Assembly: GCF_946479755.1 (NCBI RefSeq)
Contig: NZ_CAMLHC010000013.1
Location: 62,001-126,000, forward strand
Direction: 5' to 3'
DNA length: 64,000 bases
Source: an uncultured Chitinophaga sp.
Lineage (GTDB): Bacteria; Bacteroidota; Bacteroidia; Chitinophagales; Chitinophagaceae
A program made the position numbers and the translations under genes. Below, one piece after another: positions 1-64,000 of this stretch. How positions within the stretch are numbered: position 1 is the stretch's first letter; each line of letters starts with the position of its first letter. The notes under the pieces were generated by a model, which saw only the letters and a list, made by a program, of their open reading frames with translations, ran no database searches and had not been told where the DNA came from.

Positions 1-617
1 CGTGTCGTTTTCCAGGGTTTTACGTATTGCAGTTGTTCGGGGTATTGTTTGGGATCTGCGGCGGCGGTGAAGGCTTCAGCGGCCAGCATGGCGGAGGCGG
101 TGTGATGCCCGTGGCCGGCGCGGCTGTCTGCCGGAAAGCGGCAGATGATCACATCCGGCTGGAATTTGCGGATCATCCATACCACGTCGCCGAGGATCTT
201 TTTCTTGTCCCAGATGGTGAAGGTTTCAGCAGGATTTTTGGAGAAGCCGAAGTCCTGCGCGCGGGTGAAGAACTGTTCAGCGCCATCGGTACGACGGGCA
301 GCCAGCAGCTCCTGTGTGCGGATAAGGCCCAGCAGTTCTGACTGTTCGTTACCGACGAGGTTCTGACCGCCATCACCGCGGGTGAGTGACAGGTAACCGG
401 TACGGTACAGTTTTTCTTTGGCCAGGTAGGCCAGCAAACGGGTGTTTTCATCATCAGGATGGGCTGCCAGGTACAACACGCTGCCCAGCGTGTCCAGCTT
501 TTTGAGTTGGAGCTTAATGTCGGCGGCATTCCAGACAGGCGACGGCTGCGCCATGGCAGGGACGCCGGCTGTCAGTGCGATCAGTAAAGCCAGTGCGGTG
601 CGGATTTTTAGAAACAT
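1..617 (-). CDS. PIG-L (LmbE-like) deacetylase family protein, C-terminus cut by window edge
   Basis: The minus frame from the ATG at 617 stays open to base 1, so only the first 205 codons are seen. The N-terminus is a signal peptide (MFLKIRTALALLIALTAG, then PAMAQ). The hallmark metal-binding motif AHPDDE follows near residue 54, with RGDGGQN downstream and a second metal-site motif, GHGHH, near residue 170. PIG-L/LmbE enzymes are zinc hydrolases that remove N-acetyl groups from sugar conjugates such as GlcNAc; the signal peptide puts this one outside the cytoplasm. It follows the SusC/SusD genes on the same strand but is separated from them by a terminator at 701-730. A role on amino sugars taken up by that system is inference. 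The rest of the gene lies outside the window. Confidence 0.85.
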   Translation of the reverse strand, partial: MFLKIRTALALLIALTAGVPAMAQPSPVWNAADIKLQLKKLDTLGSVLYLAAHPDDENTRLLAYLAKEKLYRTGYLSLTRGDGGQNLVGNEQSELLGLIRTQELLAARRTDGAEQFFTRAQDFGFSKNPAETFTIWDKKKILGDVVWMIRKFQPDVIICRFPADSRAGHGHHTASAMLAAEAFTAAADPKQYPEQLQYVKPWKTT

Positions 618-700
618 GTAGTCAAACGTGATTTACAGGTCGCCAAAAATAGGAATAAATTTATGCGGAGGAAACGTTTATTGGTTGAACGGTGAATAAA

Positions 701-730
701 TAAAAAAGGTCCCGGTGTGTAACCGGGACC
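701..730 (-). terminator. Intrinsic terminator after the susC/susD genes
   Basis: A 9-bp perfect stem (708-716 with 722-730) and 5-base loop are followed, on the minus strand, by a T-rich run (complement of 701-707). It lies 58 bases after the susD stop and should end the sigma-fecR-susC-susD transcript before the PIG-L gene. Confidence 0.8.
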
Positions 731-787
731 CTACAAGCAAAAACCAACCAGCTTGCAAAAACCAATTGTCAACAAAGGCGGTTTAGA

Positions 788-2233
788 TTAGTTGTATCCT
801 TCGTTTTGCTGGTGGCGTATGTTCGGATTGGCATCCAGCTCCCTTTGAGGGATGGGTAAGATTATTTTCGGACCGGGCAAAGCCACGGAGATGGTTCTGT
901 CACTAGCCAGGAATTTTACAAAGGGTGTCCCGGTGCGGGCAAGGTCAAAAAGCCGGTGCCCTTCGAAGGCAAGCTCTTTGCGTCTTTCCAGTGCGATGGC
1001 GTCCAGCAGCGCTTTTCCGCTTGCTGTTACCGGTGCAGTACCCGGATTGGCCCGCAATACGATATTGTTGAGCGCCTGCCGTGCGTCCCCGTCCCTGCCG
1101 AGGTGGCCCAGGGCTTCTGCCCGGATCAGGTACAACTCTGCCAGCCGCATCACCTTAATGCTTTCCGCAAAAGTGGTGACGTCTTTATACTTCGTGATGA
1201 TGTTGGCAGGATTCTCTCCTCCATTGCCTGCCCGCTTATCTCGTTTGATAAACCCAAGCCGGACATCTTTCTCATTGTATACGTTCCGCAGATCATCTGT
1301 TGCCAGCACGTCCCCGTAGGCCGACTGGTGGAACATGGCACTTAGTGCATCTGTACTGCGGTTGTCTACCGGTGTATTGATCACTTCAAAGATCGTTTCG
1401 CTGTTGCCCGCCTGGTTAAAATCGCTCACTGCTTTGTCTGTCAGCAACAGCTCGTATTTGCGGCTGCTGATAACCTGGCTGGCAGCGGCTTCCGCTCCTT
1501 CCCAATCACCTTTATAGAGCAGCACCCTGGCCAGCAGGGCTTTGGCGCTGTAGCCGTTGATCCGTCCTGAACTGAAGGCGGTGCTTCTGCTGTCACCAAA
1601 CAGGCGGATAGACTGGCGGAGGTCCCGGATGATCTGCGCATAGGTGTCTTTTACACTGCTGCGGGACGGGGACTGTACCACTTCCACATCGGTGAAGAGG
1701 GCCAGCGGTATGCCCATATGCGATGCGTCGGGCGTGTAGTTGTAGGCCTGGGCATACAACCGGGCGATATCGAAAAACACCAGTCCGCGCAGGGCGTAGG
1801 CTTCGGCTACGATCTGCATGGCTTCCGTGCTGTCGGCGGCAGAAGGCGCCAGCGCTACGGCCGGTCCCTTCTGTATAACCATGTTGGCATTGGCTACCAC
1901 GGCGTAGAGCTGGTTCCAGGTATCTGTGATGTACGTGTCGTTCGCCGTCACAATGTACTGGTCCAGATTACGGTACCTGTTACTGTTGAGAACACTGATG
2001 TATTCATTATCTCCCCGCAGGTCGGGCAACAGTAACATGGTACGTCCGTAATAGTTTTCATTTTGCATCAGTGAATACACCCCGTTAATGGCGGCGCGAA
2101 GGCCTGCCAGATCTTTAATAGCATGGCGTGTTTCCGTTGCTGCCGCAGGGTCCTGGTTGAGGAAGTCCTTACTGCAACCGGTAACCAGTGCAGTAACCAA
2201 AACCCAGGCAATATGTTTATATCGTTGCAACAT
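788..2233 (-). CDS. SusD/RagB family nutrient-binding outer membrane lipoprotein
   Basis: This 481-residue protein starts with a lipoprotein signal whose lipobox ends LVTGC, followed by SKDFLNQDP, the usual start of mature SusD proteins. The middle shows the alternating helices expected of the TPR-like SusD fold (for example AYALRGLVFFDIARLYAQAY), and the C-terminus has the family motif RRKELAFEGHRLFDLAR. SusD proteins sit on the cell surface as lids over a SusC channel and bind its substrate. The gene starts five bases after the susC stop, so the two are certainly co-transcribed. The ligand cannot be read from the sequence; no glycosidase is adjacent, and the only nearby enzyme is the PIG-L deacetylase. 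Confidence 0.93.
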   Translation of the reverse strand: MLQRYKHIAWVLVTALVTGCSKDFLNQDPAAATETRHAIKDLAGLRAAINGVYSLMQNENYYGRTMLLLPDLRGDNEYISVLNSNRYRNLDQYIVTANDTYITDTWNQLYAVVANANMVIQKGPAVALAPSAADSTEAMQIVAEAYALRGLVFFDIARLYAQAYNYTPDASHMGIPLALFTDVEVVQSPSRSSVKDTYAQIIRDLRQSIRLFGDSRSTAFSSGRINGYSAKALLARVLLYKGDWEGAEAAASQVISSRKYELLLTDKAVSDFNQAGNSETIFEVINTPVDNRSTDALSAMFHQSAYGDVLATDDLRNVYNEKDVRLGFIKRDKRAGNGGENPANIITKYKDVTTFAESIKVMRLAELYLIRAEALGHLGRDGDARQALNNIVLRANPGTAPVTASGKALLDAIALERRKELAFEGHRLFDLARTGTPFVKFLASDRTISVALPGPKIILPIPQRELDANPNIRHQQNEGYN

Positions 2234-2238
2234 GCGTG

Positions 2239-5200
2239 TTAAAAGTTGACGTCTACTCCAACGAGAAAGGTTTTAAATATCGGTGGCCGTTGATCGTAGT
2301 CACCGGTGACAGGTACTTCGGGGTCCATGGTCAGCTGTCCGTCTTTTACGAAAGTCCATAGATTATTCCCTCTGAAGTATATGCGTGCTTCGCTCAGCCT
2401 GGCTTTGGACAACCACCCTTTCGGCAGGTTATACGCCAGCAGCAGGTCTCTCAGGCGAACAAAGCTGCCGTCGTAGAGGAAGCGCGAAGAGACCTGGTTG
2501 CTGAGGCCTGTCTGCGTGCCGCCGTATACGACTTTCGGGATGTTGGTCACGTCTCCCGGTTGCTGCCAGCGGTGTTCATAGATCCGCCGCGAGAGTTTGG
2601 AGGTAGCGCCAAAACCACCGCTGCCGTCCGATTCTGTAAATGCGCCCCAGTTGTCAAACACCAGGTTACCCCAGTTATAAAAGAACTGGAAGCTGAGCTC
2701 AAAACCTTTGTAGGCGAAATAGTTGGTCACGCCTCCGTAGAATTTGGGAAGGGCGCTTCCCTGGTTAAAACGTTGCGCTTCGCCGTACACCTTTGTGGTA
2801 GCCGTTTTAGTGGCGTTGGTATACCAGCGTGCCTCTCCTGTCTGCGGATCGGCGCCGGCGTAACCCACCAGGTAAAACTGGTAGAAATCGCTGCCGACCT
2901 CTCTTTTATAGATGCTGGTCATCGGGTTGTCCAGCCGGGTAATAGTGTTCTTTAAGGTAGAGAAGTTAAAGTCCGTGCGCCATGAGAACGCTGCCGGGTT
3001 GTCCGGCAGTATATTACGCGTACTGAGTGTCACCTCCCATCCGCTGTTACGCATCTCGCCGTTATTGCGGAACACGGTAGTGATCCCGTTGGTGGACGAC
3101 ACTGGTACATTCAGCAGCAGGCGGGAGGTAACCCGGTTATAATATTCAACGGTGCCGGATATACGATTTTTTAGTACCGCGAAATCGACGCCTGCGTTGA
3201 AGGGTTTATTCTGCTCCCATGTAAGATAGGGATTGGGGTATTGTCCTAACACATACCCCGGTTTCCCCTCATAATCATTGGCCGGATTGTACAGCGACAA
3301 AGAGGCGTAATTATCAATAGCCTGGTTCCCGTTGCTGCCGTAGCTAGCACGTAACTTTAATTCGTTGATGCCGGGAATATCGTGCATGAAGCTTTCCTTG
3401 TAGATATTCCAGGCGATGCCGACAGACCAGAAATTGGCGCCGCGTTTCTGCGCGCCAAACCGGGAGGATGCATCCCTTCTGATGGAGCCGGAGAGGTAAT
3501 ATTTTTGCTGATAGTCGTATCCTGCGTTGAGGAAAACGCCTGTCAGAGAGTTGGCGACGTTGACCGAACTAATGGATTCGGGCTTGGAGGCATCGGCGAG
3601 TTCGCTTTTGCCGGGCAGGAAGTTGGTGGCGGAAGCGGTGTTGCCGGTATTACCGGTGCTTTGCGCTTCAAATCCTGCAAAGGTGTTGAGGCCATGCTGG
3701 CCCCAGCGGTGCTGGTACCGCAGAATACTGGTGGATACCCAGTTGTTCCACAGATTATTGTTGACATAAGCCCTGCCATTGGTATTTCTGCCGTCGCCAA
3801 AAGCGGGCGGATAGAAAGAGTGGCTGCGGGCATAATTCAGATCGAGACTGATCTTGGATTCGAGCGACAGGTCGCCGGTGATATTGTATTTAGCGCCTGC
3901 GCCGGCCAGCAGTCCGTAGATGGAGCCGGTCCGGGTTACGTCCGTGAGCACCGCGATCGGATTGAAACTATTGTTATAACTGAAATCGTACGAGCCGTCC
4001 GGGTTGTAGACTTTCAGCCAGGGCTGCATACGGGCGAGTGAGCGGACCGGGTTAGCCAGTAGTCCCACATCCCCTACCGCATTGGCTTTCTGGTATACCA
4101 GCGACAGGTTGACATTAAAAGAGAGCCTGTCGGTAGCCTGGTTGCTCAGATTGAGTTTTCCGGTCATCCGCTGGTAGTCGACCCCGCGGAGTGCGGATTT
4201 GGAATCATAAAAACCGCCGGACACATAAAACCGTGTTTTGTCTGTACCGCCGGCAGCGGAGAGGTTTGCCTGTGTATAGCTGCCGGAGCGCGTCAGTAAC
4301 TTTATCCAGTCTGTATTGACGGTGCTATCGATGCCACGGGCCTGTAGTTCCCGTATAAAACCGGCTTCCCCGGTGCCATCGTTTTTGTTGTACCATCCTT
4401 CCCGCAGCAGCTCCATCATCTCGCGATTGTTGAGCGGATAATTGCTTTTGGGGATAGTAAGGGTGTTCACGCCCTGCTGTGCGCTGAGGCTGATCCGCGT
4501 GCGTCCGGGGCTGCCGGATTTGGTGGTGATGAGGATCACCCCGTTGGCGGCACGGGAACCGTAGATAGAGGCTGCCGCAGCATCTTTAAGCACAGAGATG
4601 GACGCGATATCAGCGCTGTTGATACCGGCTAATGAATTCACATTAAAATCGGTGAGGTCATCTGTCACTACCGGTACACCGTCCACTACATATAGCGGGG
4701 TGCTGCCGGCAGTGATAGAGCCTATGCCACGGATACGGATGCTGGGCACCGATCCGGGCTGACCGGAACCATTCAAAGATTGAAGTCCCGGGACATTTCC
4801 CTGTAAACTTTCCTGGAAGCTGCTACGGGGGGCTTTGTCATACAAGGCCGAATTAACCATAACAGCTGAACCTGTCAAAGAACCTTTTGTTTGAACGCCA
4901 TAAGCCACTACCACTACTTCATTCAGTCCCCTGGCGTCGTCCTTCAGGACGATATTCAACATCGATCTGTGACCGATCGCTATTTTCTGTTCTTCATAAC
5001 CGATAAAAGAGCAAACCAGTGTGCCCGTTGGAGGGGCCATCATCCGGAACTGCCCGTCAGTGCCGGTGGTTGCGCCTTTATTGACGCCGGCAATCCGGAT
5101 GCTTACCCCTGGCAGCGGGTGACCGGTCATATCGGTCACCTGGCCGCTGACGACGATATCCGGGATAGCTGCCTGCGTACCGGGTACGATGGCAATAAGG

Positions 5201-5478
5201 CCATCGGTCAGCGGTTTGTAAGTGAGCCCTGTTCCCTGCAATAGCTGCCGGAGGGCTTCCTCTGCTGGTTCCTCTTTCAAGTCAATAGAAACCCGGACAT
5301 GCGCGGGTATCAGATCGTTGCGGTATACGAAACGATAACTACTTTTTTTCTCTATCAATTTTAACAGGCGTGTCAGCGGCATCTGATCTGCTTTCACCGA
5401 TATCCGCTCACTTTGACCAAACACGCGGCCTGTTATATGCAAAGAGGTAATCAGAATAATAAAGGACACCAGTTTCAT
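2239..5478 (-). CDS. SusC/RagA family TonB-dependent receptor with STN signalling domain
   Basis: I chose the ATG at 5478 (MKLVSFIILITSLHITG), which begins a good signal peptide; the frame is open 29 codons further upstream. The protein has about 1079 residues. In order: signal peptide; an STN domain (roughly residues 25-100) of the kind that passes signals to a FecR partner; a carboxypeptidase-like beta-sandwich (VSGQVTDMTGHPLPGVSIRI); a plug domain with the SusC motif ISVLKDAAAASIYGSRAANG; and a long beta-barrel ending in VDVNF with a terminal aromatic residue. It imports a substrate delivered by the SusD partner, using TonB energy. The STN domain and the fecR and sigma genes just upstream imply that substrate binding turns on the operon itself. 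Confidence 0.95.
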   Translation of the reverse strand: MKLVSFIILITSLHITGRVFGQSERISVKADQMPLTRLLKLIEKKSSYRFVYRNDLIPAHVRVSIDLKEEPAEEALRQLLQGTGLTYKPLTDGLIAIVPGTQAAIPDIVVSGQVTDMTGHPLPGVSIRIAGVNKGATTGTDGQFRMMAPPTGTLVCSFIGYEEQKIAIGHRSMLNIVLKDDARGLNEVVVVAYGVQTKGSLTGSAVMVNSALYDKAPRSSFQESLQGNVPGLQSLNGSGQPGSVPSIRIRGIGSITAGSTPLYVVDGVPVVTDDLTDFNVNSLAGINSADIASISVLKDAAAASIYGSRAANGVILITTKSGSPGRTRISLSAQQGVNTLTIPKSNYPLNNREMMELLREGWYNKNDGTGEAGFIRELQARGIDSTVNTDWIKLLTRSGSYTQANLSAAGGTDKTRFYVSGGFYDSKSALRGVDYQRMTGKLNLSNQATDRLSFNVNLSLVYQKANAVGDVGLLANPVRSLARMQPWLKVYNPDGSYDFSYNNSFNPIAVLTDVTRTGSIYGLLAGAGAKYNITGDLSLESKISLDLNYARSHSFYPPAFGDGRNTNGRAYVNNNLWNNWVSTSILRYQHRWGQHGLNTFAGFEAQSTGNTGNTASATNFLPGKSELADASKPESISSVNVANSLTGVFLNAGYDYQQKYYLSGSIRRDASSRFGAQKRGANFWSVGIAWNIYKESFMHDIPGINELKLRASYGSNGNQAIDNYASLSLYNPANDYEGKPGYVLGQYPNPYLTWEQNKPFNAGVDFAVLKNRISGTVEYYNRVTSRLLLNVPVSSTNGITTVFRNNGEMRNSGWEVTLSTRNILPDNPAAFSWRTDFNFSTLKNTITRLDNPMTSIYKREVGSDFYQFYLVGYAGADPQTGEARWYTNATKTATTKVYGEAQRFNQGSALPKFYGGVTNYFAYKGFELSFQFFYNWGNLVFDNWGAFTESDGSGGFGATSKLSRRIYEHRWQQPGDVTNIPKVVYGGTQTGLSNQVSSRFLYDGSFVRLRDLLLAYNLPKGWLSKARLSEARIYFRGNNLWTFVKDGQLTMDPEVPVTGDYDQRPPIFKTFLVGVDVNF

Positions 5479-5698
5479 TAGCAGTACAACATTTTCCTTA
5501 TGTATGTGCAAAAGGATGACAAAATGTATGTTTTTTTTGCATACATTTAGGTTGTTAAAGGTCAATAAAACGACGACAGTACTACATTGCCAAGTGAAGC
5601 TACCTGCCGTTGGATCTGAACTGAAGGGTAAATGTTTGCAGCATTTGCCCTTTTTTTATGCCAATGGTATCTTTTCTCTTTTGTCAGACATAATTGTG

Positions 5699-6754
5699 CT
5701 ACTGGTTGATAAATACCTCGTTGCCTTTTATCTCGCAACGGAAAGATGATGTAACCTTCAGCGCCTCCAGAATCTGGGGGAGTGATTCATTTTTGAAGGT
5801 ACCTGTAAACCGGTATGCCTTCAGTTTTTTATCCGTCAGATAAACTTTCACGCCAAACCAGCGTTCCATTTTCAATGCTACGGATCCAAAGCTTTCGTTG
5901 TCAAAAACCAGGACGTTGTCGCACCAGGCGGTTTCATTGATCAGGTCGTTCTGCCCGTTCACTTTCACCTGTTCCACGCTGTAACCCAGTGAGGGTCTGG
6001 CATTGCCATCCTGTGTATGTCTGATAATAAATTTCTGATTGGGTTGCAGCTGTACGCGGCGCTCCCGGTCGTTGGCCGGCACTACTTCCACTGATCCGGA
6101 GATCAGGGATGTTTCCGTTTGTTCTTCATTAGGATACGCTTTCACATTAAAAGCAGTACCCAGTACATTGACCGCCAGGCGGTCGGTTTTCACCACAAAC
6201 GGGTTTTCAGCGTCTTTAGCCACTTTAAAGTAAGCTTCCCCGGAGAGGTACACTTCCCTTTTCTGCTGCGTGTTCATATCGCGCTGATAGGTGATGCGGC
6301 TGCCGCCGTTGAGCCATACTTCCGTGCCGTCCGGTAAGGTGGCGCGTGACCGGGAACCGTTCCGGGTCTGAATCTCCGCCATTTCCGCCGGCGCAGTATG
6401 CGTGGTCTTGCTGTTGAGCAGGAAAAGACAATAACCGCCCAGCAATACCACCAGGGAGGACAAGGTTATCAGTACGGCTGCCCTGCCTTTCCGGTGACGG
6501 ACGTTGTTTTCCGCCGGCTGTTCCGCCGCAGCCAGGTCGTTACCGATGCGAAGCAGGTGCTTTTCCAGCGCCAGTTCCGTTTTTTCCGCCCATGCCGGCG
6601 TTGCCTCGGGTACAGGCATGTTGCTGAGCACCGACACCTGGTACCGCAGTTCCGGATATTGCACCAACAGCTCCTCCAGCTCGCGCAATTCAGCCATAGA
6701 GGCTTCGCCCGATACCTTTCTTCCCAGCAATAACCAAATTCTTTCCTGTTCCAT
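5699..6754 (-). CDS. FecR family anti-sigma factor
   Basis: The 351-residue protein has an N-terminal cytoplasmic part (about 1-90), one membrane segment (AVLITLSSLVVLLGGYCLFL), then a periplasmic FecR domain with the typical motifs LPDGTEVWLNGGSRITY, GEAYFKVAKD and LGTAFNVKAY, and a C-terminal secretin-like part (YRFTGTFKNESLPQILEALK). FecR proteins hold an ECF sigma factor inactive, or activate it, until the STN domain of a loaded receptor touches their periplasmic part. It lies between the sigma gene (90 bases upstream) and the susC gene (220 bases downstream from its stop), so its partners are clear. Confidence 0.93.
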   Translation of the reverse strand: MEQERIWLLLGRKVSGEASMAELRELEELLVQYPELRYQVSVLSNMPVPEATPAWAEKTELALEKHLLRIGNDLAAAEQPAENNVRHRKGRAAVLITLSSLVVLLGGYCLFLLNSKTTHTAPAEMAEIQTRNGSRSRATLPDGTEVWLNGGSRITYQRDMNTQQKREVYLSGEAYFKVAKDAENPFVVKTDRLAVNVLGTAFNVKAYPNEEQTETSLISGSVEVVPANDRERRVQLQPNQKFIIRHTQDGNARPSLGYSVEQVKVNGQNDLINETAWCDNVLVFDNESFGSVALKMERWFGVKVYLTDKKLKAYRFTGTFKNESLPQILEALKVTSSFRCEIKGNEVFINQ

Positions 6755-6843
6755 GTCGTTGATGCAAAAGCATGATTGTAATAGAAGGACATGCAGATTT
6801 CCAAAATCTACTATTCCCTCATGAAATTTTTTTTAATTTTTTT

Positions 6844-7443
6844 TTAGCGGGAGAAATGAAGGTGGATGACTTCACTGATTTTCTTCAGCGCCTGCGCCAT
6901 ATGTACGTCGATGGTGTTCACGGAAATGTCCAGTATCTGGGCTACTTCCTTGTATTTCAGTCCGTCCTCCCGGATCAGTTTAAAGATCATTTTCCTTTTG
7001 GGAGGAAGCTGGTTAATGGCCGCTTCTATCCTTTTGACCATTTCCCCGGAGATAAATATCTGTTCCGGCGTGGCATAACCGCCGCTGATGTCCACTTCCA
7101 GTTCATCGAGACTAAAATGCTGGGTCCTGGCGGCGCGGGTGAGGTAGTTCAGGGAGATATTTTTGGCGGAGACGTACAGGTAAACTTTAATATTCTGCAC
7201 TTGTAGCAGCCGTTCCCGGTTTCTCCATATGTTCATAAATACATCGGAGGCTACTTCTTCGGCCGACTCCCATGATTTGACGATCGAGAAGGCAAACTGG
7301 CTGAGGGGTTTATAGAACAAGCGGAACAGGGCCTTGTAGGCCTGTTCGTCGCCCAGCGACGCAATGCGTTCCACCAGCAATTGTATATTCGCTTCCTCCC
7401 TCAATTTGGATGGCCGGTTATTTTCAGGTTGATTGAAATACAA
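6844..7443 (-). CDS. ECF RNA polymerase sigma factor
   Basis: About 199 residues if the TTG at 7443 is the start; no in-frame ATG is available near the N-terminus, so the exact start is uncertain. Region 2 (ALFRLFYKPLSQFAFSIV, then EEVASDVFMNIW) and region 4 (INQLPPKRKMIFKLI, then YKEVAQILDISVNTIDVHM) are both present, as expected of a sigma-70 family ECF factor of the Bacteroidota FecI-like type. It should direct transcription of the susC/susD genes downstream under control of the adjacent FecR. The gene begins 34 bases after the stop of the DUF486 gene on the same strand, so some read-through from the upstream toxin-antitoxin-like set is possible. Confidence 0.92.
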   Translation of the reverse strand: MYFNQPENNRPSKLREEANIQLLVERIASLGDEQAYKALFRLFYKPLSQFAFSIVKSWESAEEVASDVFMNIWRNRERLLQVQNIKVYLYVSAKNISLNYLTRAARTQHFSLDELEVDISGGYATPEQIFISGEMVKRIEAAINQLPPKRKMIFKLIREDGLKYKEVAQILDISVNTIDVHMAQALKKISEVIHLHFSR

Positions 7444-7477
7444 TGGCTAAAGATAATCAGGAATCGCGAAAATCCAG

Positions 7478-7807
7478 CTACTTTTTAAACATAAAATACA
7501 CGGCGCCGATCAGAAAAGCAAAAGAGACCAGGTAATTCCAGCGGAGGGGTTCCTTCAGGAAGAACACGGCGAAAACGCTGAAAACGGTGAGGGTGATCAC
7601 TTCCTGTATGGTTTTAAGCTGGAAGCCGCTGAAACCCTCCTGGGCGCCCAACCGGTTGGCCGGCACCATAAAACAATATTCAAAGAAAGCGATGCCCCAG
7701 CTGATCAGAATTACCTTCCACAGGGCTGTATCCTGGTGTTTGAGGTGCCCATACCAGGCGAAAGTCATAAAGGTGTTGGAAATAAGTAGCAGGATGACCG
7801 TGCGCAT
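7478..7807 (-). CDS. DUF486 (DMT-like) small membrane protein
   Basis: The 109-residue protein has four hydrophobic segments and the family-typical pieces FMTFAWYGHLKH, FEYCFMVPANRLG and FQLKTIQEVITLTVFSVFAV. DUF486 proteins are small four-helix inner membrane proteins related to the drug/metabolite transporter superfamily; their substrate is unknown. It starts three bases after the stop of the SecB-like gene, so the two are likely translated from one message. Whether that pairing is functional or accidental is open. Confidence 0.85.
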   Translation of the reverse strand: MRTVILLLISNTFMTFAWYGHLKHQDTALWKVILISWGIAFFEYCFMVPANRLGAQEGFSGFQLKTIQEVITLTVFSVFAVFFLKEPLRWNYLVSFAFLIGAVYFMFKK

Positions 7808-7810
7808 AAA

Positions 7811-8266
7811 CTAGCTGTTAAGTTTTTTTTCTTCTGTGAGGGAGCCCGGTGAGATCAGCGGTAACACCGCATGATGCAGGAAAGTACCTCTGAAAGTGGC
7901 GAACATAACGCCTCTCGCGGTGGAGAGTGCGGTACTGTGCAATGTTTCGACAAGATCATCCGGCATATCCGGTTGACCGGCCGCGTTGAGCCTTACCACG
8001 TCCGCAAAGTTACTCATAGTAAAAGTGCAGTTGATGGTGAGGCTTCCCAGTTGACTGGCAATATTTTCATGGTGCACACCGATGGTCACTATCACCAGTA
8101 CCTGGCTTTTTTCATCGTCTGCTTTACTGGTGATGTGCACATCAAAATGAAAGCTTTCGAATGGCGGATGGTCTCCCGGGTAGTGCAGGGAGCTGTCCAG
8201 CAGGTCTATCGATAGCAGGACCAGGTGCTGCGGTCCTGTTTTTGCCGGTGAAGATCGTTTAGTCAT
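7811..8266 (-). CDS. SecB-like chaperone, probable third member of a toxin-antitoxin-chaperone module
   Basis: This 151-residue protein has the layout of SecB: several beta-strands (FHFDVHITSKA, QVLVIVTIGVHHE, LTINCTFTMSNFADVV) followed by a helix and the segment TARGVMFATFRGTFLHHAVL then PLISPGSL. That end is the counterpart of the SecB segment that runs from the conserved ARE helix to the proline-rich tail. SecB chaperones bind unfolded proteins; solitary SecB-like proteins beside toxin-antitoxin genes (as Rv1957 in Mycobacterium tuberculosis) protect the antitoxin from degradation. Here the gene follows an XRE antitoxin-like and a RelE/HigB-like gene on the same strand, 104 bases after the antitoxin stop. 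The assignment rests on pattern and context, not on a search. Confidence 0.62.
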   Translation of the reverse strand: MTKRSSPAKTGPQHLVLLSIDLLDSSLHYPGDHPPFESFHFDVHITSKADDEKSQVLVIVTIGVHHENIASQLGSLTINCTFTMSNFADVVRLNAAGQPDMPDDLVETLHSTALSTARGVMFATFRGTFLHHAVLPLISPGSLTEEKKLNS

Positions 8267-8370
8267 GAGCGTAAATTGGCAATAAATTCGGATAATGCCC
8301 TTCTTCCCTTTCAGGTGGTTCCGTTAAAATGGTACTGTATGGCAGCAAACATCCGCCACGATCGGCCTTG

Positions 8371-8763
8371 TCAGCGAATGTTTGTCACCGGTGAAAATGA
8401 AATACTGTCTTTCGGGATGTTCCCGGAGCGGACGGTCAGCCGCACGTCCCTGACTACGCGGGGTTGTGCCGGCGAAAAGAAAGTCGCCACCGGTACTTCC
8501 AGCGCAATGGCAATTTCAGACAGCGTGTCGAGGGTAAAGTTATGGGTGCCGCTCAGCCAGCGCGATATCTCAGAGGGGTTTTTGCCCATCCGGGCGGCCA
8601 GCTCCTTATTGGACATATGCCGGCTGTCCATGATGCCTGCGATGCGGCCTGCCAGCGCAAAGCGGGTTTCCACCTGAAGGCCTTCCAGCGGTGTGATGCT
8701 GGCCATCACATCAGCAATAATTTTACTGCTGTATTTCCTGGCGCCGTGATGTTTGTTTTCCAT
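8371..8763 (-). CDS. XRE-family helix-turn-helix antitoxin (HigA-like)
   Basis: The 130-residue protein has a central lambda-repressor type HTH (about residues 40-92: LAGRIAGIMDSRHMSNKELA, then ARMGKNPSEISRWLSGTHNF and TLDTLSEIAIALEVPV). The N-terminal 40 residues resemble the start of Bacteroidota HigA-like antitoxins (SSKIIADVMASITPLEG). The C-terminal tail of about 35 residues after the HTH is rich in hydrophobic and basic residues and could be the chaperone-addiction segment seen in antitoxins of three-part modules. It begins ten bases after the stop of the toxin-like gene. It should bind both the toxin and its own promoter region. Confidence 0.82.
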   Translation of the reverse strand: MENKHHGARKYSSKIIADVMASITPLEGLQVETRFALAGRIAGIMDSRHMSNKELAARMGKNPSEISRWLSGTHNFTLDTLSEIAIALEVPVATFFSPAQPRVVRDVRLTVRSGNIPKDSISFSPVTNIR

Positions 8764-8772
8764 TTGTTCTGA

Positions 8773-9252
8773 TTATTTTTCCGCTGTTCTAAACACCAGA
8801 TCTCCCCATAGCCGGGCTTCCTGCGCCGACCAGTAAATGTCTCCAGTCCGGATTTTGCGGCGGATGTCCTGCGAGATCCTCGCCAGCATTTTTTCCGGCA
8901 CGCCCTCCCCGCCTCTTCTGCCTGGCCTGGGCATGCCACCTCCTACGATCAGGGCTGCAGTGCCCACCCGGTAACAATATAACCGGAGCTTTTTCTCCGG
9001 GTGATCAAACAAAACACAAACCCCATCCCGGGGCATGCCCCGGTCCACTTTAAAGAACCTGTTCTGCATCCCGTACCGGTTTCCAATATAAGAAAGATAC
9101 TGGGTAATGCTTCTTATTTCCATGGCATGATCCCTTACATGCGCCTTCACAAAATGCTCAAACAACGTCAGATTGTCGTCCGCAATCATAACAGAATAAA
9201 TACCAGCGCGCTTCCCGGAGAATTGCTGCATCTCGATGATTTCGTAATTCAC
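8773..9252 (-). CDS. RelE/HigB-like toxin candidate
   Basis: About 159 residues from a GTG start at 9252; an ATG seven codons in (MQQFSGKRAGIYSVMI) is the alternative. The central part is typical of the larger Bacteroidota RelE/HigB-like toxins: FSGKRAGIYSVMIADDNLTL near the start and GVCVLFDHPEKKLRLYCYRV leading to GTAALIVGGG. HigB/RelE toxins are ribosome-dependent mRNA nucleases. The catalytic residues cannot be assigned with certainty by eye. It is the first gene of a set in the order toxin, XRE antitoxin, SecB-like chaperone, and its upstream region carries operator-like direct repeats. It could instead be a regulator of unknown activity. Confidence 0.7.
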   Translation of the reverse strand: MNYEIIEMQQFSGKRAGIYSVMIADDNLTLFEHFVKAHVRDHAMEIRSITQYLSYIGNRYGMQNRFFKVDRGMPRDGVCVLFDHPEKKLRLYCYRVGTAALIVGGGMPRPGRRGGEGVPEKMLARISQDIRRKIRTGDIYWSAQEARLWGDLVFRTAEK

Positions 9253-9297
9253 TTAGATCAGTTGGGTTTAACGATGTCAGATAATGGTTGATTGATG

Positions 9298-9348
9298 TGA
9301 CAGCTATTATATATGACAGCTATGATATAACCTTTAAAATAACCTTTA
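9298..9348. repeat. Two pairs of direct repeats upstream of the toxin-like gene (operator candidate)
   Basis: TGACAGCTATTATAT (9298-9312) is repeated as TGACAGCTATGATAT (9314-9328) with one change and a start-to-start distance of 16 bases. Immediately beside them ATAACCTTTA occurs at 9327-9336 and again at 9339-9348. The repeats lie 46-96 bases before the GTG of the toxin-like gene, the usual place for autoregulatory sites bound by the antitoxin. Confidence 0.6.
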
Positions 9349-9387
9349 GTGCATTTGCTCCCATCCGTTAAAACCAGGGTTTTGAAG

Positions 9388-9409
9388 AAAGAGCCGTTTC
9401 CGGCTCTTT
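9388..9409. terminator. Hairpin with T-runs on both sides, possible terminator
   Basis: AAAGAGCCG (9388-9396) pairs perfectly with CGGCTCTTT (9401-9409) over a four-base loop. T-rich tracts follow in both directions. No gene obviously ends here: the nearest upstream gene on the minus strand already has its own terminator at 9605-9627. It may insulate the toxin-like operon or end a small transcript from the AT-rich region. Confidence 0.5.
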
Positions 9410-9604
9410 TTCTGGGGCTTTAACAAACGGACATGGATAAAATAAAAAATTCACTCAGATGCGAATACAGTAACAAATGTAGGGAACTTTTTCAAACTGA
9501 AAAAATATTTATTGCTTTATAACTCATTTTTTCACTTTGATATTTATTTTAAAAATCAAAAATATACTTATAACGCAATTCTATTCACATACAGGCATAA
9601 AAAA

Positions 9605-9627
9605 AGGGGGGCCGAAAAAGCTCCCCT
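9605..9627 (-). terminator. Terminator of the hexapeptide-repeat protein gene
   Basis: Stem AGGGGGGC (9605-9612) with GCTCCCCT (9620-9627), one G-T pair, followed on the minus strand by a run of seven T (complement of 9599-9605). It lies about 65 bases after the stop at 9691. Confidence 0.7.
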
Positions 9628-9690
9628 GAGATCAAACCAAAATGGGTTTCCATTTTAGGATGCTATTGAATTGTTGGATGCTATACAGAT

Positions 9691-10323
9691 TTATTGCTCC
9701 AGCTTAATTTCGCCAAGATCGGTAGCTTTACCATCTTCTACTTTTACATCCTTGATAATGGCGCTTTTAAAAGGCGCTTTACCTACGATGGTGATGGTAT
9801 AAGTACCAGCTTTGGCAGCCGGAATAGCGAAAGCGCCCTGTGCAACGGCACCTTTCAGTTTTTCAGTACCGTTGTCCGCTTCTACTTCAGTAGCGCCGTC
9901 GGCAGGTGTAACTTTACCGCTAATGGAACCGCCTTCAACGGTACGGAGAGAATCCATACCTTTTACGGAATCCATGCGCAGGGAATCGTTACGGAAAAGA
10001 GAGTCCATCCTGGACACAGAATCAATACGGGAGAAGGAATCTACGCGGGCAAAAGAGTCTACGCGGGCGAAAGAATCGATGCGGGCTACAGAATCAATAC
10101 CGGCAATGGAATCAATGCTGGCAATGGAATCCAGCCCCATCAGTGAATCTATACCGGTGGAGAGGGAATCAAAACGCGCTACTGAGTCAACAGACATCAG
10201 TGAGTCCATTTTAACTGAAGCGCTATCCAAAGACTTTACAGTCGTGGCATCAGCACTCTTAAACGAAGACATCCCTACTACCATTGCAGCTAAAGCGAGC
10301 ATTCCTGTGATTGTTTTTTTCAT
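9691..10323 (-). CDS. Secreted protein with about 16 hexapeptide (hydrophobic-D-S-hydrophobic-x-x) repeats and a C-terminal beta-sandwich
   Basis: I chose the ATG at 10323 (MKKTITGMLALAAMVVGMSS); a TTG three codons upstream is also open. The product has 210 residues: a signal peptide, a repeat tract (about residues 32-127) and a C-terminal domain (about 131-210; GSISGKVTPADGATEVEA, AGTYTITIVGKAPF) that resembles carboxypeptidase-regulatory-like or prealbumin-like beta-sandwiches. The tract is made of units such as IDSVAR, IDSFAR, VDSFSR, MDSLFR, nearly always six residues long, with Asp-Ser invariant and a hydrophobic residue on each side. There is no cysteine and no lipobox. Function unknown; a secreted structural or adhesive role is a guess. 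It diverges from the sigma factor gene at 10555. Confidence 0.85.
   Translation of the reverse strand: MKKTITGMLALAAMVVGMSSFKSADATTVKSLDSASVKMDSLMSVDSVARFDSLSTGIDSLMGLDSIASIDSIAGIDSVARIDSFARVDSFARVDSFSRIDSVSRMDSLFRNDSLRMDSVKGMDSLRTVEGGSISGKVTPADGATEVEADNGTEKLKGAVAQGAFAIPAAKAGTYTITIVGKAPFKSAIIKDVKVEDGKATDLGEIKLEQ
9943..10230 (-). repeat. Coding tandem repeat, 18-base unit (hexapeptide xDSxxx)
   Basis: About 16 tandem units of 18 bases encode hydrophobic-Asp-Ser-hydrophobic-x-x. Two units are seven residues and one is five. Codon use differs between neighbouring units at many third positions, so the tract is old or selected at protein level rather than a fresh expansion, except for one close pair encoding F-A-R-V-D-S. 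Confidence 0.85.
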
Positions 10324-10554
10324 GGCATTCAATTTTTTGTATGGTTAAAATAATGATGACAACCGTATAACCAGTTGATTGTGCATGATTTTTGCAATAC
10401 TGCACGAATTCATTAACCGGCTGTATACTAACAATACATTCGACAATGCACTTACCATTAGTGAAAGAAATGTTAAAGACAAAAAATTCCGGAAATACTG
10501 AATGCGAAGTGATTAAAATTTATCTTCGCACTGGCGGAAACAAAAGATCAAAGC

Positions 10555-11097
10555 ATGTTGCAACTAAGTAACGACGAAATAGTAAAAGGCATCAGAAGCA
10601 GGAATAAAGCGGTGTTTGAAGCAGTCTTCAAACAGTTCGCTCCTTCTATGTATAATATTGCCTTTCGCTATGTAAAAGATGAAGATGATGCCAACGACAT
10701 GGTGCAGGATGTATTCCTCAATTTGTGGAAAGGTGCGGAAAACCTGGATGAAAGGGCCCCCATCAATCATTACCTGGCCCGTGCGACTGTCAACACCTGT
10801 CTGAACCGCATCAAAAAAGAACAACGGAAAGAAGTATACGCAAAGGAACAGTTACTGACAGCCGCTCCGGCAGAGACCTCCCATGCCATGCTGGAACACA
10901 AGGAACTGGAAGCCCAGTACCGGTCGGCCCTCGACAAGCTGCCGGACCAATGCCGCCGCGTATTTGAAATGAGCCGCCTCAAAGGCCTGTCCCCCGCGGA
11001 AATTGCAGAGCAACTGAACATCTCTATTAATACGGTCTATGCTCACCTCACTACCGCGCTGAAAAAATTACGGGTGGTGCTGATCAACAAAGAATAA
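10555..11097 (+). CDS. ECF RNA polymerase sigma factor
   Basis: The 180-residue protein has region 2 (AVFEAVFKQFAPSMYNIAFR, then DDANDMVQDVFLNLW) and region 4 (LDKLPDQCRRVFEMSRLKGL, then EIAEQLNISINTVYAHLTTA). It is the usual Bacteroidota ECF type that works with FecR and a TonB-dependent receptor. The fecR gene follows after 71 bases and a SusC-like gene after that, all on the plus strand. A possible -7 box (TATCTTCG, 10521-10528) lies 26 bases before the ATG, but no clear -33 box is seen. It is a paralogue of the sigma factors at 6844 and 53901; sequence similarity between them is low outside the conserved regions, so cross-talk is not implied. Confidence 0.94.
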   Translation: MLQLSNDEIVKGIRSRNKAVFEAVFKQFAPSMYNIAFRYVKDEDDANDMVQDVFLNLWKGAENLDERAPINHYLARATVNTCLNRIKKEQRKEVYAKEQLLTAAPAETSHAMLEHKELEAQYRSALDKLPDQCRRVFEMSRLKGLSPAEIAEQLNISINTVYAHLTTALKKLRVVLINKE

Positions 11098-11168
11098 AAA
11101 CAACCAGGATTTTTTTTGGGTTCCACTAATGGTAACACATTTTCCGATTGTATAGTTAATAAGTAGCC

Positions 11169-12173
11169 ATGAATAAGAAAACTGATATAGATATAGTGAT
11201 CCGTTACCTGGAAGATCCGGACAACGAGCAGCATAAACAGCAGCTCAATGACTGGATACAGCAGGACACCGCTAATCTGGATATTTTTCTGGATATGAAA
11301 GCGATGTGGCAGGGAGATCCGCTCCCGGCAGCATCTGCCTTCGACACCCAGGGCCAGTGGCTACAACTCAATGCAACCCTCGACGCCCTGCCATCCACCA
11401 CTACTGCCAGCACCGCTGCACCCGCCGCCGCCCCCCGCAACAGCCGCGTCTTTCAGATGAAAACCCGTTACTGGTGGGCCGCTGCTGCTGTACTTGCCAT
11501 CGGCCTTACCTGGACCTGGCTCGGCCCCGGCAGCTACAAAACCATCACCACCGCACAGAACCTCGACAGCCTCCACTTGCCGGACGGCTCTATGGTATAT
11601 ATTAATGCACACAGTACTGTCCGCTACTCCCGCACCTTTGGCAAAAACAACCGCCATATTAAAATAGACAAGGGAGAAGCTTTCTTTGACGTTGTGAAAA
11701 ACGATGCCCTCCCCTTCACCGTAGATGCTCCCGATGTAGAAGTGGAAGTGCTGGGCACCGCTTTCAACGTGAAAGCAGCCGGTTCCGGTGTGAAAGTGTT
11801 CGTACAGTCCGGGAAAGTAAGCGCCGCCTACAAAGGCAAAGGCTCCGATAAAAAAGTGATCCTGACACCCGGTCAGGAAGCTTCCCTCGCCCGCCATGGC
11901 AGCACTATCGACACCCGGTTTTACAAGAAAAACAATAACATCCTGGCCTGGAGAACAAGGACCCTCACCTTCGATGATGCCCCGCTCACCGAAGTTGCCG
12001 CCGCCTTGTCCGATTTTTACCATGTACAGGTAGACATCAGCAACCAGCAGCTGAATGACAAAAAACTGCTGGCCACCTTCCCCAATATGCCGCTGGAGGA
12101 AGTACTGGACATTATGCGGAAAACACTTCAAATCAACATCACTCATAAAGACAACCTGGTAGAAATCTACTAA
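11169..12173 (+). CDS. FecR family anti-sigma factor
   Basis: The 334-residue protein has an N-terminal cytoplasmic part starting IDIVIRYLEDPDNEQHKQQL, a Pro/Ala/Thr-rich linker, one membrane segment (WWAAAAVLAIGLTWTWLG, about residues 102-119) and a periplasmic FecR domain (LPDGSMVYINAHSTVRY, KGEAFFDVVKND, VEVLGTAFNVKA). The C-terminal part (FDDAPLTEVAAALSDFYHVQ) is the secretin-like domain common in Bacteroidota FecR proteins. It lies between the sigma factor and the SusC-like gene, 22 bases before the latter's ATG. It should relay receptor occupancy to the sigma factor. Confidence 0.94.
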   Translation: MNKKTDIDIVIRYLEDPDNEQHKQQLNDWIQQDTANLDIFLDMKAMWQGDPLPAASAFDTQGQWLQLNATLDALPSTTTASTAAPAAAPRNSRVFQMKTRYWWAAAAVLAIGLTWTWLGPGSYKTITTAQNLDSLHLPDGSMVYINAHSTVRYSRTFGKNNRHIKIDKGEAFFDVVKNDALPFTVDAPDVEVEVLGTAFNVKAAGSGVKVFVQSGKVSAAYKGKGSDKKVILTPGQEASLARHGSTIDTRFYKKNNNILAWRTRTLTFDDAPLTEVAAALSDFYHVQVDISNQQLNDKKLLATFPNMPLEEVLDIMRKTLQINITHKDNLVEIY

Positions 12174-12195
12174 CCGGCGCCCGACCCTCTTGTTT

Positions 12196-15100
12196 ATGCA
12201 GCATGCTATGCTACAGGCGCCGCGCTCTTATACCAGGTCAAGGTGCGTGCCTGTCTTCCTTTTATATTTTGTTATCCTGGTTTTTACCGGCTCCCCCGCA
12301 GCCGCCCAGACTCCTGATGCCCAACCCAAAAGAATTTCCCTGCAATACGTCAATGCCAGCCTGAAGACAGTCATCCGTGACATCGAAAAACAAACCCGCT
12401 ACACTTTCGCCATTTCCACCGATGAACTCGAAACCCGCAAAGGCGTCAGCATTCACGTACACCACGCACTCCTGCAGGATGTGCTGCGGCAACTCTTTCC
12501 CACCGCCCGCTATAAAGTGGAAATCAGAGACGGACAAATCATCGTCATCCCACAGAATGCAGTACACACCGACGTTCCCGTTACCGATGAACGGCCGGCC
12601 AATAACAACCGGTGGCTCGTTACCGGCGTCGTAACAGACGGACTGGAACCGCTCAGCGGCGTGTCCCTGCGGGAAAAAGGCACCTCCAACGGTACCGCTA
12701 CCAGTGAAAACGGCAGCTTCAAAGTGGAACTCGCCTCCGGACAGGCAGTACTCTCCGTGTCGCTGATCGGCTTCGAAACCAAAGAAATCGCCGTCCGCGA
12801 CCGGCACAATATCTCCGTCACCCTGCAACCCGACCTGAAAAAACTCAACGAACTTGTGGTGCTCGGATACGGCCTGCAAAAGCGCGCCAATATCACCGGC
12901 GCCATAGCCCAGGTAGACGGCGCACGGCTCAAAAGCAGGCCGGTCCCCAACGTCATGGCGGCCCTGCAAGGCACCGCCACCGGCCTGGTGGTTACCCGCA
13001 GCAACGGTCAACCCGGCAAAGAAGGCTTTAACATCCAGGTACGCGGCGTCAATTCCGGCAACAACAATACGCCCGTTATCATCGACGGCGTCCCCGGATC
13101 GCTGGCCGTACTAAACCCCGATGATATTGAATCCGTATCCATCCTCAAAGACGCCAGCGCCGCATCCATCTATGGCGCCCGCGGTGCCGGCGGCGTAGTG
13201 CTGGTGACCACCCGCACCGGCAAACCCGGTAAACTGGCCGTCGATTTCAATACCCTCGCAGGCTTTGAAACACCCATCCGCATCCCGCACCGCCTCTCCT
13301 CCGCCCAACAGGCACGCATGGAGAACGAAGCCACTGTCAACGCCGGCGGGTTTGCCCCATGGCAATCGGGAGAGATTGACCTGATGGAAAAAGGCAGCTA
13401 TTACGCAGAAGACTATACGAAACCGGGATACTACCGTTACTACTATAACTTCGATCAGCTGTCACTCCTTTCAAAAAAGAAAACCAGCATACAGAACTAT
13501 AACGTATCCGTTAAAGGCGGCGATTCGCTGAACCAGTTCTCCGCTTCGTTCGGCTATTTTGGGCGGCAGGGACTATTTGTGGAAGGCCCCGACAGGACCC
13601 GCCGCGTGAACGCCCGCTTCAATCTCAACAACCGCTTCAGCAAACATATCAGCCTCGAAACACGCCTGTCCTACGCGCAAACCAATACCTTCTCCCCGTC
13701 TCAACCGGTAGAAGGGCCACAGGGGCTGCTGGCAGGACTTTACCGCGGACCGGGCAACGTCCCCGTTTTTGTGCCCGGTACCGACCACTTCGCCGCCGGT
13801 GGCGCACCTATCTACGCCATGTTGCACGACGGCGGCATCCGCGAAGAAAAAAACAACTACATCGACGCGGTCTTCACCCTGCGGGCCGACAGCCTGCTGG
13901 CCAAAGGACTCACCCTCCGGCTGGTATACAGTCCGCAGCAACATACCCTGAACGACAACCTGGGACGCAACAGCATCCAGCTGTGGAACCAGGTAGCCCC
14001 GGTGGAAACCTTCCAGGAGCACAGCCTGCTGCAGAAAAGCAAGCTGCAGGCCAAAGGCGGCAACCTCCAGTTGCTGGCCGACTATGACACTAAGCTTAAT
14101 AAACACAACATTCATATACTTGGCGGCTATACGCAGGAAACGTATAACACCGACCAATACACGGCAGCGTCTTACGACCTTCCTCCGGACAACGTCAACG
14201 CCTATCATTTCAACGGCGCGCCACAATACAACATGACCCGCTTTACCAATGGTACACTGCTGTCGTTGTTCGGCAAATTCAATTACAACTACGACAACCG
14301 CTACCTGCTGGAGGCCAACCTGATCGGCGGCCGGCTGTCTCAGCGCAGCAGCGCCTTTCCGGCCATGGAACAATGGCAGGCCTTCCCCTCCTTCTCTGCC
14401 GGATGGCGGCTTAATAATGAAGAATGGTTTTACCGTGCCTTCCATTTTTTCAATGAATTCAAGCTCCGCTGGTCCTGGGGCCGGCTGGGCAATGTCAACA
14501 GCTGGAACAGCATCGACAATGATGAACGGCTGAGTACCTTCACATTCGGATACAATCGTCCTTTTACTCCTTTTGTTTATAAGAACCCCGTTCCGCAGGC
14601 ATCAGGCTGGGAGAACATCTCCACCTACAATTATGGCTGGGATGCCACCCTCTTCCGTGGCAGGCTCACCCTCTCCGCAGATTATTTTGTAAAACACAAC
14701 CGCGATATGCGCATCCCGGTACAGTTGCCTTCCACCGAAGGCGCATGGCCGCTGCGCTTCAACTCCGGAGAAATGAGGGCCTGGGGCTGGGAAGTGAATG
14801 CAGGCTGGCGGAGCAGCCATGGGCCTTTCACCTGGTACCTGAACGCCAACCTCTTCAACAACCAGACGAAAGTACTGGCCAACGACGGTGTAACCCCGCA
14901 GGCCGGCTGGAACGTGGGTATTCCCGGCTATCCTTACGCTTCACTGTTTGGTTATATCGCTGACGGCTATTTCCAGACGACTGGCGATGTACAGCAGCAC
15001 GCCTTCCAAAGTGCCCGCACCGCACCAGGCGATATCAAATACCGGGATGTCAACGGTGATCACCAGATCGATAACCGCGACCTGGTCTACCTCGGCAGCA

Positions 15101-15585
15101 CCGATCCGCAGCTGGCCTATGGCATCGATGCTGGCTTCTCCTGGAAAGGCCTGGAGTTCTCCATCTTTTTCCAGGGTGTCAGCAACCGCAAGGTGATGCC
15201 CGATCCCCGTTACAGTGTTCCGTTTACCGACGGCTGGCAGCAACCCTGGGACATCAACCAGGACTACTGGTCGCCGGAGCGCCCTTATGCATTGTTTCCG
15301 CGCCTCTATCTGCGTGACGAACAAAATACCGTTCCCTCCAGCCACTGGGTAATGAACGGGGCCTACATCCGCCTGAAGAACCTGCAGTTGGGTTACAACC
15401 TGCCGGCCGCATGGCTGAAACGCGTCCCCGTCAAGAATCTCCGCTTTTATTTCTCCGGGCAGGACCTTTGGGAAAGTACAAAAATGAAGATCCGTTATTA
15501 CGATCCCGAACAGGCCGGTGGTTATAACGGTAACGTATATCCGTTCTTCCGGTCTTATACGATCGGGCTGAATGCCTCCTTTTAA
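12196..15585 (+). CDS. SusC/RagA family TonB-dependent receptor with STN domain, no SusD partner beside it
   Basis: I placed the start at the ATG at 12196 (MQHAMLQAPRSYTRS); another ATG lies at 12208. The product has about 1129 residues: signal peptide; STN domain (ISLQYVNASLKTVIRDIEKQ and following, about residues 38-110); a carboxypeptidase-like beta-sandwich (WLVTGVVTDGLEPLSGVSLR); a plug with SVSILKDASAASIYGARGAG; and a beta-barrel ending IGLNASF. These are SusC hallmarks. The STN domain matches the fecR and sigma genes upstream. A susD gene normally follows within a few bases, but here a strong terminator and pyrB on the other strand follow. The receptor either works without a SusD or borrows one from elsewhere. 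Confidence 0.94.
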   Translation: MQHAMLQAPRSYTRSRCVPVFLLYFVILVFTGSPAAAQTPDAQPKRISLQYVNASLKTVIRDIEKQTRYTFAISTDELETRKGVSIHVHHALLQDVLRQLFPTARYKVEIRDGQIIVIPQNAVHTDVPVTDERPANNNRWLVTGVVTDGLEPLSGVSLREKGTSNGTATSENGSFKVELASGQAVLSVSLIGFETKEIAVRDRHNISVTLQPDLKKLNELVVLGYGLQKRANITGAIAQVDGARLKSRPVPNVMAALQGTATGLVVTRSNGQPGKEGFNIQVRGVNSGNNNTPVIIDGVPGSLAVLNPDDIESVSILKDASAASIYGARGAGGVVLVTTRTGKPGKLAVDFNTLAGFETPIRIPHRLSSAQQARMENEATVNAGGFAPWQSGEIDLMEKGSYYAEDYTKPGYYRYYYNFDQLSLLSKKKTSIQNYNVSVKGGDSLNQFSASFGYFGRQGLFVEGPDRTRRVNARFNLNNRFSKHISLETRLSYAQTNTFSPSQPVEGPQGLLAGLYRGPGNVPVFVPGTDHFAAGGAPIYAMLHDGGIREEKNNYIDAVFTLRADSLLAKGLTLRLVYSPQQHTLNDNLGRNSIQLWNQVAPVETFQEHSLLQKSKLQAKGGNLQLLADYDTKLNKHNIHILGGYTQETYNTDQYTAASYDLPPDNVNAYHFNGAPQYNMTRFTNGTLLSLFGKFNYNYDNRYLLEANLIGGRLSQRSSAFPAMEQWQAFPSFSAGWRLNNEEWFYRAFHFFNEFKLRWSWGRLGNVNSWNSIDNDERLSTFTFGYNRPFTPFVYKNPVPQASGWENISTYNYGWDATLFRGRLTLSADYFVKHNRDMRIPVQLPSTEGAWPLRFNSGEMRAWGWEVNAGWRSSHGPFTWYLNANLFNNQTKVLANDGVTPQAGWNVGIPGYPYASLFGYIADGYFQTTGDVQQHAFQSARTAPGDIKYRDVNGDHQIDNRDLVYLGSTDPQLAYGIDAGFSWKGLEFSIFFQGVSNRKVMPDPRYSVPFTDGWQQPWDINQDYWSPERPYALFPRLYLRDEQNTVPSSHWVMNGAYIRLKNLQLGYNLPAAWLKRVPVKNLRFYFSGQDLWESTKMKIRYYDPEQAGGYNGNVYPFFRSYTIGLNASF

Positions 15586-15586
15586 C

Positions 15587-15626
15587 AACGCAACAGGCCG
15601 TCTCACTGGAGACGGCCTGTTGCGTT
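15587..15626. terminator. Strong bidirectional terminator between susC-like gene and pyrB
   Basis: An 18-bp perfect stem (15587-15604 with 15609-15626) with the four-base loop ACTG stands between two convergent genes. T-rich sequence follows on the plus side. It should end both transcripts. Confidence 0.85.
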
Positions 15627-15648
15627 CAGTCTTTATCGTTTGTTCTCT

Positions 15649-16584
15649 TTATTGGAGGTCTTGTTTTTTGCCAGCCAGCAGGTACAGGGCAGCCATTCTT
15701 ACTGCTACACCATTTTCTACCTGGTCCAGGATGATGGACTGACCGGAGTCCGCCACATCGGAGTTCAGTTCCACGCCACGGTTGATCGGTCCGGGGTGCA
15801 TGATCAGGATCTCCTTGTTGAGGCTGTCCAGCAGCTGACGGTTGACGCCATACGCCAGTGAATATTCCCGGAGGGAAGAAAACAGCGGCGTGTTTTGTCT
15901 TTCCAGCTGGATACGGAGCACATTGGCCACGTCGCACCATTGCAATGCTTCGCGGATATTGTAGCTGACATTAACGCCAAGGGCGGCGGCGATGTGTTTG
16001 GGAATAAGGGTGGGCGGGCCTACCACGGTTACTTCCGCACCGAGTTTTTTCAGGCAGTAGATATTGGAGAGGGCCACACGGGAGTGCATGATATCACCAC
16101 AGATGGCGACTTTCTTTCCTTCCACGGTACCGAGTTTTTCCCGGATGGAGAAAGCATCCAGCAGGGCCTGTGTGGGGTGTTCGTTGATACCGTCGCCTGC
16201 ATTCAGAATGGGCACCTGTATATGGCGCGACAGGAAATGCGGCGCACCGCTGGCTGAGTGACGCATCACCACCACGTCCACTTTCATGGACAGGATATTG
16301 TTGACCGTATCGATCAGCGTCTCCCCTTTTGACACGGAGGAACCGGAAGCAGAGAAATTGATAGTATCTGCGCCCAGCCTTTTTTCCGCCAGTTCAAAAG
16401 AAATGCGGGTACGGGTGGAGTTCTCAAAAAATAAATTAACGATGGTAGTATCGCGCAGCGTGGGAACTTTTTTAATCGGCCTTTGTAAAACCTCCTTAAA
16501 CTGGTCGGCTGTTTGAAAAATAAGTTCTATATCCTGGCGCTGCAGATCGCGAATTCCGAGTAAGTGTTTTACAGAAAGTGACAT
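15649..16584 (-). CDS. pyrB: Aspartate carbamoyltransferase catalytic subunit
   Basis: The 311-residue protein carries out the committed step of pyrimidine synthesis, carbamoyl phosphate plus aspartate to carbamoyl aspartate, in the cytoplasm. The carbamoyl phosphate motif FFENSTRTRISFE is at residues 52-64, followed by EHPTQALLDAF and the C-terminal MHPGPINRGVE. Length is normal for the catalytic chain. No regulatory chain gene (pyrI) is beside it. It is preceded by pyrR on the same strand, but an excellent promoter of its own lies directly upstream (16592-16622), which would leave a leader of only a few bases. Confidence 0.97.
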   Translation of the reverse strand: MSLSVKHLLGIRDLQRQDIELIFQTADQFKEVLQRPIKKVPTLRDTTIVNLFFENSTRTRISFELAEKRLGADTINFSASGSSVSKGETLIDTVNNILSMKVDVVVMRHSASGAPHFLSRHIQVPILNAGDGINEHPTQALLDAFSIREKLGTVEGKKVAICGDIMHSRVALSNIYCLKKLGAEVTVVGPPTLIPKHIAAALGVNVSYNIREALQWCDVANVLRIQLERQNTPLFSSLREYSLAYGVNRQLLDSLNKEILIMHPGPINRGVELNSDVADSGQSIILDQVENGVAVRMAALYLLAGKKQDLQ

Positions 16585-16591
16585 TAATGTG

Positions 16592-16622
16592 CAAATATAA
16601 AGGGTGAAATCTGAATTGAAAA
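16592..16622 (-). promoter_or_regulatory. Bacteroidota-type promoter of pyrB
   Basis: On the minus strand, TATATTTG (complement of 16592-16599) fits the -7 consensus TAnnTTTG exactly, and TTTT (16619-16622) stands 19 bases upstream in the -33 position (consensus TTTG). The ATG is seven bases beyond the -7 box, so the message should be leaderless or nearly so. Confidence 0.6.
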
Positions 16623-16634
16623 ATCCGGTTTATG

Positions 16635-17165
16635 TTAATCAACCAGAATGACTTCATCTTTCCCATCCCTTTGCTCCCATAATACCCTTACTTTCTGGGA
16701 AATAAGAGCATCGATGGTGCGCCCGGTATAATCGGGCTGAATGGGCAGCTGGCGGCTGAACCGGCGATCTATCAACGCCAGCAGTTCCACCGAGGCCGGC
16801 CTGCCGAAGTCGAGCATGGCATCCAGCGCCGAACGGATCGTTCGTCCTGTATACAATACGTCGTCTATCAGCACCACCTTTTTATTTTCTATGGAGAAAT
16901 TAATGTTCGTTTCACTGGGCACATGGAGTGTCTTGCCCTTATTATAATCGTCCCTGTAAAATGTGATGTCCAGTTTGCCATAATGAATAGCAGTACCTGG
17001 CAGCAGTTTCTTCAACGTTTCATAAATCCTGTCTCCCAGGTAGATGCCACGTGGCTGCAACCCTATCAGCACCGTATTTTCAAACTGCAAATGATTCTCG
17101 ATCAGCTGATGGCAAAGCCTGTCTATTGTAATAGCCAGCTGTTTGCCGTTTAGTATGGTCTTCAA
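16635..17165 (-). CDS. pyrR: PyrR-type uracil phosphoribosyltransferase / pyrimidine regulator
   Basis: A 176-residue phosphoribosyltransferase, read from a TTG at 17165 (no ATG is available before the conserved region). The PRPP-binding loop VVLIDDVLYTGRTIRSALDA is clear, along with VLIGLQPRGIYLGDRI and DITFYRDD, which match PyrR. Bacillus PyrR both makes UMP from uracil and binds pyr mRNA leaders to cause attenuation. It is the gene upstream of pyrB (50-base gap). Because pyrB has its own promoter with almost no leader, RNA attenuation of pyrB by this protein looks unlikely; it may act only as an enzyme or elsewhere. Confidence 0.92.
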   Translation of the reverse strand: MKTILNGKQLAITIDRLCHQLIENHLQFENTVLIGLQPRGIYLGDRIYETLKKLLPGTAIHYGKLDITFYRDDYNKGKTLHVPSETNINFSIENKKVVLIDDVLYTGRTIRSALDAMLDFGRPASVELLALIDRRFSRQLPIQPDYTGRTIDALISQKVRVLWEQRDGKDEVILVD

Positions 17166-17185
17166 AACTATACGCTTTTAGTCGC

Positions 17186-17216
17186 CAAAAATACGGATTA
17201 ATGCCACACTTAAAAA
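17186..17216 (-). promoter_or_regulatory. Bacteroidota-type promoter of pyrR
   Basis: TATTTTTG (complement of 17186-17193) is a perfect -7 box, with TTTT (17213-17216) 19 bases upstream. It lies about 20 bases before the TTG start. Confidence 0.55.
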
Positions 17217-17320
17217 GATGAATATCAGAAAGTCGCAAGATAAATATCAGCATCTTTCATTTTTCTGCGTGAAAGATTTCGTTTATATAGCAACAAATTT
17301 ATATTCAATCATCCTGTTTT

Positions 17321-17956
17321 ATGAAAAAAATTGTCATTTCTGTACTGGCAGCTGCGGCGTTTCTGGGCAGCAGTCAGTTGTTTGCCCAACAAAAGAAACA
17401 TTTTATCAGCGCCGGCGCCGGATTTTCCGATCAGAATAATATTTACGCTGCAGGCGAGGGCGCCATCGGCAGAAGTTCGGCGCACTATGTGAATATTTCA
17501 CTGTCCTACGGTTATTACTTTAAAGAGCGCTGGGCTTTCGGCATTCTGGGAGCATACAGCACCACTAACAGTGATAACACAATGCCGTCTAAAAGCAGCA
17601 ACTGGAATGTAGGGCCATTTGTCCGGTACGAACAGCCTATCTGGAACAGCCGCCTGTCTGTATACGCAGACGGTGCTGCCTTGGCAAGTTTCACCAAAAT
17701 TGACGCCGATACTGAGCCGGTTACAGGTGTTCACTACAGCGAACAAAAAGCTTCCGGCTACAACCTCTCGATAACCCCCGGCCTGCTGTTTCATCTGACG
17801 CCATCCTTTTCGCTGACCGCGAATATGGGATCTGTCTTTGCCGCCGGGGTGCGAACGACCAAAGTGGGCAGCATAAAATCCACGTCTTCAGAGGCAGGGC
17901 TGTTTAAGGACTTCAGGCTAAACAATGTTATGTTCGGCATCAACTTCCACTTCTAA
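17321..17956 (+). CDS. Small outer membrane beta-barrel protein
   Basis: The 211-residue protein has a signal peptide (MKKIVISVLAAAAFLGSSQL, cut after FAQ) and then alternating strands rich in Tyr, Ser and Gly (YVNISLSYGYYFKERWAFGI, VGPFVRYEQPIW, YNLSITPGLLFHLTPSFSLT), ending VMFGINFHF with a terminal phenylalanine. This is the pattern of the OmpA/OprF-like eight-strand porin family that is common in Bacteroidota. No enzymatic motif is seen. It stands alone between divergent pyrR and the peroxiredoxin gene, with its own terminator. Function unknown. Confidence 0.85.
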   Translation: MKKIVISVLAAAAFLGSSQLFAQQKKHFISAGAGFSDQNNIYAAGEGAIGRSSAHYVNISLSYGYYFKERWAFGILGAYSTTNSDNTMPSKSSNWNVGPFVRYEQPIWNSRLSVYADGAALASFTKIDADTEPVTGVHYSEQKASGYNLSITPGLLFHLTPSFSLTANMGSVFAAGVRTTKVGSIKSTSSEAGLFKDFRLNNVMFGINFHF

Positions 17957-17961
17957 AAAAC

Positions 17962-17998
17962 GATAGCGGGAAATTAGTTACACTGATTTCCCGCTATC
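17962..17998 (+). terminator. Hairpin after the beta-barrel gene
   Basis: A 13-bp perfect stem (17962-17974 with 17986-17998) starts six bases after the stop codon. The tail TGTTG is not a long T-run, so termination may be partial; the next gene's -7 region overlaps its end. Confidence 0.65.
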
Positions 17999-18015
17999 TG
18001 TTGTACTTTAGTTCT

Positions 18016-18030
18016 ACCAAATCATTTGGT
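18016..18030 (+). promoter_or_regulatory. Perfect palindrome abutting the peroxiredoxin start codon
   Basis: ACCAAATCATTTGGT has seven-base perfect arms about a central C and ends on the base before the ATG at 18031. It occupies the place where a ribosome would bind. It could be a repressor site or an mRNA hairpin that limits translation. Confidence 0.45.
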
Positions 18031-18546
18031 ATGAAAACACTCAAGCTAATCATTGCCATGGCCGCTTTTTTGCAATTCTGGAGTCCATCTGCTGAAGGAC
18101 AGATCAAAGCCGGGGACAAAGTCCCGGTATTCAGCCTGCAGGACCAAAACGGGAAGACATTTGACATCAATACAGTATTGGGCAAGCAGCCCCTGGTCAT
18201 CTATTTCTATCCGAAAGACGAAACCAGTGTATGCACGAAAGAAGCCTGTTCTTTCCGCGACGCCTACCAGGATTTTCAGCGCTACGGCGCCATTGTGATC
18301 GGTATCAGCGCAGATAATGTCGCTTCCCACAGAAGCTTTGCCACCCACCATAACCTGCCCTTCACTTTACTCAGTGATACCAAAAACGAAGTCCGCAAGC
18401 TGTTTGGCGTGCCTAAAACATTTGTGATCCCGGGGCGCGTCACTTATATCGTAGATAAAAACGGGACGGTGGTACATACGTTCAACAGTCTCCGCGATGG
18501 CGAAAAACACGTAACAGAAGCGCTGGCAGCGCTGCAGAAGATGTAA
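18031..18546 (+). CDS. Peroxiredoxin of the BCP/AhpC-TSA type, exported
   Basis: From the ATG at 18031 the protein has 171 residues; the frame is open ten codons upstream only from a TTG. An N-terminal signal-like segment (MKTLKLIIAMAAFLQFW) precedes the fold that starts IKAGDKVPVFSLQDQNGKTF. The peroxidatic cysteine is C68 in DETSVCTKEACSFRD, and C73 is the likely resolving cysteine, the spacing typical of bacterioferritin comigratory protein (PrxQ). It reduces hydrogen peroxide and organic peroxides with thiol donors. The signal peptide suggests a periplasmic location, which is less usual for this class. Start choice is supported by the fit of the signal peptide. Confidence 0.9.
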   Translation: MKTLKLIIAMAAFLQFWSPSAEGQIKAGDKVPVFSLQDQNGKTFDINTVLGKQPLVIYFYPKDETSVCTKEACSFRDAYQDFQRYGAIVIGISADNVASHRSFATHHNLPFTLLSDTKNEVRKLFGVPKTFVIPGRVTYIVDKNGTVVHTFNSLRDGEKHVTEALAALQKM

Positions 18547-18549
18547 GGA

Positions 18550-18939
18550 TCAGAGCTTGCGCAGGTCCCTGAAAGAAGAGATTTCTTCCTTCAGCTGGAA
18601 CAGGTGTATGCTCCAGATAAGCCCCTGTACAAGGGTATAGGCGGTGAGGGCGAGGAAAACGGAAAGCTCTTTCACGTTGCCCATTTTATCTGCCATCATG
18701 AGTATTCTCACCAGGAAAATTGCGGCTAACGCCAGGAATATCAGCACTTTGGTCCCTTTTTTCTTCAGCTGCTGACGGAAATAGGCGTCATAGGCCAGGC
18801 TCGCCTGCTGTGCCGCTTCCTGCGGCGCATAGCCGCCGGCGATGAGGCGTTGTTCCAGGTCAGCCACCCGCCACTGTTTATGCGGTTCTCCGAAGTATTG
18901 TTGGGCGATCGTGCTGACTGCTTCTTTTCCTGTCTCCAT
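18550..18939 (-). CDS. Small membrane protein of unknown function
   Basis: A 129-residue protein with an N-terminal soluble part (about 1-60; IAQQYFGEPHKQWRVADLEQ, then RLIAGGYAPQEAAQQASLAY, which looks like a short helical, UBA-like bundle) followed by two membrane helices (VLIFLALAAIFLVRILMM and LSVFLALTAYTLVQGLIW). I do not recognise the family. It ends three bases from the convergent peroxiredoxin stop and lies downstream of pruA, from which a terminator separates it. Confidence 0.75.
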   Translation of the reverse strand: METGKEAVSTIAQQYFGEPHKQWRVADLEQRLIAGGYAPQEAAQQASLAYDAYFRQQLKKKGTKVLIFLALAAIFLVRILMMADKMGNVKELSVFLALTAYTLVQGLIWSIHLFQLKEEISSFRDLRKL

Positions 18940-18971
18940 GTCTGGTCATTTGTTTCATTTACAAAATAAGT

Positions 18972-19003
18972 AAAAGGCGATGAATAAACATTCATCGCCT
19001 TTT
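18972..19003 (-). terminator. Terminator of pruA
   Basis: AAAAGGCGATGAA (18972-18984) pairs perfectly with TTCATCGCCTTTT (18991-19003) around a six-base loop; the stem ends give a T-run in either direction. It lies 24 bases after the pruA stop on the minus strand. Confidence 0.85.
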
Positions 19004-19027
19004 GTTTATCATGAACATTTGAAGTTC

Positions 19028-20659
19028 TTATGCTTCTTTCAGGAACGGGTACCGGTAGTCGGTAGCCGGAACGAAAGTTTCTTTGATGCTTCTGGCGCTC
19101 AGCCAACGGTACAGGTTCAGCATGGAACCGGCTTTGTCGTTGGTACCGGAAGCGCGGGCGCCGCCGAAAGGCTGCTGGCCTACTACTGCGCCGGTGGGTT
19201 TGTCATTGATGTAGAAGTTACCTGCGCTGTTCACCAGTTTCCGGGTAGCCAGTTCTACGGCGTAGCGGTCCTGCGCGATGATAGCGCCGGTGAGGGCGTA
19301 CTCTGAGGTGCTGTCTACCGTGTGCAGGATGTCTTCGAATTTCTCGCCGTCATAAACATAGATCGTTAATACGGGGCCGAAGATTTCTTCGCACATGGTC
19401 ACGTAGTTAGGATCGGTGGTTTCGATGACAGTAGGCTCAATGAAGTAACCTTCTGATTTGTTGTAGTTACCGCCGGCGATAATTTTCGCCTTGGGATCTT
19501 TTTTCGCGTTTTCGATGTACTGAGCGATCTTATCGAAAGAACGTTCATCGATCACTGCGTTGATGAAGTTGCTGAAGTCTTCAGTAGTACCCATTTTCAT
19601 GGACTTCAGATCGGCAACCAGTTTGGATTTTATCTGATCGGCAAGATTGCTTGGTATGTATGCACGGGAGGCGGCGGAGCATTTCTGGCCCTGGTATTCG
19701 AAGGCGCCGCGGGCGAGTGCGGTCACGGAGGTGTCCACATCGGCAGATTTGTGTATCACCACGAAGTCTTTACCACCTGTTTCACCCACGATGCGGGGGT
19801 AGGTTTTGTACTTGTGGATGTTTTCGCCGATAGTTTTCCACATGGTCTGGAACACGCCGGTGGAACCGGTGAAGTGGATTCCGGCAAAGTGAGGATCGGC
19901 AAAGCAGATATCGCCGATCAGCGGACCACCTGCGTAAACGAGGTTGATTACGCCTTCAGGCAGACCGGCTTCGATCATGATTTTCATGAACATGCTGGCT
20001 GCAAACACCTGTGTGTTGGCGGGTTTCCATACCACTACGTTGCCGCACATGGCAGCGGAGGTAGGCAGGTTGCCGGCGATGGCGCTGAAGTTGAAAGGCG
20101 TTACTGCCAGTACGAAACCTTCGAGGGGGCGGTACTCCACACGGTTGTGAGTCAGCGGGGCGCTCACGGGCTGTTGGCGGTATATTTCGCTCAGGAAGTG
20201 TACGTTGTAACGGAGGAAGTCGATCAGTTCGCAGGCGCTGTCGATCTCAGCCTGGTAGGCATTTTTACTCTGGCCGAGCATGGTGGCCGCGTTCATGTGG
20301 AAACGGTATTTGGTGGCGATCAGGTCGGCAGCGCGCAGGAAGATGCCGGCACGTGTTTCCCAGTCCATGTTCGCCCATTTCTCACGTGCTTCCAGTGCGG
20401 CAGCGATGGCTGCTTTCACATGGGAAGCGTCTCCCTGATGGAAATGACCCAACTTGTGCTTGATTTCATGCGGCGGGCGCAGGTCTACCGTGTTACCGGT
20501 GCGAACTTCCTTACCACCGATATACATCGGAATATCTGCCACTTCAGCTTTAAATGCTGCCAATTGCTTCTTCAGCGCAGCTCTTTCCGGGGAACCGGGT
20601 GCATAACTCAACACGGGCTCATTAGCAGGTGCAGCGTATTGAAAATATCCTGTATTCAT
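19028..20659 (-). CDS. pruA: L-glutamate gamma-semialdehyde dehydrogenase (1-pyrroline-5-carboxylate dehydrogenase)
   Basis: The ATG at 20659 (MNTGYFQYAAPANEPV) is preceded by a CTGAGGAA site; a longer frame to 20722 would contain the promoter, so I reject it. The product has 543 residues, the length of the eukaryote-like single-function P5CDH group. It oxidises glutamate semialdehyde to glutamate with NAD in proline and ornithine breakdown. Seen motifs: FNFSAIAGNLPTSAAMCGNV (cofactor site), IVGETGGKDFVVIHKSADVD (catalytic Glu region), GQKCSAASRAYIP (catalytic Cys), EEIFGPVLTIYVYD. The ornithine aminotransferase gene rocD, which makes its substrate, is in the same window at 59361 but is not linked to it. 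Confidence 0.96.
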   Translation of the reverse strand: MNTGYFQYAAPANEPVLSYAPGSPERAALKKQLAAFKAEVADIPMYIGGKEVRTGNTVDLRPPHEIKHKLGHFHQGDASHVKAAIAAALEAREKWANMDWETRAGIFLRAADLIATKYRFHMNAATMLGQSKNAYQAEIDSACELIDFLRYNVHFLSEIYRQQPVSAPLTHNRVEYRPLEGFVLAVTPFNFSAIAGNLPTSAAMCGNVVVWKPANTQVFAASMFMKIMIEAGLPEGVINLVYAGGPLIGDICFADPHFAGIHFTGSTGVFQTMWKTIGENIHKYKTYPRIVGETGGKDFVVIHKSADVDTSVTALARGAFEYQGQKCSAASRAYIPSNLADQIKSKLVADLKSMKMGTTEDFSNFINAVIDERSFDKIAQYIENAKKDPKAKIIAGGNYNKSEGYFIEPTVIETTDPNYVTMCEEIFGPVLTIYVYDGEKFEDILHTVDSTSEYALTGAIIAQDRYAVELATRKLVNSAGNFYINDKPTGAVVGQQPFGGARASGTNDKAGSMLNLYRWLSARSIKETFVPATDYRYPFLKEA

Positions 20660-20707
20660 TTCCTCAGATTTTGTTGGTGTATCTATTAACAAAAAAAGTT
20701 TCCGCTG

Positions 20708-20736
20708 CAAATTTACGGTCAAATTCGCAGCAGAAA
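20708..20736 (-). promoter_or_regulatory. Bacteroidota-type promoter of pruA
   Basis: TAAATTTG (complement of 20708-20715) fits the -7 consensus exactly, with TTTC (20733-20736) 17 bases upstream. It lies about 49 bases before the ATG at 20659. Confidence 0.6.
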
Positions 20737-20761
20737 CCTATTAATTATTTACCTATCATTA

Positions 20762-21857
20762 TCAATTATTGTCCTCTTCCTTCTGCATCATCAGGTAAGC
20801 CTTGATAAAACCGTTCAGCTCACCGTCCATTACAGGTCCCACGTTACCCACTTCAAAGTCGGTGCGGTGGTCTTTGATCATTTTGTAAGGATGGAACACA
20901 TAAGACCGTATCTGGGAACCCCATTCGATTTTACGCTTATTGGCATTGGCGGCGTTTTTCAGCTCTTCGCGCTTCCTGAGTTCCTCTTCGTACAGGCGTG
21001 ATTTCAGCATGGTGAGCGCCTTTTCGCGGTTCTCTCCCTGTGTACGTGCCTGCTGGCATTCGATGATGATGCCGGAAGGGACGTGTTTCAGGCGCACGGC
21101 TGTTTCCACCTTGTTCACGTTCTGTCCGCCTTTACCGCCCGACCGGTAGAATTCCCATTCCAGGTCGGCAGGGTTGACGGCGATCTCGATCGTGTCGTTC
21201 ACTAACGGGTATACATACACGGAAGCGAAAGAGGTATGCCTGCGGGCGTTTGAGTCGAAGGGCGAAATACGTACCAGCCGGTGTACACCGCTTTCCGCTT
21301 TCAGATGTCCGTAGGCAAAATCGCCGTCGAACTCCAGGGTGGCGGATTTGATGCCAGCGCCATCGCCGTACTGCGTGTCAATTTCCGATACTTTCCATCC
21401 CTGCTTTTCGCCATACATGCGGTACATGCGCAGCAGCATTTCAGCCCAGTCCTGGCTTTCGGTGCCGCCGGCGCCCGAGTTGATGGTTAATACGGCCGGC
21501 ATTTCGTCTTCCGGCTGGTTCAGGGTGGATTTGAATTCAAGATCTTCCAAAGCGGTCAACGCAGTGCTGTAAGCCTGCTCCACCTCTTCTTCCGTAGCCT
21601 CTCCTTCTTTAAAGAAATCATTGAGCACGCTGCTGTCTTCAATGGCGGTATGCACATTGTCGTACAGGTCTACCCAATATTTGTTTACCTTAATTTCCTT
21701 CAGGATAGAAGTCGCTCTGGCATTATCATCCCAGAATCCGGGGGCCAGGCTCAGTTGTTTGTCGTTTTCGATTTTAGCTATGCGGTCAGGGACGTTAAAG
21801 AAAACCTCCCAGGACATAAAGACGGTCCCTCATAGCTTTAAGTTGCTCTGCTGTCAT
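20762..21857 (-). CDS. prfB: Peptide chain release factor 2, expressed through a +1 programmed frameshift
   Basis: The main frame (from about 21794 down) lacks a proper N-terminus. A 20-codon frame starting at the ATG at 21857 ([20 protein letters not shown]) ends in TAA at 21795-21797; slipping +1 at CTT joins it to [13 protein letters not shown] and gives an RF2 of 364 residues. RF2 frees finished proteins at UGA and UAA codons. Seen: the stop-codon reading tripeptide in [14 protein letters not shown], and the catalytic GGQ in [15 protein letters not shown]. The slip site has a Shine-Dalgarno-like GGGAGG four bases upstream of CTT, as in other bacteria. A -7 box (21864-21871) stands six bases before the ATG, so the message has almost no leader. 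Confidence 0.93.
21794..21810 (-). promoter_or_regulatory. prfB +1 frameshift site with UAA in place of UGA
   Basis: On the minus strand the sequence reads GGGAGG TTTT CTT TAA C: Shine-Dalgarno-like stimulator, four-base spacer, slippery CTT, stop, then C. The classic site is CTT TGA C. Zero frame stops at TAA; +1 frame continues as the RF2 body. Confidence 0.9.
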
Positions 21858-21863
21858 AGCGGG

Positions 21864-21871
21864 CAAATGTA
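21864..21871 (-). promoter_or_regulatory. -7 box of the prfB promoter
   Basis: TACATTTG (complement) matches TAnnTTTG exactly; no good -33 box is seen at 17-20 bases. Its edge lies six bases before the ATG at 21857. Confidence 0.45.
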
Positions 21872-22021
21872 TGTAAAAATGTGCAATTCTGCTAATGTAT
21901 TCACAATTCTGCAAAACGCTACTGCGATGCTTTAACATACCTTTAGCATAATTTTTGCAGCAGGAGCGGGAAACCACATCGGTAATATTTTTAAATAATA
22001 TTAAAAAAAGTTCCTATTACA

Positions 22022-22828
22022 ATGATGGTATCCCATGAAACCCTTCACTATAAAAACAAATCGGTATTCAACACCCTTGCCTTCGTGCTCATGATAGCCA
22101 CTAATGCGCTTTCATGGTTGCTGCCGATCAACGGCAAGCGGACCGCAGAGGTGTCTGACGAATACCCCAGTCTGTTTACACCACCGGGTTTCAGCTTTGC
22201 CATCTGGAGCCTCATCTACCTTTCGTTATGCTGCTTTGTGATTTACCAGCTGTGGCTGGCCTTCTCCGGCAAACGTCCCAACGTGCTGGCCCGCGTAATG
22301 GGCGCCATGAAAGAATGGTTCCTGATCAGCTGCGTGGTAAACGCCACCTGGCTCTTCGCCTGGCATTACGAACTGATACCTGTCACCGTAGGACTCATAC
22401 TCATTCTGCTGGCCGCGCTTTTTATCATTCATGTGAACTTCGGCATTGGCAACAGCAATCCCGGCATGGCGGAAAGATTGTTTATCCATGTACCTTTCAG
22501 CATTTACCTCGGATGGATCAGCATCGCCACGCTCGCCAACATCACGACCCTGCTGGTGTATGCCGGGTGGACCGGCAGCGTCACCTTCCAGGTATGGTGG
22601 ACCATCAGCATGATCGCGCTGGGCACCCTGATCAGCATAGGGATGATATTGCGGCGCAACAATATCCTGCATGCACTGGTAGCGGTGTGGGCGTTTTACG
22701 GCATACTCGTTAAAAGACGGGAAGCCGGGATACCCGAACAACAACCCATCATCCACAGTTGTATAATAGCTATCGGTATTATTGCCATCGCAATTTCCTG
22801 GCATTTATACAGGAAGCCTAGATCTTAA
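22022..22828 (+). CDS. TspO/MBR-related tryptophan-rich membrane protein
   Basis: The 268-residue protein has seven or eight hydrophobic helices and many tryptophans. The segment SLFTPPGFSFAIWSLIYLSL matches the motif found in the extended bacterial tryptophan-rich sensory protein family, and NATWLFAWHYELIPVT and IYLGWISIATLANITTLLVY are also typical. TspO proteins bind porphyrins or cholesterol-like ligands, but this longer group has no settled function. It diverges from prfB and is followed by pgi on the same strand after 45 bases, which hold a separate -7 box. Confidence 0.8.
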   Translation: MMVSHETLHYKNKSVFNTLAFVLMIATNALSWLLPINGKRTAEVSDEYPSLFTPPGFSFAIWSLIYLSLCCFVIYQLWLAFSGKRPNVLARVMGAMKEWFLISCVVNATWLFAWHYELIPVTVGLILILLAALFIIHVNFGIGNSNPGMAERLFIHVPFSIYLGWISIATLANITTLLVYAGWTGSVTFQVWWTISMIALGTLISIGMILRRNNILHALVAVWAFYGILVKRREAGIPEQQPIIHSCIIAIGIIAIAISWHLYRKPRS

Positions 22829-22840
22829 AAAGTAAAAGAT

Positions 22841-22848
22841 TATTTTTG
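22841..22848 (+). promoter_or_regulatory. -7 box of the pgi promoter
   Basis: TATTTTTG is an exact match to TAnnTTTG, 25 bases before the pgi ATG. No convincing -33 box is seen. Confidence 0.45.
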
Positions 22849-22873
22849 AGGCGCAATTAACTAAAGCTATTAT

Positions 22874-24529
22874 ATGTTTCCATCTACCAGTCCAGTGGCC
22901 ACCAAAGCGTGGCAGGCATTGCTAAAACATGCCGACGAAATGAAAAAGGTACAAATGCGTGCCTTGTTTATGGAAGACCAGGAACGTTTCAAAACGTTTT
23001 CGCTTCAACTGGAAGACACCCTGTTCGACTATTCCAAAAACCTGATCACGGAAGATACGCGCGCCCTGCTGTTGTCGCTGGCCGATGAATCCGGCGTAAA
23101 CGCCGCTATCAAGGCGATGTTCGGCGCAGAGAAGATCAACTTCACAGAAAACCGCGCCGTGCTGCATACCGCACTGCGCAACTTCTCCGGCAAGCCGGTG
23201 ATGCTCGACGGCCGCGACGTCATGCCGGACGTACTGGGCGTACTCAATAAAATGGACCACATCTGCCGGCAGGTACATTCCGGCGAATGGAAAGGTTATA
23301 CGGGCAAGCCTATACGTTATATCGTCAACATCGGTATCGGCGGCTCCGACCTCGGCCCGGTGATGGTGACCGAAGCACTGAAGCCTTACTGGAAACCAGG
23401 TATACAGCCTCACTTCGTGTCCAACGTGGACGGTACGCATATCGTGGAAACACTCAAAGAGGTGACACCCGACGAAACACTTTTCCTCATCGCGTCCAAA
23501 ACGTTCACCACGCAGGAAACCATGACCAACGCACATACCGCGCGTAACTGGTTCCTCGAACATGCCCAAGACGAAAAATTCGTCGCCAAACATTTTGTGG
23601 CGTTGTCTACCAACGAAAAAGCCGTTACGGCTTTCGGCATCGATCCCAACAACATGTTTGAATTCTGGGATTGGGTTGGCGGCCGCTACTCCCTGTGGTC
23701 CGCTATCGGCCTGTCTATTGCGCTGACCATCGGTTATGAAAATTTCACGGAACTGCTCAACGGCGCACATGCGGCTGACAACCACTTCACCCAGACACCG
23801 CTCGACCGTAATATACCCGCTATCATGGCGCTGGTAGGCCTCTGGAACGGTAACTTCCTCGGTGCCGCCACAGAAGCCATCCTGCCTTATGACCAGTACA
23901 TGCACCGCTTCGCGGCTTACTTCCAGCAAGGCAATATGGAAAGCAACGGCAAACATGTGGACCGCAACGGCACCCCCGTGCAGTACGAAACCGGCCCGAT
24001 CGTATGGGGCGAACCCGGCACCAACGGCCAACATGCATTCTACCAGCTGATACACCAGGGCACCCGGCTCATTCCATGCGATTTTATCGCACCAGCCATC
24101 AGCCACAACCCTATCGGCGACCATCATGTGAAACTGTTGTCTAACTTCTTCGCACAAACGGAGGCGCTCATGAACGGCAAAACCGAAGCAGAGGTGTTAG
24201 CGGAACTGCAAAAGGCCAATACCTCCGAAGAAGAAATCAAACGGGTGCTGCCTTATAAAGTATTTACCGGCAACCGTCCGTCAAACTCCTTCCTGCTGAA
24301 GCAGATCACACCGCGCTCCCTGGGCATGCTGATCGCATTCTATGAGCACAAGATCTTTGTACAGGGCGTTATCTGGAATATCTACAGCTTCGATCAGTGG
24401 GGTGTGGAACTGGGTAAACAACTGGCCGGCAAGATCCTTCCGGAGCTGCAGAATGAGGATTACATCACTAACCATGACGCCAGTACGAATGGTTTGATCA
24501 ATGCCTTCAAAGCACTGAGAAAACAATAG
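22874..24529 (+). CDS. pgi: Glucose-6-phosphate isomerase
   Basis: The 551-residue enzyme interconverts glucose 6-phosphate and fructose 6-phosphate in glycolysis and gluconeogenesis. Family signatures are [20 protein letters not shown] and [34 protein letters not shown] and [14 protein letters not shown] form the sugar phosphate site; the catalytic Glu and His lie in [12 protein letters not shown] and [18 protein letters not shown]. Length matches the E. coli-type (549 residues). It is a single gene with a -7 box before it and a strong terminator after it. Confidence 0.98.
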
Positions 24530-24543
24530 TACAAGGCTGCACA

Positions 24544-24590
24544 TAAAAGAGCATCGCCCACTGAAATATTCAGTGGGCGATGCTCTTTTA
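24544..24590. terminator. Bidirectional terminator between pgi and the PUR-like gene
   Basis: A 22-bp perfect stem (24544-24565 with 24569-24590) with a three-base loop and T-runs on both sides, between two convergent genes. Confidence 0.9.
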
Positions 24591-24649
24591 TAACTTAATA
24601 CGACGGTGATTCCTTGCGTTAGTAGTTAGTAATCTTAGGGAAATCACAG

Positions 24650-25081
24650 TTACCATTTGTCTACCTCGTCAGCGCTATGTGAAGCCGGGGCGGACGCCGC
24701 AATCGGAGCTGCAGTGGCAACTACTTCAGCGGTACGGGTTACCTCGCTGTCGCCTTCTGTTTCATCCTGATCTTCCTGCACATAATCGTGATTGTAGGCA
24801 TCAAAATCAAAATCGGGCATCAACTCAGTTTTAACGTAGTTGATAGTTTCGGTCAGCGCGTTCAGGAACTTGTTGAAGTCTTCCTTGTACAGGAATACTT
24901 TGTGCCTGTCATAACCGTTGTCATTAAAACGTTTTTTACTTTCTGTGATGGTCAGAAAGTAATCGTTTCCCCGAGTGGTCTTTACATCAAAGAAGTATGT
25001 CCTTCTTTTGCCCGCTTTCAATCGTTTAGAAAAGATGCTATCATTGTTTCTTTCCTGTTGATTGGTGTTTTCGTACGCCAC
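24650..25081 (-). CDS. DUF3276 / PUR-alpha-like nucleic acid-binding protein
   Basis: The 143-residue protein starts at a GTG (25081). Residues about 15-90 (IFSKRLKAGKRRTYFFDVKT, then DYFLTITESKKRF and HKVFLYKEDFNKFLNALTET) form a PUR repeat as found in the Bacteroidota/Spirochaete DUF3276 family, which dimerises to bind single-stranded DNA or RNA. The C-terminal third is acidic and low in complexity (QEDQDETEGDSEV). A perfect promoter lies 50-80 bases upstream. In Borrelia such a protein (BpuR) binds RNA and DNA and regulates expression; the role here is not known. Confidence 0.9.
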   Translation of the reverse strand: MAYENTNQQERNNDSIFSKRLKAGKRRTYFFDVKTTRGNDYFLTITESKKRFNDNGYDRHKVFLYKEDFNKFLNALTETINYVKTELMPDFDFDAYNHDYVQEDQDETEGDSEVTRTAEVVATAAPIAASAPASHSADEVDKW

Positions 25082-25130
25082 AGTTGATAGATTTAAGTGT
25101 TAACGAATCAAATCCTGTTACAATAAGGAA

Positions 25131-25160
25131 CAAATATACTATTGTTTTACAAATATCAAA
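25131..25160 (-). promoter_or_regulatory. Perfect Bacteroidota promoter of the PUR-like gene
   Basis: TTTG (complement of 25157-25160), 18 bases, then TATATTTG (complement of 25131-25138): both boxes fit the consensus exactly. The predicted leader is about 45 bases. Confidence 0.75.
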
Positions 25161-25238
25161 ATATTTTTAAATGATTTTGAAAAATCATAAAACCGGGCTG
25201 TAACAGGCCGTGGCAGAGACTATACAAGAGCGTGATTG

Positions 25239-27035
25239 TTATTCAGTTACACTTTCTTCGTCACCGGATTGCTGTCTTGCGTACAACTCAGCGTAGTAAC
25301 CATTCAATGATAATAATTCTTCATGTGTCCCCTCTTCCACGATGCTGCCTTCGTCCAATACGATGATCTTGTCAAACTCAAACAGGGAGAAGATCCTGTG
25401 CGTAATGATGATCGCCGTTTTGTTTTTCAGGTAGGCGTAGAGGTTGCCGATGATCTCTTTCTCCGTACGGGCGTCCACGGCAGAGAGACAGTCATCAAAA
25501 ATCATGATATCCGGGTCCTTGATCAGCGCCCGGGCAATGGATATACGTTGTTTCTGGCCACCGCTGAGGGTAACGCCCCGCTCTCCTATCGCTGTATCAA
25601 ACCCTTCGTTGAAACCGAGAATATCTTTTTCCACCGAGGCCTGCCGGGCCGCCTGTTGCACTGCCTGCAGATTGGCCGCAGGGTCACCGAAGCGGATGTT
25701 ATTGGCAATAGAATCAGAGAAAAGGAACACATCCTGGGGCACATAACTGATCTGGTTGCGCAGCTGCTCCAGGTGCATATAGCGGATATCGTGCGTGTCC
25801 AGCATCACCCGGCCCTGTTGCGGATCGTACATGCGTATCAGCAGTTGCGCCAGCGTACTCTTGCCGGAACCCGTGCGGCCGATCACCGCCACCTTCTGCC
25901 CCGCCGCTATATGCAGATTGATATTTTTTAGCGCGGTAATACCGGTATGCGGATAGGTGAACGTTACGTTTTCCAGCCGCACTGCGCCCTCCAGCTGCAC
26001 GGTACGGGCTGTGGGCTCATCTTTGATCTCCGGCGCTATTTTTAAAAACTCGTTTATCCGTTGCTGTGAGGCAGCGGCACGCTGTACCATCGTAGCCACC
26101 AGCCCGATGGAGAGGAAGGGGAACATGAGCATGTTCACATAGATCACAAACTCAGCGAGGTTGCCAACGGTGATATTTCCCTCAATTACCTGGTAGCCCC
26201 CGATGAAAATAGTCAGTATCACGCTCAGCCCGATCATCAGTGCCATGACAGGCTGAAACAACGCATCCGTTTTAGCGAGGCTGATGGAACTGAGCTTATA
26301 CGCTTCACTGGCGCTTTCAAAATGACGGCCGCTGGCTTCTTCCTGCACATAGGATTTGATCACCCGGATGCCGGAATACGACTCCTGCGCAATGGAAGTA
26401 ATGTTGGATAACTCCGCCTGAATTCTTTCACTTTTACGATGAATGATTTTATTCACATAATAGATCGTCAATGCCAGGAAAGGCAGCGGTGACAAGGTAT
26501 ACAACGTTAGCAGCGGATTTACCTCCAGCATCAGGTAAACGATAATGACGATCAGGAACAGGGTGCGGGAGGCGTACATGATGGCCGGACCAACGTACAT
26601 GCGTACACGGGAAACATCTTCCGTGATGCGGCTCATCAGGTCCCCTGTACGGTGCATCTTAAAGAAGTTAAGGTCCAGCTTCTGATAATGCTGGTAAATC
26701 TCATTCTTGAGATCATACTCGATATGCCGGCTCATGACGATGAGCGTTTGCCGCTGGAGGAACAGGAAAAAGCCGCTCAGCAGGGCAAAGATCAATATGC
26801 TCACCCCGTAAAAAGCGAGGATATGGGAAAAGTCGGACCGGAAAGCACTCTTCAGACCGGTATCACTGAGCAGCCGGTATTCGTCCAGGTTATGCGACAG
26901 CAGGTCAAAAATCTGCCGGACCATGATAGGCTGAAAAACGCTGAAGACAATCGATATCGCCGTAAACAACAGCCCAAGGATCAGGCGCCATTTGTTGGCC
27001 AGGAAATATTTATTAAGCGCAGCTAGATGTTTCAA
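25239..27035 (-). CDS. ABC exporter, fused membrane and ATPase domains (MsbA-like)
   Basis: No ATG is available. I prefer the TTG at 27035, giving KHLAALNKYFLANKWRLILG as N-terminus, over the TTG at 27065, because a perfect -7 box lies at 27052-27059. The product has about 598 residues: six membrane helices (about 15-310), then an ATPase domain with Walker A (GRTGSGKSTL), signature LSGGQKQRISIARAL and Walker B IMIFDDCLSAVD, with a switch His in ITHR. This is the homodimeric half-transporter type that exports lipids or drugs. It stands alone, so the substrate is unknown. Confidence 0.9.
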   Translation of the reverse strand: MKHLAALNKYFLANKWRLILGLLFTAISIVFSVFQPIMVRQIFDLLSHNLDEYRLLSDTGLKSAFRSDFSHILAFYGVSILIFALLSGFFLFLQRQTLIVMSRHIEYDLKNEIYQHYQKLDLNFFKMHRTGDLMSRITEDVSRVRMYVGPAIMYASRTLFLIVIIVYLMLEVNPLLTLYTLSPLPFLALTIYYVNKIIHRKSERIQAELSNITSIAQESYSGIRVIKSYVQEEASGRHFESASEAYKLSSISLAKTDALFQPVMALMIGLSVILTIFIGGYQVIEGNITVGNLAEFVIYVNMLMFPFLSIGLVATMVQRAAASQQRINEFLKIAPEIKDEPTARTVQLEGAVRLENVTFTYPHTGITALKNINLHIAAGQKVAVIGRTGSGKSTLAQLLIRMYDPQQGRVMLDTHDIRYMHLEQLRNQISYVPQDVFLFSDSIANNIRFGDPAANLQAVQQAARQASVEKDILGFNEGFDTAIGERGVTLSGGQKQRISIARALIKDPDIMIFDDCLSAVDARTEKEIIGNLYAYLKNKTAIIITHRIFSLFEFDKIIVLDEGSIVEEGTHEELLSLNGYYAELYARQQSGDEESVTE

Positions 27036-27051
27036 TCGGAAAGTTTTGCCA

Positions 27052-27059
27052 CAAAAATA
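27052..27059 (-). promoter_or_regulatory. -7 box of the ABC exporter gene
   Basis: TATTTTTG (complement) fits TAnnTTTG exactly; upstream TTTTCG may serve as a weak -33 box. Its position favours the start at 27035. Confidence 0.45.
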
Positions 27060-27079
27060 AGCCAAAGTAGCTTACGAAA

Positions 27080-27119
27080 AAGAGCGGAGGTCAAAGCTGA
27101 TGCTCCGACCTCCGCTCTT
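27080..27119 (-). terminator. Terminator of purC
   Basis: AAGAGCGGAGGTC (27080-27092) pairs perfectly with GACCTCCGCTCTT (27107-27119) over a 14-base loop; on the minus strand it is followed by TTTCG and lies 21 bases after the purC stop. Confidence 0.8.
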
Positions 27120-27139
27120 GCATATTTTAATCGTACTGG

Positions 27140-28069
27140 TTACAGCTGTTTCAGCGCTTCGATGATTTTCGCTTCTGCTGCTTCCGGTGCTACATCTTCT
27201 TTCACGAATTTGCGGCCGGTGATGTTTTCAAACAGCTCGATATAACGTTCGCTTACGCTGTTGATGAACGCGTCGGTCATTTCAGGCACCTGCTGGCCGT
27301 CTTTGCCCTGGAATCCGTTTTCCATCAGCCATTCGCGCACAAACTCCTTGCTCAGTTGTTTCTGCTGTTTGCCGGCTTTCTGGTTTTCTTCGTACCCTTC
27401 TGCATAGAAATAACGGGAAGAGTCCGGTGTATGGATTTCGTCAATTACGTAGATGGTATCGCCGATTTTTCCGAATTCATATTTGGTGTCTACGAGGATC
27501 AGGCCGCGTTCTGCTGCCATCTCTTTACCTCTCGCAAACAGGGCGAGGGTGTACTTTTCCAGCTGCTCATAGTCTTCTTTGCTCACCAGTCCCTGTGCGA
27601 TGATTTCCTCACGGGAAATATCCTCGTCATGGCCTTCGTGTGCTTTGGTGGTAGGTGTGATGATCGGCTGGGGGAAGAAATCATTTTCTTTCAGTCCTTC
27701 CGGCATGGTAACGCCGCAGAGTACACGCTGACCGGTTTTGTAAGTTCTCCAGGCATGGCCGGTGAGGTTGCCACGTACCACCATTTCCACGGGGAACGTT
27801 TCGCATTTCAAACCTATGGTTACATTCGGCAGCGGAGTGGACTTCACCCAGTTAGGCACGATGTCTTTGGTAGCTTCCAGCATGATGGCCGCCACCTGGT
27901 TCAGTACCTGCCCTTTGTAAGGAATAGGGCGGGGCAAAACTACATCGAACGCAGAGATACGGTCGCTTACTGCCATGACCATGAGTTTGTCCTCGATGGT
28001 GTATACATCACGTACTTTCCCTTTGTAGAAGGCGGTCTGACCCGGGAATTTGAAATTTGACTCTAACAT
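27140..28069 (-). CDS. purC: Phosphoribosylaminoimidazole-succinocarboxamide synthase (SAICAR synthetase)
   Basis: The 309-residue enzyme joins CAIR and aspartate with ATP in purine synthesis. Seen: [20 protein letters not shown] (nucleotide-binding start), [40 protein letters not shown], and the later signature [20 protein letters not shown] with [10 protein letters not shown]. Length agrees with the longer, Bacteroidota and yeast-like type. It has its own promoter and terminator, and no other purine gene is beside it. Confidence 0.97.
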
Positions 28070-28109
28070 GAATTATGAAATTAAGAATGAGTTATCACTG
28101 ATTTGCGTG

Positions 28110-28141
28110 CAAAAGTAAACCATGAATCGCATGATTTCAAT
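28110..28141 (-). promoter_or_regulatory. Bacteroidota-type promoter of purC
   Basis: TACTTTTG (complement of 28110-28117) fits the -7 consensus exactly, with ATTG (28138-28141) 20 bases upstream as a near -33 box. Confidence 0.55.
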
Positions 28142-28154
28142 TTTTTTCCGTCCT

Positions 28155-29525
28155 TCATTTTTGGGAAGATGCTAACTGTTGCCCGTTACCGGCATACGGC
28201 CTTAATAAACCAATGATGATTTCGTTCTCGGGGTACTGGGTAAGGTGCGGCCTTAGTAGTTCGGCGTCCGTTGCCTGCAGGTGCACCGGCACATAACCCA
28301 TGCCGTAAAAACGGCCTTTCTCCATCAGGATACAACTTTGCTCCCCGGTGTTACGGCCTTTGTCCAGTATCACCACGGAAGGCTGTTGCTCCTGCAGGAA
28401 GGCTATCGCTGCTTTTACACGTTCATTATATACTGCAGGCGCCTCCACTTTCTCACAGGCGCCATGACAGGTGGCGGCTGTTTTTCCGGCGCAGGTGCCT
28501 CCCCCCTTCTGCAGAAAACACAGTTTGGGGCACAGCTCAAACTGCCGGATCAATGCCCGGAGTAGCCGGTGCCCGTCTATCAACAGGTTAAAGGCATGCA
28601 CCGGGTGGCTGAATTTGCGCTTCTTCTCGATGGCGAGGCGCAGATACCCTTCCTGGTCTTCAAAAAGATAAAAACCATAACGGAACTCTACCCGCTTCTG
28701 TGCTGCATTAAAAGCAGGCCACAGCCGCTTGATCTCCACCGATTCAAGGATACAGGCCATCAGGTCGGTAGCGGTTTCCTGGTAGGTGATATTATATACG
28801 GTACGCAGGAAATTCTGTCGCTGACGGCTGGCGCTGTGTCCTGTAAAGTGGCTGTTGACACGCTTTTTCAGGTCTTTGGCCTTTCCCACATACACCACTT
28901 TTCCTTTGATATCATGGAAATAGTAGACACCCGGTACCTCGGGCAACCGCTTTACCACTTCCGGTTGCAGGTTGGGCGGCAGGAACTGTTCTTTCGAACC
29001 TGCCTTCAGCGCGCCGGCGATGGCTTTCTCTTTGTCATGCTGCAACAGCAGCGAAAAAAGCTTTGTAGTAGCCTCCGCATCCCCGCCTGCGCGGTGACGG
29101 CCGTTGATAGGAATTTCCAGATGACGGCAGAGGTTGCCTAAACTATAGGACGGCAATCCCGGAAAGATCTTTCTCCCCAGCCTGACGGTACATAACTTCT
29201 TACATTGAAGGTCCAGCCCGGCAGCCGCCAGGTGATGTTTCACAAACGAATAATCAAAGTTGACGTTGTGCGCCACGAAGATTTTATCGTGCAGCAGTTC
29301 ATAGATCAGCGGCGCCACCGCTTCGAACGGAGGGGCTTCCGCCACCATGCTGTTGGTGATACCAGTCAGCGATTCTATGTAATAAGGAATGGGCACTCCA
29401 GGATTGACCAGCGTCTGGTAATGCTGCGTGATTTCCCGGCCATCAAACAGGTAGATGGCTATTTCGGTGATGCCGTTGGCACTGGCATGGCCCCCGGTAG
29501 TTTCTATATCGACAATTGCGTACAC
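28155..29525 (-). CDS. DEDDh 3'-5' exonuclease fused to a GIY-YIG (UvrC/Cho-like) nuclease
   Basis: The 456-residue protein starts at a GTG (29525). Residues 1-160 are a DnaQ-type exonuclease with all DEDDh residues in place: D6 and E8 (AIVDIETTGG), D91 (HNVNFDYSFV), H144 and D149 (HRAGGDAEAT). Residues 199-275 form a GIY-YIG domain (GVYYFHDIKGKVVYVGKAKD, catalytic E261 in ILESVEIK). Five cysteines follow (332, 336, 345, 353, 357), like the cysteine cluster after the GIY-YIG domain of UvrC. It lacks the UvrC second nuclease and HhH domains, so it resembles Cho with a proofreading domain; a role in DNA repair is inferred. The start is one base after the stop of the efflux permease gene, implying coupling. 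Confidence 0.92.
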   Translation of the reverse strand: MYAIVDIETTGGHASANGITEIAIYLFDGREITQHYQTLVNPGVPIPYYIESLTGITNSMVAEAPPFEAVAPLIYELLHDKIFVAHNVNFDYSFVKHHLAAAGLDLQCKKLCTVRLGRKIFPGLPSYSLGNLCRHLEIPINGRHRAGGDAEATTKLFSLLLQHDKEKAIAGALKAGSKEQFLPPNLQPEVVKRLPEVPGVYYFHDIKGKVVYVGKAKDLKKRVNSHFTGHSASRQRQNFLRTVYNITYQETATDLMACILESVEIKRLWPAFNAAQKRVEFRYGFYLFEDQEGYLRLAIEKKRKFSHPVHAFNLLIDGHRLLRALIRQFELCPKLCFLQKGGGTCAGKTAATCHGACEKVEAPAVYNERVKAAIAFLQEQQPSVVILDKGRNTGEQSCILMEKGRFYGMGYVPVHLQATDAELLRPHLTQYPENEIIIGLLRPYAGNGQQLASSQK

Positions 29526-29526
29526 C

Positions 29527-30699
29527 TTACAAAGATATAGGTTGTTGCTTTTTATTCAATCGTTTTAATCCCCACAATGCCATCAAAAGGTAAAACATCC
29601 ATAACAACAACAGGTGTATCACGGACCCGGCGTGGTCCTGCAGGGTGCCACCGGTCTGGACGATGGACGTATATACCTTCACGAAAGGCGTCAGCGGCAA
29701 CAGGGACGACAAACCCTGCAACAGCGGCGGCATAGACTCGAAGGGCCACGCATAGCCGCATATAAGAAAAAAGGGATATGTAGAGAAGGCCATCAGCTGG
29801 GCCGCCAGCAACTGGCTTTTAAACAGCGTCCCTATCCATACGCCCATGGGAATGAGGGTAACGATAAACAAAAATAACAGCACGGCCAGGTCCCGGTAGC
29901 TGCCCCGGAAAGGCAAATGCAGCACCTGGTAGTTGACCGTCATAAAAAACGCGGCGTAGGCCAGGTACAGCAGCAGGTAAAAGGCAGCTTTGCCATACAG
30001 CATACCCGACAGTCCTCCGCCCATCTTCACCAGCCGGCCGATCTCGCCGTTCTCCCTTTCCAGGGCTATACTGCCGGAGAGGCCCAACAGCAGGGTCTGC
30101 TGCAGGATCAGCACCAGCAATACCGGCAGCAGAAAACCGCCGTAGCTGGCCTGCGGGTTGTAGAGCGGACGGTAGTCTATATTGACCGGCATCGCTTCCT
30201 GCAAGGCCATGGTGGAATTCAGCCCCATCTTTTCCTGGTACTGCAACCGTACCCCCGCCCCGATCGTGAGGCCCAGCTGGGTAATGGCGCCGGTCAGCTC
30301 ACTGGACGGCAGAAAACGCGCACCGTTCACGGCCAGCACCACATCCGCCTGCTGCAGGGAGAGCACCTTGCTTTGCATGCCTTTGGGGATGTAAAAGTAC
30401 CCCTGCGCCTCTCCCCTGTACATCCACTCCTGTGCCGCTTCCAGGGACGAAGCCCGCAACACGGACACCACCTGCATGTTGTTCATCTGCTCCACAAACA
30501 TGCGGGACATTTCACTACGGTCGTCATCGGCAACAGCCAGCACCACCTTCTCTTCTACCTTGTAGCTGTAAATGGTGCCGTAAAAAAACACATAGAACAA
30601 AGGCGCCAGCAACAGGGTAAGCAACAGGCTGTGATTGCCGGCTACCAGCTTTATCTCCCGGAGGAACAGCTGTCCTGTATGGTTACTCCGGTCTGGCAT
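29527..30699 (-). CDS. ABC-2 type efflux permease (second of two)
   Basis: The 390-residue protein has one N-terminal helix (LLLTLLLAPLFYVFFYGTIY), a large periplasmic domain (about 45-180) and five helices at the C-terminus (LPVLLVLILQQTLLLGLSGS and following). This is the layout of YhhJ/YbhR-type ABC-2 permeases that work with a HlyD-type adaptor and a TolC channel. Its start overlaps the end of the preceding permease gene by 17 bases. No ATPase gene is in the cluster. The exonuclease gene starts one base after its stop. Confidence 0.88.
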   Translation of the reverse strand: MPDRSNHTGQLFLREIKLVAGNHSLLLTLLLAPLFYVFFYGTIYSYKVEEKVVLAVADDDRSEMSRMFVEQMNNMQVVSVLRASSLEAAQEWMYRGEAQGYFYIPKGMQSKVLSLQQADVVLAVNGARFLPSSELTGAITQLGLTIGAGVRLQYQEKMGLNSTMALQEAMPVNIDYRPLYNPQASYGGFLLPVLLVLILQQTLLLGLSGSIALERENGEIGRLVKMGGGLSGMLYGKAAFYLLLYLAYAAFFMTVNYQVLHLPFRGSYRDLAVLLFLFIVTLIPMGVWIGTLFKSQLLAAQLMAFSTYPFFLICGYAWPFESMPPLLQGLSSLLPLTPFVKVYTSIVQTGGTLQDHAGSVIHLLLLWMFYLLMALWGLKRLNKKQQPISL

Positions 30700-31861
30700 G
30701 TTGTACAGTTGAAGGTTGAAGGGTACGCTGGAATAGCAGGATGGCCACGGGCAGACCTACCACGGTAAACAGCAGCATGTGCGCCATTTCCAGCCTGACA
30801 TAACGCAATGGCAGGTCCATAAAATACACTTTAAAGAACGCATCCACAAAGGGTGTCAACGGCATGATCATGGCATAATACTGATCGTACCAGGGCATGC
30901 CCCAGCGCGGAAAGGTAAAACCGCTGAACACAAAGGCCGGCGAAGTATAGAAGATGCCTACATCACAGGCCAGCAACAGGTCTTTAAAGATGGCAGATAC
31001 CATCATGCCTACACTGATACAGGCCAGCATCAGGAGGGTGAAGATGGTAAACAGTCCCCAGCTGAACAATTGGGCACCGGATGCGAACAACGGATAAATA
31101 ACCAGGGTGATGATGACGTAGTCTAACCAGGCTACACCGAGGTAGGCGAGCGACTTACCGATAACAGCATTGGAAGCCGATCCGTTACTTGCTTCGTATA
31201 ACGTTTCCAGTGATCCTGTTTTATGTTCATAGTTCAGCGCCAGCGCCACCACCATGATCATCATCATCTGCATGGCCACTGCTATCACGCCCGGCACCAG
31301 GTACTGCTGATAATCGTATCGCGGATTGTATAACGTGAACGACTGTAGCTGTACCGGCATCACCAGCGCCATGGCTTTCCCCGCGGGCATGCCCGTCTTC
31401 ACCAGCTTCTGCAGCTGCACGCCTGCGGCGGCGGTGAGCAGCACCTGTGCCGCATCCTTGTACAACAGTTTGGCCGGTACCAGGTAGGATACATTGGTGT
31501 AGATAGTGATATATACCGGTTGCCTGCTTTTAATATGTTCATCCATCCGGCGGGGGAAATGGACAGCGCCCATCACCGTACCGCTGTGCAGCATGGCCTG
31601 CAGCGCACCTTCGCTCTGCACTTGCTGCGTGATGTGGATACTCTCCGTTTGTTCCAGCATAAAGGTGAACTGCCGCGACAGCGGCGAGTTAGCTTCGTCC
31701 CAGATGGCCACCGGCAAGTCTGCTGCGAAATGTTTATTATAGATGCCGGCATACAGCAAACACAATACCGGCGGTAGCACCAGCATAGCGATGTAGTACA
31801 CCGGGAACGTGAGGATACGTTTCCATTCCCTTATCATAACCTTGACGATGGCATGTATCAT
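30683..31861 (-). CDS. ABC-2 type efflux permease (first of two)
   Basis: The 392-residue protein has the same layout as its neighbour: helix near the N-terminus (FPVYYIAMLVLPPVLCLLYA), periplasmic domain (about 45-175), then five helices. They are paralogues and should form a heterodimer. Its ATG overlaps the stop of the HlyD-like gene by four bases (31858-31861), a sign of translational coupling. The substrate is unknown. As with its partner, an ATPase must come from elsewhere if this is a true ABC exporter. Confidence 0.88.
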   Translation of the reverse strand: MIHAIVKVMIREWKRILTFPVYYIAMLVLPPVLCLLYAGIYNKHFAADLPVAIWDEANSPLSRQFTFMLEQTESIHITQQVQSEGALQAMLHSGTVMGAVHFPRRMDEHIKSRQPVYITIYTNVSYLVPAKLLYKDAAQVLLTAAAGVQLQKLVKTGMPAGKAMALVMPVQLQSFTLYNPRYDYQQYLVPGVIAVAMQMMMIMVVALALNYEHKTGSLETLYEASNGSASNAVIGKSLAYLGVAWLDYVIITLVIYPLFASGAQLFSWGLFTIFTLLMLACISVGMMVSAIFKDLLLACDVGIFYTSPAFVFSGFTFPRWGMPWYDQYYAMIMPLTPFVDAFFKVYFMDLPLRYVRLEMAHMLLFTVVGLPVAILLFQRTLQPSTVQHARPE

Positions 31862-32847
31862 GGCATTTGCAGGGAGGCCGTCATGCCGGGGCGCAATCCC
31901 TGCACGTCGGACGGGTTAACAGGTTTAAAGTCTACGGTAAAGGTGCGCAGCTCGAACTTGCCTTTTTCCTTTACCGGTATCCAGTTCGCGAAAGTCAGTG
32001 ACGGCGCCACCTTATAGACGACCGCCTCAAATTTTTCCGGGCTGCAGCCGGGAATATCGAGCCGGGCTTTGGCGCCTACCGGCAGCCTGTTCATATCGTC
32101 CTGCCGGATATTGAACCGTACATGGTACGTGTTGGGCTTTTGCAGGGTCATCAGCGGATAACCGATAGACACGATCTCTCCTTCTTCGATGACCATAGAA
32201 GAGATAATTCCGTCAGACGGCGCGTGGAGGTAGGTGTTGTCAGACAACGCTTTGGTAAGATTGTAACCTTCCTGTGCCTGTTTGAGGATAGCTGATGCCG
32301 CCTGCAGCATTTCGGGGCGGGTACCTTGTTTCAGCATGTCCATATTCAGTTTGGCCGTTTCCATTTCCTTTTTGGCTGCCTGCAGTTTGAAATATACCAG
32401 GTCTTTTTCCTGTCCGGATATCACTTCATCGTTGAAGAGGTTTTCCATACGCTGATAGGTTTTCTGCATCAGCTTATACTGTTCCTCTGTGATGTTATAG
32501 AGATTCCCGGCCGCTTTGATCGCTTCGGGGCGGGCGCCTTTCTCCAGCAGCTGCAGCTGGCTTTGTGCCGCCTCAATAGCCGCCAGCGCCTGGTTACGGA
32601 TGGCATTGATCTCGGTAGACCGCAGTACGCCCAGCAGCTGTCCTTTTTTCACCGTGTCTCCCTGTTGCACCAGCAGGCTGTCCAGCCGGCCGGGGAATTC
32701 TGCGGCCACGTCCACATAGTCGGCATCCACCATGCCGATAACGGTGTTATCTGCGGCGGCCGGCTTCTTCAGAAAAAAAATCAGTGCAATGATCAGTACC
32801 ACTACAGGTATCAGCAATGCCCAGTAATTTTTTAGTACGGCTTTCAT
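31858..32847 (-). CDS. HlyD-family periplasmic adaptor (membrane fusion protein)
   Basis: The 329-residue protein has one N-terminal membrane helix (YWALLIPVVVLIIALIFFL), a split biotinyl-lipoyl domain (VDVAAEFPGRLDSLLVQQGD and later LHAPSDGIISSMVIEEGEIV), a long coiled-coil hairpin (about 75-190) and a beta-barrel part (YHVRFNIRQDDMNRLPVGAK). It links the inner membrane permeases to the TolC-like channel whose gene lies 14 bases upstream. The closest known layout is YbhG/YhiI. Confidence 0.93.
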   Translation of the reverse strand: MKAVLKNYWALLIPVVVLIIALIFFLKKPAAADNTVIGMVDADYVDVAAEFPGRLDSLLVQQGDTVKKGQLLGVLRSTEINAIRNQALAAIEAAQSQLQLLEKGARPEAIKAAGNLYNITEEQYKLMQKTYQRMENLFNDEVISGQEKDLVYFKLQAAKKEMETAKLNMDMLKQGTRPEMLQAASAILKQAQEGYNLTKALSDNTYLHAPSDGIISSMVIEEGEIVSIGYPLMTLQKPNTYHVRFNIRQDDMNRLPVGAKARLDIPGCSPEKFEAVVYKVAPSLTFANWIPVKEKGKFELRTFTVDFKPVNPSDVQGLRPGMTASLQMP

Positions 32848-32861
32848 GTATATGACCGGTT

Positions 32862-34316
32862 TTAGTTGTTAACGTATGTGGCGAAGTATTCCGGTGTGCC
32901 CACGATGTTCCAGTATTCAGCCAGCGCGAGATAGTAGCCCAGTACAGCGGTGTAGTATATTTTATGCATCTCTTCTTCCAGCAGTAACGCATCGTTGACA
33001 TCTTTCACCGACGAGAGCTGGTTTTCCATGCGGTCGGTCACCAGCGTGGTGGTGAGGTGCGCCTGCTGCCGGGCGCTGTCCAGCGAAGCCACATCATGCT
33101 GCAGGGCTCTTACCTTATTGGAGGCCACGCGCAGCTGCAGCTCCAGGGACGTCCTGGTATTTTCAGCAGCCATGGAGGCTTCTTCTACCAGTAGTTTACT
33201 GGCCTTGGTGCGTTTATTACGCTGAAAACCGTCGAACAACGTCCATTGCAGCTCCACGCCTATCAGCCATGGCGGCACCGTCACCGGCAGGTCTTTCTGG
33301 TAGAGCGATACATTACCGATGGCGAACAGATTGGGGAGCGACAGGGAGCGTGTAGCCTTTACCGCTACCCTGGCCAGGTCTGTCTTGCTTTCCAGCAGGC
33401 GGTACGACGGATTGTTGCGCCAGAAGGCGCTCTCCTCCCCTGTGGTGACGTTTGCCTGTTCATACCGCAGCGTATCGCTGATGAGAATGGCGGTGTCTAT
33501 GGGCCTGCCCAGCAGCTGGTTCATTTCCAGCAGGGCATTTTCTTTTTCCAGTTCCAGGTTGCTGTAGCGGTTCGTGGCCTGCGTGTAGGACACCTTCGCC
33601 CAGTTGAGCAGGTAAGGCGGCAGTACCTGGTTGTCTTTCAGTGACGCTGCGTAATCCCTGTTTTTCCGGAATGCCTCCACCACTACCGCTTCGTGCGCCA
33701 GGATGGTGTTGAGGTACATGATCCGCAGGTATTGGGCGCTGATCAGGAAATACAGGCCTTTCTCCACCACCTGTTTATTGAACTGGCCGGCCGTTACCTG
33801 TGAGCGGGCAAGGTCCTGTGCCGCGGATATTTTTCCGCCGAGATAGATAGGCTGGCGTACGCCGACGCCGGCCACGAAATACGATTGTTTGGCCAGCTGC
33901 GGGTTGTAGTTCGGATAAAACGCGTTGATCAGCCCTTTTGTGGCGTTAGCGATAGCGTCCTGCACATTTTGGGGCAACGGTTGCCCGGTGATCTGCTGAA
34001 AAACGGTATTGGCCGTGTTGACGCTTTGCGCCGCCGATCCGTTCACCACCCCGTCTTTTACCTGTTGCAGATTGATTTCAAGCGGCTTTCCGAGGTAGTT
34101 GTAACCCGCCAGCAGGTCTACCTTAGGGAACCAGGCACGATTCTCGGCCTGCAGGGAATATTCTCTCGCCTGCAGCGAGCGTTCCGCCTGTTTTACCAGC
34201 GCATTACGTTGCCGGGCGAGTTCATAACAATCTTTTAAAGTCAGCTGTTGTCCTTTCTCCTGCGCCGGGGCAAACATCGGCGGCAGGATGAGTGTTAATA
34301 ACAGGAGATGTCTCAT
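32862..34316 (-). CDS. TolC-family outer membrane efflux channel
   Basis: I chose the ATG at 34316 (MRHLLLLTLILPPMFAPAQE), which starts a signal peptide; the open frame reaches 34373. The product of about 484 residues shows the repeated TolC architecture: LTLKDCYELARQRNALVKQA near the start, long alternating helices, and SLELQLRVASNKVRALQHDV followed by a second half near the end. It is the first gene of the TolC-HlyD-permease-permease operon on the minus strand. No regulator gene is adjacent. Confidence 0.93.
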   Translation of the reverse strand: MRHLLLLTLILPPMFAPAQEKGQQLTLKDCYELARQRNALVKQAERSLQAREYSLQAENRAWFPKVDLLAGYNYLGKPLEINLQQVKDGVVNGSAAQSVNTANTVFQQITGQPLPQNVQDAIANATKGLINAFYPNYNPQLAKQSYFVAGVGVRQPIYLGGKISAAQDLARSQVTAGQFNKQVVEKGLYFLISAQYLRIMYLNTILAHEAVVVEAFRKNRDYAASLKDNQVLPPYLLNWAKVSYTQATNRYSNLELEKENALLEMNQLLGRPIDTAILISDTLRYEQANVTTGEESAFWRNNPSYRLLESKTDLARVAVKATRSLSLPNLFAIGNVSLYQKDLPVTVPPWLIGVELQWTLFDGFQRNKRTKASKLLVEEASMAAENTRTSLELQLRVASNKVRALQHDVASLDSARQQAHLTTTLVTDRMENQLSSVKDVNDALLLEEEMHKIYYTAVLGYYLALAEYWNIVGTPEYFATYVNN

Positions 34317-34491
34317 AAGATATCTTTTCGTCCGGATTTTCCTGGATACCAACACACTTAAACAATTTTTCATGCATAATGTTTATATTATTCAAAAAAA
34401 TCGTATATAAACTGATAATGAGTAAATCCCGGGGGCAATCGTTATCTTCAGAGAGCATAAAAAAAGTACATCGTTATATTTATTTAATCCA

Positions 34492-34522
34492 TTTCCGTCC
34501 ACTGTGCTTTAACGGACATTTG
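34492..34522 (+). promoter_or_regulatory. Possible promoter of the YceI gene
   Basis: TTTC (34492-34495), 19 bases, then GACATTTG (34515-34522); each box has one mismatch to the Bacteroidota consensus. It lies 51 bases before the ATG. Confidence 0.4.
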
Positions 34523-34573
34523 CACTAACAAACAACATCATCCTATTCATAAAAAAATAAAACATCTTCATCT

Positions 34574-35110
34574 ATGGCAAAACAAAAATGGGTCTCCGAC
34601 GCCGCGCACAGCGAACTTACTTTTAAGATCAGGCACCTGATGATCACCAATGTTACCGGGCGGTTCAACAATTTCCAGGTGGAAGCAGAAACCGACGGGG
34701 ACAATTTCCTCAACGCCATCGCCACCGCCACTGTAGACGTAGACTCGATCACTACTGCCAACAGCCAGCGCGATGAGCACCTGCGCTCCCCGGATTTTTT
34801 CGACGTGAACAAATTCCGCAACATCACCTTCAAGGCCACTAAAACAGAAAGCGTGGACAACGATGGCTCCTATACGCTTTACGGCGACCTGACCATCCGC
34901 GACGTGACTAAAAACATCAAACTGGATGTAGAGTTCGGCGGCGTGGTAGCAGACCCGTGGGGCAATACCAAAGCAGGTTTCACGATCCACGGCAAAATCA
35001 ACCGCAAGGATTTTGGCCTGAACTGGAACGCTGTCACCGAAGCAGGCGGTGTGATGGTGAGCGATGAAGTAAAAATTCAGTGTGAAGTACAACTGCTGAA
35101 ACAACAATAA
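34574..35110 (+). CDS. YceI family protein
   Basis: The 178-residue protein is an extended lipocalin-like beta-barrel typical of YceI: KWVSDAAHSELTFKIRHLMI, GRFNNFQVEAETD, SQRDEHLRSPDFFDVNKF, YGDLTIRDVTKNIKLDVEFG, FTIHGKINRKDFGLNWN. There is no signal peptide, so this copy is cytoplasmic. YceI proteins bind isoprenoid or other lipids such as polyprenyl quinones, and are often linked to stress genes. It is first in a run of plus-strand stress genes, but the 119-base gap with repeats after it may separate it from the next one. Confidence 0.95.
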   Translation: MAKQKWVSDAAHSELTFKIRHLMITNVTGRFNNFQVEAETDGDNFLNAIATATVDVDSITTANSQRDEHLRSPDFFDVNKFRNITFKATKTESVDNDGSYTLYGDLTIRDVTKNIKLDVEFGGVVADPWGNTKAGFTIHGKINRKDFGLNWNAVTEAGGVMVSDEVKIQCEVQLLKQQ

Positions 35111-35124
35111 ACCATTGGGGTATT

Positions 35125-35213
35125 TGGTTATTTAGATATTTGGATATTTAGTGACCTGTTTACTAGCTATACGCAAGCGATAATGTTCACTCGTCGGAAT
35201 ATCTGAATAACCA
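35125..35213. repeat. Inverted repeat between YceI and the dioxygenase gene
   Basis: TGGTTATTTAGATATT (35125-35140) is the inverse of AATATCTGAATAACCA (35198-35213) with one mismatch. A smaller inverted pair (ATATCTG at 35199-35205, CAGATAT at 35212-35218) overlaps the right arm. The loop of 57 bases has no coding sign. Confidence 0.6.
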
Positions 35214-35229
35214 GATATCAAAATAAAAA

Positions 35230-36174
35230 ATGAAAGGTATGGACAACGCAATAACAGGACTGCATCATGTTACCGCTATTTCCGGTAATGCAAAGAAGAA
35301 TTTTGATTTTTACACGAAGACGATGGGATTACGGTTTGTAAAAAAGACTGTAAACTTTGACGATCCGCATACCTATCATTTTTATTATGGCGACAAAACC
35401 GGTACGCCCGGAACGATCCTCACGTTTTTTCCGTGGCAGGATATCATGGCTGGCCGCAGAGGCACACATATGGCCACGGAAGTAGGCTATTCCGTTCCTG
35501 AGGGCAGTCTCGATTTCTGGCTCAAACGACTGGATGCCGCCAATATGATCTATAACAAACCGTCCGCCAAGTTCGGGGAGATCTACCTGACCTTCCTTGA
35601 TCCTGACGGCATGAAAGTGGAGCTGACCGTTCCTGAGAAAACGGACGAACGGGTACCCTGGGAAACTGCCGAAATAAGTGCGGCCAATGCCTTGCGGGGA
35701 TTCCACCACGTAACGCTGACCCTCGAAGATATTCAGCCTACCGCTGATCTGCTGGTATCCGTTTTCGGTTATCAGCTTGAAAAAAACCTTGCCAACCGTT
35801 ACCGCTTTAAAGCGCCTGCCGGCGATACCGCCAATTACATCGACCTGGTGGAAGCCAAGGGAGAACAGCGCGGGCACGTGGCCGGTGGCAGCATCCACCA
35901 CATCGCCTTCCGGATGAAAGACGATGCGCAGCAGGAATACTACCGCCAGAAAATCGAGGCGCTGGGCCTGCATACCACGCAGCAGCTGGACCGCAAGTAT
36001 TTCCGTTCCGTTTATTTCCGGGAGCCCGGCGGCGTATTGTTTGAACTGGCCACAGACACGCCCGGTTTTTCCGTGGATGAACCGGTGGACCAGCTGGGCA
36101 CGCACCTGATGCTGCCGCCCCAGTTTGAACCACAGCGGGCCGAGATAGAACAGAAACTGATAAAACTGGACTAA
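35230..36174 (+). CDS. Ring-cleaving dioxygenase, VOC superfamily (MhqO-like)
   Basis: The 314-residue protein has two glyoxalase/dioxygenase modules: GLHHVTAISGNAKKNFDFYT at the start and GFHHVTLTLEDIQPTADLLV in the middle, with metal-ligand candidates in HHVT (first module), HHIAF and LFELATD (second). The segment LRFVKKTVNFDDPHTYHFYY and TPGTILTFFPW match the MhqO/LinE-like group that opens hydroquinone or catechol rings with Fe(II). In Bacillus mhqO helps destroy quinone-like electrophiles and sits with an esterase, as here. The esterase gene begins one base after its stop (36176). Confidence 0.9.
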   Translation: MKGMDNAITGLHHVTAISGNAKKNFDFYTKTMGLRFVKKTVNFDDPHTYHFYYGDKTGTPGTILTFFPWQDIMAGRRGTHMATEVGYSVPEGSLDFWLKRLDAANMIYNKPSAKFGEIYLTFLDPDGMKVELTVPEKTDERVPWETAEISAANALRGFHHVTLTLEDIQPTADLLVSVFGYQLEKNLANRYRFKAPAGDTANYIDLVEAKGEQRGHVAGGSIHHIAFRMKDDAQQEYYRQKIEALGLHTTQQLDRKYFRSVYFREPGGVLFELATDTPGFSVDEPVDQLGTHLMLPPQFEPQRAEIEQKLIKLD

Positions 36175-36175
36175 G

Positions 36176-36805
36176 ATGGATTTTAAGCCCATGCAATATA
36201 TCTACCAGCCGGCAGCTAACAAGGACGCTTACACGTTGTTATTGCTGCATGGCACCGGTGGCGACGAACAGGATATGCTACCGCTGGCGCCTGCGCTGAC
36301 GAAAGACTTTCATATACTGAGCCTTCGCGGCAATGTACTGGAACACGGTATGCCCCGTTTTTTCCGCCGCTTGGGCATGGGCGTGTTTGACGAGCCGGAC
36401 GTACACTTCAGAACGCATGAAATGGTTCACTTCCTGAAGGAGCTGTCCGCACAAAAGGGCTTTGACTTACAGCAGCTGGTCGCCGCCGGTTATTCCAACG
36501 GCGCCAACATTGCAGGCGCTGTACTGATGCTGTACCCCGAACTGCTGGCCGGCGCCATCCTCTTCCGGCCGATGCAGCCTTTGCATGGCATCGAGGACCC
36601 GTTCGAAACCAGCCGTCAGCAGCCCGTTTTCATGAGCTCCGGCAAAATGGACAGCACTGTGGACCCGGCCGCCACCGCCGCCTATGCCACCCTGCTGAGC
36701 GCCAATGGTTTTAACGTCAGCAGCCATCATATCAACACAGGACATAATTTAACGCAACAGGATATTGACCTGGCCGCAGGCTGGGTGAAAGAAAATTTCA
36801 GGTAA
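36176..36805 (+). CDS. Alpha/beta hydrolase, phospholipase/carboxylesterase type (MhqD-like)
   Basis: The 209-residue protein has the oxyanion region LLLLHGTGGDEQDMLPLA, the nucleophile S107 in AAGYSNGAN, an acid in SSGKMDSTVDP (about 159) and the His in INTGHNLTQQD (about 190). It matches the small esterases that accompany MhqO-type dioxygenases and probably hydrolyses ring-cleavage or conjugate products. It is translationally close to its neighbours: one base after the dioxygenase gene and ten bases before the OsmC gene. Confidence 0.9.
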   Translation: MDFKPMQYIYQPAANKDAYTLLLLHGTGGDEQDMLPLAPALTKDFHILSLRGNVLEHGMPRFFRRLGMGVFDEPDVHFRTHEMVHFLKELSAQKGFDLQQLVAAGYSNGANIAGAVLMLYPELLAGAILFRPMQPLHGIEDPFETSRQQPVFMSSGKMDSTVDPAATAAYATLLSANGFNVSSHHINTGHNLTQQDIDLAAGWVKENFR

Positions 36806-36815
36806 TCACCACATC

Positions 36816-37217
36816 ATGGACGAAGAAGTAAAAGTAAGTATCGAAGGAATACCGTATCAGGTCTCTATTTCCGCAAGAGACCATCGCTGGCTGGCAGACG
36901 AGCCGACCGATATCAACGGCGGCGATACCGGGCCTAACCCCGGGGAGCTACTGCTGAGCAGCCTCGGGTCCTGTACCGCCATCACCCTGACGATGTACGC
37001 CGCAAGGAAAAAATGGCCCGTAGAGAAAATAGATATCGACCTGCGGTTCGACAGCGCCGCCAAACCGGACCCTGCTACCACCGTGATTGAATGCCTCGTA
37101 CGCATCAGCGGCAACCTGGACGAAGCACAACGGAAAAGGCTCATGGAAATAGCCCATGCCTGCCCTATTCATAAACTGCTTACCAACCCCGTTATTATCA
37201 ATACTAAAGAAGATTGA
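36816..37217 (+). CDS. OsmC family peroxide/thiol protein
   Basis: The 133-residue protein has the OsmC pattern: a reactive cysteine C53 in LLLSSLGSCTAITLTMYAAR and a second in MEIAHACPIHKLL (about 115), with the beta-alpha layout of the family. OsmC/Ohr proteins reduce organic hydroperoxides; this YhfA-like subgroup has less certain activity. It is part of the tight plus-strand set from 35230 to 37925. Confidence 0.92.
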   Translation: MDEEVKVSIEGIPYQVSISARDHRWLADEPTDINGGDTGPNPGELLLSSLGSCTAITLTMYAARKKWPVEKIDIDLRFDSAAKPDPATTVIECLVRISGNLDEAQRKRLMEIAHACPIHKLLTNPVIINTKED

Positions 37218-37218
37218 T

Positions 37219-37650
37219 ATGAAAGACATTACCAAAAAATACAGCAACAGCGAAGTGACCATCGTATGGAAGCCGGAAGTGTGCAAACACTCCGAAATAT
37301 GTTTCCATGGCCTTCCTGAAGTATTTGATCCAAAAGCCAAGCCATGGATCAATGCTGACGGCAGCACGACTGACCGGATTATGCAGCAGGTAAAAAAATG
37401 TCCTTCCGGCGCGCTGACTTTTTATCTGAACGCCGAAGCGGATAAGGCCGCAGAAATCACCGCCAGCAGTCTCGCGGAAACAGTGCCCAACGGTCCGCGC
37501 CTGATCTACGGCAATGTGCTGATCAAAAATACCGCCGGAGAGGAAACGCCTTTTCATATGGTAACCGCCATGTGCCGCTGCGGCAGCTCCTCCAACATGC
37601 CGTACTGCGACGGCACCCACCTCACTAACGGATACAAAGACAATCAATAA
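37219..37650 (+). CDS. Fer4_19 iron-sulfur domain plus CDGSH domain protein
   Basis: The true start is the ATG at 37219 (MKDITKKYSNSEVTIVWKPE), one base after the osmC stop; an upstream open frame overlaps osmC and is not used. The 143-residue protein has an N-terminal divergent ferredoxin-like domain (VCKHSEICFHGLPEVFD, later VKKCPSGAL) and a C-terminal CDGSH motif (CRCGSSSNMPYCDGTH), which binds a redox-active 2Fe-2S cluster with three Cys and one His. The architecture is a known two-domain family, often beside OsmC and GNAT genes. It likely has a redox or electron-transfer role in the stress response. Confidence 0.93.
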   Translation: MKDITKKYSNSEVTIVWKPEVCKHSEICFHGLPEVFDPKAKPWINADGSTTDRIMQQVKKCPSGALTFYLNAEADKAAEITASSLAETVPNGPRLIYGNVLIKNTAGEETPFHMVTAMCRCGSSSNMPYCDGTHLTNGYKDNQ

Positions 37651-37652
37651 TT

Positions 37653-37925
37653 ATGGAACTTACCATTCTGCAAAACACCGAAAAACACCAGTTTGAAACA
37701 ACGGTCGACGGCCACACCGCCTTTATCGTGTACAAGCTGTTTCCCGGCGGGATCGCCTACATTCACACAGAAGTGCCGCCTGAACTGGAAGGCAAAGGCA
37801 TCGCCTCCCAAATGTCCAAATACGTGCTCGACTACGCGAGGGAGAACCATTTAAAAGTAAAGCCGCTGTGTCCATACGTGCATGCCTATATGAAAAGGCA
37901 TCCGGAGTACAATGATCTTCTCTGA
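37653..37925 (+). CDS. YjdJ-type GNAT family protein
   Basis: A 90-residue protein with the short GNAT fold: FIVYKLFPGGIAYIHTEVPP, the acetyl-CoA loop ELEGKGIASQMSKYVLDYAR and CPYVHAYMKRHPEYNDLL. Members of this family (YjdJ, human NATD1) are small acetyltransferase-like proteins of unclear substrate. It starts two bases after the Fe-S protein gene and ends the stress set; a terminator follows. Confidence 0.92.
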   Translation: MELTILQNTEKHQFETTVDGHTAFIVYKLFPGGIAYIHTEVPPELEGKGIASQMSKYVLDYARENHLKVKPLCPYVHAYMKRHPEYNDLL

Positions 37926-37926
37926 A

Positions 37927-37982
37927 ATCATAAATGACGAATCCGGGCGCCCTCGCAGACACCCGGATTCATCATTTATGAT
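37927..37982. terminator. Bidirectional terminator after the stress gene set
   Basis: A 21-bp stem with one mismatch (37927-37947 with 37962-37982) and a 14-base loop between two convergent genes. Confidence 0.85.
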
Positions 37983-37989
37983 CATTGAT

Positions 37990-38556
37990 TTATTTAAGGG
38001 CGGATTTGATCGCTTTCGCGGAATCCTGGTGAGTCCTCAGCGTGGGCAAGGTTTTGCTGGCCCATGATTTTAATTCCGCATCTTCCAGGTTGTTGGCAGC
38101 CTTGTCAAATTCGTTCACGTCTTTGTCATGGTCGTCTACCATCATGTCCATGTAATCTTTGTCAAAGTCCTTTCCTGTTTTCTTAGCCAGTTTGTCCATG
38201 TGCTCCTTGGTTTCTGTGGAGAGCTCTGCGGGCAGGGCGATGTTTTTCTTTCCCGCTAATTCCTTCAGTTCGTCATTTGCCTTTGAGTGATCGTTGACCA
38301 TCATGGTAGCAAAAGCCTTTACCCTGGGGTTCTGCGCTTTTTCCTGTGCCAGTTTGCCCATTTCCACCTCCATCATACCACCGTTGGCCGCCTTTACAGC
38401 GAATTCAGAGGAATTGTTGTCAACAGGTTTTACTGTCTCATTTACATCCTGTGCAGAATCTACCGGTTTTTCGCTTTGCGGATTGTTTGCATTGTTGCAC
38501 GAGGACAGTATCCATGCGCTCAGCACGGCTGTAGCCAATAAGATTGTTTTCTTCAT
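37990..38556 (-). CDS. DUF4142 lipoprotein (first copy)
   Basis: The 188-residue protein has a lipoprotein signal (LLATAVLSAWILSSC, lipobox ILSSC) and then a DUF4142 helical, ferritin-like bundle: FAVKAANGGMMEVEMGKLAQ, NPRVKAFATMMVNDHSKAND, MDMMVDDHDKDVNEF, LPTLRTHQDSAKAIK. DUF4142 proteins are predicted to be four-helix periplasmic or outer membrane proteins, related to the DUF305/ferritin-like group; function is unknown. The next gene upstream is a close paralogue, with related leader sequence, so the two arose by tandem duplication. Confidence 0.9.
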   Translation of the reverse strand: MKKTILLATAVLSAWILSSCNNANNPQSEKPVDSAQDVNETVKPVDNNSSEFAVKAANGGMMEVEMGKLAQEKAQNPRVKAFATMMVNDHSKANDELKELAGKKNIALPAELSTETKEHMDKLAKKTGKDFDKDYMDMMVDDHDKDVNEFDKAANNLEDAELKSWASKTLPTLRTHQDSAKAIKSALK

Positions 38557-38607
38557 AGTTGATGAGATTTATTGGGTTTAATGTTTGATTTCAGCTAATC
38601 ATCTGAC

Positions 38608-38636
38608 AAAAAAAATACCATGCGGACGCATGGTAT
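38608..38636 (-). terminator. Hairpin with T-run between the two DUF4142 genes
   Basis: ATACCATGCG (38615-38624) pairs perfectly with CGCATGGTAT (38627-38636); on the minus strand a run of eight T follows (complement of 38608-38615). It may end the upstream gene's transcript or act as an attenuator 50 bases before the downstream ATG. A decayed version lies at about 39455-39478 before the other copy. Confidence 0.7.
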
Positions 38637-38674
38637 GGATAAAGCAACAGGGCAGCCGGTTTACACGGAAGAGA

Positions 38675-38746
38675 TCACCTCAACGGATAAACTGCCGCGA
38701 ATGCTTTGCCGTAGAGGCTTTTCCCCAGAATGTAAAAAAATAAACC
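38675..38746 (-). repeat. Leader element of the DUF4142 pair, copy 1
   Basis: In one minus-strand frame this reads GLFFYILGKSLYGKAFAAVY then PLR and a stop. Compared with copy 2, most differences in the core fall in third codon positions. No start codon is present in the frame, which opens 11 codons before the first base given. It lies about 120-190 bases upstream of the DUF4142 ATG at 38556. Confidence 0.6.
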
Positions 38747-38824
38747 GGGTGTCCTTTCATACGTAAACGCATATATGAAAAGTCACCCGGAACAGTTGGG
38801 TTTCTATAAGATGAAGGCGGTGAA

Positions 38825-39397
38825 CTATTGTGCGTTCTTGATCGCCCTGGCTGAATCCAGGTGTACCATCAATACCGGCAGCGCTTTCCTGGCCCATTCC
38901 CGCAGGCTTACATTGCCCAGGTTATTGGCAGCATAGTCGAAGTTCTTCAGGTCCCGGTCGTGACTGTCCACCATTTCGCCAATGTATTCTTTTTCAAAAC
39001 GTTTCCCGCTTTTCTTACTGAGCTTGTTCAGGTGGTCCTGTGCTGCGGCGGGCAGTGTGGCTGGCAGTGCAATCTTCCATTTTTCCGCAATCAATTTAAG
39101 CCGTTCATTTCCCCGGGTACGGTCGTTTACAGTCATGGTGGCGAAGGCTTTTACCCGCGGGTCTGTCGCTTTTTCCATCGCTAACTTTCCTAACGCGACC
39201 TCCATCATGCCGTCGTCAGCAGCTTTTACCGCGAAAGCGGCTGATAAAGAGTCGACTGTTTTATCTGCGTTATTGATGGCTTCCGCCGAATCTGCCGGAG
39301 TCATCTGCCGGGCATTACTTCGTACATTACTGTTATCACAAGACAGGAGCAACCACATGCCCGTCAATACCTCAGCCCAAAAGGTTACTTTTTTCAT
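38825..39397 (-). CDS. DUF4142 lipoprotein (second copy)
   Basis: The ATG at 39397 (MKKVTFWAEVLTGMWLLLSC) begins a lipoprotein signal with lipobox LLLSC; the longer open frame to 39484 is not needed. The product has about 190 residues and parallels the first copy throughout: FAVKAADDGMMEVALGKLAM, DPRVKAFATMTVNDRTRGNE, IGEMVDSHDRDLKNF, LPVLMVHLDSARAIKNAQ. Some acidic and His residues differ (for example DDHDKDV versus DSHDRDL), so any metal site may have changed. Confidence 0.9.
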   Translation of the reverse strand: MKKVTFWAEVLTGMWLLLSCDNSNVRSNARQMTPADSAEAINNADKTVDSLSAAFAVKAADDGMMEVALGKLAMEKATDPRVKAFATMTVNDRTRGNERLKLIAEKWKIALPATLPAAAQDHLNKLSKKSGKRFEKEYIGEMVDSHDRDLKNFDYAANNLGNVSLREWARKALPVLMVHLDSARAIKNAQ

Positions 39398-39515
39398 AAG
39401 CCATAGCAATTTATCGGGGGTTAAAAACAGAACTGCCACAAATGAACTGACAAAAATTACCATGCAAACACATGCGTTTAGCAACTCTACAGTAGCCGCG
39501 AAAAAAGGAAGAGCT

Positions 39516-39584
39516 CCTTAAGAAGGGAATAGCGGCAAAGGCTTTGGTGTAGAGGGTTTTCCCCAGTATGTAAAAGAAAACTGC
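39516..39584 (-). repeat. Leader element of the DUF4142 pair, copy 2
   Basis: The same frame as in copy 1 reads AVFFYILGKTLYTKAFAAIP then FLR. It lies about 120-190 bases upstream of the ATG at 39397, the same place as copy 1, and just after the stop of the zinc-ribbon gene (39614). Confidence 0.6.
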
Positions 39585-39613
39585 CGGAAGTTTTTCCCGG
39601 CAGTCACGATCGT

Positions 39614-40741
39614 TTATTCAGGTTGAGCGAAGCACACGTACAAGACCCATACAATGGCAATCACCAGGACGATCAGCCCGACGATCTTCGACCAGCTGTA
39701 GGGCCTGTCGCCCGTTACTTCCCCGGTATTGGCATTCACCACAAAATGATACAGTTTGTTGTTATACCGGTAAGCGCTCAGCCAAACCGGCAACAGGATG
39801 TATTTTAATCCAAGCTGATTGTAGGCCACTTTGTAGCTGTCTATCGATTGTTCATCACCACCGATGTCGTTGCATATTTCATCGCGGATAACCGGGTCCA
39901 TTCTTTTCTTGGCGATGGCCAGTCCCTGCTCCGCGTCGGTCTGGTACAGTTCCGCCCGGAAGCCGCTCAGGTAGCGGCCATCATAGGCTTTGAGCTGGTC
40001 CAGGTGCCAGGGTTCCAGGATTTCGGCCATCTTCCGTGGTAGAGATGGGCTGGCAGACACCAGTACGTCCCGGAAGGTATTGTCTACCACCCCGGAAGTG
40101 TCGTACCAGGCCGTATGGCGCACCTGACGGGTGCGTGTTTCAGTTCTGCCGTTGACTTCTTCCGTATAGGTTTCCGTGGTATAATAGTATTCCCCACGTT
40201 GTCCGCTGTAGGAAGTCACCGTGTCTGTATCGTAGCTCCAGTGCGGAATGTAGATACCTTTCAGCTGATGATAGGACCTGTCTTTCACTTTCTTTACCAG
40301 GTCAGACGGCGCAAACCACAGTTTGCTCATCCACTGCTGGAAGAACTTACCGGCTTGTTTATCGTCTACCGCAAAGGGCAGCACATAATGCGGCTGAAGG
40401 ATGGCCGTAGCGGCTCCCTGCTGCACCACCAGCGGCGATGCGCAGAACGGACAGGCATCTGCCGTAACATTGGGCAACATGGTCGTAGAAGCGCCGCAAC
40501 TGGTGCATTTCACCACCACCGCCTCTTCGGTGTGTTCCGTATGGCGTTGCAGATCGGTGATGAAAGCATCGTAGTCGAAAGCGTGTATGCCTTGCGGCGT
40601 AGCTTCTTCTTCAATGGTATTAACGGTCCCGCAGTACTCACATTTCAGGCTGTTGGTGCCAGGCGCATAATGCAGGATGGCGCCACAGTTCTGACATTTC
40701 AGCGAGGATACCGTCTCTTTGGTTTTTTCCTCAAAAGACAT
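39614..40741 (-). CDS. Double zinc-ribbon membrane protein (YdjG-like)
   Basis: I chose the ATG at 40741 (MSFEEKTKETVSSLKCQNCG). The protein has 375 residues with two zinc ribbons: CQNC/CEYC (C16, C19, C34, C37) and CTSC/CPFC (C79, C82, C97, C100). A large beta-rich domain follows (about 110-340; IYIPHWSYDTDTVTSYSGQR) and one C-terminal membrane helix (IVGLIVLVIAIVWVLYVCF). Such proteins are sometimes mislabelled as PriA-like helicases because of the ribbons, but no helicase motif is present. Bacillus YdjG has this layout and forms a membrane complex with YdjH and the SPFH protein YdjI; here an SPFH/YdjI-like gene lies directly upstream. Confidence 0.8.
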   Translation of the reverse strand: MSFEEKTKETVSSLKCQNCGAILHYAPGTNSLKCEYCGTVNTIEEEATPQGIHAFDYDAFITDLQRHTEHTEEAVVVKCTSCGASTTMLPNVTADACPFCASPLVVQQGAATAILQPHYVLPFAVDDKQAGKFFQQWMSKLWFAPSDLVKKVKDRSYHQLKGIYIPHWSYDTDTVTSYSGQRGEYYYTTETYTEEVNGRTETRTRQVRHTAWYDTSGVVDNTFRDVLVSASPSLPRKMAEILEPWHLDQLKAYDGRYLSGFRAELYQTDAEQGLAIAKKRMDPVIRDEICNDIGGDEQSIDSYKVAYNQLGLKYILLPVWLSAYRYNNKLYHFVVNANTGEVTGDRPYSWSKIVGLIVLVIAIVWVLYVCFAQPE

Positions 40742-40758
40742 AGGAATATTATAATGAG

Positions 40759-40803
40759 TACGCATGATACCTGCAGTTGTTAACTACACAGGTATCATGC
40801 GTA
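40759..40803 (-). promoter_or_regulatory. Long inverted repeat just upstream of the zinc-ribbon gene
   Basis: TACGCATGATACCTG (40759-40773) and CAGGTATCATGCGTA (40789-40803) form a 15-bp perfect inverted repeat with a 15-base centre that itself contains GTTAAC. It ends 18 bases before the ATG at 40741 and lies in the 78-base gap after the SPFH gene. There is no T-run, so an operator or mRNA-processing hairpin is more likely than a terminator. Confidence 0.6.
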
Positions 40804-40819
40804 TTACAAAGATTTAATT

Positions 40820-41938
40820 TCAGGGTAATGGCGGCGGTATGGTAGCCAGTACCGGCGCCAGTTCTGGCACCGCGGAAGCGGCCGTCCAGGCGGCCATACC
40901 TGTTTTCCATACCAGCGTCTGGTGCTGAAGGCTACCGGAAGCAGCCAGCTGACGGAGCTGGTCCATATTGTAAGGGCCGGACTGTTTACCTTCCACCGCC
41001 ACAAAGAACGGCTCTGTGCCTGGCAATGGCGGCGGAACGCCCGGGCCACCGGCGGCAGGCTGTTGGTTGGCCTGGTTATTCTGGAATACATTACCTACCT
41101 GGCCCATCATGGCTGCGCCCATGCCGGCACCCAGGCCAGCAGCGGCCAGTCCGCCGCCGGAAGGATTTTCGGCAGCTTTTTCCATGGCGTTGGCGGCCTG
41201 GAACTGCGCATAAGCGCCGAGGTTGCCCACGATGCCCATGCTGCTGCGTTTGTCCAGCGCTTCCTCCACTTCAGGCGGCAGGGAAATATTTTCAATCAGG
41301 AACTTCGTCAGGTCGAGGCCCAGTTCATTAAACTCGGGCCGTATTTTTTCGGTGATCAGCTGCGATACCTCATCGTATTTGGCAGCCAGGTCCAGCACCG
41401 GGATTTTTGCTTCCGCAATGGCGTCCATACCGCGGGAAACGGCAAGGTTACGCAGTTGCTCGTTGATACCATCAACAGTATATTCCGGATTGGTGGCGGC
41501 GATCTCTTTCAGGAACTGCGCAGCGTCTTTTACGCGGAAAGCGTAGCTGCCGAAAGCACGCAGCCGCAGCGGGCCAAACTCGGCATCGCGCAGCATAACA
41601 GGGTTTTTAGTGCCCCATTTCTGGTTGGTGAACTGCCGCATGCTGATGAAAAACACATCCGCCTTAAAGGGGCTGTTAAACCCGTATTTCCATCCCTGTA
41701 ACGTAGTCAGAATAGGCATGTTCTGCGTTGTCAGCGTATACATGCCAGGCTGAAAAACATCCGCTATTTTACCTTCGTTCATAAAAACAGCCACCTGCGA
41801 TTCTCTTACCGTCAGCTTGGCATTCATTTTTATTTCATTCTGGTAGCGGGGAAACTTCCACACAATGGTGTCAGCGGACGGGTCTGTCCACTCAATAATG
41901 TCAATAAATTCATTCCGGAGTTTATCAAATATTCCCAT
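40820..41938 (-). CDS. SPFH-domain (YdjI-like) protein with C-terminal GYF_2 domain
   Basis: The 372-residue protein starts with the YdjI/virion-core-like segment (MGIFDKLRNEFIDIIEWTDP, then ADTIVWKFPRYQNEIKMNAK). The SPFH/band-7-like domain spans about 30-240 (ESQVAVFMNEGKIADVFQPG; FGPLRLRAFGSYAFRVKDAA). A Gly/Ala/Pro-rich linker (about 262-305) leads to a GYF_2 domain (PFFVAVEGKQSGPYNMDQLR, then QTLVWKTGMAAWTAA). In Bacillus, YdjI recruits PspA to the membrane under envelope stress. No pspA gene is seen in the window. The GYF_2 domain may bind proline-rich partners. A -7 box (41967-41974) lies upstream. Confidence 0.9.
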   Translation of the reverse strand: MGIFDKLRNEFIDIIEWTDPSADTIVWKFPRYQNEIKMNAKLTVRESQVAVFMNEGKIADVFQPGMYTLTTQNMPILTTLQGWKYGFNSPFKADVFFISMRQFTNQKWGTKNPVMLRDAEFGPLRLRAFGSYAFRVKDAAQFLKEIAATNPEYTVDGINEQLRNLAVSRGMDAIAEAKIPVLDLAAKYDEVSQLITEKIRPEFNELGLDLTKFLIENISLPPEVEEALDKRSSMGIVGNLGAYAQFQAANAMEKAAENPSGGGLAAAGLGAGMGAAMMGQVGNVFQNNQANQQPAAGGPGVPPPLPGTEPFFVAVEGKQSGPYNMDQLRQLAASGSLQHQTLVWKTGMAAWTAASAVPELAPVLATIPPPLP

Positions 41939-41966
41939 AGTAACAGGTTTTAAGAAACATCTGCAC

Positions 41967-41974
41967 CAAATGTA
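41967..41974 (-). promoter_or_regulatory. -7 box upstream of the SPFH gene
   Basis: TACATTTG (complement) matches TAnnTTTG exactly, 28 bases before the ATG at 41938. The -33 region is weak. Confidence 0.45.
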
Positions 41975-42009
41975 TAGAAATATTTACTGGAAATGCTAAT
42001 AATGAAACG

Positions 42010-44106
42010 TTATAATTTCAGCAATCTGGCGTTGATAGCTACTATGACGGTGCTCACTGTCATCAGTACCGCACCGGCGGCGGGACTTAACAGTACTCCC
42101 CAGTGATACAACACACCGGCTGCCAGCGGCATGGTGATGACGTTGTAACCGGTGGCCCAGGCCAGATTCTGGATCATTTTGCGGTAGGTCGCCTTGCCGA
42201 AACGTACCAGGCTGACGATGTCCTGCGGGTTGCTGTTGACCAGCACAATGCCTGCTGTTTCAGCAGCGATATCGGATCCGGAGCCGATAGCGATCCCAAT
42301 ATCCGCCTGGGCCAGCGCCGGCGCATCGTTAATACCGTCGCCGGTCATGGCTACGAACTGGCCTGCGTCCTGCAACTTTTTGATTTCTTCCAGTTTCTGA
42401 TGCGGCAATACTTCTGCGATATAGTTATCCAGCCGGAGCTGTTGCGCTACGGCGGCCGCCACTTTTTTGTTGTCGCCGGTGAGCAGTACGCTGGCGATAT
42501 GTTCTTTTTTCAACGCCTGGATAGCTGGCAGTGATTCCGGCCTGATTTCATCCGCCAGTACAATATAGCCTGCCGGCTGACCATCTACGATCACAAAAGA
42601 CAAGGTGCCGGTATCCGTTTGGGCTACCGCCGCCTGCTGCGGGAACTGTTCTTTCACATAGGCAGGACTTACCACCTGCACTTTTTTTCCGCTGACGGTG
42701 GCACTGATGCCTTTGCCGGCCATGGCCTGCATATTGCTGGCAGCCGGTATCTGCAGGCCTTCGGCGCGGGCCCTGTCTACAATACCGGTAGCAATAGGAT
42801 GCTCCGACTGCTGTTCCACGGCAGCTGCCAACGTCAGTATTTCCTGTTGATTGTAACGGTTGTCGAGTGTTTCCAGTTGCACCACCTGGAACTTGCCCAC
42901 GGTGAGCGTACCGGTTTTATCGAATACCAGCGTGGTGATTTTACGGGCATTTTCGAAGGCTGTCCTGTTTTTGATCAGCAGGCCGTTTTTGGCGGCCACG
43001 GTGGTAGAGCGGGCCACCACCAGCGGTACGGCGAGGCCCAGGGCGTGCGGGCAGCAGATAACGATGACTGTCACCATCCGTTCCATGGCAAAAGAGACAG
43101 ACTGTCCGTCGATACGCCAGTAGGCGAACGTGGCGATACCTGCAACAATAGCGATAATAGTCAGCCACCGGGCGGCCTTGTCGGCCAGCAGCTGTGTATT
43201 GGATTTGGCCTGCTGCGCATCGTGGACCAGTTTGATCACCTGCGACAGATAGGAAGCTGCAGCATTGTGCGTGACCTTGATATGCAGCGCCTGGTTACCG
43301 TTGATTGATCCGGCGATCACCCGGTCGCCTGTACTTTTTTTCACCGGCTTGGACTCTCCTGTCAGCATGGATTCATTGAGATAACTGCTGCCTTCTGTTA
43401 CCGTGCCGTCGGCCGCTACTTTTTCCCCGGGCTTTACCAGCACGATATCGCCGGGCTGCAGGCTGTCGGTTTTCACTTCCCGGATATTACCACCGTCCAC
43501 CAGGTGAGCTTCCGCCGGCATGAGTTGTACCAGCAGTTCCAGTTCGCGCGAAGCGCCGGCCACGGACTTCATTTCAATCCAGTGCCCCAGCAACATGATC
43601 AGGATCAGGGTGGCCAGTTCCCAGAAAAAGTCCATGCCCTGCAATCCGAACAGCGTAGCCACGCTATACACAAAAGCCACAGTAATGGCGAAGCCGATCA
43701 GCGTCATCATACCGGGGTTGCGCATCCGCATTTCGGACCACCAGCCGGAAAGGAAAGGCCAGCCGCCATAAAAGAAAATGACGGCAGACAGCGCACACAG
43801 GAGGTAGTTATCGCCCGGAAAACTGATATTCAGCCCCATCCAGTGCTGGATCATTTTTGACAGCAGCATGACCGGGATGGTGAGCACCAACACTACATAA
43901 AACCGTTGCCGGAAATCGCGGATCATGGCGTGATGGTCATGTCCGGCATGGCTGGTATGCCCGGCGTGGCCTGAGTGCGGGGAATGAGGGGTATGCCCGG
44001 CATGGTCCGTATGGTCATGCACGTGGCCGGCGTCCGCGTCGGCCTGTGGCTCCCGATCGTGATGATCGTGGTCCATGTGCATATGCATGTGCTGGTGTTT
44101 GTCCAT
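42010..44106 (-). CDS. CopB-type (P1B-3) copper/silver-exporting P-type ATPase
   Basis: The 698-residue pump has a His-rich N-terminus (residues 1-60 with about 21 His, in HH, HDHH and GHAGH patterns) in place of the CXXC domains of CopA. Membrane segments flank the actuator motif TGES (249-252); the ion-channel motif is CPH (352-354), which defines the P1B-3 class; DKTGT follows with the phosphorylated Asp at 396; then SEHPIA and GDGINDAPALAQADIGIAIG. P1B-3 pumps export Cu2+, Cu+ or Ag+. It is a single gene; an imperfect cop-box-like site is at 44129-44138. Confidence 0.93.
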   Translation of the reverse strand: MDKHQHMHMHMDHDHHDREPQADADAGHVHDHTDHAGHTPHSPHSGHAGHTSHAGHDHHAMIRDFRQRFYVVLVLTIPVMLLSKMIQHWMGLNISFPGDNYLLCALSAVIFFYGGWPFLSGWWSEMRMRNPGMMTLIGFAITVAFVYSVATLFGLQGMDFFWELATLILIMLLGHWIEMKSVAGASRELELLVQLMPAEAHLVDGGNIREVKTDSLQPGDIVLVKPGEKVAADGTVTEGSSYLNESMLTGESKPVKKSTGDRVIAGSINGNQALHIKVTHNAAASYLSQVIKLVHDAQQAKSNTQLLADKAARWLTIIAIVAGIATFAYWRIDGQSVSFAMERMVTVIVICCPHALGLAVPLVVARSTTVAAKNGLLIKNRTAFENARKITTLVFDKTGTLTVGKFQVVQLETLDNRYNQQEILTLAAAVEQQSEHPIATGIVDRARAEGLQIPAASNMQAMAGKGISATVSGKKVQVVSPAYVKEQFPQQAAVAQTDTGTLSFVIVDGQPAGYIVLADEIRPESLPAIQALKKEHIASVLLTGDNKKVAAAVAQQLRLDNYIAEVLPHQKLEEIKKLQDAGQFVAMTGDGINDAPALAQADIGIAIGSGSDIAAETAGIVLVNSNPQDIVSLVRFGKATYRKMIQNLAWATGYNVITMPLAAGVLYHWGVLLSPAAGAVLMTVSTVIVAINARLLKL

Positions 44107-44127
44107 AGCGATATCCGGTTTTAAGTA

Positions 44128-44155
44128 TTACAACTGTGTGTTTTAATTGTTGTAA
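44128..44155 (-). promoter_or_regulatory. Inverted repeat and cop-box-like site upstream of the copper pump
   Basis: TTACAAC (44128-44134) and GTTGTAA (44149-44155) form a perfect inverted pair. Within it TACAACTGTG (44129-44138) matches the CopY operator TACANNTGTA at all but the last base. It lies 22-49 bases before the ATG at 44106. Confidence 0.35.
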
Positions 44156-44210
44156 AGTTGCCGAATATATCGCCGGAAGATTTACATAATCCGGGAAGAG
44201 ATTTACAGGA

Positions 44211-45062
44211 TTATCGCGTACCCATATGCTCCAGCCATTTGGCTGCCAGCGCCGGCCATACTTCCGCAGCGCTATTGCCCGGGCGGAGGCCGTAACCATG
44301 ACCGCCTTTGGCATAAAAATGCAGCTCAGCAGGAACGCCGGCATCGCGCAGGGCACCGGCCATCACCAGGGCGCTGTTGCCATAGGTATCATCGGCGGTA
44401 GCAAAAAGGAACATGGAGGGTGTTTGTTTATCAATGTGCAGTTCCGGTGTCAGCGTACGTCCTTCTCCCCTGTCGAGATATGCGGGGTAGATCAGCATGC
44501 CGAAAGCCGGGCGGGCTGACAACGAATCTGCTTTATCCACGGGCGTATATGCTTTTACGTTATACTGCGTCGCTGCTCTGGCGGTAAGGCTTCCGCCGGC
44601 TGAAAAGCCCATCATGCCTATTTTTTCAGGGTCCAGCTTCCATTCTTTGGCGCGGCTGCGTACAATGCGCATGGCGCGTTGCGCGTCCTGCAGGGCGCCG
44701 GCTTCCTTTTTGGGTACCCGGTATTGCAGCACAAACGCGGTATAACCCAGCTGGTTGAGCCACTGCGCGATCTCATAGCCTTCCAGGTTGATGGCGAGGA
44801 TATTGTAACCGCCGCCGGGGCATATGATGACACCTACATTTCTGGCATGCGCCGGATCGGCCGGATACACCTCCAGTACCGGATCGGTCACATCGGTGAG
44901 GCGTACCACACCACGGCTGGTATCGGATGTAGGCACGGCAGCGTGGCGTGCAGCGGTTTCACCGGGAACGGCGGCCGGCCATAAATGAATGGTTTCCTTG
45001 TGTTGCGCGTTTGTTACAGCGTATGGTGCAAGCATCAGCATGAAGATAATAAATGGTTTCAT
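44211..45062 (-). CDS. Secreted alpha/beta hydrolase, acetylxylan esterase-like
   Basis: The ATG at 45062 (MKPFIIFMLMLAPYAVTNAQ) begins a signal peptide; an open frame continues to 45158 but is not needed. The product has 283 residues. It shows VGVIICPGGGYNILAINLEG (oxyanion hole), the nucleophile motif MGFSAGGSLTARAA, an acid region in SMFLFATADDTYGNSALVMA and a terminal His in YAKGGHGYGLRPG. The closest families are the BD-FAE/Axe2-like esterases that remove acetyl or feruloyl groups from xylan. Not in a clear operon. Confidence 0.87.
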   Translation of the reverse strand: MKPFIIFMLMLAPYAVTNAQHKETIHLWPAAVPGETAARHAAVPTSDTSRGVVRLTDVTDPVLEVYPADPAHARNVGVIICPGGGYNILAINLEGYEIAQWLNQLGYTAFVLQYRVPKKEAGALQDAQRAMRIVRSRAKEWKLDPEKIGMMGFSAGGSLTARAATQYNVKAYTPVDKADSLSARPAFGMLIYPAYLDRGEGRTLTPELHIDKQTPSMFLFATADDTYGNSALVMAGALRDAGVPAELHFYAKGGHGYGLRPGNSAAEVWPALAAKWLEHMGTR

Positions 45063-45114
45063 AACGGGAATTTCGGGTATCAACAAATGTAATAAACGTT
45101 TCCCGCAAATAAAA

Positions 45115-45142
45115 GGGACGGTCTTCCTGCGAAGACCATCCC
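45115..45142 (-). terminator. Terminator of the small lipoprotein gene
   Basis: A 12-bp stem with one mismatch (45115-45126 with 45131-45142), four-base loop, then TTTTATTT on the minus strand, 44 bases after the stop at 45186. Confidence 0.75.
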
Positions 45143-45185
45143 TCCCTCTAATCACCACTGAACTTTTTAACCTTATCCTCTCTGT

Positions 45186-45683
45186 TTAAATTGCTACAAA
45201 CGTAAGCACCACGGTGCGCGGTGTCGGATCATCGTTATAATGCCCGGTGCCGGTTATTTTATAACTGGTGTTGTTGATTTTTTCTGCGCGGTAGGTGCCT
45301 GTAAAATCATCGTCGTCTCCGCGGCCTTCCAGCGTTCCGTCCGCCTTGAGGTCCCAGTTGAACGTGCGCCGCTGCGGGCTTGCAGGGGAACATTTTGTCG
45401 GGCCCTCGTCTTCGGCGGCTGTTCCGTTCGCGAAATATTCCGTGAAATCGTCTTTCATACAAGCAGGGAACACAGCATAGAGGTCAGTGATCACCTGGCC
45501 TTCGCCGTCATCTATACCGGGATTGACGGTGTAAGCGCTCAGCTGCCATTTTTTGCCGACCAGGAATTCTTTGAAGGAAAGATCTTTGGGGTCATCCTTT
45601 TTGTCTTTTTTGCATTGGGTGAACAGGAGCATCCCTGAAACGGCACATAACGCCATCACGGATTGGGGGAACCATTTTTTCAT
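45186..45683 (-). CDS. Small lipocalin-like lipoprotein of unknown function
   Basis: The 165-residue protein has a lipoprotein signal (VMALCAVSGMLLFTQC) followed by a Lys/Asp-rich linker (KKDKKDDPKD). The mature part (FKEFLVGKKWQLSAYTVNPG, FTEYFANGTAAEDEG, FNWDLKADGTLEGRGDDDD, SYKITGTGHYND) has the length, strands and start typical of Bacteroidota lipocalin-like lipoproteins. No catalytic motif is seen. It is a single gene with its own terminator. Confidence 0.8.
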   Translation of the reverse strand: MKKWFPQSVMALCAVSGMLLFTQCKKDKKDDPKDLSFKEFLVGKKWQLSAYTVNPGIDDGEGQVITDLYAVFPACMKDDFTEYFANGTAAEDEGPTKCSPASPQRRTFNWDLKADGTLEGRGDDDDFTGTYRAEKINNTSYKITGTGHYNDDPTPRTVVLTFVAI

Positions 45684-45813
45684 GACTAAGTGTTTGTTTA
45701 TTCTGATGCAAACCTACAACAGGCGGTCTGCCGGGGTTTCAGTAGAAACACTTAATTGAAAAAACAGGGAGTTTATGCAGGCAGCGTAGCCACTACCCTG
45801 CCTGCAGTATGCT

Positions 45814-46569
45814 TTATTTAACGCACTGGAGCCAGGCTTCCGCCATGAGCTGTGCGCCTGCCACGCTGGGGTGTACGCCATCGGGCGTCCAGTAGGCCGC
45901 CGGCGCCGCCTGCACGGCTTTATCATAGATGGCCTGGTAAGGAATGAAGACAGCCTTGTATTTGTCTGCCAGTTCGCGGGCGGCAGCGCGGTATTCGTTG
46001 AACGTCGGATACCATCTGTCGTCCACGGCTTTCACGCCTTTAACGGCATACGGTTCCCCGATGATGAGCTGTACCTCCGGCAAAGCCTGCCTGGTGCGGT
46101 CCAGCAGCTTGTCATAGTCGTCATGGTACACTTTGGAAGTGCCTTTGTAGTTGCCATTGAGCGTATGCCAGAAGTCATTGACCCCTACGAGGATGCTCAA
46201 TACATCAGGCTTCAGTTGCAGGCAGTCCGCATCCCAGCGTTCGGCCAGCTGGAACACTTTATTGCCGCTGATGCCTTTGTTGTAAAACTTCAGGTTGTCG
46301 CCCGGCCGTTTCAGCAACAGGTGAGCGGCGGCGAGGTGCGGGTAACCGCCACCCAGGGCGGAGCCGTTATTGGCGTCCATGGCGTCGCGCTTGCGGCCCA
46401 CATCAGTGATGGAATCACCCTGGAAGAGGATGACGCCTTCTTTTTTCAGCGTCACCTTTTTGCCTTTGTCAGCAGACACGGCGGCAGACACGATATTGGG
46501 AATACTAATGGCAGCGAGGCTTCCCATGGATACGTTTTTCAGAAAATTTCGACGGTTCGATGAATTCAT
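45814..46569 (-). CDS. SGNH/GDSL hydrolase exported by the Tat route
   Basis: The 251-residue protein starts MNSSNRRNFLKNVSMGSLAA, a twin-arginine signal. Block I with the catalytic Ser is FQGDSITDVGR; the oxyanion Gly and Asn are in YNKGISGNKVFQL and LVGVNDFWHTLNG; the catalytic Asp and His are in YWTPDGVHPSVAGAQL. Such enzymes deacetylate or de-esterify polysaccharides such as rhamnogalacturonan or xylan. It lies between a lipoprotein and an acyl-CoA dehydrogenase gene without tight spacing. Confidence 0.93.
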   Translation of the reverse strand: MNSSNRRNFLKNVSMGSLAAISIPNIVSAAVSADKGKKVTLKKEGVILFQGDSITDVGRKRDAMDANNGSALGGGYPHLAAAHLLLKRPGDNLKFYNKGISGNKVFQLAERWDADCLQLKPDVLSILVGVNDFWHTLNGNYKGTSKVYHDDYDKLLDRTRQALPEVQLIIGEPYAVKGVKAVDDRWYPTFNEYRAAARELADKYKAVFIPYQAIYDKAVQAAPAAYWTPDGVHPSVAGAQLMAEAWLQCVK

Positions 46570-46589
46570 AACGGATTTTTAAAATAGTA

Positions 46590-46619
46590 AAGGGCTCCAC
46601 CCATACCGGGGAAGCCCTT
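46590..46619 (-). terminator. Terminator of the acyl-CoA dehydrogenase gene
   Basis: AAGGGCT (46590-46596) pairs with AGCCCTT (46613-46619) around a loop containing CC/GG pairs; TTACTATTTT follows on the minus strand. Confidence 0.6.
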
Positions 46620-46645
46620 AAATCTATAAAAAGATTCTGATTTTT

Positions 46646-48004
46646 TTATACAAAGGCGCTGGACCCGGTAATGGCCCTGCCGACGATGAGCGAGTTGATT
46701 TCTTTGGTGCCTTCGTACGAATAGATGGCCTCCGCATCGGCGACAAAGCGGGCTACGTTGTATTCCAGCAGGATACCGTTACCGCCCATCACTTCGCGGG
46801 CGCCCCGCACCACGTCACGGGTGCGCAGCGTACAAAACACTTTGGCCAGGGAAGCATGTTCGTCTTTCAGCCCTCCCTCGTCCTGGATCTCCGACAGCCG
46901 GTACACCATGGTCTGCATAGCGGTGAGATTGGACAGCATCTCCACCAGGTGGCCCTGTATCAGCTGAAAGGAGGCTATCGGTTTTCCGAACTGCTCACGG
47001 GTACGGGTATACGCCAGCGCATTTTCATAGGCGCCGCGTGCACATCCAACCGCTTCCCAGGCCACACTGGCGCGTGTCATGCGGAGCACGCGGCTGGTGT
47101 CCCGGAAGTTATTGGCCCGCTGCAACCTGTCAGCTTCCGCCACATGGCAGTCTTTGAGGGTGATCAGCCCGTTCTGCACGATACGCAGCGCCATCTTATC
47201 ATGCATCTTTTCTACCGACAGTCCCGGAGTGCCTTTCCGCACCAGGAAACCTTTTACCTGGTTATCGTCCACATCCCGCGCCCAGATGACCGTTACGTCC
47301 GCGAAGGTGGCGTTGCCGATCCATTTTTTCTGACCGTTCAGTATCCAGGTATCGCCTTCCCGTTTAGCCGTGGTGGTGAGACCACCGGCCGCGCCGGAAC
47401 CGACTTCCGGTTCGGTCAGGCCGAAAGCGCCTATAATATTGAGCTGCTGCATTCCCGGCAACCATTCATCTTTTTGCGATTCAGATCCCAGCATATAGAT
47501 AGATCCCATGGCCAGTCCGCTCTGCACGCCGAAAAAGGTGGCGATGGAAGCGTCTACCCGTGCCATTTCCATGGCGATAATGCCTTCCATGAGATAGCTG
47601 CGGTTAGGGCAACCGTAACCATCGTACGTAACGCCGCAGATATTCAGCTCTCTGAATTTGGGAATGATCTCAAACGGGAACTCCGCTTTAAGCCAGTATT
47701 CATTGACAATAGGTTGTATCTCTTTTTCCATAAAGGCCCGCACCTTCAGTTGCAGTGCCCTGTCTTCCGCGGTGAGGCGGCTGCTGATGTCATAAAAATC
47801 ACCATCTATCGGCGGCAGCTTCTTTTTGGAGCCTCTGCTGGTCAGCATTTTCATCAGTCCATTCAGCTGGTTGTCATCCATTTTGGCGACTGACGCCATC
47901 ACCTGCGACAAGTCCACCTTCTCCGACAGTTTAGCCAGCATTTTAAAATCGATGCTCTTCAGCAGCTGATAGGCGTTCTTCAGTTTTGTGAAAGTTCCGG
48001 ACAT
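46646..48004 (-). CDS. Acyl-CoA dehydrogenase, glutaryl-CoA dehydrogenase-like
   Basis: From the ATG at 48004 (MSGTFTKLKNAYQLLKSIDF) the protein has 452 residues, with an N-terminal extension of about 65 over the core. It shows the FAD and substrate motifs FGLTEPEVGSGAAGGLTTTA, TWILNGQKKWIGNATFADV, GYGCPNRSYLMEG, and the C-terminal YSYEGTKEINSLIVGRAITG with the glutamate expected of the glutaryl-CoA/isovaleryl-CoA type. It removes two hydrogens from an acyl-CoA thioester, passing them to ETF. The exact substrate cannot be fixed by eye. Confidence 0.92.
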   Translation of the reverse strand: MSGTFTKLKNAYQLLKSIDFKMLAKLSEKVDLSQVMASVAKMDDNQLNGLMKMLTSRGSKKKLPPIDGDFYDISSRLTAEDRALQLKVRAFMEKEIQPIVNEYWLKAEFPFEIIPKFRELNICGVTYDGYGCPNRSYLMEGIIAMEMARVDASIATFFGVQSGLAMGSIYMLGSESQKDEWLPGMQQLNIIGAFGLTEPEVGSGAAGGLTTTAKREGDTWILNGQKKWIGNATFADVTVIWARDVDDNQVKGFLVRKGTPGLSVEKMHDKMALRIVQNGLITLKDCHVAEADRLQRANNFRDTSRVLRMTRASVAWEAVGCARGAYENALAYTRTREQFGKPIASFQLIQGHLVEMLSNLTAMQTMVYRLSEIQDEGGLKDEHASLAKVFCTLRTRDVVRGAREVMGGNGILLEYNVARFVADAEAIYSYEGTKEINSLIVGRAITGSSAFV

Positions 48005-48034
48005 ACTACATGGTTTTATGTGAAAATACGAATT

Positions 48035-48081
48035 GCGGGCCAAAGCAGGAACGATACAAGGATCATTCCGCTTTGGCCCGC
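48035..48081. terminator. Hairpin between the lipoprotein and acyl-CoA dehydrogenase genes
   Basis: GCGGGCCAAAGC (48035-48046) and GCTTTGGCCCGC (48070-48081) form a 12-bp perfect stem; the loop has a further partial pair (GGAACGAT with ATCATTCC). It lies 24 bases after the stop at 48105 on the minus strand. Confidence 0.65.
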
Positions 48082-48104
48082 TGCCGAATTGAATGTTTAT
48101 AATT

Positions 48105-49526
48105 TTATGACTTGACGAACTTCCCTTCCCGCGTGATTTGCAGGGTGGTATTCCCCAGTTGCAGGGTCACCGGCCCCTTCCAATCGCGGATGTCCTGCTG
48201 ATCGAGCGACCCTTTCGGTACATCCGGCAAGCTAACGCCCCGGGGATTGAATAAAACATAGCGGTCTATAATTTCTTCGTTCTCATTGAAAGTGAGCAAT
48301 TCTGCCACCTGCGCGTTTTCCCGGCGGTAAAAAGCAACTTTAACGCTGATCCCGAAGGGAGAACGGTCCCGCAGGGAAAACAATTCCTCCCGCAGTTGAA
48401 GATCTTCTTTTTCAGAAAAATCGTCTTTGTTTGATTGGAAGACTTCCTGTATAGCGGCGTCAGAAAACCCGGGAACAGTGTAGGTAACCCCATGTATTTC
48501 CGCTTCGAATTTCCCACCGGCACCGATATGATAAACTTTGAGGCGGGACACCGTGCTGCTGAGTTCCCACAGCGTCATGTCTGCTATGTTACTGCTGGAC
48601 TCTTCCAGCATAATGCTACCGTCTTGCCGGATAACCGCATTCCTGCTGCGTTGCACGTTACCTTCCCCGGTGATAGCCGTATAAAGATGCAGCTGGTCGA
48701 CCGCACTTCCGTCAGCCTTGCAGCTAATCAGCTGCAAGGTTGTATCCAGCTTCTCCCCATCATCATAACCCGTGGGACCGTAGGCGTATAACAGCAACAA
48801 CGGCTTGCCCGGAAGCTGTATTTTGCCATAATGGTACACATCCAACTGGTCATATCCAATCACCCAACGGTAGGGAAACCAGGGAGAGAAACGGGAAACG
48901 CGTTTCAGTCTTGTTATTTCCGGCCGGCCGGCGGCAAATGGCGCCTGCAAATCGGGGAACCGCGCAGCATATGTTTCAAAAGATGTTTGCTCCAACGGGA
49001 ACGCATGTATTTGCCCTACGGCCGTAAAGGTGAAGTACTGTACACTCGCTTCGTCCTCTGAAGACTTGCCCCAGCGTTGTTCCCGGACCTCCACTACCGT
49101 ATCATTGAGCAGCATCGGCCACCGGCGCATCCACCGGTCACTCGCCTCGTTTGCCGGATGCTGAAGTCCCACTTCCTGCCGGGCAATCTCTTTTCCATCA
49201 GGCGTAAACGTTACCAGGAGGGTCCTGGTGGTATCTCCTTCTTTGATTTGATATTTCACCAGCACGGGAATGAAATCCCGTTTGCCGGGCAACTTCCCGG
49301 CGAAGAGCTGGAAAGGCTTCAGCGCGGCGAAGGGACCGGGAGCAGCTTTCTCCCTGACGTCCAGGTAGGCGTGGTAACGATCGGCAACCGGCAGTCCGTC
49401 CAACCAGGACTTTACAGCAGCGGTATTGGCATGACTACTGTCCGTCCCTGTTTGCCGGCGATCAGCATCCTGCGAACCGCAGGCAAACAGGAACAACAAG
49501 GGCAACAAAAATGGCGTGTATTTCAT
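48105..49526 (-). CDS. Lipoprotein of unknown function, paralogue of the next gene
   Basis: The 473-residue protein has a lipoprotein signal (MKYTPFLLPLLFLFACGSQD). The rest is beta-rich, without a motif I recognise. It is clearly related to the gene at 49534 over its whole length: WLDGLPVADRYHAYLDVREK, VYHYGKIQLPGKPLLLLYAY, ISCKADGSAVDQLHLYTAIT and a final pair ITREGKFV. Both carry repeated DG turns like beta-propeller blades, and both end with a short segment that reads as a stored parameter (TLQLGNTTLQITREGKF). It begins seven bases after the stop of its paralogue, so the two form one operon. Confidence 0.8.
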   Translation of the reverse strand: MKYTPFLLPLLFLFACGSQDADRRQTGTDSSHANTAAVKSWLDGLPVADRYHAYLDVREKAAPGPFAALKPFQLFAGKLPGKRDFIPVLVKYQIKEGDTTRTLLVTFTPDGKEIARQEVGLQHPANEASDRWMRRWPMLLNDTVVEVREQRWGKSSEDEASVQYFTFTAVGQIHAFPLEQTSFETYAARFPDLQAPFAAGRPEITRLKRVSRFSPWFPYRWVIGYDQLDVYHYGKIQLPGKPLLLLYAYGPTGYDDGEKLDTTLQLISCKADGSAVDQLHLYTAITGEGNVQRSRNAVIRQDGSIMLEESSSNIADMTLWELSSTVSRLKVYHIGAGGKFEAEIHGVTYTVPGFSDAAIQEVFQSNKDDFSEKEDLQLREELFSLRDRSPFGISVKVAFYRRENAQVAELLTFNENEEIIDRYVLFNPRGVSLPDVPKGSLDQQDIRDWKGPVTLQLGNTTLQITREGKFVKS

Positions 49527-49533
49527 AGTAGAT

Positions 49534-51015
49534 TTATTGCGCCTGGAACTTTCCTTCCGGCGTAATCTGTAACACTTTATCTTTCAGGGTAACGGTGACA
49601 GGCCCGTTCACAGGCAGTTTACGAACGGTATCATCCTTTTCGATTTCACCATCCACGGAAACATTATCCCGCGCCGACACTTTCTCGTAAGGCGTCTTCT
49701 TCAGATTGTTGTACACCACGTAACGGTCCAGTACCCGCAGATCAGTACCTACCGTATAAATTTCAACCAGCTGTTCACCGCCGTTGTCATAAACATGCAT
49801 CCGCACATACATGGTTTCATCCCGCAGCACGCTGAAGAGCGCCTGTTCAAATTCGGTGTCCAGGGAAGCCGCATCATAATTGCTTCTCCTGGTGGCCAGC
49901 AGTTCTTTCATGTCCGCCGGATTAAATTCGGCGCTGTAAAAGTTTTTCCCTACCAGCTGGCGCTTGAATTTTGCGCCACTTTCCGGGGTGTACACCACCA
50001 GCTCTTCCGATTTGAAGAGAAAGCCGACCTCACCGCCCACGCCGTCTTCATCATTGGATTCTTCCGTCACCCGAATGGTACCGTCTGCAGCGACAGAAGC
50101 GTTTTTTGATGCGCTGTAATACCCTTCAGAGCCAATATATCCGTTCAGCCGGATGCTGCTGCTTTCCTTCCCGTCGGAGGTGTGGTATACCAGCTGTATG
50201 GTGGAATCCATCACAGATTCCCCACCCTCCAGGGAGCCGACGGCATACAATAAATAAGTCCCTTTTCCCGGTACCGGGATTTTACCGTAGTGGAACAATT
50301 TGATTTGCTCGAAATAAATCAGGTCGCTGAAATCAAAGTAAGGTGTCAGCAGCGATACCGGCTGCAGGCCGGTCAACGTATAGTTAGCGGTAAATGGCGT
50401 TGCCAATGTTTTAAAACGCTCTGCATAGGTATTAAAAGGCACCGTTTCCTGCGGAACAGCATTTATCTGTCCCTGGTGGTTGATACGGAATTGTTTGATA
50501 CGCGCCTTGTTTTCTCCGTTGGCGGCGCCTTTTTTCAGGGTATACCAGGTTTCTTTCACCCAAAAAGTACTGTCGTTGAGAAATTCCGGCCACTTGTGAA
50601 TGGAATTGCTTTCATCTCCTTTGGTTTCTTCTTTGCTCATTCCTACCTCCTGCCGGCCAAGCTCCTTTCCATCGGGGCTGTAGATCAGCAGCAGCATCAC
50701 GGAAGAGTCGCTGTCTTTTTTATAAAAGCCCTGTGCGGCAATGGCCAGGTAGTTTTTCTGCCGGGCCACAATACCGGCTGACACGCTGGCAAAACCACTC
50801 TGGGCGAAAGGGCCCAGTGCGCTGTCGATGCTTTCCAGGTCATAGCCATGTACCGGGTGCGGGATGGTTTTCAGGTGTTTCAGCCAGCCTTTAAAATCAA
50901 AAGCAACGGTTTTAACACTGTCGGCAACGGGCTCTTTGGCGGCGCTGCTACTATTGTTACATGAAAAGAAGGCCATCGCTGGCAACAGGATTAACAAGCT
51001 CGCTAATCTTCTCAT
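49534..51015 (-). CDS. Lipoprotein of unknown function, paralogue of the preceding gene
   Basis: The ATG at 51015 (MRRLASLLILLPAMAFFSCN) begins a lipoprotein signal with lipobox AFFSC; an open frame continues to 51204 but would overlap the GH3 gene. The protein has 493 residues and matches its neighbour along its length (FKGWLKHLKTIPHPVHGYDL, FHYGKIPVPGKGTYLLYAVG, VTLKDKVLQITPEGKFQAQ). I do not recognise a family. The genes arose by tandem duplication and then diverged well. They may be surface lipoproteins; no partner genes give a clue. Confidence 0.8.
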   Translation of the reverse strand: MRRLASLLILLPAMAFFSCNNSSSAAKEPVADSVKTVAFDFKGWLKHLKTIPHPVHGYDLESIDSALGPFAQSGFASVSAGIVARQKNYLAIAAQGFYKKDSDSSVMLLLIYSPDGKELGRQEVGMSKEETKGDESNSIHKWPEFLNDSTFWVKETWYTLKKGAANGENKARIKQFRINHQGQINAVPQETVPFNTYAERFKTLATPFTANYTLTGLQPVSLLTPYFDFSDLIYFEQIKLFHYGKIPVPGKGTYLLYAVGSLEGGESVMDSTIQLVYHTSDGKESSSIRLNGYIGSEGYYSASKNASVAADGTIRVTEESNDEDGVGGEVGFLFKSEELVVYTPESGAKFKRQLVGKNFYSAEFNPADMKELLATRRSNYDAASLDTEFEQALFSVLRDETMYVRMHVYDNGGEQLVEIYTVGTDLRVLDRYVVYNNLKKTPYEKVSARDNVSVDGEIEKDDTVRKLPVNGPVTVTLKDKVLQITPEGKFQAQ

Positions 51016-51097
51016 AGGGAAGTTTTTTGGGGTGGCAAGATAGTAAAATATGTGATATGTCCGCCTAACAGGAAAACAGGAAGGAAATATAACGGAA

Positions 51098-51139
51098 AAC
51101 CCTGAACGAAGGCCTTTGATAGCAGCCCCGTTCAGGGTT
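51098..51139 (-). terminator. Terminator of the GH3 gene
   Basis: AACCCTGAACG (51098-51108) pairs perfectly with CGTTCAGGGTT (51129-51139) over a 20-base loop, ten bases after the stop at 51149; TTCCG follows on the minus strand. Confidence 0.65.
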
Positions 51140-51148
51140 ACTTGTTTA

Positions 51149-53569
51149 TCAGGGGACGATGGTAAAGTCTTTCCGCAGGCGGACATCTTCGGAAGAGCTG
51201 CCAATCAGCACTTCAAATTCTCCCGGTTCTACGGTGTACTGCATGTTTTTATCCAGCAGCGCCAGATGGTCGGGATGCAGGGTGAACTGCACCGTTTTCT
51301 TTTCGCCCGGCGCCAGCGTGATCCTTTCGAAGCCACGCAGCTGCATCACGTAGGTGGTTACGCTGCTGACTTTATCTTTCACATATAACTGTACCACTTC
51401 ATCACCTTTTCGTTTGCCCGTATTGGTTACCTCCAGGCTTATCATGATATCGCCCTGCGGGGATTGTTTTTCGGGAGATACCACCAGGTTGCTGTAACTG
51501 AAAGCGGTGTAACTGAGGCCGTAACCGAACGGATACAGGGGGCCGTTCACGCTGGTGCGTCCGAAGCCGTTATTACCGGAAGAGGGCTGACCGGCATGTG
51601 ATCCGGGCTTGTACGGGAAGTTCAGTTCTATCTGGCCCAGTGATTTGGGAAAGGTAACAGGCAGGCGGCCGCCGGGATTGTAATCCCCGAAGAGCGTTTC
51701 CGCGATGGCGGTGCCTCCCTGCGGTCCCGGGAACCACGCTTCCAGGATGGCGGGCAAGTTTTGCTGTTCCCAGTTGATGGTCAGCGGTTGCCCGTTGATT
51801 AGTACCGCGATGACCGGTTTACCGGTGGCATGCAGCGCCTGCAGTAATTGCAGCTGGCGGCCCGGCAGGGAAAGGTCGGTGCGGGAAAGACTCTCTCCCA
51901 CTCTCTTTTCATCTTCGCCTACCACTGCGATGATGACGTCCGACCGGCGGGCCAGCGCCACCGCTTCGGCGATACCGGCCTGTTCGGCGCTGTCCAAAGG
52001 CGTGGGTATGATTTCAGTGCCGGGCCATCCCGGATTCACGATATCGCATCCTTTGGCATATTGTACGTTGACAGCCTTGCCTACATGCCTGCGGATGCCG
52101 TCCAGCGCGGTGGTCACCGGGTTGTTGGACGGGCCGTAACGGCTGATGGCGTGCGTGGAGGCCGCAGCCAGCGGGCCTGTAACGAGTATGTTTTTAAGCT
52201 GCCCTTTGTCCAGGGGCAGCGTTTCTTTTTCATTTTTAAGCAGCACCAGCGATTCGCGGTTCAGTTGCAGGGCAAAAGCTTCGTCTGCTGCGGTATGAAC
52301 GCCCTTATCGGCCAGTTTGGGGTCGGTATAAGGCTTGTCAAACAGGCCCAGCCTGAATTTCACCCGTAACACGTCCGCCACGCGGCTGTCGATCGTTTTC
52401 ATGGAAAGGCGGCCTTCCTTCACCAGTTCCCGTACCGGCAGGATATAATCTTCCGGCGGCGTGAAATTGGTGCGTACGTTGAGGCCTGCTTCCACCGCCT
52501 GCCTCACCGCATCTTTATAGTCAGCGGCCACATGGTGCTTACTGAAAAGGTATTCCACCGCTTCACTGTCGGACACTACATAACCGTCGAACCCGAATTC
52601 ATGGCGGAGCAGCTGTGTCAGGAAATAGTAGCTGCCTGTCACCGGTTCGCCGTCCCAGTCGTTATAGCTGCTCATCACGCCCATAGGCCGCGCTTCCTGT
52701 ATCACGCGACGGAAGGGGTATAAAAAGATCTGGTGCATTTCGCGGGGAGCCACATGGGGATCGGTGCGGGCATCGCCGTCACGGCCGCCTTTGGGCACGC
52801 TGTATACCGCATAGTGCTTCAGGGTGGCGGCCACGCCTTCGTTTTGTACGCCAAGGGTCATTTGTTTGCCGAGTTCAGCAATCAGAAACGGATCTTCCCC
52901 ATAGCATTCCACTACGCGGCCCCAGCGGGGATCGCGGGCGGGATCGAGGATAGGCACGTAAATGTTGGTGTATCCGAGCAGCTTCGCTTCACGGCCGGCG
53001 ATATGTCCGGCGCGGGCCACCAGCGCTTTGTTCCAGGTACTGCCGATGCCTATGGGCGCACAAAAGGGCGTGGCCCTGTCGTGGCACAGCCCGTGGATGG
53101 CCTCATTGGTGAAATCCACCGGTATACCGAGGCGGGTCTCCTCGATGAACCAGCGCTGCACGGTGTTGATGGCCTCTGCGTGTTTGCTGTAGGGGAAGGA
53201 CCACTGTGTCTGCGCTTTCCTGTTGAACGGAAGGCTGTTCAGCTCCTCGTCGATATTGGCGATGCCGTCTTTCCACACTTTATTTTTCCACTCCGGGGTG
53301 GGCATTTCATCTTTCAGCACCCGCCCATAGCCGTAGAGGGTCGCCATCTGGCAGGTTTTTTCGTCGAGGGTCATCTGTGAGAGCAGGTCGGTCACCCGGC
53401 TTTCTACCGGTTGAGCAGGGTCTTCAAAGACATCTTTCTTTCCGTTCTTGTTAAAGTCGATCCAGCCCTGCCGGTAAATAGCCGGCTGCTGGCCGCGGGC
53501 CTGTCCTCCCAACAATGCAAGGGCGATAGTCGCCGCGGAAAAATAACTGATTTGTTTTTGCATATTCAA
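51149..53569 (-). CDS. Glycoside hydrolase family 3 (beta-glucosidase/xylosidase type), secreted
   Basis: The 806-residue enzyme has a signal peptide (ISYFSAATIALALLGG), a short DxNxNGxxD segment (DFNKNGKKDVFED, residues 38-50) like a calcium loop, then the GH3 barrel (about 55-380), the alpha/beta sandwich (about 430-640) and a fibronectin-like C-terminal domain (about 700-800). The nucleophile is D334 in GYVVSDSEAVEYL. KHYAVYSVPKGG and the acid/base region lie as expected. It removes terminal beta-linked glucose or xylose. Nearby esterases suggest hemicellulose work, but no SusC/D pair is adjacent. Confidence 0.93.
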   Translation of the reverse strand: MNMQKQISYFSAATIALALLGGQARGQQPAIYRQGWIDFNKNGKKDVFEDPAQPVESRVTDLLSQMTLDEKTCQMATLYGYGRVLKDEMPTPEWKNKVWKDGIANIDEELNSLPFNRKAQTQWSFPYSKHAEAINTVQRWFIEETRLGIPVDFTNEAIHGLCHDRATPFCAPIGIGSTWNKALVARAGHIAGREAKLLGYTNIYVPILDPARDPRWGRVVECYGEDPFLIAELGKQMTLGVQNEGVAATLKHYAVYSVPKGGRDGDARTDPHVAPREMHQIFLYPFRRVIQEARPMGVMSSYNDWDGEPVTGSYYFLTQLLRHEFGFDGYVVSDSEAVEYLFSKHHVAADYKDAVRQAVEAGLNVRTNFTPPEDYILPVRELVKEGRLSMKTIDSRVADVLRVKFRLGLFDKPYTDPKLADKGVHTAADEAFALQLNRESLVLLKNEKETLPLDKGQLKNILVTGPLAAASTHAISRYGPSNNPVTTALDGIRRHVGKAVNVQYAKGCDIVNPGWPGTEIIPTPLDSAEQAGIAEAVALARRSDVIIAVVGEDEKRVGESLSRTDLSLPGRQLQLLQALHATGKPVIAVLINGQPLTINWEQQNLPAILEAWFPGPQGGTAIAETLFGDYNPGGRLPVTFPKSLGQIELNFPYKPGSHAGQPSSGNNGFGRTSVNGPLYPFGYGLSYTAFSYSNLVVSPEKQSPQGDIMISLEVTNTGKRKGDEVVQLYVKDKVSSVTTYVMQLRGFERITLAPGEKKTVQFTLHPDHLALLDKNMQYTVEPGEFEVLIGSSSEDVRLRKDFTIVP

Positions 53570-53900
53570 TACGCCCGTTCACAGGCCGGGGCCTAAAATA
53601 AAGGGCGCGGAAGCTGATTGCAAATAATGCCGAAGATAGCACCAGTATTGGGTAAGATTATAGAGAAGCTAAAAAAAACGGTTGCATAGAGAATATGCAA
53701 CCGGTGGTAACTAAAAAACACAAACTAAAAACTAAAAAGGACATTACAGCATATAGATTAAAGGACGATAACGCATATAGGCCTGGGCGTTATATAAGGA
53801 TATGACGCAATTTTTCTCATATCCCCCTATTGGCGGGAAAATAAAAAATTGCCTTACATTAGCGGCGATCATTTCACTACTAAAACGCTATGAAGGCTAA
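53570..53900. other. Divergent intergenic region with several hairpins
   Basis: No coding frame. From left to right: the GH3 leader, a hairpin with T-run for the minus strand (53671-53703), an inverted pair ATAACGC/GCGTTAT (53768-53774, 53787-53793), and GGATATGA/TCATATCC (53798-53805, 53817-53824). The last part precedes the sigma factor gene and must hold its promoter, but I see no clear consensus box. Confidence 0.55.
53671..53703 (-). terminator. Terminator-like hairpin in the GH3 leader
   Basis: CGGTTGCATA (53679-53688) pairs perfectly with TATGCAACCG (53694-53703) over a five-base loop, and the minus strand continues with eight T (53671-53678). It lies about 100 bases before the GH3 start, with no minus-strand gene upstream to end. 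Confidence 0.65.
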
Positions 53901-54461
53901 ATGATAACATCACCTTCTTATCAAGCCTATAATGAGCTTTTCCATTCTCTGTACAGTGAGCTGTGTAACTATGCCAGCAGTTTCCTGAATGACGATGCGG
54001 CAGCCGAGGACGTGGTACAGGAAACTTTTATACGCTTATGGCAGAAACACCGGGAGCTGATTGAGATACCGAACATCAAAGCTTATTTGTACAGGGCAGT
54101 ACGTAATAATTCTATTTCTGTATTGCGCAAGCGCACCGCCGAAGAAGCGGGCAACAAAGGTTTTGAGTGGGTAGCCGACGTCAGTGAAGATCCCGATGCG
54201 CGGGAAATATCAGAGGCCAAACCTTTTTACGAGCAGCTGATTTACGAGGCGATCGCCAATCTTCCGCCGCAATGCCGGGAGGTGTTCACCTGTTGCCGCC
54301 TGCAGGGCATGACCCACCAGCAGACCGCCGAAAAGCTGGGCCTGTCAGCCAAAACCGTGGAAAACTATATGGGAAGGGCACTGAAGCTGTTACGGAAGTA
54401 CCTGGGACAATACGGGTTACCCATATTTTTATTTTTTCTGTTAAAATTTTTTAACAATTAG
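53901..54461 (+). CDS. ECF RNA polymerase sigma factor
   Basis: The 186-residue protein has region 2 (FHSLYSELCNYASSFLNDDA, then AEDVVQETFIRLWQKH) and region 4 (IANLPPQCREVFTCCRLQGM, then TAEKLGLSAKTVENYMGRAL). It ends with a hydrophobic tail (LPIFLFFLLKFF), unusual in this family and perhaps a membrane contact. The fecR gene follows after 55 bases and then a TonB receptor with an STN domain. Confidence 0.94.
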   Translation: MITSPSYQAYNELFHSLYSELCNYASSFLNDDAAAEDVVQETFIRLWQKHRELIEIPNIKAYLYRAVRNNSISVLRKRTAEEAGNKGFEWVADVSEDPDAREISEAKPFYEQLIYEAIANLPPQCREVFTCCRLQGMTHQQTAEKLGLSAKTVENYMGRALKLLRKYLGQYGLPIFLFFLLKFFNN

Positions 54462-54516
54462 TAGAGGGCACGAGCGATTCTTTACGTTTTAATATCAGAG
54501 CACACACTGTACAATT

Positions 54517-55491
54517 ATGGACACCTACATATATGAAATAATTGCAAAGCAACTGTCATCTGTCTCTACGCCCGAGGAGGACAATATCCTCCGGGAATGG
54601 CGGGAAGCCTCCCCTGACAACGAAACCGCTTATATCAAAGCCAGGCAGATATGGCAGGACGCTCCCCGCAGCCTTCCCCTTTCCAGGCAAAAACAGTTCA
54701 ACGCTGCTGCTGCCTGGAACAAGGTAGACCAGGTATTGCAGCAATCCGCGCCTGCCGCCAAAACGGTACGGATGCCTGTTTTCAGGATCGCTGCCGCGGC
54801 GGTATTGCTCATAACGCTGAGCGCCGGCGCCTGGTGGCTGGCCAGCCGTCCTTCCCTGAAAGTACAGGAACTGGCTGCCAACGAAGGCAAAATCAGGAGC
54901 GTGGAATTATCCGATAAATCGGTGATCACGCTGCGCCCCGGCGCTAAAATCAAATATTCAGAGGGTGCAGAGCGGGTGGTGACCCTGGAAGGTGAAGCTT
55001 TCTTTGAAGTAGCCGCAGACCCGCGCCATCCTTTCCTGGTAAAAACACCTAACCAGTCGGTGGTGGAAGTGCTGGGCACCTCTTTTACCGTAAAAACAGC
55101 CGACGCCCATACCACCGTTATCGTTTCCACTGGTAAGGTGAAACTGGGCCGGGCAAATGATACTTCCTCCGTTATCCTTACCAGTGGCCAGAAAGGCGTT
55201 TGGGGAAATGGTCAGCTGAGCGCTGCTGACAATGACGACCTTAACTTTATGGCATGGAAAACAGGAATTTTGCAATTTAATGATCAGTCACTTATTGAAA
55301 TATTGCCACAATTAGCCGACTTTTACGGCAAAGTCATCAGGATTGAGGATGGCTATCAGGCTACTGCAGCACAGCAAAAAGCTACGATCAGCTTCCAGGA
55401 CCAGTCTTGCGACGAGGTTTTGCATGAATTACAACTTTTGCTTGGTTTCAATTACAAACAAGAGGGCGATACGATCGTCATCGGCAAGTAG
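54517..55491 (+). CDS. FecR family anti-sigma factor
   Basis: The 324-residue protein has an N-terminal cytoplasmic region (IIAKQLSSVSTPEEDNILRE), one membrane segment (IAAAAVLLITLSAGAWWLA) and a periplasmic FecR domain (VELSDKSVITLRPGAKIKYS, LEGEAFFEVAADPRHPFLVK, VVEVLGTSFTVKTA), then a secretin-like end (ISFQDQSCDEVLHELQLLLG). Its last 68 bases probably overlap the start of the next gene, the TonB receptor, which would couple their translation. Confidence 0.93.
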   Translation: MDTYIYEIIAKQLSSVSTPEEDNILREWREASPDNETAYIKARQIWQDAPRSLPLSRQKQFNAAAAWNKVDQVLQQSAPAAKTVRMPVFRIAAAAVLLITLSAGAWWLASRPSLKVQELAANEGKIRSVELSDKSVITLRPGAKIKYSEGAERVVTLEGEAFFEVAADPRHPFLVKTPNQSVVEVLGTSFTVKTADAHTTVIVSTGKVKLGRANDTSSVILTSGQKGVWGNGQLSAADNDDLNFMAWKTGILQFNDQSLIEILPQLADFYGKVIRIEDGYQATAAQQKATISFQDQSCDEVLHELQLLLGFNYKQEGDTIVIGK

Positions 55492-58135
55492 ACAGATAAA
55501 CTACTTTTTTACAGGCCTATTATTTTACTGTTTGCTGGTGCTTGCACCGGCAACGGTTTTATATGCACAGTCCAAAGAGGATACTATTCTCCAGGCGCCT
55601 TACACCCCTCCCTCCCGGGAAGGCTCCATCCTCTTCTTTATCCAGGATATCCAGCGGCAAACCGGCCTCTCTATCTCATACAGCTCCAGCTTCCTACATC
55701 TCAATAAAAAGGTGCAGCTGACCGGCAGCGAGCGCAGTACCGGTCAGGTACTCAACACCATCCTGCAGGGGACCGGCATACAGGCGGCAGCGATCAACGG
55801 AAAAATATTCCTGCTGCGCGAATCCTCCCAGACACAGTATTACACCATCAGCGGATTTATCAAGGAAGAAAACAGCAAGGAAGTGATCATCGGCGCCTCG
55901 GTATATGATCCTGTCACCCGGCGCGGCGCCATCAGCAACCCATACGGTTTCTTCAGCGTACAGGTGCCCGACAGCTGCACCAGCCTGGTGTTTTCGCATG
56001 TAGGCTATGAAACGCTGGTCCAGCCGCTTCCCCTTTCGGACGACCGCCAGCTGGAGATCCATATGCAGCCGCGGAATCCGCTGCAAACCGTGGTGGTGAC
56101 CGGCGACCAGGACTCTGTGACCCTCCAGGCCGGCTACGTTAAAATGCCCGTGGGCTACGTGGCGAATTTCCCTGCGCTGCTGGGAGAAAAAGATGTGCTT
56201 AAATCACTGCAGCTGTACCCTGGTACCGGCAGCTCGCTGGAAAGCAGCAGCAACCTGCTGATCCGCGGCGGCGGCGCCGACCAGAACCTCTACCTGCTGG
56301 ATGGGGTCCCGCTTTATCATACCGGCCACCTCTTCGGCCTCTTCTCTGTATTCAACGGCGATGCCGTCAAAGACGTGTCGTTGTATAAAGACGCGTTCCC
56401 CGCCCGCTATGGCGGCCGGCTCTCCTCCGTGGTGGATATCCGCACGCGCGACGGCAACATGAAAGCATGGCACGGCAAGGTCACGCTCAGCCCCGTATCC
56501 GCCAGCACCGAACTGGAAGGGCCGTTCGTGAAAGATAAAAGCGCCATGTTCCTCTCCTTCCGGCGGTCGCTGATCGATGGTATCTATGGCAGGCGGTTCA
56601 ACCAGCAGTATGGTAAATACGCACTCTACGATGTTAATTTCAAACTCAATCAGATCATCGACAATAAAAACAGGGTCTATATCAGCTTCTATAAAGGGCA
56701 GGACAACATGTTCATCCCGAAAGACAATTCCCCCTTCCCGCTGCTGGACGATTATAAATTCGCCTGGACCAACATCACCGCAGCCCTGAAGTGGACCCGC
56801 GTCATCTCCCCGAAAGTCTTTACCAATACCACTGCCACCTACAGCCGGTTTTATAATTTCTTTTCCCAGAGTTCCGATTTCAAACTGTCGGCCATCGCGC
56901 CTGTTTCGCTGAATGGCAAAGGCGTATCCCGTGTCAGGGACATTGCCGTCCATAATGAAACAGAGTTTACCATCAGCAACATCCAAAAGCTTTCTTTCGG
57001 CGGCGGATACACCTATCACAACTTCGCCCCTACCGCCTACAGCAGCAACGTGGACGGCGGCGACGCGATAAAGCGGCCGGCCCCCAAATATTACATGTCA
57101 GAGTTCACCCTCTATGGAGAAGATGAACTGCGCCTGTTCGACAACCGGCTGACACTGCGCCCCGGCGCACATTTCGGCGCACTGGCCCAGCGCGGCTCCC
57201 TTTATACCAGCCTGCAACCCAGGCTCATGGTACGCTGGGACCTGCCCAACCAGCAATATGTACAGGCCTCCTTTGCACAGATGACGCAGTTTATGCACCA
57301 GCTGACCACCCCCGTGATCAATCTCCCGACAGATCTCTGGGTACCCAGCACAGAAAACATCAAACCGGAGAAAGCCTACTCCTACAGCCTGTCCTACCAA
57401 AAACAATGGGAAAGCAAATGGCGGTTTAATGTCAACCTGTATTATAAACTGCTGAAAGATATTGTGACCACCAACACGGTCCTTAACATCTTCGATAACT
57501 CGGACCTCTGGGAGAAAAAAGTGATCAATGGGAAAGGCTATAACTATGGAAGCGAGTTCCTGCTGGAAAAAAACACCGGCAGGCTCACCGGTATCTTAAG
57601 CTATACGCTGGCGTGGGCCTGGCGGGAATTTGGCGGGATCAACGGCAGTAAAATGTTCCCCTATAAAGAAGACCGGCGGCACAATATCTCCATGGCGCTT
57701 AAATACCGCCTGAAACCGGGCTGGAGCCTCTCCGCTTCCTGGAAGTTCTCCAGCGGCGCGCCCTTCACCCTGCCCACCCAAATTTTCCCGGACTATGACT
57801 GGGGCCGTAACATCAACGGTAAGCTGGACGAACGCTATTCTCCGTTCGCCAATAACCAGATCAACTATCTGCCTTTTATTACCAGGCTTAATAATTTCCG
57901 GCTCAGGCCTGTACATCATCTCGATCTGGGCACCACCGTTTACCTGGGCACTACCCGGTCTATCCATCATGTGCTGACAGCCGGCGTCTATAACGTGTAT
58001 TCCCGCAGCAATCCTTTTATCGTCAGCTATGACCAGTTTGTGACCATGTCTTACGATGAAATTTATCCGCTGCAGTTATATCAGTATAGCCTGTTCCGAA
58101 CGTTACCTTATATCAGTTATACGCTTAAATTTTAG
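55424..58135 (+). CDS. TonB-dependent receptor with STN domain (DUF4249-associated type)
   Basis: The frame is open from 55343; the best start is the ATG at 55424 (MNYNFCLVSITNKRAIRSSS), which gives a long signal peptide ending LAPATVLYAQ and overlaps fecR by 68 bases. There is no ATG nearer the signal peptide. The product of 903 residues has an STN domain (ILFFIQDIQRQTGLSISYSS), a carboxypeptidase-like sandwich (YYTISGFIKEENSKEVIIGA), a plug (LKSLQLYPGTGSSLESSSNL, then IRGGGADQNLYLLDGVPLYH) and a barrel ending PYISYTLKF. It lacks the SusC plug motif. Its partner is the DUF4249 lipoprotein gene that follows directly. Confidence 0.92.
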   Translation: MNYNFCLVSITNKRAIRSSSASRQINYFFTGLLFYCLLVLAPATVLYAQSKEDTILQAPYTPPSREGSILFFIQDIQRQTGLSISYSSSFLHLNKKVQLTGSERSTGQVLNTILQGTGIQAAAINGKIFLLRESSQTQYYTISGFIKEENSKEVIIGASVYDPVTRRGAISNPYGFFSVQVPDSCTSLVFSHVGYETLVQPLPLSDDRQLEIHMQPRNPLQTVVVTGDQDSVTLQAGYVKMPVGYVANFPALLGEKDVLKSLQLYPGTGSSLESSSNLLIRGGGADQNLYLLDGVPLYHTGHLFGLFSVFNGDAVKDVSLYKDAFPARYGGRLSSVVDIRTRDGNMKAWHGKVTLSPVSASTELEGPFVKDKSAMFLSFRRSLIDGIYGRRFNQQYGKYALYDVNFKLNQIIDNKNRVYISFYKGQDNMFIPKDNSPFPLLDDYKFAWTNITAALKWTRVISPKVFTNTTATYSRFYNFFSQSSDFKLSAIAPVSLNGKGVSRVRDIAVHNETEFTISNIQKLSFGGGYTYHNFAPTAYSSNVDGGDAIKRPAPKYYMSEFTLYGEDELRLFDNRLTLRPGAHFGALAQRGSLYTSLQPRLMVRWDLPNQQYVQASFAQMTQFMHQLTTPVINLPTDLWVPSTENIKPEKAYSYSLSYQKQWESKWRFNVNLYYKLLKDIVTTNTVLNIFDNSDLWEKKVINGKGYNYGSEFLLEKNTGRLTGILSYTLAWAWREFGGINGSKMFPYKEDRRHNISMALKYRLKPGWSLSASWKFSSGAPFTLPTQIFPDYDWGRNINGKLDERYSPFANNQINYLPFITRLNNFRLRPVHHLDLGTTVYLGTTRSIHHVLTAGVYNVYSRSNPFIVSYDQFVTMSYDEIYPLQLYQYSLFRTLPYISYTLKF

Positions 58136-58137
58136 TG

Positions 58138-59169
58138 ATGAAGTACCTGTTTCACATAGGATGTATTTTCAGCGTGGCTGCATTGACAGGATGTATACAC
58201 GAACTCCCCGTGCCCCCTTCCAGTGGTAAACCCAGGGCAGTCGTCTACAGTGAGCTGGTTGCCGGCAAAAAGGCGGAAATGCGGGTAGGCAAAAGCAAAC
58301 CGGTAGGTCCGGACATCAACAATTTTTTTGAACCGGTGACCAATGCAACGGCGCAGCTGCTGAGCGCCGACAGTCAGCTGCTGGAACAGCTGCATTACGT
58401 GAAAGATACCGCTTCCAATATGGCCTTTTACAGGGGCAATACCCGGATCGAGTCCAATAAAAGTTATATTATCCAGGTGAAAGTGCCCGATACCAGGGAC
58501 GTGACGGCCAAAACCACCATTCCCCTTCCCATCAAAGTGGACCTGCTGGACACTGTACGCACCACGCTGAACGGGCGGCCGGTATTGCGGTTTCATTTCA
58601 ACGTACAATCACCGCCTGCCAATGCGCGGCAGTTTGTGGTCATGGAAGCGCTGAAACAGCTGGTACAGCTGGATACCATCTTTATCTACCGGAATGTGCG
58701 CTACCGGGTGCGGAATAACCGCGAGTTGTACGAACAGGTAAAAAATAAACCCGACATCAAGACGTATAAAGACACGGTGTATCTCAACAGCTACCTGCGT
58801 ATTCCCGTATACACGCAGGATGAAGACGCCGATAACAACCAGGTAGGCGGACTGAATGAAAACTACAACAGTATTCTTTTCACACAGCGGGCCAACAAAC
58901 CGCTGAATACCCGGTTGTACATAAACGCGACCGCGCTGACCGCCGGCAGCATCGATGCAGAAGTGCCTATCGGCCGGGTGCTGGTGTATGTGAAATCGGT
59001 CACGCCGGAATACTATGCATTCCTGCTTACCTATGAAAAAGTGAGGCGTAATCCCGGCCTGAACAGCCTGATACAGGCCATCCAGATACGCAGCAACGCT
59101 TTCGGCGGACTGGGCGTGATCGGCGGCTGCAGCCAGGTTGCGTATTACCTGTATTACGACGAATTATAG
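58138..59169 (+). CDS. DUF4249 lipoprotein, partner of the TonB receptor
   Basis: The start is the ATG at 58138; a GTG at 58135 is also in frame. The 343-residue protein has the lipobox AALTGC ([20 protein letters not shown]) and a beta-rich body ([60 protein letters not shown], and the C-terminal [20 protein letters not shown]). DUF4249 proteins regularly follow STN-containing TonB receptors in Bacteroidota and likely play the SusD-like surface part. Two bases separate it from the receptor stop. Confidence 0.93.
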
Positions 59170-59172
59170 TCA

Positions 59173-59331
59173 CGCAAAGAGCGCTAAGGTCCCGCAAAGA
59201 GCGCAGTGATTTAAGTTTAAATAAGAAAATCAAAGGAGCGGAGATCAAATTTTATCTCCGCTCCTGTGCTTTTCTTTTCTCGCTTATATTTTATTCTCTG
59301 CGCTCTTTGCGGGACCTTAGCGCTCTTTGCG
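59173..59331. repeat. 34-bp perfect inverted repeat flanking a terminator
   Basis: The left arm (59173-59206) and right arm (59298-59331) are exact inverse complements. Each arm holds CGCAAAGAGCGC twice, eight bases apart. Between them is a 12-bp hairpin (59234-59245 with 59254-59265). The right arm supplies the TTTG of the rocD promoter. Short arms of the kind CTTTGCG are a common extragenic repeat in Bacteroidota genomes (general impression, not checked). Confidence 0.8.
59234..59265 (+). terminator. Terminator after the DUF4249 gene
   Basis: AGGAGCGGAGAT (59234-59245) pairs perfectly with ATCTCCGCTCCT (59254-59265), with an eight-base loop. A T-rich stretch (CTTTTCTTTTCT) follows shortly after on the plus strand. 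Confidence 0.7.
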
Positions 59332-59356
59332 AGACGAGAACAATTCCGTATTTTTG
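59326..59356 (+). promoter_or_regulatory. Perfect Bacteroidota promoter of rocD
   Basis: TTTG (59326-59329), 19 bases, then TATTTTTG (59349-59356). Both boxes fit the consensus exactly. The ATG is at 59361, so the transcript should be leaderless or nearly so. The -33 box is inside the right arm of the inverted repeat. Confidence 0.75.
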
Positions 59357-59360
59357 GGAT

Positions 59361-60599
59361 ATGATACCAGCATTTACGATAAGCGAAAGGACGCAGCATT
59401 TTCTCGGATTGGAAGAACAGTATGGCGCTCACAACTATCATCCGTTACCGGTGGTGTTGGAGCGTGGCGAAGGTGTTTTTTTATGGGATGTAGATGGTAA
59501 ACGTTATTACGATTTTCTTTCCGGATACTCCGCCGTTAACCAGGGACACTGCCATCCCCGGATTATTGCGTCTCTGATAGCGCAGGCGCAGAAGCTCACC
59601 CTGACCTCGCGGGCATTTCACAGTGACCTGCTGGGAGAATACACACAGTATATCACCGGTTATTTCGGTTATGATAAAGTATTGCCCATGAATACCGGTG
59701 TGGAAGCAGTGGAAACAGCACTGAAGCTCTGCCGGCACTGGGCATATATGGTAAAAGGCATCCCGGAGAACAAGGCGAAGATCATTGTCTGCGCCAACAA
59801 TTTCCATGGCCGTACCCTCAACGTTATTTCCTTCAGCACCGATCCTGTGGCCCGCAACAATTTCGGGCCGTTTATGGCGGGCTATGAGGTGATCCCTTAC
59901 AATGATCTGGCCGCGCTGGAACAGGCGCTGCAAGATAAGACCGTAGCGGGCTTCCTGGTAGAACCTATCCAGGGCGAAGCCGGCGTGGTAGTACCGGACG
60001 ACGGTTACCTGTCTAAGGCGCGTGCCTACTGCCAGGATGCCAACGTGCTGTTTATTGCCGATGAAATCCAGACGGGGCTGGCCCGCACCGGCCGTATGCT
60101 GGCCTGCGACCACGAGAATGTACGTCCCGATATCCTGATACTGGGCAAAGCCCTCTCCGGCGGCGTGCTGCCGGTGAGCGCCGTTCTTGCCGACGATGAA
60201 ATCATGCTAACCATCAAGCCCGGAGAACACGGTTCCACCTACGGCGGTAACCCGCTGGCCTGTAAAGTGGCCATCACCGCGCTGGAGGTACTGAAGGACG
60301 AGAAAATGACGGAAAATGCGGCCGCCATGGGACAGCTGCTGCGCAAGGGACTGCAGGACCTGCAATCACCCTATATCAAAACCGTGCGCGGAAAAGGACT
60401 GCTGAATGCCATCGTGATCAGCCATCCCGATCCCGAAGCGGCCTGGGACCTCTGCCTGACTTTAAAAGAAAACGGACTGCTCGCCAAGCCCACCCATGGC
60501 GACAAGATCCGGTTCGCACCACCACTGATCATGAACGCCACCCAGGTGGCTGAATGCGTACAGATCATCGGGAAAAGCATCGAAAAAGCGTTTAGCTAA
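59361..60599 (+). CDS. rocD: Ornithine aminotransferase
   Basis: The ATG at 59361 ([20 protein letters not shown]) is chosen; an open frame upstream runs through the repeat. The 412-residue enzyme moves the delta-amino group of ornithine to 2-oxoglutarate, giving glutamate semialdehyde. Seen: [18 protein letters not shown] (the OAT N-terminus), [49 protein letters not shown] and the PLP lysine in [20 protein letters not shown], with [17 protein letters not shown]. Its product is the substrate of PruA, whose gene is at 19028. The next gene starts nine bases after its stop. Confidence 0.95.
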
Positions 60600-60608
60600 C
60601 AGCAACGT

Positions 60609-61250
60609 ATGACTACACCACATAAGGCCATCCGCAGCTCCGGATGGAAAACCGACTTCCTGATCGGCTTTCCGGACGGATTGTTCCTGTTGTTTTTTGC
60701 CACACAGGTCATGCAGACCTTCCCCCTGGAAGTGCAGACCTTCTACAACATCCAGCTCTGTATCCTGCTGGCAGGCAGCCTGCTGGTGATGTACAGCGCC
60801 TACCAGGCCAACAAGGGCGATGCCCAGCATGACAGTCCCCTGCTCTCGGACGACGAACGCAGGAAGCTGGAACACCTCGACATCAATGACCATACCATCG
60901 CCCATATCGCCGACGAAATGCAGAAAGATGCCGTGATGTGGGAAACAACACTGCAACAGGAACAGGTGGTGGAAACAACGTTTAGCCGCTCCCGTGCCAT
61001 CCGCAGCGCACTGTTTACCGCTTTCTTCTTTTTATTGGGAGGGGTATTGTCGGTAGGGCCTTATTTATCGAACGAGAATTTTACGGCGGCTTCGCAAACC
61101 AGTATGATGCTGGTTTTCCTGGGGTTGACTGTATTTAGTTTTATAAAAGCGAGAGTCACCAATCAGCGCCCATTACCCATTGTCATTCGATATTGGCTAA
61201 TGGGCGCCGGTATATGGTGCGGGGTCTGGGTATTGCATAAAATATTCTGA
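60609..61250 (+). CDS. VIT1/CCC1-like membrane protein (distant)
   Basis: A 213-residue protein with four or five hydrophobic segments. The start (KTDFLIGFPDGLFLLFFATQ) resembles the VIT1/CCC1 motif around a conserved Asp-Gly in the first helix; a hydrophilic helical middle (SDDERRKLEHLDINDHTIAH, then IADEMQKDAVMWE) and the pair ALFTAFFFLLGGVLSVGPYL match the position of the VIT middle domain and third helix. VIT1/CCC1 proteins move iron or manganese. The resemblance is weak, so function is uncertain. It starts nine bases after rocD and is probably co-transcribed. Confidence 0.55.
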   Translation: MTTPHKAIRSSGWKTDFLIGFPDGLFLLFFATQVMQTFPLEVQTFYNIQLCILLAGSLLVMYSAYQANKGDAQHDSPLLSDDERRKLEHLDINDHTIAHIADEMQKDAVMWETTLQQEQVVETTFSRSRAIRSALFTAFFFLLGGVLSVGPYLSNENFTAASQTSMMLVFLGLTVFSFIKARVTNQRPLPIVIRYWLMGAGIWCGVWVLHKIF

Positions 61251-61275
61251 CCCCGGCAGATATTCAGCGATTTCG

Positions 61276-61680
61276 TTATTTGGAGATTTCGTTATTTTTT
61301 GCGACCGGATTACGGGTCAGCAGCACACAGGCGAAAACCACCACGGCCGCTACCACCGAAATATACAGTGCGATACCTGTCTGCGGGCATATGCCGGCTT
61401 CACAGCGGGAAAACAGCAGCATATTACGGAATGACCATGCCAGCAGAAAACCTGATACAAAAAGGTTCATCCGCATCACCCATTTATTCTTCACCAGGAA
61501 AATAACCACGGCCAGCACCGCCAGGAAAATATTCAGTTTCCCCGGCTCCCCGAAACGGGACCCCGTTGTGTTTAATCCCGTAAATACCAGCTGCCGGCTT
61601 TCGATCGTCGCCCACGGGAAAAATGTACAAACAATCGCTACCACCGCGGCAATAATTCCGATAACAGAAGTCTTAGACAT
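61276..61680 (-). CDS. Four-helix membrane protein of unknown function
   Basis: A 134-residue protein with four membrane helices (VIGIIAAVVAIVCTFFPWAT, IFLAVLAVVIFLV, LFVSGFLLAWSFRNMLLF, ALYISVVAAVVVFACVLLT). The start ending in FFPWAT resembles small Bacteroidota membrane proteins with a PW motif after the first helix. Two Cys (RCEAGICPQTG) lie in the loop before the last helix. It begins 33 bases after the stop of the DPP IV gene and may be co-transcribed. Confidence 0.75.
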   Translation of the reverse strand: MSKTSVIGIIAAVVAIVCTFFPWATIESRQLVFTGLNTTGSRFGEPGKLNIFLAVLAVVIFLVKNKWVMRMNLFVSGFLLAWSFRNMLLFSRCEAGICPQTGIALYISVVAAVVVFACVLLTRNPVAKNNEISK

Positions 61681-61713
61681 GTAATTCAGTTTATTAAGAA
61701 GCGCAAAGTTACT

Positions 61714-63891
61714 TTATTTTCCTCCCGGTTCGCAATGCTCCCGCAGGTATTTCGTGTAGAGGGCAGACAGGTGGGTGAAAGTACCGTCTCCTTCCGAAAT
61801 GCTGTGGGTCCGGTTGGGATACGCCATAAACTGAATTTGTTTATTATACCTGATCAGCTCATTGAGCAGCATTTCCGCGTTCTGGTAATGCACGTTATCA
61901 TCTCCGGTGCCGTGTATATATAAGAGGTTACCCTGCAGGTTTTTGGCGTAGGAAATGGGAGAACCTTTGACGAAGTCTTCCCTGTTTTCCTGTGGTAATC
62001 CCATATACCGTTCCTGGTAGATATTATCGTAGGTTAGCTGGTTGCCTACAGCGGCGATAGCGATACCTGTTTTGTAGATCTCCGGGTACTGGAACATCAG
62101 GTTGAGCGTCATGGAGCCGCCGCCGCTCCAGCCCCATACCGCGGTACGGGCAGGGTCTATAAACGCGTACTTTTTCATGAGCGCCTGTGCAGCCTGTGCC
62201 TGGTCGCGGGCGTTGAGCACGCCGACTTTGCGGTAGATGCTTTTGCGCCAGTAGCGGCCTTTGGGCAGCGGCGTGCCTCTGTTGTCCAGGGAAGCGTAGA
62301 TATAACCGTCAGCCGCCATGTCACCGTCATAGAGGTAGTTACGGCCGGCGCCGGCTACATCACGGGTGGTGGCCCCGGCAGGTTCGCCGTACACATAAAA
62401 TACGATGGGATACTTTTTGGCGGGATCGAAGTTTTTAGGTTTACGCATCCAGCCGCCGATATTGATGCCGTCGGCCGTCTGCACTTCGAAATAGTCGAGG
62501 CATTTCCCGCCGTCAACGGATTGTTTGAGCGCCTGAGCCACTTCTGTGCTGCTTTTATGGGCAGGCAGTTCCACATTTTCGCTTACGGGGTACATGCAGG
62601 CATTGCTGAAAGAATGTACGGCCCAGTTGCTGTAGGGAGAAATGCTGTACTCATGCGATCCGGGCTGGTCTGCCGGTGTGATGCGGGTAGCTTTACCACC
62701 GGTCAGCGGCACGCTGTAGAGGTACTCCTGCACCGGGTTGTCCGGAGAAGCGGTGAACCAGATTTTGCCGCCGGCTTCATCTATTTTGGAGATGGTGATC
62801 ACGTCGTAGTTGCCCGGCGTAAGCAGGGCGGCTTTGCCGGTTTCCATGGAGATGCTGTACAGGTGGCGCCATCCGTCCTGTTCGCTCACCCAGATAAAGT
62901 CTTTGCCATTGCGGAGGAAGTCCCATCCGGCAATGTTGTCATCGTCCCAGCGGGATTTCACATCGATCCAGGCACTGTCTTTCTCCTCATACAACGTATG
63001 TACTTTACCGTTAGTAGCGTCACAGAGCATGATTTTACTTTCGTTCTGCTTGCGGTTGAGCTGCTGGATGATCAGTTGTTTTTTCCCTGGCACCCACTCC
63101 ATGCGGGGGATGTAGTGCTGTTGCTGATCGCCGGGGACGTCCATCCAGCGGGTATTGGCGGTGGCGATATCCACCACGCCGATGCGGCAGGCAGAGGGAC
63201 TTTCGCCCGCCACCGGGTATTCTACCGGTACGTTAAAGGAATAGATGGAGTCGGTGTTATTGATCATGAGGAAGTCGCGGATTTTGGTTGCGTCTATCTG
63301 CCAGTACGCGATACTTTTCCCATCGGGGCTCCAGCGGAAGCCGTCGCGGCAGCCGAATTCTTCTTCATAGGCCCAGTCGAAGGTGCCGTTGATGAAACGG
63401 CGGGTGCCATTGGTGGTCAGCGCTTTAATGGCGCCGGTGGCCAGGTCTTCCACGTAAAGGTTGTGGTCACTCACGTAAGCCACTTTGCTGCCGTCGGGCG
63501 ACAGCTTGGCGAACATCAGGGAAGAAGCGGCACGTCCTTTGCCAAGCTCCTGCAGTTTGCCGGTCGTAAGGTCCAGCAGCCAGTAGTTACCGCGGGTTTC
63601 GTAACGCCATACTTTTCTTGCTTCGGTGTAGAGGAGCAGTTTCTTTTCGTCTGCTGAGAAAGCGAAGTCGCGGATCTCGAGTGCTTTACCGGCGCCGGGG
63701 AGCGTGTATTTTTCCGAAGGCACTACGATAGTGGGCTCAGCACCGGACAACGGGATAGCGGTGATGCCCATCGGCGCTGCCTTTAATGTGGCCCGACCGT
63801 CGCGCGACCATTTGATTTTTTTGCCTGGTTGTGCGAACACGGTGACGCAACTCACCGCCAACAAGGCGACCAATAGTGTTATTTTCTTCAT
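61714..63891 (-). CDS. Dipeptidyl peptidase IV-type (S9B) peptidase, secreted
   Basis: The ATG at 63891 (MKKITLLVALLAVSCVTVFA) begins a signal peptide. The 725-residue protein has the eight-bladed N-terminal propeller (WLLDLTTGKLQELGKGRAAS; FDWAYEEEFGCRDGFRWSPD with the typical Glu pair that holds the substrate N-terminus) and a C-terminal alpha/beta-hydrolase domain with the nucleophile in AVWGWSGGGSMTLNLMFQYP, the acid in HGTGDDNVHYQNAEML and the His in YPNRTHSISEGDGTF. It removes X-Pro or X-Ala dipeptides. Such enzymes feed peptide uptake in Bacteroidota. Confidence 0.95.
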   Translation of the reverse strand: MKKITLLVALLAVSCVTVFAQPGKKIKWSRDGRATLKAAPMGITAIPLSGAEPTIVVPSEKYTLPGAGKALEIRDFAFSADEKKLLLYTEARKVWRYETRGNYWLLDLTTGKLQELGKGRAASSLMFAKLSPDGSKVAYVSDHNLYVEDLATGAIKALTTNGTRRFINGTFDWAYEEEFGCRDGFRWSPDGKSIAYWQIDATKIRDFLMINNTDSIYSFNVPVEYPVAGESPSACRIGVVDIATANTRWMDVPGDQQQHYIPRMEWVPGKKQLIIQQLNRKQNESKIMLCDATNGKVHTLYEEKDSAWIDVKSRWDDDNIAGWDFLRNGKDFIWVSEQDGWRHLYSISMETGKAALLTPGNYDVITISKIDEAGGKIWFTASPDNPVQEYLYSVPLTGGKATRITPADQPGSHEYSISPYSNWAVHSFSNACMYPVSENVELPAHKSSTEVAQALKQSVDGGKCLDYFEVQTADGINIGGWMRKPKNFDPAKKYPIVFYVYGEPAGATTRDVAGAGRNYLYDGDMAADGYIYASLDNRGTPLPKGRYWRKSIYRKVGVLNARDQAQAAQALMKKYAFIDPARTAVWGWSGGGSMTLNLMFQYPEIYKTGIAIAAVGNQLTYDNIYQERYMGLPQENREDFVKGSPISYAKNLQGNLLYIHGTGDDNVHYQNAEMLLNELIRYNKQIQFMAYPNRTHSISEGDGTFTHLSALYTKYLREHCEPGGK

Positions 63892-63908
63892 TGTGGATAT
63901 ATAAAACA

Positions 63909-63938
63909 CAATGGTAACCAAATTTTTAAAAGTAGAAA
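63909..63938 (-). promoter_or_regulatory. Possible promoter of the DPP IV gene
   Basis: TTTC (complement of 63935-63938), 18 bases, then TACCATTG (complement of 63909-63916), each with one mismatch to consensus, 18 bases before the ATG. Confidence 0.4.
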
Positions 63939-64000
63939 GGAAGATTATGGCCAGTGGAGCAGGAAGGGTATCGGAAGGTCAACTTTTGAAGATATAACCT

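Follow-up and report, generated by a model that had tools for sequence, protein, structure and literature searches.

How is release factor 2 (RF2) made from a prfB gene whose start frame ends in UAA, a stop codon that RF1 reads as well? The question arises on the minus strand of a 64,000-nucleotide stretch of DNA from an uncultured Chitinophaga sp. (the window), where a preliminary description had placed an RF2 +1 frameshift site with UAA instead of UGA. RF2 frameshifting is among the best-studied bacterial recoding events. We think it likely that the locus carries an RF2 autoregulatory +1 frameshift cassette in which a UAA stop and a 4-nt spacer, both typical of the genus, are joined by a stimulatory hairpin common to many other bacteria.

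From 21857 to 21794 the minus strand reads ATG ACA GCA ... GTC CTG GGA GGT TTT CTT TAA C (Table 1). RF2 is split as had been described, with a 20-codon start frame running from its ATG to TAA and the main frame following in +1; the start-frame ATG is kept in 39/39 Chitinophaga loci. Of the features required of such a cassette, the sequence shows an RF2 frame in +1, CTT followed by T, an RF2-readable stop other than TAG, a Shine-Dalgarno-like element and a C after the stop, which follows TAA in 36/36 TAA sites of the Chitinophagales set. Two usual but not required features differ: TAA stands in place of the RF2-specific TGA, and the gap between GGGAGG and CTT is 4 nt rather than 3. By analogy with the E. 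coli mechanism, the +1 slip would take place at CTT_T.

The RF2 of the window contains the SPF and GGQ motifs, and its counterpart of E. coli residue 246 is Ser, an active type. All 345 query residues align at 99% to Chitinophaga eiseniae (L001), and about 5.8 kb of flanking DNA is 93% identical to the prfB locus of that species. TIGR00020 scored above cut-off in the genomes of nine of nine relatives, a result for those genomes and not for the window protein. The 16S rRNA tail gave no match to the Rfam model in two genomes and none to a pattern in eight. Rfam on the window itself returned two plus-strand matches (E 0.3 and 0.48), far below gathering scores, which we took as chance.

Table 1. 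Features of the prfB cassette in the window (positions in the window; roles of the hairpin, promoter box and slip are predicted).
Feature	Position	Strand	Remarks
Putative Bacteroidota-type -7 promoter box TACATTTG	21864..21871	-	6 nt before ATG
prfB start frame (ORF0)	21795..21857	-	ATG 21857, 20 codons ending CTT, then TAA
Hairpin 5' arm GGGAC	21825..21829	-	-29 to -25 from C of CTT
Hairpin loop CGTCTTTAT	21816..21824	-	its Leu codon has six forms in the genus
Hairpin 3' arm GTCCT	21811..21815	-	-15 to -11; foot adjoins the Shine-Dalgarno-like element
Upstream ATG in the RF2 frame	21815..21817	-	possible but unconserved bypass start; 20/37 TAA sites
Internal Shine-Dalgarno-like GGGAGG	21805..21810	-	from sequence and relatives
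Spacer TTTT, 4 nt (canonical 3)	21801..21804	-	from sequence and relatives
CTT slip codon (21800-21798) plus following T	21797..21800	-	CTT in 39/39 genus loci
Zero-frame stop TAA, readable by RF1 and RF2	21795..21797	-	
C following the stop	21794	-	from sequence
RF2 coding frame after the presumed +1 shift (UUU AAC GUC ...)	20762..21799	-	stop at 20762

The alignment of related prfB genes, named earlier as a check, shows TAA recurring at the same place: among the best 80 relatives, 36 have CTTTAA, 24 have CTTTGA and 20 have neither. The TAA of the window is therefore unlikely to be a sequencing error. The 20 relatives lacking the site are Taibaiella and other Chitinophagales (e.g. L032, L034, L036, L039, L040, L046). 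A tree of the 60 site-bearing relatives, computed on the coding part 3' of the frameshift site, has a Chitinophaga prfB clade of 40 rows, including one divergent Chitinophagaceae MAG (L047), with support of 100/100; 36 rows have TAA and four have TGA. The branch of C. costaii, drawn first in the clade, has TAA, and the four TGA rows are nested inside at two or three places, with some forks unresolved. Given this placement of C. costaii and of the TGA rows, TAA is most simply read as gained once and lost a few times.

The statement in the preliminary description that nearly all known sites have TGA holds, but the TAA variant was already in print. Passages of a 2025 survey of 8,164 genomes give TAA at 1.4% and UGA at 98.6% of prfB frameshift sites (PMC12421855), and the motif was given as YTT_TRA_C in 2013 (PMC3711429). 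The published CTTTAA sites have the same stop as the window; there, TAA is called not broadly fixed in particular clades, whereas here it occupies 36/40 of one clade. The Chitinophaga clade is a counterexample to that statement, and this near-fixation, together with that in the second clade described below, rather than the variant itself, is what goes beyond the published account.

TAA also appears elsewhere in the phylum. We collected 110 prfB loci (30 loci and 80 regions) from 146 genomes with a match and dropped two loci without alignment. Script calls in the remaining 108 Bacteroidota loci were 16 TAA, 81 TGA and 11 none; in two of the last (L150, L209) a TGA motif is plain to see, and both were moved to the frameshift set. 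In a second clade all seven sampled members have TAAC (L178, L181, L184, L187, L191, L192, L196) with a 3-nt spacer, and nine further TAA rows belong to a mixed clade, where TAAG, TAAA or TAAC occurs beside TGAC, in a tree with few columns and modest support. Most of these nine (L124, L128, L135, L137, L140, L141, L143, L146, L151) conform to CGAGGTTATCTTTAAG; their Shine-Dalgarno-like element is weak, and in eight the stop is followed by G or A. The Clostridia record Monoglobus (L243) has TAAC by the looser rule only, not by the stricter one.

Counting the window, the spacer is 4 nt at 40 and 3 nt at 37 of 77 sites; 3 nt, the nearly universal distance in published sites, is also the one given for +1 shifting in passages of a 2016 review (PMC5009743). 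Four nucleotides occur in 39 of the 40 Chitinophaga clade rows (35 with TAA, four with TGA), L047 pairs TAA with 3 nt, the sole such case in the Chitinophagales set, and the remaining sites of that set have 3 nt. The joint occurrence of TAA and the longer spacer in 35/40 rows would suit selection for UAA, in which, with RF1 also reading this codon, the loop would weigh RF2 against total UAA-terminating capacity while spacer and hairpin tune the shift. UAA is moreover the commonest stop nearby: of the 48 crude ORFs of the window 34 end in it, as do 61% of 175 ORFs in TAA-site loci. We nevertheless consider such selection unlikely. Since both traits sit on one clade, their association may reflect one event; the TGA rows of the clade retain the 4-nt spacer, and in the second clade TAAC goes with 3 nt at all seven sites. 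By crude ORF counts in the fetched loci, stop usage does not clearly differ between TAA-site loci and relatives with a TGA site and 3-nt spacer (TGA share 18% of 175 and 22% of 89 ORFs), and we therefore found no driver of TAA.

Neutral drift, with RF2 reading nearly all UAA in these cells and the difference between G and A meaningless, is a serious candidate to which we give slightly less than an even chance. A single transition separates the two states, TGA rows are nested in the TAA clade, and the RF2 of the window is of the presumably active Ser type. UAA may also be read mostly by RF2, as passages of PMC12421855 argue. Against drift stand the 36/40 rows with TAA in a deep clade and the dominance of UGA in published sites (PMC12421855), which suggest that the stop letter matters somewhere. 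The TGA rows within the TAA clade form a natural experiment on the retention of UGA in nearly all other bacteria.

The shift would be unnecessary if RF2 were made from the in-frame ATG at 21817, from which the open reading frame list shows the RF2 frame open to its stop. We judge this very unlikely. Of the 37 TAA sites, window included, 20 do have the ATG and two have TTG in the same stretch, but 15 with the same cassette have no ATG, GTG or TTG there, and in the window the codon sits in the loop and 3' arm of the hairpin.

The start frame had also been placed close to the transcription start, on account of a -7 box (TAnnTTTG). The box lies where it was described and is conserved, which supports this placement on sequence evidence only. 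In 67/75 frameshift-bearing loci of the Chitinophagales set the pattern TAnnTT[TC]G stops 4-8 nt short of the ATG, with 0.004 expected from upstream DNA, and a -7 box ends 4-9 nt before the ATG in 25/33 loci of the set that have no frameshift. The prfB mRNA is predicted to be leaderless or nearly so throughout the set. Because the box is conserved with and without the frameshift, this prediction is not tied to the cassette.

Beyond what had been described, an inverted repeat lies directly 5' of GGGAGG. Its five stem pairs hold in 40/40 rows of the Chitinophaga clade (39 loci and L047), where the only pair changes are C-G to U-G (three) and G-C to G-U (two), so that every arm change keeps pairing. 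The stem codons are nearly invariant at synonymous sites (AGG 39/39, CTG 39/39, GTC 37/39, GAC 36/39). The hairpin of the window is itself weak, at about -4 kcal/mol with a terminal G-U and a 9-nt loop. It is missing from the minimum-energy fold of the full 64 nt, whose energy is equalled or bettered by 180/200 shuffles. Once the stretch covered by a ribosome at CUU is omitted, the hairpin does form, with pair probabilities of 0.65-0.82. This pattern fits a hairpin re-forming behind the ribosome, but warns of its weakness here.

The hairpin was first noticed in Chitinophagales relatives and then tested on sequences fetched afterwards. Folding energy of a 27-nt upstream window gave only a modest signal against synonymous recoding (mean z -1.21, -0.45 and -0.65 in three frameshift groups, +0.36 without frameshift), and a foot-specific score was adopted after it. 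Loops of 3-10 nt were scored, the foot was measured from CTT, and de-duplication (more than six differences in 45 nt) kept 107 of 193 frameshift sites. The stem score peaks with the foot at -11. Its mean over feet -12 to -10 is 7.82 (n=107), against 3.24 (sd 0.42) when 5' and 3' parts are exchanged between sequences and 3.81 (sd 0.39) when the sequence is recoded synonymously with the gene's own codon usage; 0/500 swaps and 0/200 recodings reach the observed value. With feet scanned from -20 to -1 against recoding, z is 6.9, 11.2, 12.2 and 3.5 at -13 to -10 and at most 2.5 at every other foot. Stricter de-duplication leaves 70 sites with z of 7.8 and 6.1 (swap and recoding).

The excess is associated with the frameshift. 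The 31 de-duplicated loci without it show no stem excess (78/500 swaps and 56/200 recodings reach the observed mean; z 1.0 and 0.6), and three of the 31 attain a score of 9. Among the frameshift sites, z is 4.1 and 6.4 for the 16 of the Chitinophagales set, 7.9 and 7.1 for the 77 of the Bacteroidota sample, and 2.7 and 2.0 for the 14 from outside the phylum. An early-branching part of Bacteroidota (45 sites) has no clear stem excess (z 1.6 and 1.0); the split between it and the Bacteroidia-like part was made after the stems had been seen and largely follows the tree, and the pooled test of 107 sites is independent of it.

Covariation was scored over 35 rows of the Chitinophagales set, with counts that the relatedness of rows inflates: cells with changes on both sides number 25, where shuffles average 6.7 (0/500), and the covariation score reaches 0.350, where shuffles give 0.129 (0/500), with every slid register lower. 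Three of five measures stand at 0/500; the weaker ones are both-sides-changed pairs (74/500) and pair types (28/500). Position and association with the frameshift, like anatomy, conservation and covariation, are observed in the data. The stem might arise as a side effect of protein coding or of base composition, given that its arms are coding and that the whole fold of the window is unremarkable. We find this barely credible, as synonymous recoding loses the stem, the excess is confined to feet near -11, and the two arms change together.

The arms themselves vary widely. Bacteroidota have GGGAC/GTCCT, GTCCCG/CGGGAT, GATCC/GGATT, GAGCGTG/CACGCTC, AGGGCC/GGCCCT, AGAGAT/ATCTCT and CAGTTCG/CGAACTG; Alphaproteobacteria have AGCAGACC/GGTCTGCT, AGCAGGC/GCCTGCT and AGCAGTC/GACTGCT; Mitsuaria has AGCGCGT/ACGCGCT; and prfB of E. 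coli K-12 has GGAACG/CGTTCT with its foot at -11, as in the window cassette. This variety bears on a role of the repeat in transcription, as an RNA polymerase pause hairpin near the shift site or as an operator, instead of on the ribosome. Hairpin-dependent transcription pauses have a hairpin at a comparable distance upstream, and the foot some 11 nt 5' of CTT resembles that geometry. A transcriptional role still seems improbable to us, as the hairpin keeps a fixed place relative to the Shine-Dalgarno-like element despite unrelated arms and loops anywhere in the scored range of 3-10 nt, a variety that a DNA-binding protein would hardly tolerate, and as no hairpin excess is seen where the frameshift is missing.

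Outside the phylum the signal is smaller. The foot scan peaks at -13, -12 and -11 (z 2.9, 3.4 and 2.2), and five of the 14 sites reach a score of 9: E. coli, Proteus (a 4-bp stem with its foot at -12), Mitsuaria, Tistrella and Sinorhizobium. Among four Bacilli, one forms a 4-bp A-T stem and three form none; nor is there a stem at the tested feet in Acinetobacter, Aeromonas or Legionella. The share at -11 (0.29) is not above the highest single downstream position (0.286), and pair counts from five distinct alphaproteobacterial rows, too few to stand alone, are reached in 36/500 shuffles. The mean stem score at foot -3 is 7.0, against 5.0 and 5.3 at -11 and -12; we attribute it to base pairs between the G-rich Shine-Dalgarno element and pyrimidines upstream, and its z is 0.8 against recoding. 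Seven later records stood outside the null tests: three have no cassette, and the four with one (two Rhizobiaceae, Methylobacterium and Enterobacter) all have a stem with its foot at -11. The predicted hairpin is common to many, not all, of the bacteria examined.

Besides sharing the stem, the cassette of the window resembles the E. coli-type RF2 frameshift (AGGGGGTATCTTTGAC) in CTT_T, the Shine-Dalgarno-like element, an RF2-readable stop, the C, a short start frame and RF2 in +1. It departs from that type in UAA for UGA, the 4-nt spacer and the predicted near-leaderless start.

We infer that the slip occurs and that the hairpin stimulates it, and likewise what the loop senses. The passing ribosome would melt the hairpin, which would form again immediately beyond the mRNA exit at the time when GGGAGG is paired to 16S rRNA. 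A helix forming behind the ribosome could pull the mRNA 5'-ward, or could hold the Shine-Dalgarno helix in place; either would favour re-pairing of tRNA-Leu to UUU. Release factors would compete with the slip, so that RF2 output would fall as UAA-reading capacity rises. RF1 reads UAA, from which it follows, as the preliminary description held, that the feedback should be weaker or should sense total release factor. Minimal E. coli reporters with only the Shine-Dalgarno element, CUU and UGA frameshift well, and the hairpin may therefore be dispensable in E. coli.

Two described systems act in a similar way without belonging to the same family. Artificial upstream hairpins at CUUUGA gave about 60% of the Shine-Dalgarno +1 stimulation in a 70S system, only without RF2, according to passages of a 2018 study (PMC6321510); they likewise re-form at the mRNA exit, but with a 12-bp stem that replaces the Shine-Dalgarno element. 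The 5' stem-loop of T4 gene 60 is held in passages of PMC5009743 to be a motor at the mRNA exit; its exit-side action is similar, but it serves bypass over a coding gap.

The hairpin is probably an unrecorded structural element of the cassette. Passages of surveys and a review give the RF2 cassette by sequence elements alone, as Shine-Dalgarno-like element, spacing, slip codon, stop and C (PMC12421855, PMC5009743); sequence logos would not reveal a structural part in which changes compensate each other across phyla. No mention of a prfB hairpin was found in the RF2-recoding literature as represented by passages of PMC12421855, PMC8710568, PMC5009743, PMC6321510, PMC3711429, PMC10885494, PMC5373646, PMC3639245 and PMC13245932, a sample that leaves preprints and most subscription journals outside its scope, and an earlier description is possible. 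The prfB of Flavobacterium johnsoniae, described in 2021 (PMC8710568), is of the same class, with AGGAGG, CTTTGAC and an occluded anti-Shine-Dalgarno. Because of that occlusion, Bacteroidia have been proposed to need something more, and passages of the paper name other cis elements or trans factors that would promote the pause (PMC8710568). No hairpin mention was found in those passages. The printed primer prZM53, adjacent to the site (PMC8710568), matches L218, whose arms AGCGC/GCGTT can pair, and a natural prfB hairpin is a candidate for the proposed cis element.

We hold as an even bet the wider proposal that an unnoticed hairpin, refolding during translation with its foot some 11 nt upstream of the slip codon and beside the Shine-Dalgarno helix, pushes the +1 shift in Bacteroidia, Rhizobiales and another alphaproteobacterium, Enterobacteriaceae and at least one betaproteobacterium, and that its partners in Chitinophaga are UAA and a lengthened spacer, RF2 synthesis answering RF1 plus RF2.

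RF2-like genes occur on viral contigs too, with 1 and 14 loci found. Of six inspected, L255 alone has a clear cassette, with CTTTGAC; the IMG/VR contigs L257, L259, L260 and L261 (88-204 kb) carry RF2-like genes with no clear cassette where one would be expected.
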